Shown one piece after another: positions 1-45,330 of a stretch of 45,330 bases of DNA (its first letter is position 1; every line of letters begins with the position of its first letter). Position numbers and translations under genes: made by a program. Source of the stretch: Oceanospirillaceae bacterium (lineage in GTDB: Bacteria; Pseudomonadota; Gammaproteobacteria; Pseudomonadales; Balneatricaceae). The DNA lies in contig JABSRB010000009.1 of the NCBI GenBank assembly GCA_013215375.1, forward strand, positions 1 to 45,330. The letters are read 5' to 3'. The notes under the pieces were generated by a model. That model had not been told where the DNA came from. It ran no database searches and saw only the letters and a list, made by a program, of their open reading frames with translations.

Positions 1-77
1 TCCTACATGAATAAAATCAAATAAGGTATTTTAAAAAAAATCTTTTTTTTCATACAATGTCGCTTTCGATGCCACAG

Positions 78-490
78 TGTGCCTTTTGAAAAAATATTTT
101 AAAAAATTTCAAATTCGAAGATGGCCTCCATTTTTCTGTTAAAAATGAAGAAAAATATATAACAATACTGAGCGAATTCACGTACAATCATGATTCACGT
201 GGACAGATTTATGTGTCTTTAAGACTTTGTTGTGTCTTTTGAAAAAAAATCTGTAAAACATCCAAGATGTCAGCCATTTTTTCGATAAAATGAAGAAAAA
301 ATGGAAAATACCCTATCATTTGATCAAATTCATGTAAGATCGTGATTTAAGTGGCTAAATGTATGTTTTGAAGGTCGCCAAAGTCAATCATGATAAAGTG
401 GATATGGTACTAGCTGTATTAGCCGTTCCACATCAGGAAATATATGAAAAACACCCTACCATTTGGTCAAATTTTGTACAAAGTGGCGGT
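78..490. repeat. Diverged tandem repeat, about 152-bp unit
   Basis: Two adjacent AT-rich units resemble each other along their length. TGTGCCTTTTGAAAA at 78 recurs as TGTGTCTTTTGAAAA at 231 (period 153). GAATTCACGTACAATCATGA near 174 recurs as AAATTCATGTAAGATCGTGA near 326 (period 152). A third partial copy is visible where CCCTATCATTTGATCAAATT at 311 is matched by CCCTACCATTTGGTCAAATT at 454. Each unit also holds a form of AAGATG-GCC-CCATTTTT. I see no convincing gene in 1-539; the 80-codon frame at 359-601 uses the third repeat copy and overlaps the umuC remnant in another frame. The units are old, with many substitutions. Their origin is unknown. Confidence 0.6.
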
Positions 491-539
491 TTCTTTCGCA
501 GCTCGGCGTTGTGCTTGTTATTATTTTATTTTGTGAAGA

Positions 540-887
540 AATGTTTTTCATCACTTTTCAGTGCCTATAGCGGATACCAGAATAATAACAGCGGCCTGTA
601 GCAGAGCCGTTGATATTATTTTTAAAAAAGATGTGCGTTTTTATCGCTGTGGAGTAGGACTGTTAGATATTAGCGCCGCTAGTAACTATCAGCATGACCT
701 TTTCAATGACTATTCGAATAGCACCGCATTGATGAATGCAATAGACAACGTTAATAATAAATATGGACGAGGGACTGTATATATAGGAGGGCGAGGTACA
801 GATCATAAATTTGCGATGCGCAGGGAATTTCTGTCTCCTCAATACACCACTCGCTGGAGCGATATACCTAAAATTTATTGCATTTAA
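540..887 (+). pseudogene. 3' remnant of umuC (DNA polymerase V, Y-family)
   Basis: The frame reads without a start codon from just after a TGA at 534-536 and ends at TAA 885-887. It encodes only the C-terminal part of an UmuC-like Y-family polymerase: a segment like the little-finger domain (VPIADTRIITAACSRAVDII and following), then the family's C-terminal signature. That signature includes N-x-x-YGRGTVYIGGRG and ends with RREFLSPQYTTRWSDIPKI, the conserved LSPxYTTRWxDIP tail. A complete UmuC is about 420 residues; about 110 remain. The catalytic palm and fingers are absent, and AT-rich repeats lie directly upstream. A GTG at 561 could start a 108-residue peptide but has no clear ribosome site. 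No umuD is present. It is a relic of an SOS mutagenesis operon, probably truncated by recombination at the repeats. Confidence 0.8.
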
Positions 888-1032
888 AAACGTCATTCAA
901 ATAATTAAAGATACATAAACGGCACTCCAACGGCAATACCACATCACTAGCTGCTAGCTATAGACTCAGCATTAACCCACCCAGAAATAGCTAAAAACTC
1001 ATTCCAATGTCGTTATCTCCACTCAACTAAAA

Positions 1033-1071
1033 ATGTAGTGAATATTCATAAATGAAAATTATTCACTACAT
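1033..1071. promoter_or_regulatory. Perfect 12-bp inverted repeat with a nested palindrome
   Basis: ATGTAGTGAATA at 1033-1044 is exactly complementary to TATTCACTACAT at 1060-1071. The 15-base spacer contains a second dyad, TTCAT-AA-ATGAA, at 1045-1056. It lies between the umuC remnant and aceA, in a 500-base stretch (888-1395) where I see no gene. It could be a two-layer operator or a stem-loop ending transcription from the remnant side. No T-run follows it, so a classical terminator is less likely. Confidence 0.5.
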
Positions 1072-1268
1072 AAAAATTATGAATTAGTCTGATTCATGTA
1101 ATTAACAGCTTTTAGTCCCCTTATTCCCCTGTACTTCCAGCCATTTTCACAGACGACCTTTAAAACACTACGTATTGGCCGGATATTTTCTTGTAGTTTA
1201 TTTACAACAGACTCGTCCTTTATTTTTGTAGTCAAACTACACAAACCCATACAGCACGGGCGCTGCCA

Positions 1269-1297
1269 TTGACCAAGGTATTGTTAAGCTGCATTAT
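1269..1297 (+). promoter_or_regulatory. Candidate sigma-70 promoter of aceA
   Basis: TTGACC at 1269-1274 (5 of 6 matches to the -35 consensus) is separated by exactly 17 bases from CATTAT at 1292-1297 (4 of 6 matches to the -10). The predicted start near 1304 would give a leader of about 90 bases before the aceA ATG. Inferred from consensus only. Confidence 0.45.
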
Positions 1298-1395
1298 CTG
1301 TTCACCCGCAAGGGCTGAAGTCGATCACTACTCACAAATGTGAATCTAGTTAGGCACACAGCACTCATAAGAATTACCACCAAAAGGATATAAAC

Positions 1396-3003
1396 ATGTC
1401 TACTTACATGCAGAACATCGATGCTGTTACCAGCCTTAAAGCTAGCAACGGAACTAAATGGCAGGCTATTAACCCTGAATCAGCAGCGCGTATGCGTAGC
1501 CAGAACCGTTTCAAAACAGGCTTGGACATCGCTAACTACACCGCTAAAATCATGCGCGACGACATGCAGAACTACGATGCTAATCCAGAGCTATACACTC
1601 AATCCCTAGGTTGCTGGCACGGTTTTATCGGCCAACAAAAAATGATCTCTATCAAGAAGCACTTTACCAATACTGATCGTAAATACCTTTACCTATCAGG
1701 CTGGATGATTGCAGCACTGCGCTCAGACTTCGGCCCATTACCCGATCAATCAATGCATGAAAAGACCTCTGTAGCTAACCTTATCAAGGAGCTCTACACC
1801 TTTTTAAGACAAGCTGATGCCCGTGAATTAGGTGGTTTATTCCGCGACTTAGACGCAGCGCGTGCAGCTAACAATGGCGACAAAGTAAAAGCGATCCAAA
1901 GCAGTATCGATAATTACGTGACCCATGTTGTACCTATTATTGCCGACATCGACGCTGGATTTGGTAATGCTGAAGCCACTTACTTAATGGCCAAGCAAAT
2001 GATTGAAGCAGGCGCTTGCTGTATTCAACTTGAGAACCAAGTGTCCGATGAAAAGCAGTGTGGCCACCAAGACGGTAAAGTAACCGTACCTCACGCGGAC
2101 TTCCTGGCTAAAATCAATGCCGTTCGCTATGCCTTTTTAGAGCTTGGCATCGATGATGGCGTTATCGTAGCGCGTACCGATTCATTGGGCGCTGGTTTAA
2201 CTAAACAGATAGCTGTGACTAATGAGCCTGGCGATCTCGGTGATCAATACAATTCTTTCTTAGATTGCGAAGAAGTTAGCGAAGCGGATATCGAGCCTGG
2301 CGATGTATTGCTTAGACAAAACGGCAAGCTAGTTCGCCCTAAGCGTTTACCAAGTAACTTGTTTCAATTCCGCAAGGGCACAGGCGAGGCGCGTTGCATC
2401 TTAGACAGCATCACTTCATTGCAAAATGGTGCGGATCTATTATGGATCGAGACTGAAAAGCCGCACATTGGTCAAATCGGCGCGATGATCGACGAAATAC
2501 GCAAAGTAGTCCCTAATGCTAAATTGGTCTACAACAACTCTCCATCTTTCAACTGGACACTTAACTTCCGCCAGCAAGTGTTTGATCTAATGCTGGAAGA
2601 TGGACAAGACGTTACTAGCTACGTAAGAGAAGAGCTAATGAGCGCCAAGTACGATACCACTGAACTAGGTATTATGGCCGATGAAAAAATACGCACCTTT
2701 CAGGCAGACTCTGCTAAGCAAGCGGGTATTTTCCATCACCTTATTACTTTGCCAACCTACCATACTGCAGCGCTATCAACAGATAACCTAGCCAAAGAAT
2801 ACTTCGGTGATCAAGGCATGTTAGGTTACGTAGAAGGCGTTCAACGTAAAGAAATTCGCCAGGGTATCGCCTGTGTTAAACACCAAAACATGGCAGGATC
2901 TGACATGGGTGACGACCACAAAGAATACTTTGCTGGCGATGCTGCACTTAAAGCATCAGGTGCTGACAATACGATGAATCAGTTCGAGCAAGTAGACGCT
3001 TAA
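1396..3003 (+). CDS. aceA: Isocitrate lyase, long Pseudomonas-type form
   Basis: Cleaves isocitrate to glyoxylate and succinate, the first step of the glyoxylate shunt, letting the cell grow on acetate and fatty acids; cytoplasmic. The 535-residue protein belongs to the long AceA subclass (about 530 residues in Pseudomonas; E. coli AceA is about 434). Visible motifs are SLGCWHGFIGQQK (residues 70-82), the metal-binding stretch IADIDAGFGN (182-191), and the catalytic loop KQCGH (220-224) with nucleophile Cys222. The start ATG is preceded by AAAAGGA at a suitable distance, with a candidate promoter further upstream. A strong terminator follows at 3083, so the gene is probably monocistronic. No malate synthase gene is in the window. 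Nothing suggests damage. Confidence 0.97.
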   Translation: MSTYMQNIDAVTSLKASNGTKWQAINPESAARMRSQNRFKTGLDIANYTAKIMRDDMQNYDANPELYTQSLGCWHGFIGQQKMISIKKHFTNTDRKYLYLSGWMIAALRSDFGPLPDQSMHEKTSVANLIKELYTFLRQADARELGGLFRDLDAARAANNGDKVKAIQSSIDNYVTHVVPIIADIDAGFGNAEATYLMAKQMIEAGACCIQLENQVSDEKQCGHQDGKVTVPHADFLAKINAVRYAFLELGIDDGVIVARTDSLGAGLTKQIAVTNEPGDLGDQYNSFLDCEEVSEADIEPGDVLLRQNGKLVRPKRLPSNLFQFRKGTGEARCILDSITSLQNGADLLWIETEKPHIGQIGAMIDEIRKVVPNAKLVYNNSPSFNWTLNFRQQVFDLMLEDGQDVTSYVREELMSAKYDTTELGIMADEKIRTFQADSAKQAGIFHHLITLPTYHTAALSTDNLAKEYFGDQGMLGYVEGVQRKEIRQGIACVKHQNMAGSDMGDDHKEYFAGDAALKASGADNTMNQFEQVDA

Positions 3004-3082
3004 GCGGATAATTAATCCCCTTTTATCGCTATAGCAAACCTTAGCCCTACTGACGATATTAAGAAGTAAGTGCAGGAACAAC

Positions 3083-3117
3083 AAAGCCGAATACATTGCT
3101 GTATTCGGCTTTTTTTT
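3083..3117 (+). terminator. Rho-independent terminator of aceA
   Basis: A perfect 13-bp stem (arms 3083-3095 and 3100-3112, loop TTGC) is followed by a run of T residues to 3117. It lies 80 bases after the aceA stop codon. Confidence 0.9.
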
Positions 3118-3177
3118 GCCTAAATATTGGAAACAATATTCAGGGGCAGAACGCTTAAAAAGAACAACGCTAATTTA

Positions 3178-3321
3178 TTACTTAGCTTGCGCTTTTATGC
3201 CATCTTTAATTATTTGCGCACGGATAAAATGTATTCCGTATGCAGACATGCCAATCATCGCTGCAACGATGATAAGAGAAGGAGCTATCGAGTAAAAGTT
3301 ATATATATCAAATCCGAACAT
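3178..3321 (-). CDS. Small single-span membrane protein, 47 residues
   Basis: On the minus strand an ATG at 3319-3321, preceded by GGAAAAACA, opens a 47-codon frame ending with TAA at 3178-3180. The protein begins MFGFDIYNFYS, continues with a hydrophobic stretch of about 18 residues (residues 12-30, SLIIVAAMIGMSAYG), and ends with a basic amphipathic tail rich in Lys, Gln and Ala. That is the usual layout of a small inner-membrane protein with its C-terminus in the cytoplasm. It occupies the gap between the aceA terminator and the FAH-family gene and diverges from the latter. The opposite-strand frame at 3127-3348 looks random. I do not recognise a family. Confidence 0.5.
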   Translation of the reverse strand: MFGFDIYNFYSIAPSLIIVAAMIGMSAYGIHFIRAQIIKDGIKAQAK

Positions 3322-3429
3322 TGTTTTTCCATACTATTGATAAGTTAATATTGGATAGAAATGTAATTCCTAAATGCGTATTTCACGCTTCACTTTCTAT
3401 CCCCTTAAAATTTGACGGCAAGATAACAC

Positions 3430-3473
3430 AAATTGATCAATTTGACTGTGTTAATGTTAAAAATTGATCGATT
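3430..3473. promoter_or_regulatory. Paired ATTGATC palindromes upstream of the FAH-family gene
   Basis: AAATTGATCAATTT at 3430-3443 is a perfect 14-bp palindrome. A near copy, AAATTGATCGATT, lies at 3461-3473, so the two centres are about 31 bases apart (roughly three helical turns). They sit between divergent genes (minus-strand small ORF and plus-strand FAH gene). Spacing and position fit a cooperatively bound operator; the regulator is unknown and no regulator gene is adjacent. Confidence 0.45.
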
Positions 3474-3538
3474 ACAAAGCTAGTCAGCATTTAAATAAAT
3501 GCGTATAGTTTGTTTTTTAAAGTGATGGCAGGACCACA

Positions 3539-4165
3539 ATGAAAGAAATAATCTTTAATAATCAATCTATAACGCCCAGCAAAATTGTCTGCATAGGCCG
3601 TAATTATCTAGAGCATATCAATGAGCTAAATAATGAAATACCCGATGATATGGTGATTTTTTTAAAGCCGAATAGTGCCATTGGCGAACAGTTGCTCGCT
3701 GTTCAAGGAGAAAAAGAACAGGCAGAGGAAGTACATTTTGAAACTGAAATTTGCTTCTTATATGCCAAGCAACGCTTTAGTGCGGTAGCAGTGGGCTTAG
3801 ATCTCACAAAACGTGCGCTACAATCACGTTTAAAAAACCAAGGACTCCCCTGGGAGCGCGCTAAAGCCTTTAATGGCGCCGCCCTTTTCAGCGAGTTTGT
3901 GGCTATTGATCAAGTGAGCGATCAGCTTAAGGTACGACTCAGTGTTGATGGTACGCTCACCCAAGCAGGTGAAATACAGCAAATGATCTACTCCCCCGCT
4001 GCTATTTTACAAGAGCTAGCCACCTTTATTGATTTAGAAGATGGCGATATAGTCATGACCGGAACTCCAGCTGGCGTTGGCCCTGTACAAGCGGGCAGCG
4101 ACTATGTTTGTGAAGTCTATCAGGGAGATAAATTACTGGTTAACAAAACATGGCACGCACAATAG
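3539..4165 (+). CDS. Fumarylacetoacetate hydrolase-family protein (FAHD1/YcgM-like)
   Basis: A 208-residue protein of the FAH superfamily, whose small members act on acylpyruvates or oxaloacetate using a bound divalent metal. Visible family features are CIGRNYLEH near residues 18-26, the metal ligands in HFETE (Glu68 and Glu70), an Asp in GLDLT (Asp88), the WERAKAFNGAA segment, and the C-terminal MTGTPAGVGP signature. The segment between the Glu pair and the Asp is about ten residues shorter than in E. coli YcgM, which could alter the lid region. AGGA precedes the ATG at a suitable distance. The gene stands alone, convergent with cinA. The exact substrate cannot be read from the sequence. Confidence 0.85.
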   Translation: MKEIIFNNQSITPSKIVCIGRNYLEHINELNNEIPDDMVIFLKPNSAIGEQLLAVQGEKEQAEEVHFETEICFLYAKQRFSAVAVGLDLTKRALQSRLKNQGLPWERAKAFNGAALFSEFVAIDQVSDQLKVRLSVDGTLTQAGEIQQMIYSPAAILQELATFIDLEDGDIVMTGTPAGVGPVQAGSDYVCEVYQGDKLLVNKTWHAQ

Positions 4166-4179
4166 CCAGCAGTGCTTAT

Positions 4180-4210
4180 AAACCTAAATTCGGCTATCGA
4201 GTTTAGGTTT
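4180..4210. terminator. Stem-loop between the converging FAH gene and cinA
   Basis: Arms 4180-4192 and 4198-4210 pair at 12 of 13 positions around the loop GCTAT. The right arm overlaps the cinA stop codon. There is no long T-run on either strand, so it is a probable weak bidirectional terminator. Its AAACCTA/TAGGTTT core resembles the stronger terminator at 11600. Confidence 0.5.
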
Positions 4211-5522
4211 AAGTGAAATCCGCTAAAGCGTAAACAGCCGTGTCTACTCGTTTAATATAACCGTAATCAGCAATAGGGTGTAAACCCAAAATAGCCCGGC
4301 GCAGCATGTCAAAAGCCACCGCTACGGTTAGCTCTCTGATATAACTTCTACTGCGCCTGCTTGAGAGTGCAATATGTTGAGCATACACACGTTGATTGGC
4401 TTTAACGGCAATCATCACACTGCCCACAGGGATGGTATCGCTACCGCCACTTGGGCCTGCTACACCACTGGTGGCTATAGCATAGTCGGTTTCCTGGATG
4501 AGTTCATTACAGCGGGTAGCTCCTATGGCCATTTGCGCCACACAAGCTAATGACACTTCACTGTCTGCTTTAATCGTTTCGCTACTCACCTTCAACAGCG
4601 ATATTTTAGCTTCATTGCAGTAACTGACCACCCCTTGCTTGAGATAGTTAGAACTGCCGGCAAAAGCCACTAACTGACTGCAAATTTCACCCCCGGTTAA
4701 AGACTCAGCAACCGCCAAGCTAGCACTGCCATTAACTAACAAACGATGCACTTCTGCTGCTAATGTGTTCTTATCTTGAGCGACAAAGCCATCCCCTAAC
4801 AAGGCCTTTGCCTGGGCGATGGCAACATTACACTGTTGCGCATCAACATCACGGGCGATTAATTTGAGCTCTAAATAAGGGGTGTAAGATCGATAGCCAA
4901 GGGTTAAGCCACTAGGCCAATCACAGTGCTCTAATCGCTCAGCCATATCCGACTCGCCAATGCCTATAGTTAATAGCTTAGTCACTTTTACCGCTTGTTG
5001 AGTTTTTACTTGCGAGCGAACAAAGGGAATAAATTGCTCACTCACCATTTGTTTAAATTCGTGCGGTACTCCCGGGGTAAAAAACAGCCAGGCCCGGTTG
5101 TATTTAACCCGAAAACCACAGGCAGTGCCCACCGGATTATCAACCATCACAGCGCCTGCCGGTAACCTAGTTTGTTTTAAGTTGCTTTGTGTGAGCTTTA
5201 TATTGCGCTCACCAAACCAGCTCTCTAAGGTAGTGAGCCAAAGCGCATTTTCAACTAACTCCACATCCATCGCCGCTGCCATTGCCTGGGCAGAGAGATC
5301 ATCGGCTGTAGGCCCTAACCCACCGTTCACCAAAATAATATCAGCTTGTTGACTACGCTCAGTAAAAACCTCGACCAGATCTGTCAGTCGATCACCCACA
5401 GTGGTGCGCCTTTGCATTTCAAAACCCGCATCCATCAGTTGATTACCCAGCCATGCAGCATTGGTATCAACAATTTGCCCCGCCAGCACTTCTTCACCGG
5501 TGCATATCATTTCTAGTTTCAT
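4209..5522 (-). CDS. cinA: CinA-family protein (ADP-ribose pyrophosphatase-like/NMN deamidase)
   Basis: A full-length two-domain CinA of 437 residues. Residues 1-170 form the molybdopterin-binding-like COG1058 domain (GEEVLAGQIVDTNAAWLG, then VNGGLGPTADD). Residues 275-420 form the PncC-like NMN amidohydrolase domain (AVAESLTGGEICSQL, GVVSYCNEAK, ATSGVAGPSGGSDTIPVG). In bacteria that carry both, the protein is linked to pyridine-nucleotide recycling, deamidating NMN to NaMN; the name comes from competence induction in Gram-positives. The start follows an AAGGGG ribosome site. No recA or recX lies nearby, so no competence or SOS role is implied. It is divergent from the efflux operon. Confidence 0.93.
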   Translation of the reverse strand: MKLEMICTGEEVLAGQIVDTNAAWLGNQLMDAGFEMQRRTTVGDRLTDLVEVFTERSQQADIILVNGGLGPTADDLSAQAMAAAMDVELVENALWLTTLESWFGERNIKLTQSNLKQTRLPAGAVMVDNPVGTACGFRVKYNRAWLFFTPGVPHEFKQMVSEQFIPFVRSQVKTQQAVKVTKLLTIGIGESDMAERLEHCDWPSGLTLGYRSYTPYLELKLIARDVDAQQCNVAIAQAKALLGDGFVAQDKNTLAAEVHRLLVNGSASLAVAESLTGGEICSQLVAFAGSSNYLKQGVVSYCNEAKISLLKVSSETIKADSEVSLACVAQMAIGATRCNELIQETDYAIATSGVAGPSGGSDTIPVGSVMIAVKANQRVYAQHIALSSRRSRSYIRELTVAVAFDMLRRAILGLHPIADYGYIKRVDTAVYALADFT

Positions 5523-5592
5523 TAGGGCCCCTTAGGTTGTTATTTTGTGCTAAGTTTAATAGATAACACGATGATCTTATAGCGTTAATAAA

Positions 5593-5608
5593 TTACATTT
5601 AACTGTAA
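5593..5608. promoter_or_regulatory. TTACA-N6-TGTAA dyad between cinA and the efflux operon
   Basis: A perfect 5-bp dyad with a 6-base spacer, followed by a further TTATGTAA half at 5611. It lies about 100 bases before the efflux operon's first gene, where a repressor site would be expected. The operon has no adjacent regulator gene. The motif is short, so chance is possible. Confidence 0.3.
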
Positions 5609-5709
5609 AGTTATGTAAATCAGATAGACAAGCTGTGCAGTTATCTTAAAATTGCTCAAATGTCAGTAACATCAACCTCATAGTTTATGGCCTTATATTG
5701 AAAACCCAT

Positions 5710-7134
5710 ATGATTACTAAGCAAAAACCTTTTTATCTGAGCCTTTTAAGTGCGGTGTTACTTACAGGTTGCGCAAGTGGGCCCTCAAGTCATTCTTACA
5801 TTGGGGAAAATACCAAGGCACCACTCATCGCCGAACAGTACCAAGCTGATACAGCCAAAGAGACAACAGCGCTCACCAATAATACTGTCAGCCTAGATGG
5901 GTTGCACAAAAATACTAATGCTGAGCTGTTAACAGCGATTAATCAGGCACTGTCCAACAACCACAGTATTATTGAACAGCGCGCCATACAGACACAAGCA
6001 CTGCAGCGCAGCATCATCACCGCTGCAGATCAGGGACTAAACCTTAATTTAAATTCAAATAACTCGCTGAAAACAACAGGCGCTAGTAGCGCCTCTAGTT
6101 CCAGCTTTGACTTAGCGCTCAATGGTAGTTGGCAATTCGATATTTGGGGTGAGCTAAATGCACAATCTAAAGCCTCTCAATACGCACTTGCTCAAGCGAA
6201 TGCTAATTTAAAGCAGGCGCAGCAACAACTCATTGGGGATATTACCAATGCTTGGTATCAGCTTATTTATGAGCAAAACAGAACAAACCTTATTCTAGAG
6301 CAACAGCAAAACAGTGGCCATCAGTTGCAGGCCATTGAGTCTTCTTATCGTCAGGGGCTGAGTGACATTGGCGATGTGTACCTAGCGCGGGCTAATTTAG
6401 ACAGTGCCAAATCACGTAGCTCAATTGGCGCACAAACACTCTCAACAGCTGCTCGTAAGCTTCAGTTATTACTTGGGAAATACCCAAATGGAAGTTTGCG
6501 AATTAATGGTCAATTACCCTCATTAGATAACAACTTCAGCTTAGGTGTTCCGGCCAATTTATTAAAAAACCGCGCTGATATTAACAGTAGCTGGTTAGCC
6601 GTACTCGCCCAAGATGCCAGCGTTGCCAGTCATTATGCCAAGCAATTTCCCAGTTTTACCTTAAGCGGGGCACTGTCCCTTAGCACGGCAAAACTATCTG
6701 ATTTATTCGCGCAAAACCTCGCTTGGAGCTTGCTCGCTAATATCAGTCAAAGCGTCTTTGATAATGGGGCCAAAAAAGCCAATTACCAACTTTCTAAAGC
6801 GCTGTTAATCGAGCGTGAACAAGAGTATTTACAGGTTTTACAGCACGCCTTTAGTGAAATAGAAACCTTGATAGAAGCCCAGAGCGCCATTCAAGAGCAG
6901 TGGCATTTAAATGCTCAAGTACTTAAAAATTCAAAATTATCGCTGGATCAAATTAGCGCACAGTATCAAAACGGTATCGCCAATTACCAACAGGTATTAA
7001 ATTTACAACAGCAACTGTTTGACGATCAAAAAAATCAGCTTTCATTAACTTGGCAAAAAATACAAAACCGAATCGAGCTTTTACACGCTTTAGGTAACCC
7101 CACTGCCACTAACCAATCGACTGAGTCTAAATAA
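5710..7134 (+). CDS. Outer-membrane efflux lipoprotein (TolC/OprM/NodT family)
   Basis: The outer-membrane channel of a tripartite efflux pump. The N-terminus has a lipoprotein signal with lipobox LLTGC and acylated Cys21 when counted from ATG 5710. Two outer-membrane-efflux repeats follow, with the typical linker PANLLKNRADI and FPSFTLSGALSL and long helical stretches rich in Gln, Ala and Ser. The 474-residue length is normal. A TTG at 5698 would add four residues, but ATG 5710 puts the signal peptide at its usual length. No strong ribosome site is visible for either start. It is the first gene of an operon with the adaptor (5-base gap) and pump genes. In most such operons the channel gene comes last or is absent, so this order is less common. 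Confidence 0.92.
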   Translation: MITKQKPFYLSLLSAVLLTGCASGPSSHSYIGENTKAPLIAEQYQADTAKETTALTNNTVSLDGLHKNTNAELLTAINQALSNNHSIIEQRAIQTQALQRSIITAADQGLNLNLNSNNSLKTTGASSASSSSFDLALNGSWQFDIWGELNAQSKASQYALAQANANLKQAQQQLIGDITNAWYQLIYEQNRTNLILEQQQNSGHQLQAIESSYRQGLSDIGDVYLARANLDSAKSRSSIGAQTLSTAARKLQLLLGKYPNGSLRINGQLPSLDNNFSLGVPANLLKNRADINSSWLAVLAQDASVASHYAKQFPSFTLSGALSLSTAKLSDLFAQNLAWSLLANISQSVFDNGAKKANYQLSKALLIEREQEYLQVLQHAFSEIETLIEAQSAIQEQWHLNAQVLKNSKLSLDQISAQYQNGIANYQQVLNLQQQLFDDQKNQLSLTWQKIQNRIELLHALGNPTATNQSTESK

Positions 7135-7139
7135 CTATT

Positions 7140-8402
7140 ATGCGACGTTTCCTGCTACCCATTATCATCATCATTATTAGCGCGATTGGCTACTGGTACA
7201 TCAGCTCAAATGCTCCACTGTCGCGTAAGCGCCCAGCGCAGCCCCCAAGCAATTTAACCGTCAGTGTAACTAACATTGCGACTAAACCACTACAGATAAC
7301 ACTGCAGAGCATGGGGCAAATTAGCGCCAAAAACAACAGTGTGATTAGCTCGCAGGTCAGCGGTCGTGTGCTGCAAATAAGTGCTAATTTAGAATCGGGG
7401 GCTTTCTTTAAAAAAGGCGATTTACTGGTGGAGTTAGACGCCCGTGAATACCAAAACAAAATTAACACGGCAAAGGCTAGTCTTACCCAAACTCAGCAGG
7501 ATTTAAAGCTAGAGCAGGCGCAAGTGACACAAGCAAAAGCTGACTGGCAACGCTTAAACAAAAATACTAAGGTACCTGCCCTGGTCTCACGCACTCCACA
7601 AGTGATCAGCGCTAAAGCAAAAGTATCGGCGGCGCATGCTAACTTTAACCAGGCGGTATTAGATTTTGAGCGCACTAAAATTGTCGCCCCTTTCGATGGT
7701 CGAGTATTAAGCAAAAACGTCAATATAGGCGAATTTATCAATGCCAATACCGCACTCGCTGACATTTTTTCTACACAGGCCTTACAGGTAAGATTGAGTC
7801 TAAAAAATACTGACCTGGCCTTTATCGACCTGCCTGAAAAAAACACAGCAAACCAATCGATCAATGTCGCGACTAAAGTAATCTTTGAAGCTGACTTAAT
7901 AGAGCCGCAACTGTGGATGGGTGAGCTGGTACGCACTGAGGCAAGCATTGACCAGCAGAGCCAACAACTCTTTGTTATCGCGCAAATAAATAGCCCATAT
8001 AGCGCCGCTAATAGCGATAAACATCCGCTGAAAATTGGCCAGTATCTCAACGCAAAAATCAAAGCCAAGCTAATCCCGAATGCGATCAGCATTGACATAA
8101 CCTCTATTTATCAAGGCCAATATGTGTACTTGCTTAAAGGGGGAGTCATTCATCGACAAAGCATTAAAATTCTCTGGCAGGATGACACTACCGCTTTAAT
8201 TGGCGAGGGATTAACAGCGGGAGATCGCTTAATCACTAGCATCTTGAGCCAAGACGATGAAGGCAGTCAAGCGCAGTTAGTAGGCGACAAAAACAATGCC
8301 CCCGACCGCGCTAAACGCTCGGTCAAAAAGCCCAATAGAGACAGAGCAAACAAAGCGAGCGATGGCCAGCAGGCTGCCAGAAAAGCCGCTAATGCACAAT
8401 AA
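7140..8402 (+). CDS. RND efflux periplasmic adaptor (membrane fusion protein)
   Basis: A 420-residue adaptor linking the inner-membrane RND pump to the outer-membrane channel. The N-terminal hydrophobic segment (residues 4-22, isoleucine-rich) is an uncleaved anchor or signal. A lipoyl half-motif (VSGRVLQISANLESGAFFKKGDLL), a coiled-coil hairpin rich in Gln and Ala, the second lipoyl half (VAPFDGRVLSKNVNIGEFI) and beta-barrel domains follow in the usual order. The last 40 residues are unusual: a hydrophilic, strongly basic tail of Lys, Arg, Asn and Ala with no family counterpart that I recognise. It starts 5 bases after the channel gene stops, and the pump gene follows after 50 bases, so co-transcription is expected. 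Confidence 0.93.
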   Translation: MRRFLLPIIIIIISAIGYWYISSNAPLSRKRPAQPPSNLTVSVTNIATKPLQITLQSMGQISAKNNSVISSQVSGRVLQISANLESGAFFKKGDLLVELDAREYQNKINTAKASLTQTQQDLKLEQAQVTQAKADWQRLNKNTKVPALVSRTPQVISAKAKVSAAHANFNQAVLDFERTKIVAPFDGRVLSKNVNIGEFINANTALADIFSTQALQVRLSLKNTDLAFIDLPEKNTANQSINVATKVIFEADLIEPQLWMGELVRTEASIDQQSQQLFVIAQINSPYSAANSDKHPLKIGQYLNAKIKAKLIPNAISIDITSIYQGQYVYLLKGGVIHRQSIKILWQDDTTALIGEGLTAGDRLITSILSQDDEGSQAQLVGDKNNAPDRAKRSVKKPNRDRANKASDGQQAARKAANAQ

Positions 8403-8452
8403 AATACATATTATGTACCTTTATTTTCACACCTTAATATTCTGGATTTACA

Positions 8453-11400
8453 ATGATTGAATGGTTCACTAAAAATCATGTTGCCGCTAACTTACTCATG
8501 TTAGCTATCATCATTTTAGGGGTTTTCAGCTTGAAAACGCGCATTCCACTCGAAGTTTTCCCAAGCTTTGAGTCCAATGTTATTAGCACTAGTGTTTCCC
8601 TTAGCGGCGCCACCGCCCTTGAAGTGGAGCAAAGTGTCACCCTGCTCATTGAGCAAAAAGTCTCGGATTTAGCCGGCATTGCGAGCATCACTAGCTACTC
8701 TAGTGAAGGGCGCAGTGTGGTCAATATGGAAGTTGATGACAACTATGACAAACGCGATTTACTGGCTGACATTAAAAGCAGGATAGATACCATCAGCGAT
8801 TTCCCCGATGATGCTAACGCTCCCGTTACAGAGTTAAGAACTCGTACCCGCGGTGTTATTAGTGTCAGTATCACAGGAGACATCAGCGAAGCCAAGATAC
8901 ATCGCCTTGGAGAGCAAGTGCGCGATGATATATTACAGCTACCCGGCATTACCCAAGTAGAGCTTGAGCGAGTGCGCAAATATCAAATTAATATTGATGT
9001 AGAGCAACGCCAATTACATCGCTACAACCTTACCTTAGCGGACATAAGCCAGGCGATCAAAAACAGTTCTGTGAACACTTCAGCTGGCAATTTACGCACC
9101 AGCGCTGGGGATATATTAATCAGCACCAATGGCAAAGCCTTTGATATTGATACATTCTCCAATATTGTGGTAAAAACCAATCAAAACGGTGCAACGATAC
9201 GCCTCTCTCAAATAGCCAAAATAGAAAACGGCTTTGAAGAAACACCGTTAAAAGCCCGTTTTAATGGTAAAAATGCCGCCTTGATTGAAGTCTATCGCGT
9301 CGGCGATCAAAGTGCCCTTGAAGTCGCTAACAACGTCAAAGACTACATAGAGGAAACCCGACCAACACTGCCCAAAGGGATTACCATAAGTCACTGGAAT
9401 GACAGCTCTAAAGTGCTTAAAAGCCGCTTAAATACCTTGATTGATAATGCAATCCAAGGCGGTATCTTAGTGCTAGTGATGCTGTCGTTATTCTTGCGCC
9501 CCTCCGTCGCCTTCTTTGTCTTTTTAGGCATCCCTATTAGTTTTATGGGCGCTTTTATCGTGATGCCATTTCTCGGCATCAGCCTCAACATCATTAGCTT
9601 ATTTGGCTTTATCTTAGTGTTAGGTATTGTGGTCGATGACGCTATTGTCACCGGGGAGAACATTTACCGGCATATGCAGGGCGCTGAATCGGGTATCCAA
9701 GCGGCCATTTTTGGCACTAAAGAAGTTGCTGTCGCTGTAACTTTTGGCGTTTTAACCACGGTAGCCGCCTTTTTACCTTTTGCTTTTATTGAAGGGCAGC
9801 GCGGGGCTATCTTTGCACAAATACCCGCCATCGTTATCCCCGTGTTACTTTTCTCGCTGATTGAATCAAAATTTATTTTACCGGCCCATTTAAAGTTTAT
9901 GCGCCTGCGCCAAGGCGATTACAAACCCAATATATTTAGCCGTTTTCAACAGCGCTTCGCCGACGGTTTTGAAAAACTAATTTTAAAACGCTACCAGCCT
10001 CTTCTGATCAAGGCGATACATTATCGCTACAGCGTATTAATTGGCTTTATCTGTATTTTTGCGCTGCTAGTGGTGTTTGTTTCCAGCGGCTGGATGCGCT
10101 TTACCTTCTTTCCTAGGGTACCGAGCGAGGTGGCCAGAGTGACACTGACCATGCAAACCGGTACCCCGTTTGCGGTGACCGATGAACACGTCAAACGCAT
10201 CGTCGAGGCCGCTCAACAGCTACAGCGCAAATACACCAATGAAGATACTGGTGAGAGCGTTATCTTAGATATTTTCTCAACCACCGGATCCAATGGTGGC
10301 GCGTCAAACAAAGGTCGGGTCAGTTTTGAAACCATCGCACCCGATCAGCGCACCGCGCAAGATGCCGATGTCACTATGAATCAGTTAGTCAGCCAATGGC
10401 GAAGAATGATTGGCCCTATTAATGGCGCCACCTCTCTCACCTATCGCGCTGAAATAGGCCGCGGCGGAGATCCGGTCAGCGTTCAGATCAGCGGTAACTC
10501 AACCGCACAAATGCAATTAGCGGCCGCTGATATCCGCGCACAATTAAAACAATACCCCGGTGTGTTTGATATTACCGATAACTTATCTGATGGCAAAGAT
10601 GAGCTGCAATTATCGCTTAAACCTCAGGGCCAATTACTGGGATTGAGCCGTGCCACTTTGATATCTCAAGTGCGTCAGGCTATGCAGGGTATTGAAGTGC
10701 AACACTTTCAACGTGGTCGAGAAGAAGTACCCGTGGTGGTTAGGCTGCCCTTAAATGAGCGCAACTCCATTGCCGATCTGAATAATTTAGAAATCACTGT
10801 CGGTGAGCTGCGCATTCCGCTGTCACAAGTGGCACACCTTAGCATTGTTGCAGGCCCTTCTACCCTTTATCGCACTGACTACTTACGCACTGCCAATGTG
10901 GTTGCTGATATTAACAAAACGGAAGTCAATTCCACGGTACTCAATGCGGACTTAAGAGTGTTTTTAGATCAGCTCAAGCAGGCCAAGTATCCTAAGCTGG
11001 ATTTTAGTTTGCGCGGAGAAGCAAAAGAGCAGCAAGATTCATTTGGCTCATTACAATGGGGACTAGTGTTTGTCTTCTTTGCCATTTATGCATTGCTTGC
11101 CATCCCCTTCCAGTCATTTTTCCAACCACTGATAGTGATGTCAGTGATTCCCTTTGGTGCCATCGGCGCTATCTTTGGACACTGGATCATGGGCATGGAC
11201 CTTACTATTATGAGCCTATTAGGCCTACTGGCGTTAATTGGCGTAGTGGTTAATGACTCTCTGGTACTGGTCTCTTTTGTCAATCAACAAGTAGCGAAAG
11301 GTCTCACGGTTCGTATGGCGGTATTAAGTGCGGGTGTGGCACGATTTAGACCAGTGATACTGACCTCTATCACCACTTTTGCCGGTTTAATGCCGCTACT

Positions 11401-11584
11401 CTTTGAACAGGCCACCCAAGCGCAGTTCTTAATTCCCATGGCGGTGTCTTTAAGTTTTGGAATAGTCTTTGCAACAGTCATTACCTTGTTGCTCATTCCG
11501 GTGAACTATATGATTATTGAAGACATTAAAGCTCTGCTTAACAAGAGGGATAAAAACTCGAGCAAGGAAATGATTGAAGAATAA
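8453..11584 (+). CDS. RND multidrug efflux pump, inner-membrane subunit (AcrB/HAE1 family)
   Basis: A 1043-residue proton-driven RND transporter, the usual length for the AcrB family. TM1 starts at residue 12. The TM4 proton-relay motif GIVVDDAIVTGENIYR near residue 395 retains both acidic residues. The repeat half has GVVVNDSLVLVSFVNQ in TM10. Two large periplasmic porter/docking loops separate TM1-TM2 and TM7-TM8. Substrates cannot be read from sequence. It is the last gene of the operon, with a perfect terminator 16 bases after the stop codon. No TetR, MarR or two-component regulator is adjacent, so control must come from elsewhere. Confidence 0.96.
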   Translation: MIEWFTKNHVAANLLMLAIIILGVFSLKTRIPLEVFPSFESNVISTSVSLSGATALEVEQSVTLLIEQKVSDLAGIASITSYSSEGRSVVNMEVDDNYDKRDLLADIKSRIDTISDFPDDANAPVTELRTRTRGVISVSITGDISEAKIHRLGEQVRDDILQLPGITQVELERVRKYQINIDVEQRQLHRYNLTLADISQAIKNSSVNTSAGNLRTSAGDILISTNGKAFDIDTFSNIVVKTNQNGATIRLSQIAKIENGFEETPLKARFNGKNAALIEVYRVGDQSALEVANNVKDYIEETRPTLPKGITISHWNDSSKVLKSRLNTLIDNAIQGGILVLVMLSLFLRPSVAFFVFLGIPISFMGAFIVMPFLGISLNIISLFGFILVLGIVVDDAIVTGENIYRHMQGAESGIQAAIFGTKEVAVAVTFGVLTTVAAFLPFAFIEGQRGAIFAQIPAIVIPVLLFSLIESKFILPAHLKFMRLRQGDYKPNIFSRFQQRFADGFEKLILKRYQPLLIKAIHYRYSVLIGFICIFALLVVFVSSGWMRFTFFPRVPSEVARVTLTMQTGTPFAVTDEHVKRIVEAAQQLQRKYTNEDTGESVILDIFSTTGSNGGASNKGRVSFETIAPDQRTAQDADVTMNQLVSQWRRMIGPINGATSLTYRAEIGRGGDPVSVQISGNSTAQMQLAAADIRAQLKQYPGVFDITDNLSDGKDELQLSLKPQGQLLGLSRATLISQVRQAMQGIEVQHFQRGREEVPVVVRLPLNERNSIADLNNLEITVGELRIPLSQVAHLSIVAGPSTLYRTDYLRTANVVADINKTEVNSTVLNADLRVFLDQLKQAKYPKLDFSLRGEAKEQQDSFGSLQWGLVFVFFAIYALLAIPFQSFFQPLIVMSVIPFGAIGAIFGHWIMGMDLTIMSLLGLLALIGVVVNDSLVLVSFVNQQVAKGLTVRMAVLSAGVARFRPVILTSITTFAGLMPLLFEQATQAQFLIPMAVSLSFGIVFATVITLLLIPVNYMIIEDIKALLNKRDKNSSKEMIEE

Positions 11585-11599
11585 AACGTGCGGCTTCAT

Positions 11600-11643
11600 C
11601 GTTAAACCTAGATACAAAAACTAGGTTTAACGACATCTTTTTA
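11600..11643 (+). terminator. Rho-independent terminator of the efflux operon
   Basis: A perfect 12-bp stem (11600-11611 with 11621-11632, AAACCTAG/CTAGGTTT core) with a 9-base loop is followed by a T-rich tract. Confidence 0.8.
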
Positions 11644-11728
11644 GTTTATGTGTTTTTTAAGTGCAAAACCTCGCCAAAATTAATCCCTATGGGTAAAATG
11701 CAAAAAATTTATTCAGGCGAGAAACTAC

Positions 11729-13117
11729 GTGTTAAAGCGATCCCCTCTTAGCTATCAAACTACTTGTAGCCAATACTTACAAAGAGTGCGCCATTTAGGT
11801 CAGGCTGTGCTGTTAGACAGTGGTTACCCACATTGTAAGCGAGGTCGTTTTGATATCATTAGTGCCGCACCAATCGCAACGCTTACCTGCACTAGAGGAA
11901 GGCTGCATGGCGAAAACTTAGCGTTTTCAACAACTGGCATAACCGATCCATTCATTGCCCTGCAAAAGCTGCAACAACAAGCGAAACTGTCATTATCAAA
12001 CTTTGATACCAATCATAGCAGCTTCGAAGATGTGCCTTTTTGCGGAGGATTGTTAGGCTATTTTGGTTACGATTTAGGGCGCTGCATTGAGCAACTGCCC
12101 TCCCTTGCTATGGATGACATGAGCCTCCCGGAGATGCACTTAGGCCTGTATAACTGGGCAATCATCATCGATCACCGCTTGGCTAAGTGTTATTTAGTAG
12201 GGACTGATTTAATTTCTGCGACAGATTTTGCGCACCTTGAGCGCTTGCTTGGCACAGCAGATAAAAGCCCACTAGCGCCGTTCACCCTCACTAGCCCTTT
12301 TAGTAGTAACTTGTCTGCTGAGCAGTACGCCACAGCGTTGACTAAAATTGACGACTATATTTTAAGCGGTGATTGCTACCAGGTAAATTTTGCCCAGCGT
12401 TTTAAAGCAAGTTTCAAAGGCGACCCACTTTCAGCTTACCTCAAGCTGCGTGATGCTGCCCCTACGCACTTTTCCGCCTTTATAGACACCGCACAAGGCG
12501 CGATCCTCTCTCTCTCGCCAGAGCGTTTCTTAAGTGTAGATCGTGATAAAAAAGTCATTACCCAACCGATAAAAGGCACACAACCTAGATCAGCCGATCC
12601 TAAAATCGATGCGATAAATAAAACTTACCTAGAGAACTCTGAAAAAGATCGCTCTGAAAACTTGATGATTGTTGATTTAATGCGCAATGACATTTCCAAA
12701 AGTTGCGCGCTGCACAGCGTTAAAGTGCCTGAACTGTTTAGCGTTGAGAGTTACCAAAATGTGCATCATCTGGTCAGCACTGTCGAGGGAGTACTCGATG
12801 ATGCGCACAATGCTATCGACCTGTTACGCCACTGCTTTCCTGGAGGTTCCATCACCGGTGCGCCTAAAATAAGAGCCATGGAAATCATTGAAGAATTAGA
12901 GCCCCACAGACGTAGCATTTACTGTGGCAGTATTGGTTATATCAGCTTGTGTGGACGCATGGATAGCAGCATAACGATCAGAACGTTACTGGTAGAAAAC
13001 CAGCAGATTTACTGTTGGGCGGGCGGCGGAATTGTCGCAGACTCGGTGATCGCTGAAGAGTATCAAGAGACTTTTGATAAAGTGAATAACTTACTGCAAA
13101 CGCTGGCAGAAAGCTGA
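11729..13117 (+). CDS. pabB: Aminodeoxychorismate synthase component I
   Basis: Converts chorismate and ammonia (from the PabA glutaminase) to 4-amino-4-deoxychorismate, on the p-aminobenzoate and folate pathway. The chorismate-binding domain fills the C-terminal two-thirds: ILSGDCYQVNFAQRF, SPERFL, the signature QPIKGTQPR with Lys282, EKDRSENLMIVDLMRND, and the Mg-binding FPGGSITGAPKIRAMEIIEELE. Lys in PIKGT, where anthranilate synthase TrpE has Ala, marks it as PabB. Length (462 residues) is normal. The GTG start is chosen because AGGCGAG lies about ten bases upstream and the frame has no earlier suitable start. It is alone on this strand, convergent with the agl operon; no pabA or pabC is adjacent. 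Confidence 0.93.
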   Translation: MLKRSPLSYQTTCSQYLQRVRHLGQAVLLDSGYPHCKRGRFDIISAAPIATLTCTRGRLHGENLAFSTTGITDPFIALQKLQQQAKLSLSNFDTNHSSFEDVPFCGGLLGYFGYDLGRCIEQLPSLAMDDMSLPEMHLGLYNWAIIIDHRLAKCYLVGTDLISATDFAHLERLLGTADKSPLAPFTLTSPFSSNLSAEQYATALTKIDDYILSGDCYQVNFAQRFKASFKGDPLSAYLKLRDAAPTHFSAFIDTAQGAILSLSPERFLSVDRDKKVITQPIKGTQPRSADPKIDAINKTYLENSEKDRSENLMIVDLMRNDISKSCALHSVKVPELFSVESYQNVHHLVSTVEGVLDDAHNAIDLLRHCFPGGSITGAPKIRAMEIIEELEPHRRSIYCGSIGYISLCGRMDSSITIRTLLVENQQIYCWAGGGIVADSVIAEEYQETFDKVNNLLQTLAES

Positions 13118-13189
13118 AGTTCTGCCCAGCAACTGCACTAATAATAAAGTTCTCCCTGCGCTGCAAATGAGCACAGGGAAATAACCCTA

Positions 13190-14281
13190 TTAACTGCGGT
13201 ATTTGCAGGAGAGATCCTTTTCATCAAACATCTGCAACTTAGCAGGGTCTACGCTAAATCTTAGCTCTTGGCCGCGCTCAATGCTTTGTATTCCTGGAAC
13301 TTTAACGATCACAGAATTGTTCTCATCACTGTTAAAATACAGTAATGTCACTTCACCGAGTGCTTCAATATAACTGACAGTGCCTTTATAAATATAATCA
13401 TCACCTTGCGTGATAACCATATCTTCAGGGCGCGCGCCGACTGAAAAGTCTTTACTTATATCCGCTTGAATAGACGCTATAGGCACTTGCGCAACAGCAC
13501 CATTTTCCAACGTCAAACCTGTCACTGCACCGATCTCTTGCACTTTAGCCGGCAAGATATTCATAGCAGGAGAACCAATAAAGGTCGCGACAAATTTATT
13601 CAGAGGCTTCTCGTACAGCTCTAAAGGCGTACCCACTTGCTCAATACCCCGGTTGTTAAGCACCACGATACGTGTCGCTAGCGTCATAGCCTCTACCTGA
13701 TCATGAGTAACATAGATCATAGTACTGTCTGGCAAGTTTTCTTTAAGCTGAGCAATCTCGATACGTGTTGCCACACGCAATGCCGCATCTAAATTTGATA
13801 GAGGCTCATCGAACAAAAATATTTTAGGATCGCGAACAATGGCGCGACCAATAGCAACACGCTGGCGCTGGCCACCGGAAAGCGCTTTAGGCAATCTATC
13901 TAAATATTCAGTCAGCTGCAGTGAAGCTGCTGCATTTTCAACGATTTTATTAATTTCGTCTTTTGGAATCTTTGCAATTTTCAATGCAAAACTCATGTTG
14001 TCACGCACCGTCAAATGCGGGTAGAGCGCGTAGGATTGAAACACCATCGCAATGCCACGTTTAGCCGGCGGCACGTCATTCATCAACTCGCCGTCTATTT
14101 CTAACTCACCGCTACTGATCTTTTCCAGTCCTGCGATCATGCGTAGTAAAGTAGATTTTCCACAGCCTGAAGGCCCGACAAAGACAATCAGTTCGCCCTG
14201 CTTAATCTCTAAATTAATATCGGTGAGAACAGGAACATTACCATAAACTTTTGCCGCATTTATCAGTTTTAAATTTGCCAT
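13190..14281 (-). CDS. aglK: Alpha-glucoside ABC transporter ATPase (MalK/UgpC type)
   Basis: The cytoplasmic ATPase that drives sugar import with the two permeases upstream. Motifs are Walker [10 protein letters not shown] (36-44), Q-loop FQSYALYPH (81-89), ABC signature LSGGQRQR (134-141), Walker B FLFDEP (155-160) and H-loop His193. The C-terminal third is the TOBE/MalK regulatory region ([11 protein letters not shown]). Length 363 matches AglK of Sinorhizobium as I recall it. It is the last gene of the agl operon, separated from the alpha-glucosidase by 77 bases holding a stem-loop. GAGTGGAAAT lies before the start. It might also energise other CUT1 transporters, as MalK-like ATPases sometimes do. 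Confidence 0.93.
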
Positions 14282-14310
14282 ATTTCCACTCTTTATTTTA
14301 TTTTAATAAT

Positions 14311-14341
14311 GCCCTGGCATCCGTTCAATCTTGCTCAGGGC
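14311..14341 (-). other. Intercistronic stem-loop between aglA and aglK
   Basis: GCCCTG at 14311-14316 is complementary to CAGGGC at 14336-14341 across a 19-base loop. It sits in the 77-base gap before aglK. It could reduce read-through or stabilise the upstream message. The stem is short. Confidence 0.35.
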
Positions 14342-14358
14342 TGTGTTATCTACTTATA

Positions 14359-16041
14359 TCAACTCAACTTGGCGTAAAATGCCTGCCAAGGTTCGAGCTC
14401 TAACTGCTCACCACTTAACTGGTATTGGAAGTTTAATCCGCTAATAGCCTGCAATTTACCGGCATTAGCCACACTCATAGTTTGAGTCTGATCGCAGAGG
14501 TTAAAAGCACAAAGTACACGCTCGCCCGCTAAGACTCTGACAAAATGTAATATTTCGCCGCTCACACCTAGGTCAATAAGGTCACCTTTGATCAGTGCCG
14601 GCAGTGATTTACGAAACGCCAGTAATTTTCGATAACTAGCAAGGCTTGATTGATCATCCGCCTCTTGTACAGAGACCGCAATCGCCTGCTGCTCGCTATC
14701 AACGGGAAGCCAAGGCTTAGCTTCCGAGAAGCCTGCATGGGTATCAGTATTACTCCACACCATTGGTGTTCTGCAGCCATCACGACCTTTGAACTTGGGC
14801 CAAAACTCTTTACCGTATGGATCTTGAAGATCCTCAAAGGCAACATCCGCCTCGCCAAGACCTAACTCTTCACCTTGATAAAGGCAGACAGACCCCTGTA
14901 ATGAGAGTAACACTGCTGTCATTAACTGTTGCGCACTGGAGTTTAACTGCCAGCGACTCGCGTGACGCACCACGTCGTGGTTAGAGTATGCCCAGCAAGA
15001 CCAACTGTCCTGTGAGTATTCAGAAAAACGACCAATAACGTCCGCAAAACGCTTTGCATCCAGTGTTTCAGGTGAGAGAAAATCAAAGGCGTAGCACATC
15101 TGCATTAGGTCATCCCCTGCGGTGTACTGCGTCATAATTTCCATGCCACGTTGCGCATCGCCCACCTCACCTACCGCGGCAATATTTGGATATTCATCCA
15201 TAGTGGCACGGAGACGTTTTAAGAAAGCTATATTCTCAGGGCGGTTTTTATCGTACAAATGTTCTTGGTGATTGTAGGGATTTATCTCTGGTGCAATAGT
15301 CGCGTTGCGTAAATGCGGCGCTAATATCGGGTTATCACGTAATTGCTGATCGTGAAAATAGAAGTTAATGGTATCTAATCTAAAACCATCTACTTTTCTA
15401 TCCAACCAAAATCTGGCGACATTCAACAGCGCATCTTGTACTTGAGTACTGTGAAAGTTCAAATCAGGCTGTGAGGTTAAAAAATTGTGCAGGTAATACT
15501 GTTGGCGAGTATCATCCCACTGCCAGGCATTACCGCCGAAAATAGATAACCAGTTACTCGGTAGCTTTTCTTCCTCTGATAAGTTTTCACCTGTTTTAGC
15601 ATCCGCCCAAACATACCAATCATTTTTTGCATTGCTATTATCTTTACGCGATTCTACAAACCAAGGGTGTTGATCTGAGGTATGTGATAACACTAAATCT
15701 ATCATCACTTTAATACCCAAGCGATGCGCTTCACTCATCAGCGCGTCAAAGTCAGCTAAGTTACCGAACATTGGATCAACGTCACAGTAGTCACTCACGT
15801 CATAGCCAAAATCTAACATAGGTGAAGTAAAAAACGGCGAGAGCCAAATAGCATCTACACCCAGCGATGCCACGTAGGGCAAACGCTTGATAATCCCTTT
15901 AATATCACCAATACCGTCATCATTACTGTCCTGATACGATCTTGGATATATTTGATAAATAACCGCCCCACGCCACCAATCCTTGTCGCTTGAAATGTTA
16001 ATATTGTTGGTTGTTTGGTGAAGTTGTTTATTGAAATTCAT
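14359..16041 (-). CDS. aglA: Alpha-glucosidase, GH13 family
   Basis: A cytoplasmic retaining alpha-glucosidase that hydrolyses imported alpha-glucosides such as maltose, sucrose or trehalose. The 560-residue protein has all GH13 regions: IYQIYPRSYQDSNDDGIGD near the N-terminus, DLVLSH with His120, GFRLDTINFYFHD with nucleophile Asp223, AVGEVGD with acid/base Glu292, and YSNHDVVRH with Asp356. The GFRLDTxNFYF form resembles the marine/halophile GH13_23 alpha-glucosidases. No signal peptide is present, in line with hydrolysis after uptake. The ribosome site AAGGGGG overlaps the end of aglG, which stops 5 bases before this start, so the genes are probably translationally coupled. Exact specificity is not readable. 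Confidence 0.93.
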   Translation of the reverse strand: MNFNKQLHQTTNNINISSDKDWWRGAVIYQIYPRSYQDSNDDGIGDIKGIIKRLPYVASLGVDAIWLSPFFTSPMLDFGYDVSDYCDVDPMFGNLADFDALMSEAHRLGIKVMIDLVLSHTSDQHPWFVESRKDNSNAKNDWYVWADAKTGENLSEEEKLPSNWLSIFGGNAWQWDDTRQQYYLHNFLTSQPDLNFHSTQVQDALLNVARFWLDRKVDGFRLDTINFYFHDQQLRDNPILAPHLRNATIAPEINPYNHQEHLYDKNRPENIAFLKRLRATMDEYPNIAAVGEVGDAQRGMEIMTQYTAGDDLMQMCYAFDFLSPETLDAKRFADVIGRFSEYSQDSWSCWAYSNHDVVRHASRWQLNSSAQQLMTAVLLSLQGSVCLYQGEELGLGEADVAFEDLQDPYGKEFWPKFKGRDGCRTPMVWSNTDTHAGFSEAKPWLPVDSEQQAIAVSVQEADDQSSLASYRKLLAFRKSLPALIKGDLIDLGVSGEILHFVRVLAGERVLCAFNLCDQTQTMSVANAGKLQAISGLNFQYQLSGEQLELEPWQAFYAKLS

Positions 16042-16046
16042 TGATA

Positions 16047-17183
16047 TCAGCCCCCTTTGACTGAACCGGATAATAAGCCGCGTACTAAATATTTTTGTAG
16101 CGAGAAGAAAACCATTAATGGTACGAAAATTGATACGAAAGCAGAGGCTGTTAAGATCTCCCAGTTACCGCCACGTGAGCCCAGCATCTCTCTTAAGCGC
16201 CCTGTCATTACTAGCTCTTCTTCATTGTTACCGAGGAAGACAGTCGCGATTAACAGATCGTTCCAGACCCATAAAAATTGAAATATTGCAAAACTTGCCA
16301 GTGCCGGGAACGACAGCGGTAAAATGATTTTTACAAATATCACGAAATCGTTAGCGCCATCAACACGGGCACTTTCAATCACCTCGCGCGGCAAACCCGC
16401 TATATAGTTTCGCAGCAAATAGATGGCTAAGGGCAAGCCAAAGCCAGTATGGGCGAGCCAAATACCTAAGTACCCTTTACCTATCCCCACATCTGTATAC
16501 AGACGCAGTAACGGTATTAATGACATCTGCAACGGCACAACTAACAGCCCAACCACCATAGCCAACATAATAGCGCGCCCGGGAAACTCCATCCAAGCGA
16601 GTGCATAAGCGGCAAAGGCGGCGATTAAGATAGGGATAATGGTGGCGGGGATAGTTACTGTCATCGTATTCAAAAATGACTTGCCAATGCCCTCTGCAAA
16701 AAGCACCTCGGAGTAGTTATCCAAAGTGAAAATAGGGGCTTCTACCGATGTCACAAACAATCGAGAACCCTTCTTACTGGTAAAAGGTATAGGCGAGGTT
16801 AAAAGATAACTACCATCTGCGTTAATTTGCAGCTCTTTACCTTTACGCATTTGCACAGTATCACCCGGGGTAAAGGCCGTCGGGGCCTTTGAGTTCCAAC
16901 CAAAAGCTGTGATTACACCCACTTCCTCGCCAAACACATTGCCTTTTAACAGATAAATATCGTCTGTTTGGCTCTGCTCACTGGCAGGTGCCGAACGTTT
17001 AATCAAGTTGCGCTCTACACTTGAAAAGGAGGTCCACCAGCCTGAAGAAACCAACTGATCTTTATCCCGTACTGATGACACTAACAAGCCAAAAGTGGGA
17101 ATGGTCCAGAGCAATACTAAAACGACTACTGATATATTGACGGCCCAAGTGAGGGCTGAATTTTTTCCTACTATAGAATCCAT
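16047..17183 (-). CDS. aglG: Alpha-glucoside ABC transporter permease (MalG-like)
   Basis: The second inner-membrane permease of a CUT1 sugar importer. At 378 residues it is about 100 longer than a typical MalG-type permease: a hydrophilic domain (about residues 40-155) is inserted between TM1 and the MetI-like core, a feature of AglG proteins. TM segments include VVVLVLLWTIPTFGLLVSSV and the core helices. The EAA loop EVIESARVDGANDFVIFVKIILP, which contacts the ATPase, is intact. Only one base separates the aglF stop from this ATG, and the downstream alpha-glucosidase follows after 5 bases. Confidence 0.93.
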   Translation of the reverse strand: MDSIVGKNSALTWAVNISVVVLVLLWTIPTFGLLVSSVRDKDQLVSSGWWTSFSSVERNLIKRSAPASEQSQTDDIYLLKGNVFGEEVGVITAFGWNSKAPTAFTPGDTVQMRKGKELQINADGSYLLTSPIPFTSKKGSRLFVTSVEAPIFTLDNYSEVLFAEGIGKSFLNTMTVTIPATIIPILIAAFAAYALAWMEFPGRAIMLAMVVGLLVVPLQMSLIPLLRLYTDVGIGKGYLGIWLAHTGFGLPLAIYLLRNYIAGLPREVIESARVDGANDFVIFVKIILPLSFPALASFAIFQFLWVWNDLLIATVFLGNNEEELVMTGRLREMLGSRGGNWEILTASAFVSIFVPLMVFFSLQKYLVRGLLSGSVKGG

Positions 17184-17184
17184 A

Positions 17185-18177
17185 TTAGTTCTCGTTTTTT
17201 AAATTACGCACATTCCAAACCATTACTGGCAGAACCAAGACCATAATAACTAAGGCAATTGTTGCTGAACGACCAAAGTCATGACCGCGGAACATCCAGT
17301 CAAACATATAGTTTGCTAGCACTTGGGAGCCCCACTGACCATTAGTCATCGCCATCACGATATCAAATACTTTCAATACAAGAATGGTAATTGTGGTCCA
17401 AACAACCGCTACCGTGCCCCACATTTGCGGCATTTTAATTTTCATAAAGACTTGAAATGGATTGGCGCCATCTAAGATAGCAGCCTCTATTGTTTCTTCA
17501 GGGATTCCACGCAGTGCTGCCGACAAGATAACCATGGCAAAACCGGTCTGGATCCATATCAGGATAACCATCAGGAAGAAAGAGTTCCAAAATGGCATCG
17601 CGATCCACGCTTGTGGCTCGGCGCCGAAGTGCACCATCAAGGCATTTAAAATACCAATTTGATCATCGCTGTCTCCACGATAATCGTAGACAAATTTCCA
17701 AATAATACTGGCGCCGATAAAAGAGATTGCCATCGGCATAAAAATTAAAGACTTGGCAATATTACCCCAGCGAATTCGATCCGTTAATGTCGCCGCTATC
17801 AAGCCAAAAAAGGTGGATGCCGCTGGTACTACAATCAGCCACATCATGTTATTAAAAAATGATTCGAGAAACTTTGCGTCGCCAAATAACCAAACATAGT
17901 TATCAATGCCGACAAATTCTTTGCCGGAGGGTCCGTGAAACGATAGCCATACGCTGTTAATAACTGGGTAAACTAGATAGACGACTAACAAAATAATCGC
18001 TGGACCCATAAACAACCAGGGGCGAATAGCAGTAGATCTTTGAATGTTTTGGGTGGCTTTGTTACCCGTGGCGGGATAGATGACATCTAATATAAAGTTA
18101 CTGCCCACAAAGTAGGCGATACAGCCTAGAACACCAACTACCACGGTAAACAGTGCCAATAGCATCTGTTCCATCAT
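17185..18177 (-). CDS. aglF: Alpha-glucoside ABC transporter permease (MalF-like)
   Basis: The first permease of the alpha-glucoside importer, 330 residues. N-terminal TM helices include LFTVVVGVLGCIAYFVGSNF and WLFMGPAIILLVVYLVYPVI. The MetI-like core and the ATPase-contacting EAA loop EETIEAAILDGANPFQVFMK are intact. AGAAGGAAAT lies just before the first of two tandem ATG codons. It is separated from the binding-protein gene by 137 bases that contain a perfect stem-loop. Confidence 0.93.
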   Translation of the reverse strand: MMEQMLLALFTVVVGVLGCIAYFVGSNFILDVIYPATGNKATQNIQRSTAIRPWLFMGPAIILLVVYLVYPVINSVWLSFHGPSGKEFVGIDNYVWLFGDAKFLESFFNNMMWLIVVPAASTFFGLIAATLTDRIRWGNIAKSLIFMPMAISFIGASIIWKFVYDYRGDSDDQIGILNALMVHFGAEPQAWIAMPFWNSFFLMVILIWIQTGFAMVILSAALRGIPEETIEAAILDGANPFQVFMKIKMPQMWGTVAVVWTTITILVLKVFDIVMAMTNGQWGSQVLANYMFDWMFRGHDFGRSATIALVIMVLVLPVMVWNVRNLKNEN

Positions 18178-18278
18178 ATTTCCTTCTTTTTTATTTATAC
18201 AGTACGAATCAGCTTATAGCGCTGATCCAGCATCTTTAACGTTGAGAAACGTAGCATGAAACCAATGCGAGAAGAGAA

Positions 18279-18302
18279 AGTGCTCAGTGAATACTGAGCA
18301 CT
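18279..18302 (-). terminator. Perfect stem-loop between aglE and aglF (partial terminator or mRNA stabiliser)
   Basis: AGTGCTCAGT at 18279-18288 pairs completely with ACTGAGCACT at 18293-18302 around a 4-base loop, 12 bases beyond the aglE stop. On the transcribed minus strand it is followed by TTCTCTTCTC rather than a pure T-run. Such structures after binding-protein genes commonly favour high expression of the binding protein over the permeases, by attenuating transcription or blocking 3' exonucleases. Confidence 0.65.
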
Positions 18303-18314
18303 TTTGAGATTGAG

Positions 18315-19670
18315 TTACTTGATAGTATCCCAAGTTTTCTGGATCTGAGCACCGACTTCTTTAGCGCTCTTGCCGCCAGAGTAGTCAACCATACCCGTCC
18401 AAAAAGCACCGGCACCAATAGCACCAGGCATTAGATCAGAAGCATCAAAGCGGAAAGTTGTCGCATTAAGTAAAATCTCACCCATGCCTTTTAAACTTTC
18501 ACTCGCGTAGGCATCTTGGTTAACGCCTTTGTGCGGCGTTAAGAAACCTTCTTGTGCCATCCACAATTCGTGAGCAATGGGTGTCTTTAAGAATTCAACA
18601 AATGCGTGCGCACCTTTTGATTCATTAGTGATGGCAAACAAAGTACCACCACCTAACACCGGCTTACCAAGATCTTTAGCTGCATAAGCGGGGAAGTAGA
18701 AGAAGTCAGCATCTTCACCGACGACAGTTCCCTCTGGGAAAAACGCAGGGATGAATGAAGCTTGACGATGCATGTAACACTTAGGAGGAGATGAGAACAA
18801 ACCTTTAGGGCTATCACGGAAATCAGTCGTCGCTACTGTTCCAGCGCCACCTGATACGTACTTATCGTTACGTGCAAAATCACCGTACGCATCAATAGCT
18901 GCCAATACTTTAGGATCATCAAATTTAACTTGGTTTTTAACCCACTTGTCATAAACATCTGGAGACTGTGTACGCAACATCATGTCTTCAACCCAGTCTG
19001 TCGCAACCCAACCGGTAGCACCACCTGAACCCAGACCGATACACCAAGGTGTGCCGCCATCAGCAACAATTTTGTCACTTAAGGTGATTAGCTCTTCCAT
19101 TGATTTAGGAATTTCATAACCCGCATCTTCGAAGTTCTCGGGAGAATACCAAACCAGGGATTTAACGTCAGCTTTATAGAAGAAACCGTAGAGGTCTTCC
19201 TTACCCTCTGCGTTTTTGTATGTGCCTAAATCAACCCAAGATTGACCCGCCGCGTAATTTTCACGAACCCAGTCAGCAGTACCTGCAGCAAGAGGTGTTA
19301 ACTTACCTTTCTTAGCTAGATCAGCAGCAAGTCCTGGTTGTGGGAACACAGCGACGTTAGGTGCAGAACCCGCTTCTGTATCAATAACGATTTGCGCTTC
19401 AAAGCTATCAGAACCTGAATACTTAACCACAGCTCCCGTGGCTTTTTCAAAGTATGCAACCACGTTTTCAAGTAATGCTTTATCAGCACCTAGCCAAGGG
19501 CCAAATACAGAGATTGTCTCGCCTTTTAGATCAACGCTTTTAAGCGCTTCATAACTTGCCCAGTTAAATCGAGCATCTTCACCTGGTGTAAATTTTAAAT
19601 CCGTTTCCGCTATCGCTACATTAGCAGTTAGCGCAATAGTAGCAGCAGTTAAATAAGCAGTAAGTTTCAT
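18315..19670 (-). CDS. aglE: Alpha-glucoside ABC transporter periplasmic binding protein
   Basis: Captures alpha-glucosides in the periplasm and delivers them to AglFG. I start it at ATG 19668-19670, preceded by GAGGGAGAT, giving 451 residues; an earlier in-frame start at 19694 would add eight residues before the signal peptide. The signal peptide MKLTAYLTAATIALTANVAIA ends with a canonical A-x-A cleavage site before ETD. The mature protein has the solute-binding family 1 fold, with ISVFGPWLGADKALLENVVAYFE near the start and a Trp/Phe-rich C-terminal lobe. It heads the agl operon, is divergent from the LacI-type regulator, and is separated from aglF by a strong stem-loop. Confidence 0.92.
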   Translation of the reverse strand: MKLTAYLTAATIALTANVAIAETDLKFTPGEDARFNWASYEALKSVDLKGETISVFGPWLGADKALLENVVAYFEKATGAVVKYSGSDSFEAQIVIDTEAGSAPNVAVFPQPGLAADLAKKGKLTPLAAGTADWVRENYAAGQSWVDLGTYKNAEGKEDLYGFFYKADVKSLVWYSPENFEDAGYEIPKSMEELITLSDKIVADGGTPWCIGLGSGGATGWVATDWVEDMMLRTQSPDVYDKWVKNQVKFDDPKVLAAIDAYGDFARNDKYVSGGAGTVATTDFRDSPKGLFSSPPKCYMHRQASFIPAFFPEGTVVGEDADFFYFPAYAAKDLGKPVLGGGTLFAITNESKGAHAFVEFLKTPIAHELWMAQEGFLTPHKGVNQDAYASESLKGMGEILLNATTFRFDASDLMPGAIGAGAFWTGMVDYSGGKSAKEVGAQIQKTWDTIK

Positions 19671-19734
19671 GAAATCTCCCTCATTTTCAAACAATTGTTA
19701 AGTTTTTGACTTCTTAATATTGTCCAAATGGTCA

Positions 19735-19763
19735 ATTAAAATTGTTATTTTTGTTTCATCCAA
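19735..19763 (-). promoter_or_regulatory. Candidate aglE promoter overlapping the operator
   Basis: Read on the minus strand, TTGGAT (19758-19763) and TTTAAT (19735-19740; 5 of 6 to the -10 consensus) are spaced by exactly 17 bases. The -35 lies inside the palindromic operator at 19759, so bound repressor would block polymerase. The -35 match is poor (3 of 6), suggesting possible activation. Confidence 0.4.
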
Positions 19764-19774
19764 AGCGCTTTGGA
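19759..19774. promoter_or_regulatory. LacI-family operator O1
   Basis: TCCAAAGCGCTTTGGA is a perfect 16-bp palindrome with the AAGCGCTT core and central CG typical of LacI/GalR-family operators. It lies between divergent aglE and its LacI-type regulator and overlaps the aglE -35 region. Confidence 0.85.
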
Positions 19775-19869
19775 TTTTTCGACTATGTCGCATTTCCCAG
19801 ACCAAGTCAATCTATTAAGGCCCTATAAATTAATTCCATATGATTTTTTAGCTTCTGGAAAAAAAATAA

Positions 19870-19885
19870 TTGAAAGCGCTTTGGA
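19870..19885. promoter_or_regulatory. LacI-family operator O2
   Basis: TTGAAAGCGCTTTGGA matches O1 at 14 of 16 positions and is centred 111 bases away. It lies 57 bases before the regulator's start codon, where binding could block the regulator's own transcription. O1 and O2 together could support looping or coordinate autoregulation. Confidence 0.8.
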
Positions 19886-19941
19886 AAACAGGCATGCTCC
19901 TTGTTACTTTTATTTTTCAATACAATTTCCGGGAGGGTTAG

Positions 19942-20955
19942 ATGAATCTAAAACAGTTTTCGGAGATTTTAAACTTATCTCAAACAACTGTTTCCAGAGC
20001 ATTAAATGGCTTTCCTGAAGTCAGTGAAAAAACTCGGAACAGAGTACAAAGCGCCGCCATTCAATACAATTACCACCCCAATACCCAGGCAAAGAGCTTA
20101 GCGACCGGTAAATCCATGGCGATAGGTCATGTACTGCCCGTTAATAAACAAGAGATCATAAACCCTATTTTTACTGACTTTATTGCGGGCACTGGCGAGA
20201 TCCTCTCACGCAGCGGCTATCATATGGCTGTGACTGTGGTTGAAGATGAAGGCGAAGAGGCTGCTTATAGAGATATGGCCTCTAAAAAATCTGTCGACGG
20301 GGTGATTCTGCACGGCCCCAGAGAAAACGACAGTCGTATCCCACTGTTACAAGAATTGGGCATCCCCTTTCTTGTACATGGGCGCGCACAGACCACTGAA
20401 ACACCCTACTCTTGGTTTGACGTCAATAACTGTCGTGCCTTTAAAAAGGCCACCGAGTTATTAATTGATCTTGGACACCACAGAATTGCACTACTCAATG
20501 GTTTAGAGTATATGGATTTTGCGGTGAGACGTAGAAGAGGCTATGAGCAGGCGCTTGCACAAGCAGGCATTGAGTTAGATCCCTCAATTATGCGCAGCGA
20601 AGAAATGATGGAGCCCTATGGTTTCTCTGCCACTATGCAAATCATGCAGCAGCCCAACCCCCCTACCGCGTTTTTAGTCTCTTCGGTTATTCCCGCGATG
20701 GGTGTACAAAGAGCACTGTTAAAACTGGGCCTGCAGCCAGCTAAAGATGTTTCTATTGTCATCCACGACGATCAACTTTCTTTTTTACCGGCAGATCTAT
20801 TCACCGCCTCCAGGTCTTCTATCAAAGACGCTGGAAAGCGCTGCGCGCAAATGTTATTAGAACAAATAAAAAACCCGAACGCCCCGCCTTTAACTGAATT
20901 ATGGGAAGCAGAACTCATAATTGGTGAATCCACAGGCCCCGCTAAAAACAAATAA
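19942..20955 (+). CDS. aglR: LacI-family transcriptional regulator of the agl locus
   Basis: A 337-residue LacI/GalR repressor. The N-terminal helix-turn-helix MNLKQFSEILNLSQTTVSRALNG is followed by the hinge region YHPNTQAKSLATGKS, where the hinge helix inserts into the central CG of its operator. The remainder is a periplasmic-binding-protein-like sugar sensor. GGGAGG lies eight bases before the ATG. It is divergent from aglE, with two near-identical palindromes between them, so control of aglEFGAK and itself is the straightforward inference. The inducer is presumably an alpha-glucoside or glucose derivative. AglR of Sinorhizobium has the same placement. A dispersed repeat starts 6 bases after the stop. 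Confidence 0.9.
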   Translation: MNLKQFSEILNLSQTTVSRALNGFPEVSEKTRNRVQSAAIQYNYHPNTQAKSLATGKSMAIGHVLPVNKQEIINPIFTDFIAGTGEILSRSGYHMAVTVVEDEGEEAAYRDMASKKSVDGVILHGPRENDSRIPLLQELGIPFLVHGRAQTTETPYSWFDVNNCRAFKKATELLIDLGHHRIALLNGLEYMDFAVRRRRGYEQALAQAGIELDPSIMRSEEMMEPYGFSATMQIMQQPNPPTAFLVSSVIPAMGVQRALLKLGLQPAKDVSIVIHDDQLSFLPADLFTASRSSIKDAGKRCAQMLLEQIKNPNAPPLTELWEAELIIGESTGPAKNK

Positions 20956-20960
20956 AGAGC

Positions 20961-21097
20961 ACCGGAGCAAGCCCTCTCGCGTCGCGAGCCTTCACTTACG
21001 GATGCCGGGTATTGTTAGTTCTTACAAGCTCACGCGCCAAGGGGCGAGGAAATAAACCCTTGATGATTTAGGCTCCGCCTAATTCATCTCTATTAAA
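20961..21097 (+). repeat. Dispersed intergenic repeat, copy A (long form)
   Basis: A block of about 137 bases shared with copy B at 30213. Shared landmarks are GCAAGCCCTCTCGCGTCGCG followed by AGCCTTCACTTACG, a GTTCTTACAAG motif, AAACCCTTGATGATTTAGG and CCGCCTAATTCATCTC with TATTAAA. Internal dyads are CTCGCG-T-CGCGAG, an outer CCGG/CCGG pair, CGCC-AAGG-GGCG, and TTAGGC-TCC-GCCTAA. It lies between aglR and the GH1 gene and contains no ORF. Confidence 0.85.
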
Positions 21098-21122
21098 CAT
21101 ATAACAGACACTTGGATTAAAC

Positions 21123-22487
21123 ATGACTTTTAAGCTAGATTCCAACTCGAAGCTGATGCAGCCAGAATTTACTTTTGGTGTAGCCACTGCGGCCTTCCAG
21201 ATTGAAGGCGCAAACACCACGGATAACCGCTGCCCTTCTATTTGGGACACTTTTTGTGCACAACCAGGCAAAGTTTTGGGTGGGGACGACGGCTCTGTCG
21301 CCTGTGACCATTACAATCTATGGCTTGAGGATATTGACATGATTGAGTCTCTAGGCGTTGATGCCTATAGACTATCTATTGCATGGCCAAGAATTATCAG
21401 CGATATCGACGGAACCGTTAATGCTAAGGGCCTCGCTTTCTACGATAAAATCATCGACGAACTTAATCGCCGAAATATCAAAGTGTTTGTCACTCTCTAT
21501 CACTGGGATCTACCACAGTATTTAGAAGATCAAGGTGGCTGGTTAAGCCGAGACACTGTCAGCGCATTTGTCAAATATGCGCAGGTTATTAGCGAGCATT
21601 TTCAGGACAGAATTTATTCTTACGCTACTTTTAATGAGCCTTGGTGTAGTGCCTATTTAGGTTACCAATACGGTGTTCACGCCCCAGGACATACCTCTCG
21701 TAAAGAGGGATTACAAGCAGCTCACCACTTGTTACTCGCTCATGGTTTGGGTGTGGAAGAAATCCGCAAACACACCACAGCAGCTCAAGTGGGTATTGTA
21801 TTAAATTTCACACCAGGCTACAGCGCCACACAGAGCGTGGAAGACATTCGCGCCACACAAATATACAACGACTACAACAGCCACTGGTATATTCAACCGC
21901 TTATGCAAGGGAGCTACCCTGAATCCATTCAAGTGTTATATCCAAGCGAGATGCCAAGCATCGAAGCGGGCGATATGCAGGCCATTAACACCCCTATTGA
22001 TTTCTTAGGCATTAATTTTTATACCCGCTACGTGGTTGAAGCACCTGGTGCTGATTGCATTGAAGACTTTCAACAAGTTTCTCAACAACACACTGGAGCG
22101 GAGCACACCCATATTGGCTGGGAAATTCACGCCCCTGCGCTATATCGTTTACTTACTGAACTGAATCAACGTTATGCACTACCTCCCATTTACATCACAG
22201 AGAATGGTGCGGCTTGCGATGATCATTTAATTGATGGCGAAGTGAATGACTTACAACGCTGTCACTACCTTCAACAACACCTGCAGATGGTGGACAAAGC
22301 AATTGTTGATGGAGTGGATATCAGAGGGTATTTTGCCTGGAGCTTAATGGATAACTTTGAATGGGCTGAGGGGTATTCAAAACGCTTTGGACTAGTACAC
22401 GTTGACTACTCTACGCAAAAAAGAACGCTTAAAAAGAGCGCGCTTAATTTCAAAGCTCTATTGAATTCACGCTCTCACATTGCCTAG
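21123..22487 (+). CDS. Beta-glucosidase, GH1 family
   Basis: A cytoplasmic retaining beta-glycosidase of 454 residues. It has the N-terminal signature FTFGVATAAFQIEGA (16-30), the acid/base motif TFNEPW with Glu172, and the nucleophile motif YITENGA with Glu360. The aglycone-side SWSLMDNFEWAEGYSKRFG motif (here AWSLMDNFEW) is conserved near the C-terminus. No signal peptide is present, so its substrate must be imported, possibly by the neighbouring transporter or as a disaccharide. It is downstream of aglR on the same strand but separated by repeat copy A; no own promoter is obvious. A beta-glucosidase beside an alpha-glucoside operon suggests a broader glucoside module. Confidence 0.93.
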   Translation: MTFKLDSNSKLMQPEFTFGVATAAFQIEGANTTDNRCPSIWDTFCAQPGKVLGGDDGSVACDHYNLWLEDIDMIESLGVDAYRLSIAWPRIISDIDGTVNAKGLAFYDKIIDELNRRNIKVFVTLYHWDLPQYLEDQGGWLSRDTVSAFVKYAQVISEHFQDRIYSYATFNEPWCSAYLGYQYGVHAPGHTSRKEGLQAAHHLLLAHGLGVEEIRKHTTAAQVGIVLNFTPGYSATQSVEDIRATQIYNDYNSHWYIQPLMQGSYPESIQVLYPSEMPSIEAGDMQAINTPIDFLGINFYTRYVVEAPGADCIEDFQQVSQQHTGAEHTHIGWEIHAPALYRLLTELNQRYALPPIYITENGAACDDHLIDGEVNDLQRCHYLQQHLQMVDKAIVDGVDIRGYFAWSLMDNFEWAEGYSKRFGLVHVDYSTQKRTLKKSALNFKALLNSRSHIA

Positions 22488-22491
22488 CGAT

Positions 22492-22518
22492 AGTGCCCTC
22501 CCAGAAGGGATGAGCACT
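22492..22518. terminator. Stem-loop between the converging GH1 and PAS/GGDEF genes
   Basis: AGTGC at 22492-22496 pairs with GCACT at 22514-22518, and an inner CTCCC/GGGA pair tightens the structure. It lies in the 53-base gap between two converging stop codons. No T-run, so only a possible bidirectional terminator. Confidence 0.35.
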
Positions 22519-22540
22519 GATTGATAAGTATCAACCCAAG

Positions 22541-23455
22541 CTAGCCTTTAGCAAACTGCTCGGGTTTAAAGACGATCGTTGGACAATGGCTAGTAATCTT
22601 CGATTCTGTAGATGTCTTAGCTTTGTCTAGCGCCATGGTCGCTGCATTAAACAGCATATCCGAATGATCGATCAAGGTGGGTGTAGTTGAGGAAAACCCA
22701 ATGTTAATATTTATTTGCGAACCGTCATGACCCTGCAAATTTAATAGTGATATTTCATTATAAATATCACTGGCAATCATATCGCAGGAAATATTGCTAA
22801 TCTGCCCTAACACTAATGCAAATTGATTATCTTTTAAGACACAAGCTAGATCACAAGCTCGTCGAGCATGGCTAGAGAATACTTCAGCGACTAAGTAGCT
22901 ATCTTGATCATTTGTAGGCACTGCATCTAACTGCGATACCAACAACCCAACGGGAGAGCGACTGCGCATAGATCGCTGCCATTCATTTTCATAAAAAGCT
23001 TTGAACCCTTTAACATTGGCCAGCCCGGTATCTGGGTCTTGCAAGGTTAATGATTGTATTTCTTCGTCGGCATTTTTACGTTCAATGACATTGGTGTGAT
23101 TGAGCAGCACATAGCGGGTTTGATTGTATTCAATCAAATTCGCGGTAAGTTTTAGCCATACTTTTTCATCGAGTGTACTGCTGGGAAACTCTATGACAAA
23201 TTCATTTTTAGCACCCTGTAACATCGCTTCAAACTCACGCTGATAATCCGCTTTAAATCTTTTTGAATCTATTTGCAGTATAGAGCAACAATCAAAATAA
23301 CTTTTCCCCAGCCAAGAAACGTCAGTACTTGAACCCAGCTCAACCGCCAGATCCACCCATGCTTGATTGGTATAGGTGATTTTTCCTTCATCATTCACCA
23401 TTACAATGTATGCATCGAGAGTATCTAAAATGTTTCTATAAATTTGATCAATCAT
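22541..23455 (-). CDS. PAS domain protein with a degenerate GGDEF domain
   Basis: The first 130 residues are a PAS sensor domain (ILDTLDAYIVMVNDEGKITYTNQAW, then a PAC-like segment ending LLNHTNVIERKNADEEI). The rest aligns with GGDEF diguanylate cyclase domains: LTLQDPDTGLANVKGFKAFYENEW is the usual entry (compare DxLTGLxNRRxF). The catalytic GG(D/E)EF loop is replaced by KDNQFALVL, so cyclase activity is not expected; a GTP- or protein-binding role remains possible. I start it at ATG 23453-23455, preceded by CAGG; a TTG at 23473 would add six residues. No membrane segment is present. It stands alone. Confidence 0.8.
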   Translation of the reverse strand: MIDQIYRNILDTLDAYIVMVNDEGKITYTNQAWVDLAVELGSSTDVSWLGKSYFDCCSILQIDSKRFKADYQREFEAMLQGAKNEFVIEFPSSTLDEKVWLKLTANLIEYNQTRYVLLNHTNVIERKNADEEIQSLTLQDPDTGLANVKGFKAFYENEWQRSMRSRSPVGLLVSQLDAVPTNDQDSYLVAEVFSSHARRACDLACVLKDNQFALVLGQISNISCDMIASDIYNEISLLNLQGHDGSQININIGFSSTTPTLIDHSDMLFNAATMALDKAKTSTESKITSHCPTIVFKPEQFAKG

Positions 23456-23854
23456 AGCTGCCTGGCCACCCAATAAAATATTTGTCCTTTATATTGGTAT
23501 AGCACAGCATTTTAGTTAAGCAAGGCCTCTTATGAAATATAGGAATATTGATTATAAATATCTAATTATTATCCCGTATTAAGCTAGTTAATATATTAAT
23601 AGATTTTCTAAATATAAATATATTTTTCAGTAAGTGAATTAATTTATTTAAATAAAACAATAATATTGCTAATACAAACCAACAAAAGCGGGCTATTATT
23701 AACAATAAATAAACTTAATATTAACTTGTCATTTAAGAAGAACATCCATCTTAAAAATTAACGACGACCAGGTTATCGTATTTAATTAATGGGGTCATTG
23801 AAGAGATCATATTTCTAGGATCTCTATTAATAAAACCCGGTAGGCCTTTCATTT

Positions 23855-23943
23855 AAACTCCCCGGGCGACAGCGCGAGCCTTCAGCTTAAGAAACGGGGA
23901 GCTTACCTTAATTATTTAGGCTTCGCCTAATTTACCTCTTTGT
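23855..23943 (+). repeat. Dispersed intergenic repeat, copy C (short form)
   Basis: A shorter, more diverged relative of copies A and B. It has an outer CTCCCC/GGGGAG stem (near 23858 and 23896), the shared GCGAGCCTTCA segment, and the 3' module ATTTAGGCTTCGCCTAATTT. The middle of about 60-70 bases present in A and B is missing. It sits in the 525-base stretch 23456-23980 between the PAS/GGDEF gene and sppA. The rest of that stretch is very AT-rich; a 7-bp dyad AGAGATC/GATCTCT lies at 23802-23825. I see no gene there. Confidence 0.7.
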
Positions 23944-23980
23944 AAAAATGAATTATCTGCGTTATTACCAACGCTCTATA

Positions 23981-25000
23981 TCATTCTAAACGCAGTCCTT
24001 TAGACAAACCAATGCGAGTAGCAAGCTCCCCTGCAAACGACACCCCAAGCCTGTCTATCACTTCTTGTATAGGTGATAGCCCAGGTGAGTAGTCCCAGAG
24101 CTTTTCAACTCCAACAATTTCTCTAGCCACATAACTGGCACTGCCTAAACCATCTATCAAGCCGTTTTCCAACGCTTGCTCTCCTGTCCATATAAGCCCG
24201 GAAAACAACTCATCAGAACCTTTCAAACGATCGCCACGCCCTTTCTTTACCTGCGCGATAAATTGCTTGTGGGTGGTTGCTAGTACTGATTGCCAAAAAG
24301 TGCGATCCGTTTCTTTAAGCGGACTAAAGGGATCTAAGAAGGTCTTGTTTTCTCCAGAGGACAGTGCGCGACGCTCCACACCTAATTTTTCCATGAGTCC
24401 AACAAAGCCAAAACCCGCTGAAATAACACCAATAGAACCCACTAAACTCGCCTTATCCGCATAGATATAATCAGCGGCTGAAGCAATATAATATGCACCA
24501 CTTGCCCCTATATCTGTAATAACAGCATAGAGTTTCTTTTCTGGGTAAATGGCACGCAAGCGTATGATTTCATCGTACACATAACCTGATTGCACGGGTG
24601 AGCCACCTGGGCTGTTAATTCTCATAATAACGGCTTGAGTCTGTTTGGCCTCAAATGCGCGCCTCAGGCTACCCACCAAGATATCTGCACTCGCATCACT
24701 GTCAGCGGAGATAGGGCCTACTAATTCAATAATGGCCGTATGCGGTTCTGAATCATCTGAAATCCCCCCAATGCCTTGTTGGCTTATAAAGTAAAAGCCC
24801 AATAATGCAAATAAATACATAAAGGTCAAAGACTTAAAAAATATCCCCCATCGACGCGCCTTTCGTTGTTCACTAAACAAGCCATTAACTAAGTTTTCAA
24901 TTAGCCGCCATTCGCGGCCATTACTTTTGCCACTTTTAACGCTATCAACAGCCTCACTCGCTTGTGTCTGCTGCTTATCATCCCAGGGATCATTACTCAC
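23981..25000 (-). CDS. sppA: Signal peptide peptidase SppA, short form (S49 family)
   Basis: An inner-membrane serine protease that degrades cleaved signal peptides. The 339-residue length is that of the single-domain 36K type rather than the duplicated E. coli enzyme. A cytoplasmic hydrophilic N-terminus is followed by a TM helix (about residues 52-73) and the S49 domain. Serine nucleophile Ser167 lies in DIGASGAYYIASAAD, and general-base Lys219 lies in SGENK; their spacing of 52 residues equals that of Ser147/Lys199 in the Bacillus enzyme. Its ATG overlaps the stop of the upstream HAD gene (ATGA type), so the two are translationally coupled. Confidence 0.93.
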   Translation of the reverse strand: MSNDPWDDKQQTQASEAVDSVKSGKSNGREWRLIENLVNGLFSEQRKARRWGIFFKSLTFMYLFALLGFYFISQQGIGGISDDSEPHTAIIELVGPISADSDASADILVGSLRRAFEAKQTQAVIMRINSPGGSPVQSGYVYDEIIRLRAIYPEKKLYAVITDIGASGAYYIASAADYIYADKASLVGSIGVISAGFGFVGLMEKLGVERRALSSGENKTFLDPFSPLKETDRTFWQSVLATTHKQFIAQVKKGRGDRLKGSDELFSGLIWTGEQALENGLIDGLGSASYVAREIVGVEKLWDYSPGLSPIQEVIDRLGVSFAGELATRIGLSKGLRLE

Positions 25001-25650
25001 TTACTCTCTCCATCAAGCCATTCTTCTATTTGTAAAAATTTATCTGCCACCATGACAGGGTTGTATTTTTTAAGCCGCTCAACACTGTGCATGCCATAGC
25101 TCACTGCAATACTAGGCATACCTATTCGCTGCGCCATTTCTAAATCATAACTGGTATCTCCAACCATTACAGCTTGAGTTATGCTTACACCCACAGCCTC
25201 AATAATTTGAGTTAACATTAGAGGATCTGGTTTAGATTTCGCTTCATCAGCACCACGGGTAATATCGAACATCCCCCCAAGGCTTGCCTCTGCTAATACC
25301 CTATCTAACCCCCTTCTACTTTTCCCGGTTGCGACTGCCAACATATAGCCCTTGTTTTTTAAACGCATAAGAGACTCTAGTACGTCTGGATAAAAAGGAG
25401 TGGCGGTCTTATCTATTTGGGAATATTGGTGCGAATACTGTTGTTGCAATAACTTGTTATTCGCAGCACTGATCCCCGGAATAATAATCTTATTAGCTTG
25501 CTCTAACGACAAGCCAATAATATTACGGATAGCTTCTTTACTTGGTACCGATAAAGACAATGCCTTAGCTGCGCGCTGCATACTAGAGACTATTCGATCA
25601 GACGAGTCCATCAAGGTTCCATCCCAATCAAAAATCAATAACTTAAACAT
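24997..25650 (-). CDS. HAD-family phosphatase (Gph-like)
   Basis: A haloacid-dehalogenase-type hydrolase of 217 residues from ATG 25648-25650; a TTG six bases earlier is less likely. Motif I is DWDGT (Asp8 nucleophile, Asp10 acid), motif II is VATGKS, motif III is the Lys in KSKPDP, and motif IV is MVGDTSYDLEMAQ. The helical cap between motifs I and II is of the phosphoglycolate phosphatase type. The substrate is uncertain. In Pseudomonas a HAD gene lies between rluC and sppA in a rne-rluC-HAD-sppA block, and this gene with sppA corresponds to that pair, now about 10 kb away from rluC. Confidence 0.88.
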   Translation of the reverse strand: MFKLLIFDWDGTLMDSSDRIVSSMQRAAKALSLSVPSKEAIRNIIGLSLEQANKIIIPGISAANNKLLQQQYSHQYSQIDKTATPFYPDVLESLMRLKNKGYMLAVATGKSRRGLDRVLAEASLGGMFDITRGADEAKSKPDPLMLTQIIEAVGVSITQAVMVGDTSYDLEMAQRIGMPSIAVSYGMHSVERLKKYNPVMVADKFLQIEEWLDGESK

Positions 25651-25826
25651 TAACAATTCTCTTCATATATATTATTAAGACACATATTATGACCTAAACA
25701 ATTGGTAAATATTGAATTTATTTTGATTTCGCTTTAAGATCTAAAACATATTCTTATTATATAAATAATAATTGGATAGAAAAACTATTAAATAATTAAA
25801 TTCGCTATATACCGTGGAAATTTCAC

Positions 25827-27068
25827 ATGCCGGCTCGACAAAATTTCAAAAAACAAACTCTAATGGCCCGCCAACCAATTTTCAATGAAAAAATTGAAAC
25901 TGTCGCATACGAGTTATTATATCGCTCCGATAAAAATAATAATCAGGCGGTATTCGATTTTTCTGGTTCTTTAGCCACCATCAATGTACTACTTAATTCT
26001 TTTACCTCTATTTACCAAAATAAAAAGCTAAAACGTTTACCTGCTTTTATTAACTTAACTTATGACCTGATTGTTAATAATACCTTACCTAAGCTTCCCA
26101 CCAGCCAAATAGTTTTAGAAATATTAGAGGATGTCGAGGTAACAGACGAGCTCATAAACAGCGTGAAGTCTCTCAGAAACAAAGGTTACACTATTGCCCT
26201 CGATGATTTCATCTATGACGACAAATTTATCCCACTACTCAAGCTTGCGCATATTATCAAAGTCGACGTATTAGAAATGAGCTTAGATGAAGTCACAGAG
26301 CAGGTCGAGAAATTAAAAGATTACAAAGTCTCACTGCTCGCAGAAAAAATAGAAACCCACGAGATGCTCGAACACTGTAAATCATTGGGGTTTAAGTTAT
26401 TCCAAGGCTATTTTTTGTCTAAGCCTGAAATAGTAGAAGGTAGTACTACCGACCCTTCGCAAACCAAAATACTAAACATCATTCAAGCGCTGCAGAATCC
26501 AAATATTAGTGTTCCTCAAATTGAAAAAATCATCCTCCAAGACCCTGTATTTACTTTCAAATTATTACGTATCGTTAATTCAAGCGCCAATAACTTAGTG
26601 CGAGACATAAACTCGCTCAGCGAGGCTATCAATATTTTAGGGATTCCTGAAGTAAAAAAATGGGCACTGATCATTGCCATGATATCCAGTGACAACAAAT
26701 CTGAGGAACTCTCTAGACAGTTATTAATAAGAGGGCGAATGTGCGAAAAGGTCGCTATCGCCAGTGGTATCAAAAACACTACGGGCTATATGATAGCAGG
26801 CATGATTTCAGGCGCAAATGCGTTACTTGATATAGAAATGACTGAGCTGCTATCCCAAATCCCACTGAGCAAAGAAATAAAAACAGCCATTGTCGATGGT
26901 CATGGAGAGATGGGGAAAATCCTACAAAACACCATTAATTTCGGTAGAGGTAACTGGAGTGAAATATCCAGTGATATAGATGATGAAATGTACGGCAGCG
27001 CCTATCGAGAAAGCCTTCACTGGGTAACTGATTCTATGACGGCCATTGACCAAACAAGCACCGTCTAA
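25827..27068 (+). CDS. EAL-HDOD signalling protein with a degenerate EAL domain (YuxH/CdgJ-like)
   Basis: A 413-residue cytoplasmic protein. Residues 12-200 form an EAL-like domain starting MARQPIFNEKIETVAYELLYRS; the EAL motif reads ELL. The metal-binding DDFGxGYSS motif is reduced to DDFIYDDKF, although KVDVLE, AEKIET and FQGYFLSKP remain. Phosphodiesterase activity on cyclic di-GMP is therefore doubtful. Residues 205-400 form an HDOD domain (QDPVFTFKLLRIVNSSANN, INILGIPEVKKW), which is often a protein-interaction module in motility and stress signalling. In Vibrio CdgJ this architecture affects motility. It is monocistronic, with an AT-rich upstream region and a terminator-like stem-loop behind it. 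Confidence 0.88.
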   Translation: MPARQNFKKQTLMARQPIFNEKIETVAYELLYRSDKNNNQAVFDFSGSLATINVLLNSFTSIYQNKKLKRLPAFINLTYDLIVNNTLPKLPTSQIVLEILEDVEVTDELINSVKSLRNKGYTIALDDFIYDDKFIPLLKLAHIIKVDVLEMSLDEVTEQVEKLKDYKVSLLAEKIETHEMLEHCKSLGFKLFQGYFLSKPEIVEGSTTDPSQTKILNIIQALQNPNISVPQIEKIILQDPVFTFKLLRIVNSSANNLVRDINSLSEAINILGIPEVKKWALIIAMISSDNKSEELSRQLLIRGRMCEKVAIASGIKNTTGYMIAGMISGANALLDIEMTELLSQIPLSKEIKTAIVDGHGEMGKILQNTINFGRGNWSEISSDIDDEMYGSAYRESLHWVTDSMTAIDQTSTV

Positions 27069-27096
27069 ACTGACAGAATAATCAATATGCGATAAC

Positions 27097-27126
27097 AACG
27101 GCGCATTCTCATACGCCGTTATTTTC
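27097..27126. terminator. Stem-loop between the converging EAL-HDOD and vgrG genes
   Basis: AACGGCG at 27097-27103 pairs with CGCCGTT at 27114-27120, and ATTTTCCTCTT follows. It is the probable terminator of the EAL-HDOD gene. Confidence 0.55.
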
Positions 27127-27170
27127 CTCTTAAAAATCCTTTAAAAAACGGGCCTCACCATATTTGGTCA

Positions 27171-29435
27171 TTATGCTTTAGCGGCGGCAGCGGCTTCACA
27201 TTGGGCACAAAATGGCACACCCGCTTTAGACGCTGCAAACATGGACTTAGCCTGCGGACTATATTCAGATACTTCACGGGGCTTGGACTTATCAGTGGCT
27301 GAGGTCACTGCACCCGCTTGGCCATTATCGGCAATGGCAGCAACTACAAATTCAGCAGGAACATTCGGATTAGCTGGCGCACTAGGTGCTGCACTTCTCG
27401 CAGAACCGGCACTACCTCCACTATTAAGATTAACCGCACCCCCTTTAATATTAACGGTGCCACCACCCACGATATTAATAGTGCTTCCGGAAATAGATAC
27501 GCCTGAAGGCCCAATAGTAATGAAACTTCCACCCGCTTTTATAGTAATACTATTACCAGCATCCAAGACCAAGGTCTGCCCTGCTTTCACATGAATCTCT
27601 TGGCCTACTTTGATTGATTGCTTTGTGCCAATTTCAATATTTTGCGCACTGGCCACCTTTAAATGATCATCACCGTTTATACGCATAACATGCTGATCAG
27701 CCACCGTGTAATGCTCACTGCCCTGCGTCTCTTGAATTAAATCAGATTTGTACAACCTATCGGTATTGCCCTCAACTTCAATGATCTCGTCGCCAACGGT
27801 CTTCCCATAAAAGCTGCCTTGAATCTCTTCGTGAGAGTTGTTTATGGTCATCTGATGACGGTCATGACCTATCCAATCTCGGTAGTCATTCTTAATTCGC
27901 ACGTCCATGTCTTTCTCGGCGTGCATAAAGATTTGTTCCTCGCCCTTTTTATCCTCAATGCGAAACTCATTAAAACCCTTTCCGCCTTTACTCGAATTGG
28001 TTTTAATGGTGCTTCTGGTCTTATGTTTCGGCAATTGATAAGGCGGTCGGTTAACCCCATGATAAACTCGACCTATAACAATGGGCATGTCTGGGTTACC
28101 GTTAAGGAAGTCCACCACGACCTCTTCACCTATACGCGGCAAAAAGAACCCACCAAAGCCTTCGCCGGCTGCTGGCTGACTCACACGAATCCAGCAAGAG
28201 CTGTCTTGGTTACTTAAGCCTTCTCTATCCCAGTGAAATTGCACTTTGATTCGACCAAATTCATCGGTGTAAAGCTCTTCGCCATCCGGCCCCGTGACTG
28301 TTGCCGTTTGTGTACCATTAATAATAGGCCTTAGTGTATCGCGACCAGGCCTGAAAGGCGTCGCAAACGGGATGCACCTAAAGGTATTGTTATACTGAGT
28401 ACCTTCATCTGTCGCCCCCACCTCAAGCACTTGAGTTTGCACGCAAACATGCTCAACATCCGTAATTAAGTATTCGCTATTTAATTTACCGACCTCATGC
28501 CCTGCCAAATTAAAACTGTAGCCTGGATTAAGTGTATTAACATCACTGGCGCCAGTGGCACTCAATTTAAAGCTGTTTAATGCTTGCAGGCGTATGTTGG
28601 CATAATTTTTACCTTGCCCCGCCTCTTTAAACAAACCTGGATAATCATAAACTTCTAAATCGACACTCTCTTGTGCCTCAATTATTTCTTCTAACTTCAG
28701 TTTAGGTTTCTTGAAATCGTAATCGCGAAGCGTTACTTTTCCTGACTTTACCGCTTGGATGTATCTAAAATCAAAAATATGCTGCTCTCGAACTTCCCCT
28801 TGAGAATCATAGAAATACTCAATAGCACCCTCGCGCTCAAGCTGTGGGTTTGTGGTGGAGGTATCACTCATAACCAGTACATGCATGTCTTGGGTATGCT
28901 CAAAGAAATAATGGATGCCTTCATCTTCAAGCAATCTGGCGATAAACTGCATATCAGTTTCCTGATATTGAACACAGTAGTCTCTAGGGGCGAGGCTGGC
29001 ACTAAGCTCAAAACGGAATTCATCGCTATTTAGGCCTGCCTCCTCTAGCATAGTAGTGACTATTTCTTCGACACTTAAAAACTGAAAGATGCGGCTATTT
29101 TGTCGATAAGTCAACGGCCATATTTTAGGAACTACCGTGACATAATAGGTACTTTGAGAAATGCCCAACTGACCAATTTCAATTTGGCTGACAATCCCGT
29201 GTGCATAGCGTATTTGATCTTGATCACCGTTATTGCCATCTAAAAGAGTGATGACCGCCGCTTTATCGATTAACTCTTCAATATTCAACTCGCCGTTTTC
29301 ACAGACAACCTCAACATTAAATTGAAATAACTTAGAAATTCCCTCTTTACCTTCCATTCTCACTAAATGGAATTGGGCGTCAGAATCCAGAACTTCAAGG
29401 AAAAATCGCTCAACGTTAGCACCCATAAAACTCAT
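27171..29435 (-). CDS. Type VI secretion tip protein VgrG (orphan)
   Basis: A 754-residue VgrG/Rhs-core spike subunit. Residues 1-380 are the gp27-like base (FQFNVEVVCENGELNIEELIDK, CVQYQETDMQFIARLLEDEGIHYFFEH). The gp5 OB-fold follows near 385-470 (DEFGRIKVQFHWDREG, then GFGGFFLPRIGEEVVVDFLNGNPDMPIVIGRVYH). A beta-helix of DUF2345/gp5 repeats runs to about 690 (SIKVGQEIHVKAGQTLVL and similar). The last 60 residues are Ser/Ala/Pro-rich, ending in a CxxC (FCAQC) and an Ala-rich tail; this is too small for an effector domain and could be an adaptor or PAAR docking tail. The ribosome site AAGGATAGAG precedes the ATG. No Hcp, PAAR, DUF4123 adaptor, effector, immunity or T6SS structural gene is nearby, so it must serve a machine encoded elsewhere or be a remnant. 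Confidence 0.93.
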   Translation of the reverse strand: MSFMGANVERFFLEVLDSDAQFHLVRMEGKEGISKLFQFNVEVVCENGELNIEELIDKAAVITLLDGNNGDQDQIRYAHGIVSQIEIGQLGISQSTYYVTVVPKIWPLTYRQNSRIFQFLSVEEIVTTMLEEAGLNSDEFRFELSASLAPRDYCVQYQETDMQFIARLLEDEGIHYFFEHTQDMHVLVMSDTSTTNPQLEREGAIEYFYDSQGEVREQHIFDFRYIQAVKSGKVTLRDYDFKKPKLKLEEIIEAQESVDLEVYDYPGLFKEAGQGKNYANIRLQALNSFKLSATGASDVNTLNPGYSFNLAGHEVGKLNSEYLITDVEHVCVQTQVLEVGATDEGTQYNNTFRCIPFATPFRPGRDTLRPIINGTQTATVTGPDGEELYTDEFGRIKVQFHWDREGLSNQDSSCWIRVSQPAAGEGFGGFFLPRIGEEVVVDFLNGNPDMPIVIGRVYHGVNRPPYQLPKHKTRSTIKTNSSKGGKGFNEFRIEDKKGEEQIFMHAEKDMDVRIKNDYRDWIGHDRHQMTINNSHEEIQGSFYGKTVGDEIIEVEGNTDRLYKSDLIQETQGSEHYTVADQHVMRINGDDHLKVASAQNIEIGTKQSIKVGQEIHVKAGQTLVLDAGNSITIKAGGSFITIGPSGVSISGSTINIVGGGTVNIKGGAVNLNSGGSAGSARSAAPSAPANPNVPAEFVVAAIADNGQAGAVTSATDKSKPREVSEYSPQAKSMFAASKAGVPFCAQCEAAAAAKA

Positions 29436-29896
29436 ATATCTCTATCCTTTTAAACTAAGCTGTTGTCCATAATAATTGCTTGGCATAAACGCACTCAACG
29501 TGAGACTCACTCACTTTCATACATTAAACCTGAATATAAATACCAATATCCACTAAACGACTAGTAACAGAACCAATCTGTGTAGTCCTGCTTGATGCTC
29601 TGACTCCACTCGCTAATTAAGTGAGCGGATCTATAAGGCAATCATGTACTTATCTTATATTCATGTGCGCCGATAATAGCACAATATATAAGCGATGAAA
29701 GATGTGAGATAGATAAAAAGGACTTTTAGGCATTATTCCAGCGAAGACTCATATATATTTCTTTACTATTATAACTATAAGATTTTGTTAACTTTTAACC
29801 TAGATGAATGCTTGTATTTTGCATTGTATGGCGATAGCCACTAGATTGTTTAGCAATGCCCTAGATAAGGGCGCAGCTAAACGTTACTTATTTTCG
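29436..29896. other. Gene-free stretch between vgrG and the enoyl-CoA hydratase pseudogene
   Basis: About 460 AT-rich bases upstream of vgrG. No supported ORF or RNA gene was seen. An imperfect dyad (CCACTCGCT with AGTGAGCGG, near 29607-29629) is the only structure noticed. The vgrG promoter presumably lies here but could not be fixed. Confidence 0.4.
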
Positions 29897-30755
29897 CTAA
29901 CCTTTATTAACGCCCTTTAAACTCTCCCGGACGTTTTGCATAAAGACACTAACACCTTCCGCAAAATCTTCGCTATTACCCAAACGCTGCATTGTCACGC
30001 GCTCTTTTCTAATTGTTGATGTAACGATTTATCAAAACTCGTATTGATTAATGCTTTAGTGGCAGCGAGCGCTAATGGCGGCTTGGCTGCAAGCACTTTG
30101 GCCAAGCTCATTGCGTCCAAGAGTAACTCTTCACTGCTACTAAGCTGCGTATCATGTGCCAGTTCGCACCTGAATCAGGCATCAAGCCCACAGCGCAAAA
30201 TGCAAAAATATAGATCCCCAGGGCAAGCCCTCTCGCGTCGCGAGCCTTCACTTACGATTCCGGGGTATTCCTAGTTACTTTTGGTTCTTACAAGTTCGCG
30301 CCCCAAGGGGCTGGGAATTAAACCCTTGATGATTTAGGTTCCGCCTAATTCATCTCTATTAAAGGAAGCCATATCCGCGGCAACGATAAAGTCACAGGTC
30401 ATAGCCAAAGAAGCACCAGCGCCAGCAGCAATACCATTTAGCGCACAGATAACAGGTTTGTCCTATGCACTGATTTTACGAATCAAAGGGTTATAATTAC
30501 ACTCCAGTGAATCACCAAGAGCAGCGGGTCCACTATCAATATTCAGCGCTTCGTCACTTAAATATTGCCCGGCGCAAAAGCCTCGTCCCGCGCCTGTGAT
30601 AACAACGCAGCGCACGGCATCATCTCCGGCTACACCTTTAAAAGCATGCGCTAGCTCACTGTGCATCTGTTCGTTAAAGCTATTGAGTTTGTCTGGACGG
30701 TTTAAGGTGATGCAAGTGATGCTATCTGCTGTTTTTATTTGAATACTGTGTACAT
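29897..30755 (-). pseudogene. Decayed enoyl-CoA hydratase/isomerase gene (PaaG-like)
   Basis: Conserved crotonase-family segments are spread over three frames on the minus strand. In order they are ITLNRPDKLNSFNEQMH, VITGAGRGFCAGQYLSDEA, NYNPLIRKIS, then after an in-frame TAG (30470 region) KPVICALNGIAAGAGASLAM and IVAADMASF. Repeat copy B then interrupts the gene. Beyond it come FAFCAVGLMPDSG, a loss of about 40-50 codons, LAAKPPLALAATKALINTSF, a frameshift at GCGTGA, and MQRLGNSEDFAEGVSVFMQN, with a TAG stop at 29897-29899. The start region is also out of frame. The GRGFCAGQ and RNYNPLIR-like motifs are closest to PaaG, the phenylacetate-pathway isomerase. No other paa gene is present. Confidence 0.85.
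30213..30364 (+). repeat. Dispersed intergenic repeat, copy B (long form), inside a pseudogene
   Basis: About 150 bases closely matching copy A, including GGCAAGCCCTCTCGCGTCGC, AGCCTTCACTTACGATTCCG, GGTTCTTACAAG, AAACCCTTGATGATTTAGG and CCGCCTAATTCATCTC plus TATTAAA. The outer stem is TCCCC/GGGG and an inner hairpin GCCC-CAAG-GGGC replaces CGCC-AAGG-GGCG of copy A, so pairing is kept although bases differ. Its ends, TATAGAT and (reverse complement) TAATAGAGAT, are weakly similar. It separates two coding segments of the crotonase pseudogene, which shows that the element moves or was inserted. Confidence 0.88.
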
Positions 30756-30927
30756 GACTTAGCTATCAATTTTCTCTGGGAATACTGTTAATTCACCCGA
30801 ACTCCATCTTGCTGAATGACAACTTTAACTTTTAGCATTGAATCACCTTAGTAGCGCCCCCATAACATGTAGAACTTATCAATTTAATCCTCATCTACAT
30901 TAAGCCATACAAATATAGGATCACCTC

Positions 30928-31770
30928 ATGAGCGACAACCAAGACTACACGCCCGATAAAGTTTGGACCTGGAAATCTAAGAATGGCGGCGAGTTCGCCA
31001 ACATCAACAAACCTACCGCGGGCGCAACACACCAGCAAGTATTAGCCAAAGGTGACAATCCTTTACAATTACACTCACTGGCAACACCCAACGGCGTCAA
31101 AGTAACCATCATGCTCGAAGAATTAGTCGAGCTCGGCTTTAAAGATGCGGAGTACGACGCCTATTTAATTAATATAGGCGAGGGCGATCAATTTGGCAGC
31201 GGCTTTGTCGATATAAACCCTAACTCTAAAATCCCAGCGCTGCTCGACACATCTACAGAACCTGCTACTCGTATCTTTGAATCTGGATCAATTCTATTTT
31301 ATCTGGCTGAAAAATTTAATACGCTATTGCCTACCGCTCCCCGCGAGCGAACTGAATGTATGTCATGGCTTTTTTGGCAGATGGGAAGCGCCCCTTATCT
31401 CGGCGGTGGCTTTGGTCATTTTTACCACTACGCACCTGAAAAAATCGAATATTGCATTGATCGCTTTGCCATGGAAGTTAAACGCCAATTAGATGTATTG
31501 GATAAACAACTCGCCAATAACAGCTATATTTGCGGCGATGAATATTCTATTGCAGATATCGCAATTTACCCTTGGTATGGCAACCTGGTCATTGGCGAGC
31601 AATACAACGCCCAAGAGTTTTTAGACGTTGCCAGCTACACTAATATCGTTAGATGGGCCAAAAAAATACAGTCTCGACCTGCAGTACAACGTGGATCAAG
31701 GGTTAACAAAGTATGGGGCGATGAAGCACTGCAAATGCGTGAGCGCCACAGCCAAGCGGATTTTAAGTAA
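30928..31770 (+). CDS. yghU: Glutathione S-transferase-like disulfide-bond oxidoreductase YghU
   Basis: A 280-residue protein closely resembling E. coli YghU (288 residues), a nu-class GST with disulfide-bond reductase activity on glutathione substrates. The family-specific N-terminal extension PDKVWTWKSKNGGEFANINKP is present, followed by a thioredoxin-like domain (LHSLATPNGVKVTIMLEELVE, FESGSILFYLAEKF) and an all-helical domain (GGGFGHFYHYAPEKIEYCIDRFAMEVKRQLDVLD, SIADIAIYPWYGN). The Thr/Asn in ATPNG corresponds to the glutathione-contacting site. The ribosome site AGGATCACCTC lies before the ATG. It is convergent with rraA, with 10 bases between stop codons. Confidence 0.95.
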   Translation: MSDNQDYTPDKVWTWKSKNGGEFANINKPTAGATHQQVLAKGDNPLQLHSLATPNGVKVTIMLEELVELGFKDAEYDAYLINIGEGDQFGSGFVDINPNSKIPALLDTSTEPATRIFESGSILFYLAEKFNTLLPTAPRERTECMSWLFWQMGSAPYLGGGFGHFYHYAPEKIEYCIDRFAMEVKRQLDVLDKQLANNSYICGDEYSIADIAIYPWYGNLVIGEQYNAQEFLDVASYTNIVRWAKKIQSRPAVQRGSRVNKVWGDEALQMRERHSQADFK

Positions 31771-31780
31771 CCCCCTCTAA

Positions 31781-32281
31781 TTACAACCAGCCCAATTGCA
31801 CTAAGTCAATGGGCTCTTTACTGACCAGCACGCCGTTATTATCGGCGTAAACGTATTCTCCCGGATGAAATGACACCCCACCAAAATTGATAGGCACGTT
31901 AACATCACCCAGCCCGCGTTTATCAGTTTTAAGTGGATGTACGCCCAGTGCTTGAACGCCCAAACCAATCTCAGCTATTGCATTTACATCGCGAATACAA
32001 CCGTGAATAATTATCCCACTCCAACCATTATCTGCGGCTTTTTTCGCCAGCAAATCCCCAAGCATAGCGTGGCGCATAGAGCCTCCACCATCGACTACTA
32101 ATACTTTACCTGTCCCATCCAATGCCACTTGTTCACGAATTTTGGAATTATCTTCAAAGGTTTTTAAGGTTACTATCTCTCCATAAAAGGTGTCTTTAGC
32201 GCCAAAGTTCTGCAACATTGGCGTCAAAATTCTTACCGTATCGGCGTGTATATCGCATATTTCTGGTAATAGATCGTGCAT
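31781..32281 (-). CDS. rraA: RraA-family protein, RNase E activity regulator
   Basis: A 166-residue protein of the RraA fold, a ring-shaped trimer that binds the C-terminal region of RNase E and inhibits mRNA decay. Visible motifs are [47 protein letters not shown] (with the conserved Arg-Asp), [21 protein letters not shown] and [15 protein letters not shown]. The start is set at ATG 32279-32281 ([11 protein letters not shown]), which matches the family N-terminus; a frame from 32341 would add 20 unlikely residues. Some RraA-fold proteins are instead HMG/oxaloacetate aldolases, but the sequence resembles Pseudomonas RraA. rne lies 5.6 kb away in this window. Confidence 0.88.
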
Positions 32282-32466
32282 GGCAATTCCAAAGGTGAGT
32301 GAGTTGAATGCTTTAAAGATAGCCAAAACCTTAAGCATCAAGCAACCTTAATATTTGATTTTTAGTATTTTTTACACTTTTGCAGAAGCTAGCTGATATA
32401 TTTTCAAAAATTGTGCTAAAACATGCCATGACTCATCCGTTCATCCTGTTTAAACAAGAGCAATTT

Positions 32467-33537
32467 ATGAAGAATAGCTACCCTAGCGCCGCACAAAATA
32501 TAGATCACACGCCAAAAATAGATTATCGCAGTGATACCGTCACAAAACCCAGCGCCGCTATGCGTGATTGCATGAGCCGAGCCACTGTTGGGGATGATGT
32601 TTACGGCGAAGACCCTAGCGTTAATCAATTACAACGTAAAGCGGCTAACTTACTGGAGAAAGAAGACGCACTATTTGTGCCATCAGGCACTATGAGTAAT
32701 TTGTTAGCACTGCTGTCGCATTGCCAACGTGGTGAAGAGGCTATTGTCGGTGATCAATACCATATATTTAGTCATGAGGCAGGCGGAGCATCGGCATTAG
32801 GCGGCGTAGTGATGCAAAGTATTAACACCACAACAACGGGGCATATGACGGCGCAACAAGTAGCTGCAGCCATCCGTCCCGACGACAGCCATTTCGCTTT
32901 AAGCAAACTAGTTTGCGTTGAGAACACCGTTTCAGGCTTTGTTCAAGACCAAACGGAGCTTAATGCCATTGCAGCACTTGCCGCAGACAGAGGATTATTG
33001 AGTCATTTAGATGGCGCTAGAATGATGCATGCCGCTATTAAAAGCGGATTATCACCAGCGCAACTAGCAGAGTCGTTTGATTCAGTCTCCCTTTGTTTAT
33101 CCAAGGGCTTGGGGGCACCCGCAGGGTCGGTACTTTGTGGATCCAGCGCTTTTATAAGGAAGGCAAATAGACTGAGAAAAATGCTCGGTGGCGGCATGCG
33201 TCAGTCTGGAATTTTAGCCGCTGCGGGAATTTTTGCGTTAGATAACAATCTACAGCGCCTGCAACAAGACCACGATTTAGCCAGTTACTTTGCCCGGCAA
33301 TTAAACCTGATGACACAAGTTAGCATCAATATCGCAGAAGTAGAAACCAATATGATATTTGCCGACTTTAGCCGTGCAGAAGGCAAAAATAGCCACCAGA
33401 GTTTAGCTGAATATTTAATGCAATTTTCGATTAGTATCGCCGATGGCTCAATATGTCGCATCGTGCTGCACTTGGACATTAGCCGCGAAGATGTAGATCT
33501 GACCTTAGAAAAAATCAACGCCTATTACCAACAATAA
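32467..33537 (+). CDS. ltaE: Low-specificity threonine aldolase (PLP enzyme)
   Basis: Splits L-threonine or allo-threonine to glycine and acetaldehyde; cytoplasmic, fold type I PLP enzyme. Motifs are DYRSDTVTKPS near the N-terminus, VGDDVYGEDP (41-50), FVPSGTMSNLLAL, HLDGARMMHA (PLP-binding Asp182) and SLCLSKGLGAPAG with Schiff-base Lys213. I start it at ATG 32467, preceded by AAGAG, giving 356 residues, the usual family length; the open frame continues back to 32380 but that extension has no family counterpart. It is divergent from rraA and monocistronic, and a heptamer array follows its stop codon by 24 bases. Confidence 0.92.
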   Translation: MKNSYPSAAQNIDHTPKIDYRSDTVTKPSAAMRDCMSRATVGDDVYGEDPSVNQLQRKAANLLEKEDALFVPSGTMSNLLALLSHCQRGEEAIVGDQYHIFSHEAGGASALGGVVMQSINTTTTGHMTAQQVAAAIRPDDSHFALSKLVCVENTVSGFVQDQTELNAIAALAADRGLLSHLDGARMMHAAIKSGLSPAQLAESFDSVSLCLSKGLGAPAGSVLCGSSAFIRKANRLRKMLGGGMRQSGILAAAGIFALDNNLQRLQQDHDLASYFARQLNLMTQVSINIAEVETNMIFADFSRAEGKNSHQSLAEYLMQFSISIADGSICRIVLHLDISREDVDLTLEKINAYYQQ

Positions 33538-33560
33538 TAGACGCATAACCCGAACCCGAG

Positions 33561-33644
33561 CTTTTAGCTTTTAGCTTTTAGCTTTTAGCTTTTAGCTCGT
33601 AGCTCGTAGCTCGTAGCTCGTAGCTCGTAGCTCGTAGCTCGTAA
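33561..33644. repeat. Heptanucleotide tandem array, two unit types
   Basis: Five perfect copies of CTTTTAG are followed without interruption by seven copies of CTCGTAG, the last ending in A. The total is 12 units and 84 bases. It lies in the 119-base gap between the converging ends of the threonine aldolase and cysB genes. The two unit types differ at positions 3 and 4 (TT or CG), so a mixed array probably arose by expansion of each variant after one mutation. Confidence 0.95.
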
Positions 33645-33656
33645 CCAATCATTTCT

Positions 33657-34679
<1,023 letters not shown>

Positions 34680-34881
34680 CTACAAACCAGCATCAAATGC
34701 TAGTTTGAATGAATACCTCATCGTGCAGGGGTTTGAAACTTCACATAACCAAGTGAGAGAAGCTAAAGGAATAAATGATCAGCGAAATAGCTGAATCAAT
34801 GCACCCTTGCTGCTAGACAAGGGCCTATTAACCTATTTTAATCGTCACATTAACAAACAGAGTAGTTATGCTGAGCTCTCA

Positions 34882-35970
34882 TTATAATTTCGATTTTATA
34901 CGTCTAATCTCTTCATCTTGAGAGATACATCTCTTCTCTAAGTTAGCAACCTTTAACTGTGCACGCTGCAGCTCTTCGGCGACTGAACGCAACTCGTTTC
35001 TCATCATGTTCTCGCGACGCCCCCACTCCGTTGAAGAATTAAGCCCCTTCTGATTTAAACGCTTTATTTCAGCGTCTAACTCTTTACGTTTTTGCTCTAA
35101 ACGTTTGGCCTTATTATTCTCAGACAGCAATGCGGATGAATTACTCACCATCTCACGGGACTGACTCATATTGCTATGTTTTAACTCTTTGAGCTCTTCT
35201 TCTTGAGATCTAATCAAAGTATGTTGTGTATCAATACGCACTTCATGCCGGGCTATTTCAGATTGTAAGTCGTGATTTTTCTTAGTGAGGTTGGTCTCTT
35301 TCATACTAGCATCATCACGCAACTTCTCTGAGGCAGTACGATAGTACCTAGCATCAGCTTCAGATTTACTAATTTGATCCAGTGCATGACGCTGATCTTC
35401 TTTTAAGCGCTGCTCAAAAGTACGTTTTGCATCTTCATGAGCTTTACGCAAATGCACTAAGTCATTTTCAAGCTTAATCCTTAAGTGCTCTTCCTTTTTA
35501 CGACTAGTCGCTTCCGTGCCAATGGCCGTTTTGACCACACTAAGCTCTGCCTCTAAGGAGCGGTTATGTATTTGCACATCTTCTAAACGGTTTTTTAACT
35601 CACGCACACGACTTTCTAATTCACTGCGTTTATTGTGACTCTCTTTTAACGTCTCTTCTGATAACTTACGTACTTCTTCATTGGCGTGATTTAACGTTCG
35701 AGAGTCCGCCCGTATATTTATTTCTGCCTCTTCGATCGCCTGGCGCCAAATACGCCCGAATGAATTCCCCAGTGATTCAGGTAAGCCAGGAACCGATATG
35801 GCATCATTACTAAAGCTTAGTTTTTCAGGAATTGAACGCCACCAAGAGTGTAATGCTATTTGCACATCGTTTTCATCAAGCCCGGTAGATTGCATAACAC
35901 TTTCTATGGTCGGCTGCTCACCGCGCATCAGGATACTTTCAGCACTGGCATAAACGAGCTCTTTATTCAT
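34882..35970 (-). CDS. KfrA-like DNA-binding coiled-coil protein
   Basis: A 362-residue protein with two parts. The first 85 residues (ESILMRGEQPTIESVMQSTGLDENDVQIALHSWWRSIP) resemble the KfrA N-terminal DNA-binding domain known from plasmid partition and regulatory proteins. Residues 85-362 are an almost unbroken charged coiled coil rich in Glu, Lys, Arg, Ser and Gln, with no Pro. Plasmid KfrA autoregulates and forms extended multimers that support segregation. Here the gene follows rluC with a 12-base gap, so it is probably co-transcribed with it in a chromosomal setting; no par genes or replication origin are visible. It could be a nucleoid-associated or regulatory protein. The assignment rests on the N-terminal pattern and architecture only. 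Confidence 0.7.
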   Translation of the reverse strand: MNKELVYASAESILMRGEQPTIESVMQSTGLDENDVQIALHSWWRSIPEKLSFSNDAISVPGLPESLGNSFGRIWRQAIEEAEINIRADSRTLNHANEEVRKLSEETLKESHNKRSELESRVRELKNRLEDVQIHNRSLEAELSVVKTAIGTEATSRKKEEHLRIKLENDLVHLRKAHEDAKRTFEQRLKEDQRHALDQISKSEADARYYRTASEKLRDDASMKETNLTKKNHDLQSEIARHEVRIDTQHTLIRSQEEELKELKHSNMSQSREMVSNSSALLSENNKAKRLEQKRKELDAEIKRLNQKGLNSSTEWGRRENMMRNELRSVAEELQRAQLKVANLEKRCISQDEEIRRIKSKL

Positions 35971-35982
35971 GTATATAAACCT

Positions 35983-37059
35983 TTAATCATACTGATTATG
36001 CTGGGCTGCTAACTGCTCAACCGCAACGGATAATTTGTTTTCTAACGGGGCTTTAAAATGAAGCTTTTCACCATCGGCCATCGTTACTGTTAATGCTGCG
36101 GCATGTAAGAATAGACGCCTAATACCCTGCTTTTGCATTTGGGAGTTAATAGATTCCACACCGTATTTTTCATCACCTATTATAGGGTGACCCGCAAATT
36201 GTGCATGCACTCTAATTTGGTGAGTACGTCCGGTGATAGGTTTAGCTTCCACTAAAGTCGCTACATTCGAGAAACGTCTAATCACTTTAAACATAGTAAT
36301 TGAAGCTTTACCATCTGGCTGAACCTTTACGATACGCTCGCCCGAAACAAGTTCATTTTTCCTAAGTGGTGCATCGATTTTTTGTACTGATGACTCCCAA
36401 CGCCCAATAACCAGTGCGTGGTAAATTTTAGAAATACCCCGCCCCTGCCTAAGCGCCTCGTGTAAGTGGCGTAACATGCTACGCTTTTTAGCCACCATAA
36501 TACAACCTGAGGTATCTCTGTCCAGACGATGCACTAATTCTAAAAAAGTAGACTCAGGGCGCATTTGACGCATCGCTTCTATCAAACCTAATTGAATACC
36601 ACTACCACCATGAACGGCGAGACCAGAAGGCTTATTAATAACGATTAAATCATCTGATTCATACAAAATTGATGTTTCGAGCTTTTCTAACAACGCCTGG
36701 CTTACTTTAACTGGCTCTCCCTCTTTAGCGGTGCGGATCGGAGGGATACGTACAATATCGCCAGCTTTCAATTTTGTATCAGGTTTTACTCTTCCTTTAT
36801 TAACCCGTACCTCTCCCTTGCGCACAATACGATAAATCATAGATTTAGGTACCCCTTTTAAAGCGGTACGTAAAAAATTATCAATACGCTGCCCGTCTTG
36901 ATCTTCTGTAACATCAATATAACGAACTTTTACATGCACTTGATGATTCGCATCGGGATTATCTGTTTTTTGAGGTGTAATTCTACTATCTTTGCTTTTT
37001 AGCACATTAGTAGAGCTTTTTTTGACTCGATTTGAGGGGATCTTTTTTTTACTTGACAT
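35983..37059 (-). CDS. rluC: 23S rRNA pseudouridine synthase RluC
   Basis: Makes pseudouridine at 955, 2504 and 2580 of 23S rRNA (E. coli numbering). After a Lys/Ser-rich basic N-terminal extension of about 45 residues comes an S4 RNA-binding domain (GQRIDNFLRTALKGVPKSMIYRIVRKGEVRVN, 56-87). The RluA-type catalytic domain follows, with HRLDRDTSG and catalytic Asp180, then GRTHQIRVHAQFAGHPIIGDEKYG. Total length is 358 residues, longer than E. coli RluC (319), mainly because of the N-terminal extension. No good ribosome site precedes ATG 37059. It diverges from rne, as in E. coli and Pseudomonas, and is followed closely by the KfrA-like gene. Confidence 0.93.
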   Translation of the reverse strand: MSSKKKIPSNRVKKSSTNVLKSKDSRITPQKTDNPDANHQVHVKVRYIDVTEDQDGQRIDNFLRTALKGVPKSMIYRIVRKGEVRVNKGRVKPDTKLKAGDIVRIPPIRTAKEGEPVKVSQALLEKLETSILYESDDLIVINKPSGLAVHGGSGIQLGLIEAMRQMRPESTFLELVHRLDRDTSGCIMVAKKRSMLRHLHEALRQGRGISKIYHALVIGRWESSVQKIDAPLRKNELVSGERIVKVQPDGKASITMFKVIRRFSNVATLVEAKPITGRTHQIRVHAQFAGHPIIGDEKYGVESINSQMQKQGIRRLFLHAAALTVTMADGEKLHFKAPLENKLSVAVEQLAAQHNQYD

Positions 37060-37278
37060 ATTTTAATAAAAACTACAGTCCATAATTGATGCAAGAAAGG
37101 TTAACTGGTATTCTACCGCTGCTTGACAGGTAATGCTTTAGCTAACGATGCGATAAAGACATTTTAAATACGTTTTTTCTGTTTTTATTAATTATTTTGC
37201 ATTGAACAACCGCCATACCCATAAAAGGCAGTTCGCTAAATACCAGGTCACAAATTTTCTACCAATTTTACTGAAAAC

Positions 37279-37409
37279 ACAGCGACTATTTTGTAAATAT
37301 TTATCGCTGTTAACGACACTAAATATTAGTTCAAACGGTAGCGATAAATAATTAAACGGTGCTGCCCAAACGCAGCACTATAAAATTTTAATAACGCATT
37401 ATTTTATAG
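37279..37409 (+). promoter_or_regulatory. Structured AU-rich region upstream of rne (candidate leader)
   Basis: Three consecutive inverted repeats lie here. They are ACAGCGA/TCGCTGT (37279-37285 with 37304-37310), GTGCTGC/GCAGCAC (37359-37365 with 37372-37378, loop CCAAAC) and CTATAAAA/TTTTATAG (37378-37385 with 37402-37409). RNase E controls its own mRNA through 5' leader hairpins in enteric bacteria, and the 860-base gap before rne is unusually long. That this region is transcribed is an inference; no promoter could be fixed. Confidence 0.4.
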
Positions 37410-37572
37410 CGTTAGATTAATTACTGATAGAGCTTTGGATCTATACAAGACCAGCTAGTCAGTAGCATCTAAACAAACGCTGAATAATGTTTAATGTTTG
37501 AGTAAACGATCAGTTATACAAGTATTAACAAACTGTAGAGATGTACTTTTGCCAGGAACCTGGATTGAAATA

Positions 37573-37782
37573 TCAAACCAGTAACAGCGAATATCCATTA
37601 GAACATAGGCAATCGATTCCGCTACAGTAAGTGCATACAGCCGTTAGACAGTATCCGAAATTAAGTCGAGAATTAAGGCTTTGAATAATGCGACATTGCG
37701 TATTCAACTTACAACTCCTTAACCAGTGATACCAAATGGCTATATCCAACTCATACTCTTGTTTTAACTGTGTTTTACTCAT
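37573..37782 (-). CDS. Possible small Cys-rich protein, 69 residues
   Basis: An ATG at 37780-37782 preceded by AAGGGC seven bases upstream opens a frame with a hydrophilic start (MSKTQLKQEYELDIAIWYHW) and six Cys residues in the rest. It lies in the rluC-rne intergenic region, opposite in direction to rne. The ribosome site and plausible N-terminus favour a gene; the composition of the second half looks random. It may be chance or antisense to an rne leader. No family recognised. Confidence 0.25.
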   Translation of the reverse strand: MSKTQLKQEYELDIAIWYHWLRSCKLNTQCRIIQSLNSRLNFGYCLTAVCTYCSGIDCLCSNGYSLLLV

Positions 37783-37922
37783 TTATGAGCCCTTAATAAT
37801 TGATGGCGAAGAATGAATTTGCACAGTACTCAGCGGTACACATTTAATAGTTACCGCTGTTAGCTCAACACAATTTGTGATTTAAAATAGTTATTAAGCG
37901 CTCCACCACTGAGAGTGCTAAA

Positions 37923-40880
37923 ATGAAAAGAATGCTAATCAACGCAACACAATCTGAAGAGTTGCGTGTCGCTTTAGTCGACGGACAAAAACTTTATGAT
38001 CTAGATATCGAATCTAGTAATAGAGAGCAAAAAAAATCAAACATATACAAAGGCAAGATCACCCGCGTTGAACCAAGCTTAGAAGCCGCCTTCGTCGATT
38101 ACGGTTCAGATCGTCATGGTTTTCTTCCCCTTAAAGAGATCTCCCGCGAATACTTCACCAAAGCACCTGCTCGAGGCGGCCGTCCAAGCATTAAAGACGT
38201 CGTAAAAGAAGGTACCGAAGTTATTGTTCAAGTAGATAAAGAAGAGCGTGGCAACAAAGGCGCAGCGCTAACCACTTTTATATCACTTGCCGGTCGCTAT
38301 TTAGTATTAATGCCCAACAACCCAAGAGCTGGCGGAATTTCTCGTCGTATTGAAGGCGATGATCGCACGCAGTTAAAAGCAGCTTTGGATGGCGTGACAG
38401 TCCCCGACCGTATGGGAATTATCGTGCGTACTGCTGGTGTTGGTCGCTCCACACAAGATTTACAGTGGGATTTAGATTACCTATCAACACTATGGGATGC
38501 TATTAAACAAAGCAGCCAGAAACCTTCCCCGTTTTTGATCTACCAAGAGAGCAACGTTATTATACGTGCGATCCGCGACTATTTAAGAGTGGATATTGGA
38601 GAGGTCTTAATTGATACGGATCAAGCTTATAGCGAAGCCTTGACCTTTGTTCAACAAGTCATGCCAACTTACGAAAACAAGCTTAAAAGGTACCAGGAAG
38701 ATATTCCACTTTTTAACCGCTTTCAAATTGAGTCACAGATTGAAACGGCTTTCGAACGTGAAGTTAAACTGCCATCGGGCGGCTCTATTGTTATAGACCC
38801 AACTGAAGCACTTGTTTCTATCGACATCAACTCTGCAAAAGCAACCCGCGGCAGTGATATAGAAGAGACGGCGCTTAATACCAACTTAGAAGCTGCGGAA
38901 GAAATTGCTCGCCAATTACGCCTGCGCGATATCGGCGGTTTGATCGTTATTGACTTCATAGACATGACACCTATCAAGCACCAAAGAGCGGTTGAAGATC
39001 GTCTAAAAGACTCCCTTAAACTTGACCGAGCTCGAGTGCAAATGGGCCGCATTTCAAGATTTGGCCTATTGGAAATGTCACGCCAAAGATTGCGCCCTTC
39101 ACTGACTGAATCAAGAGGCATCGTCTGCCCTCGATGCAGCGGACAGGGATCTATCAGAGACACAGAGTCTATTGCACTCTCTATCATGCGTTTAATAGAA
39201 GAAGAATCCGCGAAAGATCGCACGTCAGAAATACGCGCTATTTTACCGGTTCAAGTTGCCACATACCTGCTTAATGAAAAGCGCAGTATTGTTAACGAAA
39301 TCGAAATTCGTCAAAAAGTTCGTATTGTCATAGTGCCAAATCCAAACATGGAAACACCGCATTATGAAGTCGTTAGACTACGTGATGACCACTCTGAATC
39401 AACAATCACCGAAACTAGCTACAGCATGCAGCCTGAGCCAGAAGAGCCTGAAAACACCCATCAAGCTAAAACTGAGCAACTGGTTAAACGTGAAACTGCC
39501 GCGGTGCAATCAGTCGTACCTAAGACACCAGCTCCACAGGCCACTGTCGCTGAAAAGCCAGCTGAAGAGAAAAGCAAGCCTGTAGCAGAGCGTAATAAGC
39601 CGCAAAAGAGCCTTGTACAAAAGCTCCTTACTGTCATCGGGCTAGGCAGCTTGTTTGAAGAAGAGGCAAAGGAAAATCAAGCCAAATCTGATAATGGCAA
39701 CAAAGGTAACGGTAACCGTAAACGCCGCGAGAGTGGTCAACAACGCTCAAGAACAAACAAAAACCCACGTCGCCCTCGCTCAGACAGAGACGATGATAAA
39801 CGCCGCAATGGACGCCAGGACGAAGTGATCACCGTCACTTCTGAGGAAACATCCATTATTCCGGAGAAAAAGTCACAGGACGAAAACAAACCAAGTCGTC
39901 GTCGCAATAGAAAGAGCAGTGACAACAAAAAAACCAAACCTGAACGTCAAGAACGCCAGGCACCTGCTGAAGTAGACAACACTGAATATACAGCAGCACC
40001 GACAGGTCGCGGCAAGCGTCGTAGAAACAATACACGTAAGGCTAACCGAAATTTAGTAGAAAACTCTGACGCATTAGTAGAAAAATCAGCGATAACCTCT
40101 GGAGTACCTGTTGAGGAATCAGCAGCAGCTAACCCAAGCGAAAATACAGAGCAGTTTGCCAAAGCTTCAGCAGAACTTGCCGCTGCTATTGCTAACAGTA
40201 ACCTTGCCAATGACACACCGGTAAAATCAATAGAAACTAAGGCACCTGAAGCCCCTGCTGAAGAAACTAAAACTGAAGAAGCAAACATTCAAGAGCCTAC
40301 CCAGGCAACTGAAAATGCAACTACAGAGACTCTAGAGACTGACGCCCAAGTGACTAGCGAAGAGAGCACTCCCTCTCCTGCACTAGAGCAGCCAACAGCG
40401 ACTGAACCAGAGATTCAAAGCGAAGCTAAACTTGACTCTCCAGTAGAGCAAACGCCAAGCCAGATCAGCCTCGAAGGTACTGAAGAAGCTGCTGTAATAG
40501 AAGACACTCCAGCCGAAATAAAAACTGACGTATCAGAGCCGCTAGAAGCAGTTATTGAAGTTCCCGCTCAAGCCACTGAAGAACAGACTGAAATTGCTAT
40601 TGATAGCAGCGAAGTTGATCAGACGCCATCTGAGGACCTGACTCCTGTTGTAGAAGAAACTGTAGAAACCACTAATACAGATGACACTGCTCCAGTTACA
40701 GATACCGCAGAACAAACGCCAGCACAGTCTGAACAGCCTGAGCTAAACTTCGAGACAGCGACTGAGAAAACACAACAGCCAGCTGCTAGACCTTCTAAAC
40801 GCCGCACTAGAGCTGCTAATGATCCGCGTGAAATCAAACGTCGCCAACAAGAAGCGCAAGCTAATGAAGACGCCAGTTAA
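37923..40880 (+). CDS. rne: Ribonuclease E
   Basis: The endoribonuclease that initiates mRNA decay and processes rRNA and tRNA, and the scaffold of the degradosome at the inner membrane. Residues 1-510 are the catalytic half: [21 protein letters not shown], the S1 domain (residues 36-120), and DNase I-like residues Asp301 ([12 protein letters not shown]) and Asp344 (IVIDFIDMT), matching Asp303/Asp346 of E. coli. The Zn-link CPRCSGQG (Cys402, Cys405) joins protomers. The C-terminal 470 residues are disordered, with Arg-rich RNA-binding blocks near 600-710 and a long Glu/Thr/Ala/Pro-rich acidic stretch. A final basic segment ends [17 protein letters not shown], as in Pseudomonas. The gene is monocistronic with its own terminator. 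RraA, its inhibitor, is encoded 5.6 kb away. Confidence 0.97.
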
Positions 40881-40920
40881 ATTGAGTAATTAACGCAAGC
40901 TCAGCTCTGTGAGCTCAACT

Positions 40921-40952
40921 AAATCCCAGGTTTTTACCTGGGATTTTTTTTG
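40921..40952 (+). terminator. Rho-independent terminator of rne
   Basis: A perfect 11-bp stem (40921-40931 with 40936-40946, AATCCCAGG core), loop TTTT, is followed by a T-run. A smaller hairpin AGCTCA/TGAGCT precedes it. The remaining 230 bases before trmJ hold no gene that I can see. Confidence 0.9.
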
Positions 40953-41190
40953 CTCAATAATACCTATCGAATTACGTTAATTTAATCATACAACTATGTT
41001 TCACACTCCCTAACTTTTATAGCAGCTAATTATCACTCAACTGATTTTTCTTATTGTTCAAATTATCTCTGGCCTAGCGACACCCACTTAACGCTGCGCA
41101 GCCCAACAGAAATATAGTTGATTATTTATCTACTTATTACTGCTAAAATAGCGCAATATCCCCTAAATTCTTCCACCAGCAAAGAGCTCC

Positions 41191-41913
41191 ATGTCATTAA
41201 ATAATATTCGTATCGTACTGATTAACACTTTCCATCCCGGGAACATTGGCGCCGCAGCAAGAGCGCTTAAAAACATGGGCCTGACTAATTTGTATTTAGT
41301 GGATCCGGTAGATTTCCCACATACAGAGGCTGACTCCCGCGCCGCAGGCGCACAAGATGTTTTAGCCAACGCCAAGGTCGTAAGCACTTTAGATGAAGCT
41401 ATACACGACTGCCAACTAGTAATAGGGACTAGCGCTAGAAACCGTACCTTTGATTTACCGCTGTTAGATGCCAGAGAGAGCGCTACTAAAATTTTGTCGG
41501 AATCAAGCCAGGGAAACATTGCTATTTTGTTTGGTCGCGAGAGCAAAGGACTACTCAATGAAGAGCTTAGCTTGTGTAATTTTCACATGTTTATCCCCAG
41601 CAACCCCGACTATCCCGTGCTGAATATATCCCAGGCGATACAAATAGCCTGCTATGAAATTTGGCAGGCAAGCCAACAGCCGGTCGAAAGCGCACCAACA
41701 GCTTTCCCAGCACAGCAAGACATGAACTATTTTTATCAACACTTAGAGCAGGTATTGCGTAAAGCGCATTTCTTGATTCCTCAGCACGAGGGCAGAGCGA
41801 TGCAAAAGTTGCAGCGCTTTTTTAATCGATCACGCCCTGAGGCAGAAGAGCTAGGCATGCTGCGGGGAGTACTCTCCTCCATTGAAAAGCGTATCGATGA
41901 TTTACAAAAATAA
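41191..41913 (+). CDS. trmJ: tRNA (cytidine/uridine-2'-O-)-methyltransferase TrmJ
   Basis: Methylates the 2'-O of nucleotide 32 in the anticodon loop of several tRNAs with S-adenosylmethionine. The 240-residue SPOUT-fold protein has motif 1 FHPGNIGAAARALKNMGL, motif 2 IAILFGRESKGLLNEEL and motif 3 YPVLNISQAIQIACYE, which build the knotted cofactor site. A helical C-terminal extension (FNRSRPEAEELGMLRGVLSSIEKRI) is typical of TrmJ. AGAG lies before the ATG. It is followed by roxA after 20 bases, making a two-gene translation-apparatus operon. The usual iscR/suhB neighbours of TrmJ in other gammaproteobacteria are not present. Confidence 0.95.
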   Translation: MSLNNIRIVLINTFHPGNIGAAARALKNMGLTNLYLVDPVDFPHTEADSRAAGAQDVLANAKVVSTLDEAIHDCQLVIGTSARNRTFDLPLLDARESATKILSESSQGNIAILFGRESKGLLNEELSLCNFHMFIPSNPDYPVLNISQAIQIACYEIWQASQQPVESAPTAFPAQQDMNYFYQHLEQVLRKAHFLIPQHEGRAMQKLQRFFNRSRPEAEELGMLRGVLSSIEKRIDDLQK

Positions 41914-41933
41914 CGGATAAGAGAATATTTTCC

Positions 41934-43100
41934 ATGATAAACAAACACCCTTTAGGCGACTTGTCCCTCGCTAAATTTTTAAAAGACTACTGGCAAAAAA
42001 AACCGGTGGTTATTCGCAATGCCATCGATGATTTTCAGGCGATTATTAGCGCCGATGAACTCGCCGGACTCGCCTGTGAAGAAGAGGTTGAATCACGCTT
42101 AATCATCCAGCAACACGATACTACTCCATGGGCAATGAAACACGGCCCGTTTACCGCTGATGAGTTTTCCGCCCTACCCGATAGTCACTGGACTCTGCTG
42201 GTGCAGGCAGTAGATCACTGGCACCCAGCGGCCTCTGCGTTATTAAAAAAATTCGATTTCATTCCACAATGGCGTATAGATGACCTGATGGTTTCCTATG
42301 CGACGAAAGGCGGCGGCGTCGGTCCGCACTACGATAATTACGATGTTTTTTTACTGCAAGCTAGCGGTTCACGCCAATGGGAATACGGTGGGATTTTTAA
42401 CGAGAAATCAGCGCGCACTGATAACGATGAACTGATGTTATTAGAGGACTGGAAAGCTGAGCACAGTGTGACACTAAACCCAGGCGATATGCTCTACATC
42501 CCGCCAAATGTCGGCCATAATGGCGTGGCGCTGACAGATGATTGCACTACTTACTCAATCGGCTTCAGAGCCCCCTCTCACAGCGACGCGTTAATTAATT
42601 TTACTGATTTTGTCGCCCACGATTTAGCCAGCGAGCTACGATACCAAGACCCTGATTTAACGGCGCAAAAGCACTCTGCACAAATGAGCAATGTCGCTAT
42701 TGAAAAAGTGAGAGCGATTCTCAGGCAATACATTGATCAACCGGGATTAGTAGAGCAGTGGTTTGGTTGCTACATGACTGAGCACAAGTACCAAGAGCAG
42801 CAGCAGGCATTCTATTTGGATAATGCTGTCGACGAGATCATTGATGCGATGCAAGACGCGAATACATTGTGCAAAATCCCCGGCACTCGCTTAGCTTTCC
42901 AACTGCGCGACAACAACCAAAAAAATGCTATGTTATTATTTATCAACGGTATGTGCTGCCAAATCACCCAAGATGAGCAACAGTTTGTCATTGATCTGTG
43001 TGAACTAGATGAAATCGATATAAACACAGTAAAGCAATCGCCTGAACGTCTAAAATTGCTGGCTAACTTAATCAAAATTGGTGCCTACGAGATCCGTTAA
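41934..43100 (+). CDS. roxA: Ribosomal protein uL16 arginine 3-hydroxylase (JmjC-type, YcfD/RoxA)
   Basis: An Fe(II)/2-oxoglutarate oxygenase that hydroxylates an arginine of ribosomal protein L16 in gammaproteobacteria. The N-terminal JmjC cupin starts with FLKDYWQKKPVVIRNA. The iron ligands are His132 and Asp134 in GVGPHYDNYDVFLLQ and His195 in PPNVGHNGVAL. The sequence GSRQWEYGG lies between them. The C-terminal region (260-388) is the winged-helix/dimerisation extension of the YcfD type. Length 388 is normal. It is probably co-transcribed with trmJ. Confidence 0.93.
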   Translation: MINKHPLGDLSLAKFLKDYWQKKPVVIRNAIDDFQAIISADELAGLACEEEVESRLIIQQHDTTPWAMKHGPFTADEFSALPDSHWTLLVQAVDHWHPAASALLKKFDFIPQWRIDDLMVSYATKGGGVGPHYDNYDVFLLQASGSRQWEYGGIFNEKSARTDNDELMLLEDWKAEHSVTLNPGDMLYIPPNVGHNGVALTDDCTTYSIGFRAPSHSDALINFTDFVAHDLASELRYQDPDLTAQKHSAQMSNVAIEKVRAILRQYIDQPGLVEQWFGCYMTEHKYQEQQQAFYLDNAVDEIIDAMQDANTLCKIPGTRLAFQLRDNNQKNAMLLFINGMCCQITQDEQQFVIDLCELDEIDINTVKQSPERLKLLANLIKIGAYEIR

Positions 43101-43156
43101 TAGCTGTTTAAACATTTGCTGAACGAATACTCTTAACTAGGCGTAATTGCATTTAC

Positions 43157-43813
43157 TTAGGCGGATATTTTATAGCCTATCAGGTCTAACCTCTGCTTGA
43201 TCTCCAAGCTATACCCCGCGGTGAGCTGCAGCATCTGAATCAATGCGTAGCAGCCTGCGACAGCGGGCCCTGCATCCGTGTAACCTTTTACCTTAGCGCG
43301 CTGCATTGCGTATTGAATAGAGACTGTGCCGTATCTATTGTCGGTGCCATAAGCATTCGCCGCTAAATACATGGCGCAATTTATAGACAATTCATCAAGC
43401 CAATCAAAGCTTAAATTAAAGGCCAAACAACTCTGTTTGAGCAGCCTAGTTTGATAAATCGCATCAAACATAATAACGTTGCGTTTAGCAATTACCGCTT
43501 TCAATTTTTCAATCACTTGACTCCATCTAGGCCTGCCTTGCAGAGCACTTAGATTCAAACCATGACTAAGCTCTGCTTCACTATCGATGCATACACTTGG
43601 CAGTAATTGCGAGTGAAACAGTACACTTTGATCAGCATCTAATACCGCTATTTCAATAATTTGCGCGAACTTCCCACTGCCGGTACTTTTAGTACTAATA
43701 TAAACAGGTGCACAATTGAGCCAATTATTGGCAACCATACCGGCACGCCCTAAGTCACTTGCCAGTTCTCGTTCAAGGGAAAAAAGCGTACTCGCTGTAT
43801 CTACTTGCATCAA
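43157..43813 (-). CDS. DEDD exonuclease-fold protein lacking catalytic residues
   Basis: A 218-residue protein whose pattern follows DnaQ/RNase T-type 3'-5' exonucleases. Where the family has L-D-T-E-T-T-G, this protein has YISTKSTG, so both metal-binding acids are replaced (Asp to Ser, Glu to Lys). QIIEIAVLDAD, the HGLNLSALQGRPRWSQV segment and IMFDAIYQTRLLKQ follow; in the last, the usual NAxFDxRLL Asp is Gln. Near the end GYTDAGPAVAGCYALIQML corresponds to H-x-A-x-x-DA, with the His absent. Catalysis is not expected, but the fold appears intact and the frame is open. It could bind nucleic acid or a protein partner. It is alone on its strand, and a large dyad lies upstream. Confidence 0.6.
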   Translation of the reverse strand: MMQVDTASTLFSLERELASDLGRAGMVANNWLNCAPVYISTKSTGSGKFAQIIEIAVLDADQSVLFHSQLLPSVCIDSEAELSHGLNLSALQGRPRWSQVIEKLKAVIAKRNVIMFDAIYQTRLLKQSCLAFNLSFDWLDELSINCAMYLAANAYGTDNRYGTVSIQYAMQRAKVKGYTDAGPAVAGCYALIQMLQLTAGYSLEIKQRLDLIGYKISA

Positions 43814-43859
43814 CCTATCCTCTACTTAATACTTATATTACATAGAATACACAAATACA

Positions 43860-43898
43860 TACTGATAATACATACATATACTGGTTTTATTATCAGTA
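43860..43898. promoter_or_regulatory. Perfect 11-bp inverted repeat upstream of the exonuclease-like gene
   Basis: TACTGATAATA (43860-43870) is complementary to TATTATCAGTA (43888-43898), with a 17-base spacer. It lies 46 bases before the start of the minus-strand exonuclease-like gene, where an operator would sit. The remainder of the 670-base gap to the endonuclease gene (43814-44485) contains no gene that I can support. A short direct repeat GG(T/C)TAATTCAAAT near 44218 and 44306 is the only other item. Confidence 0.45.
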
Positions 43899-44485
43899 CA
43901 TTTTACGACTTACCCATTGTATTTGTAGCATACTTACCTCACCCGAGAGCCTGACCCAGAACCGACCCAGTGACGCAGACCGAGCCTATTTGATTAATAA
44001 TTAACACTAAAAATGTATAATGTACGTTCTATATTTCACTCTTCGAACAGCTAAAGCCGTACGCATCTGATCCAGTCAGATTAATGTATCCTCAAATATT
44101 ATGGCTCTCTTAGATCGCTATTCTCGGCCCAGCTCTTAGTAATGCCCTATATACAGCGCCATAGCTTGGCTGATCATAGCGAATTAGTGAGGATTTTTTC
44201 CTGGATAGGTTTTCCCTTGGTTAATTCAAATTTCAATGATGTAAGCGACAATAAAACCTGACAATTTTTTCCCACCTTAAAATTATAGACGAGTTTATGC
44301 CAATGGCTAATTCAAATCAGTGAATAAATATCATCCTGCAACTAGTACAAGCCCAATCATCTCCGCGGCCTTCATTTAATGAAAATCTAACGTAAAGACA
44401 ACGGTTTAACTTAATATGAATGATTCTTTGCGCCTACTCCTAAGCTCTGATAAATTAGCGTCTGTTTAACTTTTAGAGCGCCGTT

Positions 44486-45226
44486 ATGAAACCCTTGCTG
44501 TACCTTTCACTTCTATCAACTTTAGCCGCATCAACTGCTTATGCCGATGTTCTCAGTGTACATTGCCCAACTGGTTGCCCTGAAAATCCGCTGGACAATG
44601 ACCTGGTCTTCACCCATTTATATGCGCTTTCTAATAACCCTAAAACAAAATTTGCCGACTGGGTTGCCTATGAAGTCAATCCAACCAATTTTGGTACTTC
44701 TCCGGGTCGTGTGTGGTTAAGCGATCCATTATTAGATAGCGCTGATACCTTGGAAAAAGCAGACTATAAAGGCGCCAATAAAAGCCAATTACAAGCCGAT
44801 CGCGGTCATCAGGCACCCTTGGCCTCTTTTGCAGGATCCAGGTATTGGTCCGAGCTCAATCGCTTGAGTAATATTACTCCCCAACACAAAAATTTAAATC
44901 AGGGACCTTGGAAAAACTTAGAAGAAGCGGTACGCAACGCGGCTACCTATCGCAAATCGCTTTTTGTCATCACCGGCCCGCTGTTCAATTCCCTGATGCC
45001 ACAGCTACCCGATGCCGATGAGAGCCATCAAGTTCCCGCGGGATACTTCAAAGTTGTTTATGATCTGGCGGGCAATAGTAGCCATTTTATTATGCACCAA
45101 GGAGCCGCCAGATCTGACAATTTTTGTGACAAACAAACCAGCTCTGCTCAGCTGAATACAGAAATTAATTTTGAATTGCCGGAGTTTAAAAATAGCGATA
45201 TCGTCAGCAAACGCTTGGGGTGTTAA
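44486..45226 (+). CDS. Secreted DNA/RNA non-specific endonuclease (NucA/Serratia type)
   Basis: A 246-residue exported nuclease. The signal peptide MKPLLYLSLLSTLAASTAYA ends with an A-x-A site before DVL. The beta-beta-alpha-metal fold has the DRGH motif with general base His108, then NITPQHKNLNQGPWKNLE with metal ligand Asn138 and Glu146. The spacings (30 and 8 residues) equal those of His89, Asn119 and Glu127 in the Serratia nuclease. Four or more Cys residues suggest disulfides. It is probably used for scavenging extracellular nucleic acid. No inhibitor gene is adjacent, as expected for an enzyme folded after export. The ribosome site is weak. It is the last gene before the contig end. Confidence 0.93.
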   Translation: MKPLLYLSLLSTLAASTAYADVLSVHCPTGCPENPLDNDLVFTHLYALSNNPKTKFADWVAYEVNPTNFGTSPGRVWLSDPLLDSADTLEKADYKGANKSQLQADRGHQAPLASFAGSRYWSELNRLSNITPQHKNLNQGPWKNLEEAVRNAATYRKSLFVITGPLFNSLMPQLPDADESHQVPAGYFKVVYDLAGNSSHFIMHQGAARSDNFCDKQTSSAQLNTEINFELPEFKNSDIVSKRLGC

Positions 45227-45230
45227 TGCT

Positions 45231-45260
45231 TTAATCAAGATCAATTAGGCGGAGTCTAAA
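45231..45260 (-). repeat. Possible core-only copy D of the dispersed repeat
   Basis: On the minus strand this reads ATTTAGACTCCGCCTAATTG then ATCTTGATTA. That resembles the 3' module ATTTAGGCTCCGCCTAATTC then ATCTCTATTA of copies A and B (few mismatches in 30 bases). The other parts of the repeat are absent or beyond the sequence end. Confidence 0.5.
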
Positions 45261-45283
45261 TTTTCAAAGGTTAATGTCCTGTC

Positions 45284-45330
45284 CTTTTTTTTTTTGGGGG
45301 GGGGGGGTGTGTTTTGTTGGGGGTTTTTTT
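45284..45330. other. Homopolymer run at the contig end, probable sequencing or assembly artefact
   Basis: Twelve T residues are followed by 12 G residues, then T/G-only sequence to the last base. This composition occurs nowhere else in the window and carries no coding or regulatory signal. Confidence 0.8.

What the first reader, a model, noticed from the sequence alone, without database searches (positions are those of the whole stretch)
20961..30364. A modular dispersed intergenic repeat family with conserved secondary structure
Copies at 20961-21097 and 30213-30364 match along about 140-150 bases; a shorter one is at 23855-23943 and a possible core at 45231-45260. All carry a TTAGGC-N3-GCCTAA-like core, and the first three have a GC-rich stem around GCGAGCCTTCA. 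Differences between copies preserve pairing (CCGG, CCCC/GGGG and CTCCCC/GGGGAG outer stems; CGCC-AAGG-GGCG versus GCCC-CAAG-GGGC). There is no ORF. Modular loss of the middle in copy C suggests the two ends are functional units. It could be a MITE, a REP/BIME-like element mobilised by a RAYT-type transposase, or a structured RNA or regulatory cassette. I know of no named family that it fits.
Basis: partly seen in the sequence, partly recalled or inferred. Interest (0 to 1): 0.75.

Follow-up and report, generated by a model that had tools for sequence, protein, structure and literature searches.

The report
Non-coding IS200/IS605-derived mobile repeat family
The repeats are short, gene-less mobile DNA elements whose ends match those of IS200/IS605 jumping genes; they have spread to well over a hundred places in this marine bacterium, although no matching transposase gene was found in its genome.

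Summary
The repeats are real: a covariance model gives 141 matches in the 5.0-Mb own genome. Among 116 genomes of the family it matches the own genome, two others of the same genus, and one weak place in another genus. Full copies are about 157 bp, with sharp ends and no detectable target-site duplication. They are intergenic, with no gene-orientation bias.

Read on the other strand, the element has the end architecture of IS200/IS605 transposons without tnpA: TTYAAT, then GGGTTTAATTCCCCGCC-CCTT-GGGGCG at the left; AATACCCCGC...GGGG...TTTATT at the right. Elements with a tnpA in Pantoea, Pseudanabaena, Edwardsiella, Megaera and two genomes of the same order have both ends. A tnpA-less Dongshaea plasmid element is intermediate. 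A matrix from four left ends hits 36 sites in 624 kb of own genome; 33 lie in the repeats, all in the predicted orientation.

It is therefore a PATE (palindrome-associated transposable element), presumably moved in trans by a Y1/HUH TnpA not found here. An extra TTAGGC-N3-GCCTAA palindrome in the left end and many left-end-module copies set it apart. RAYT-driven REP, DDE MITE and regulatory RNA are poorly supported.

The parts
20951..21097 (-). Copy A, 147 bp, element with both ends and a 10-bp internal deletion; strand given is the IS200/IS605 (tnpA) orientation, so the left end (LE) is at 21097 and the right end (RE) at 20951
   Evidence: R1 match model 1-157, 168 bits; alignment A1
21092..21097 (-). 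Copy A: TTTAAT, presumed left cleavage/target hexamer
   Evidence: sequence; TTYAAT conserved at this place in 38 full copies
21062..21088 (-). Copy A: extra LE palindrome GATGAATTAGGC-GGA-GCCTAAATCATC
   Evidence: sequence; 95.4% of cells paired in 26 copies, no covariation
21033..21059 (-). Copy A: IS200/IS605-type LE core (GGGTTTATTTCCTCGCCCCTTGGCGCG)
   Evidence: 22.4 bits with a matrix from four IS200/IS605 left ends
20951..21013 (-). Copy A: RE region ending in TTTATT at 20951
   Evidence: the same region of sister copies L003 and L090 matches Dongshaea and Piscirickettsia plasmids
30207..30363 (-). Copy B, 157 bp, complete element, LE at 30363, RE at 30207
   Evidence: R1 match model 1-157, 188.7 bits
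30358..30363 (-). Copy B: TTTAAT, presumed left cleavage/target hexamer
   Evidence: sequence
30299..30325 (-). Copy B: IS200/IS605-type LE core (GGGTTTAATTCCCAGCCCCTTGGGGCG)
   Evidence: 28.9 bits
23855..23945 (-). Copy C, old core-deleted copy (LE and RE fused at CCCCG, read by eye), LE at 23945
   Evidence: R1 match 23889-23945, 23.6 bits; same kind of fusion as L035, L038, L040
45230..45330 (+). Copy D, old decayed copy on the other strand, LE at 45230; continues beyond the window (contig position 45393) across a run of N
   Evidence: R1 match G000:C89:45230-45393 minus, 34.2 bits

Best explanation
The family is a set of non-autonomous IS200/IS605 derivatives (PATEs). Each full copy is the left end and right end of an IS200/IS605-type transposon with a few tens of base pairs and no gene between them. 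Inferred working: a Y1/HUH single-strand transposase (TnpA) supplied in trans binds the subterminal hairpins, cuts after TTYAAT at the left and after TTTA(T/A)T at the right, excises a single-stranded circle and inserts it 3' of a TTYAAT target without target duplication. Shown here: the ends, their match to elements that carry tnpA, sharp boundaries, no detectable duplication, two tandem joints sharing one hexamer, absence at site A in two relatives, core-deleted forms. Inferred: the enzyme, its loss from this genome, and single-strand transposition itself. The family gained a second palindrome (TTAGGC-N3-GCCTAA) in its left end and produced many copies that keep only the left-end module or fused ends.
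For: (1) LE and RE of the flipped element match IS200/IS605 elements in Pantoea and Pseudanabaena (tnpA annotated), Edwardsiella (tnpA found by tblastn in two pieces, not annotated), Megaera, and G236 and G123 of the same order. (2) A matrix from four LE cores (Pseudanabaena, Pantoea, Edwardsiella, Piscirickettsia) gives 36 hits of 14 bits or more in 624,305 bases of own genome; 33 lie in the repeats (2.3% of the bases), all 33 on the predicted strand; one simulated sequence of equal size gives 4. (3) Dongshaea marina's plasmid holds an element without tnpA, with the standard LE and this family's long RE: a G113 copy is 87.5% identical over 64 bp, E 5e-13; the family consensus scores 102 against at most 31 in 1000 shuffles. 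(4) 38 full copies: sharp ends, weakly conserved flanks, no target duplication at any tested offset. (5) Two tandem joints share one TTTA(A/T)T hexamer, as insertion into a copy's own target would give. (6) Three copies have the core deleted between the CCCCGC of LE and the CCCCGC of RE. (7) The LE hairpin shows compensatory changes across 12 sequences of 8 organisms, covariation 0.467 against 0.118, 0 of 500 shuffles. (8) Site A is empty in G113 and G114. (9) Read by eye: 9 of 9 elements ending TTTATT (this family and Dongshaea included) have AATA before the RE stem, 3 of 3 ending TTCATT have GATA; three Piscirickettsia elements and Caballeronia could not be assigned, and one Megaera tnpA with other ends was left out. 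This fits guide/cleavage-site pairing.
Against: No cognate TnpA in the own genome, G113 or G114, so the link is by ends only; the assembly is 95% complete. No tnpA-bearing element with the extra TTAGGC palindrome was found. No base-exact empty site: relatives are about 70-77% identical, and at site A G111 has 246 unrelated bases and G112 could not be resolved. The two ends share a short inverted similarity (AWTARAGAT), which IS200/IS605 elements and PATEs do not normally have. Two Megaera copies share only AAT, not a hexamer, before the element, so a hexamer target may not be general. Other tandem copies (C38, C41, C1 near 77 kb, C3 near 40 kb) did not meet the joint pattern searched, and the C3 one is a partial duplication that hexamer sharing does not explain. 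For G478 (L285) no matching LE was seen in the 260 bases shown, and the Nitrosomonas LE differs.
Confidence: 0.9

Rival explanations
1. REP/BIME (REPIN) elements moved by a RAYT (TnpA-REP) encoded in the genome.
For: Intergenic palindromes in high copy, a T-T mismatch in the hairpin (by eye), two Y1 transposases in the own genome, one scoring 67.5 bits on the REP-associated transposase model. RAYT-sized Y1 genes occur in G000, G113 and G114, the three genomes of the genus with the repeat; G110 has IS200-type hits and G111, G112, G115 have none.
Against: That score is under the curated cut-off of 80 (only one of the two proteins was scanned). Each gene has its own inverted repeats, different for the two genes, and no LE or RE of this family is on their contig. 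No GTAG or CGTC tag. No preference for convergent or tandem gaps, unlike REPs in PMC3733652.
Confidence: 0.03
2. A classical MITE moved by a DDE transposase through the short inverted ends AWTARAGAT.
For: Nine-base inverted similarity of the ends, sharp boundaries.
Against: No target duplication of 2-10 bases at any tested offset. Among 1158 ORFs near the 141 matches, none of the 27 recurring clusters looks like a transposase by eye (no profile search was run on them). The IS200/IS605 end match explains the ends.
Confidence: 0.04
3. A structured regulatory RNA or attenuator cassette kept for its function at each site.
For: Fold z-scores -2.39 and -2.17 for the two strands of one copy (L003); copy C has only -1.11 and -0.84.
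Against: No Rfam match at the gathering score in the window and one chance-level match outside any copy in three loci; no covariation among sibling copies; both orientations used and no preference for a gene arrangement; decay from 1.3 to 29.3% divergence.
Confidence: 0.03

Closest known systems
PATEs of Haloquadratum walsbyi (PMC3119063, passages read)
   Same: No gene, palindromes near both ends, no target duplication, ends like IS605-type transposons, core deletions between near-terminal palindromes giving terminal-only copies, near-terminal palindromes hit by small mobile repeats, copies present although intact TnpA is scarce or missing.
   Different: Bacterial host; ends of a different IS200/IS605 subgroup (inferred); an extra TTAGGC-N3-GCCTAA palindrome in the left end; a short inverted similarity of the two ends.
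IS200/IS605 elements with TnpA like WP_044243850.1 (Pantoea pDSJ05), Pseudanabaena pPSE7367.01, G236 and G123 of the same order
   Same: LE TTNAAT...GGGT/GAGT..ATTCCCCGC hairpin, RE AATACCCCGC or GATACCCCGC (AATACTCCG in G236)..GCGGGG...TTTATT or TTCATT
   Different: They carry tnpA; no TTAGGC palindrome; RE hairpin is simple, not extended.
Dongshaea marina plasmid NZ_CP028898.1 33772-33926 and Piscirickettsia salmonis plasmid elements
   Same: No tnpA between the ends; RE related (80-88% over about 56-64 bp)
   Different: Standard LE without the TTAGGC palindrome; few copies per plasmid seen.
GTAG/CGTC REPs and REPINs with RAYTs (PMC3733652: abstract, one section and passages read)
   Same: Short intergenic palindromes, related HUH enzymes
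   Different: No GTAG or CGTC tag, defined two-ended unit, no RAYT carrying this repeat found.

Membership tests
PATE (palindrome-associated transposable element) | Too short to encode a transposase | tested here: met
   Full copies about 157 bp
PATE (palindrome-associated transposable element) | Palindromes close to both ends | tested here: met
   LE and RE palindromes
PATE (palindrome-associated transposable element) | No target duplication | tested here: met
   38 copies, no clear excess over permuted pairs; no base-exact empty site
PATE (palindrome-associated transposable element) | Ends similar to IS605-type transposons that carry a transposase gene | tested here: met
PATE (palindrome-associated transposable element) | No terminal inverted repeats | tested here: inconclusive
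   AWTARAGAT / AATAGAGAT inverted similarity at the ends
PATE (palindrome-associated transposable element) | Mobilised by a TnpA in trans | not testable with these tools
   No cognate TnpA found in the genome
IS200/IS605 recognition rules | Fixed cleavage sequences at both ends, insertion 3' of the left one | tested here: inconclusive
   TTYAAT and TTTAWT conserved and two tandem joints share one hexamer; insertion polarity is inferred
REP/REPIN with RAYT | GTAG or CGTC tag beside the palindrome | tested here: not met
   alignment A1
REP/REPIN with RAYT | RAYT gene flanked by the repeat | tested here: not met
   (own genome)
Classical DDE MITE | Target-site duplication | tested here: not met
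Structured RNA family | Match to a described family or covariation among copies | tested here: not met

The most novel reading that the evidence does not exclude
The TTAGGC-N3-GCCTAA palindrome is a separate small mobile hairpin that entered the left end of the IS200/IS605 derivative, and also a 141-bp MITE-like repeat of this genome, and now spreads with or without the rest of the element. About half of the matches carry little more than the left-end module (67 of 141 do not span the model). In the MITE-like repeat the hairpin is present in six older copies and one young one (L140) and absent from six other young copies; whether it was gained or lost there is open.
Probability: 0.15. Interest if true: 0.6.

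Novelty: new variant of a known kind. Interest (0 to 1): 0.45.

Why it matters
It shows a large bacterial expansion of ends-only IS200/IS605 derivatives with no cognate transposase found in the genome. A similar puzzle, PATEs that moved while the transposases are broken, was reported for Haloquadratum (PMC3119063, passages read). A second mobile repeat that inserts into their hairpins is a parallel to the SMR-A elements there. The end rules (TTYAAT / TTTAWT) make trans-mobilisation testable in vitro with a TnpA from a harmless cyanobacterium.

Tried and rejected
RAYT/REPtron link: rejected; the presence pattern in the genus looked like a link until the genes' own inverted repeats were seen. 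DDE MITE with duplication: rejected. IS91-type rolling circle: considered because an IS91 transposase lies near the Dongshaea copy and one Y2 gene is in the own genome; dropped when the IS200/IS605 ends were found; IS91 ends were not compared. Regulatory RNA: rejected. Autonomous copy near the repeats: no candidate among flanking ORF clusters, judged by eye; left ends without a right end within 260 bp were explained by insertions or decay, not by a gene (by eye). Phages: no match; viral contigs: no match to a strict pattern. Left out of A4: Edwardsiella (identical to Pantoea) and Megaera, Kovacikia, Chroococcidiopsis and Nitrosomonas (length or sequence differences). Literature: only two searches used the word Colwellia, and their listings showed no report of this family; searches were on REPs, MITEs, BOX elements and PATEs. 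They cover open PMC papers only. PMC6006769 was seen as abstract and outline only; other listed papers as listings only.
Full report
The observation. The window (own genome G000, contig C89:1-45330) holds two copies of a repeat with both ends, A at 20951-21097 and B at 30207-30363, an old core-deleted copy C at about 23855-23945, and an old copy D that starts at 45230 and leaves the window. Blastn with copy A gives 52 matched pieces in G000. A covariance model built from 26 near-full copies (A1) gives 141 matches at E up to 1 (150 of 1362 candidates were scored, so this may be a lower bound). At least two pairs of these are one palindrome read on both strands, and copies split by insertions count twice. 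Of the 141, 74 span the model. Divergence from the consensus runs from 1.3 to 29.3% in the 63 model-spanning matches of 50 bits or more (a few interrupted copies are among them), so there are young and old copies.

Distribution. In the own family (116 genomes, stricter filters, at most 25 candidates scored per genome) the model matches G000, G113, G114 and, at E 0.0025, one place in G047. In a search of three genomes, G113 has 34 matches and G114 has 2 at one place. G110, G111, G112 and G115 of the same genus have none. The palindrome TTAGGC-N3-GCCTAA occurs 55 times in G000, 6 in G113 and at most 2 in each of the other 114; read backwards it occurs once in G000. A strict pattern scan of genome contigs gave one contig, from Colwellia sp. 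ALOHA_DT_125; it aligns to a G000 stretch with 3126 identities, 1 mismatch and 21 gap positions. The rest of that genome has no other match, so the contig is probably mis-binned from a relative of G000. That the organism is a Colwellia is an inference.

Anatomy. In 38 full copies (85 bits or more, five interrupted ones dropped) conservation starts and stops abruptly: left A-W-T-A-A-A-G, right C-T-C-T-A-T-T-R-A-A, with flanks at most weakly biased (T at 19 of 38 just outside the right side). No target duplication of 2-10 bases exceeds permuted pairs by more than 4 copies at any offset. With a home-made gene caller, of 141 matches 138 lie between genes, 2 at contig edges and 1 inside an ORF. Of the 138, 86 lie in tandem gaps (38 co, 48 anti), 22 in convergent and 30 in divergent ones; all gaps of 60 bases or more in the same loci number 186, 48 and 78. 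There is no clear strand or arrangement preference.

What it is. A blastn search of plasmids showed relatives of one end in Dongshaea marina and Piscirickettsia salmonis. Searches with those and with a G113 copy also hit the other end in Pantoea, Pseudanabaena and Edwardsiella plasmids. In Pseudanabaena it lies just upstream of an annotated IS200/IS605 tnpA. In Pantoea a DNA adenine methylase gene lies between it and the annotated tnpA. In Edwardsiella another ORF lies between, and the tnpA is unannotated and matched in two pieces. Read in the tnpA orientation, those elements have LE TTTAATC..GGGTCTAATTCCCCGCCGCTTGCGGCG and RE AATACCCCGCTGCTTGCGGCGGGG..TTTATT (one base differs in the Pantoea RE). 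The repeat, flipped, reads TTYAAT-AGAGATGAATTAGGC-N3-GCCTAAATCATC-AAGGGTTTAATTCCCCGCCCCTTGGGGCG...GGAATACCCCGC...CCCCGGGGATCTTTATT. The Dongshaea element has no tnpA between its ends, the standard LE and the long RE of this family. Alignment scores of the consensus are 102 (Dongshaea) and 90 (Piscirickettsia) against maxima of 31 and 37 in 1000 shuffles.

Controls. A matrix from four LE cores (Pseudanabaena, Pantoea, Edwardsiella, Piscirickettsia), scanned over 624,305 held bases of G000, gives 36 hits at 14 bits or more; 33 are in the repeats, which make up 2.3% of those bases, and all 33 are on the predicted strand; one Markov-simulated sequence of the same size gives 4. The held bases were chosen around the repeats, but 97.7% of them are not repeat. 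In the same order, a TnpA 61-72% identical to the Pantoea one occurs in 3 of 390 genomes at E up to 1e-25. G236 has LE TTTAAT and RE TTTATT, G123 has TTGAAT and TTCATT. The RE was seen in all three genomes, the LE in G236 and G123 only.

Signs of mechanism. Two tandem copies join through a single TTTAAT or TTTATT hexamer, which is what insertion 3' of a left cleavage site would give when the target is an older copy. Other tandem copies (C38, C41, C1, C3) did not meet that pattern. Three copies (L035, L038, L040) are fused between the CCCCGC of LE and RE. Some shorter copies of about 75 bp have one hairpin between the left palindrome and a right-end-like TTGATT. Of 12 elements read by eye, the 9 ending TTTATT have AATA before the RE stem and the 3 ending TTCATT have GATA; three Piscirickettsia elements and Caballeronia could not be assigned, and one Megaera tnpA with other ends was left out. 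Site A has 172 (against G113) and 170 (against G114) bases between the matched gene ends in G000, but 27 in G113 and 33 in G114; G111 has 246 bases without a model match and G112 could not be resolved. In four of the 28 relatives' loci compared, the flanks of a G113 copy match the flanks of a G000 copy at 82-97%, so some insertions are probably older than their split; these were not aligned base by base.

Structure. Among sibling copies no helix set shows covariation beyond shuffles, and RNAalifold predicts no pair for 34 more diverged copies. Between lineages the LE hairpin does covary: 12 real sequences from 8 organisms, 8 doubly changed cells against 1.9, score 0.467 against 0.118, none of 500 shuffles as high. 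I chose the rows, and related rows count more than once. The pattern fits a hairpin that matters in the source element and decays in dead copies.

Transposase. The own genome has two Y1 transposases by PF01797, both on C66. Each has its own inverted repeats, no end of this family is on the contig, and the one scanned is under the cut-off of the REP-associated model. No TnpA of the Pantoea type is in G000, G113 or G114 at E up to 1e-10; 19 of 116 family genomes have a match, the best of the genus being 35% identical in G110. No recurring ORF cluster beside the copies looks like a transposase by eye. The enzyme is therefore inferred, and either lost, plasmid-borne or in the missing 5% of the assembly.

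Comparison. PATEs were named in Haloquadratum walsbyi: no gene, near-terminal palindromes, no target duplication, IS605-like ends, core deletions, and insertion of small mobile repeats into the palindromes (PMC3119063, passages read). One PATE-like sequence is reported in the bacterium Halanaerobium (PMC7290912, passages read). The present family meets those features except for a short inverted similarity of the ends. It differs by the extra left-end palindrome and by the number of left-end-module copies. REPs differ by tag and by RAYT association (PMC3733652, abstract, one section and passages read). The IS200/IS605 mechanism (hairpin binding, insertion 3' of a short target without duplication) is taken from the passages of PMC7290912 and PMC3119063 and from general knowledge.

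Judgement. Ordinary in kind, well supported, with two unusual points: a large expansion without a visible transposase, and the added palindrome shared with a second repeat family.

Noticed in passing
L029:1368-1508, L114:3291-3431, L165:829-968, L023:1284-1424, L034:2094-2234, L036:2071-2234, L140:2429-2601 (own genome): A second repeat, about 141 bp with ends GGAGGGTGTCGCAAAAG, sits inside a copy of this family in five of the seven places listed and inside a similar palindrome in a sixth (L165); loci were fetched around the family, so the fraction is biased. Six older copies and L140 contain the TTAGGC palindrome. Resembles SMR-A repeats attacking PATEs.
   Followed up: partly
window 30050-30500: Copy B lies between what read by eye as two parts of an enoyl-CoA hydratase gene on the minus strand; between the same two matched pieces G112 has 206 bases and G000 has 269 including the 157-bp element, so host sequence seems to be missing.
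   Followed up: partly
window 45280-45330: Runs of T and G at the window's end border a run of N in the contig (L193); looks like an assembly artefact.
   Followed up: no
L042 (JALJPA010000328.1) and L007: A 3950-bp contig of the Colwellia sp. ALOHA_DT_125 MAG is nearly identical to G000 and carries that MAG's only copy; probably mis-binned.
   Followed up: partly
L105:7800-8640 and 10660-11570 (G000 contig C66): Two Y1 transposase genes, each with its own inverted repeats (ATCAATGGGGTCAGAGTAAATTGAT and AATGGATTCAGGTCTTGCC types); like the TIR-flanked Y1 genes in PMC3733652.
   Followed up: partly
L254:926-2540 (Pantoea pDSJ05) and L284:949-1945 (Edwardsiella plasmid): IS200/IS605-type ends seem to enclose a passenger gene before tnpA: a DNA adenine methylase in Pantoea, a hypothetical protein in Edwardsiella.
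   Followed up: no
L175:2501-2660 (G000:C38:27294-27451): Left-end palindromes repeated in tandem with a terminator-like hairpin and T run between them.
   Followed up: no
window 33559-33649: Tandem 7-base repeat AGCTTTT changing to AGCTCGT between two genes.
   Followed up: no
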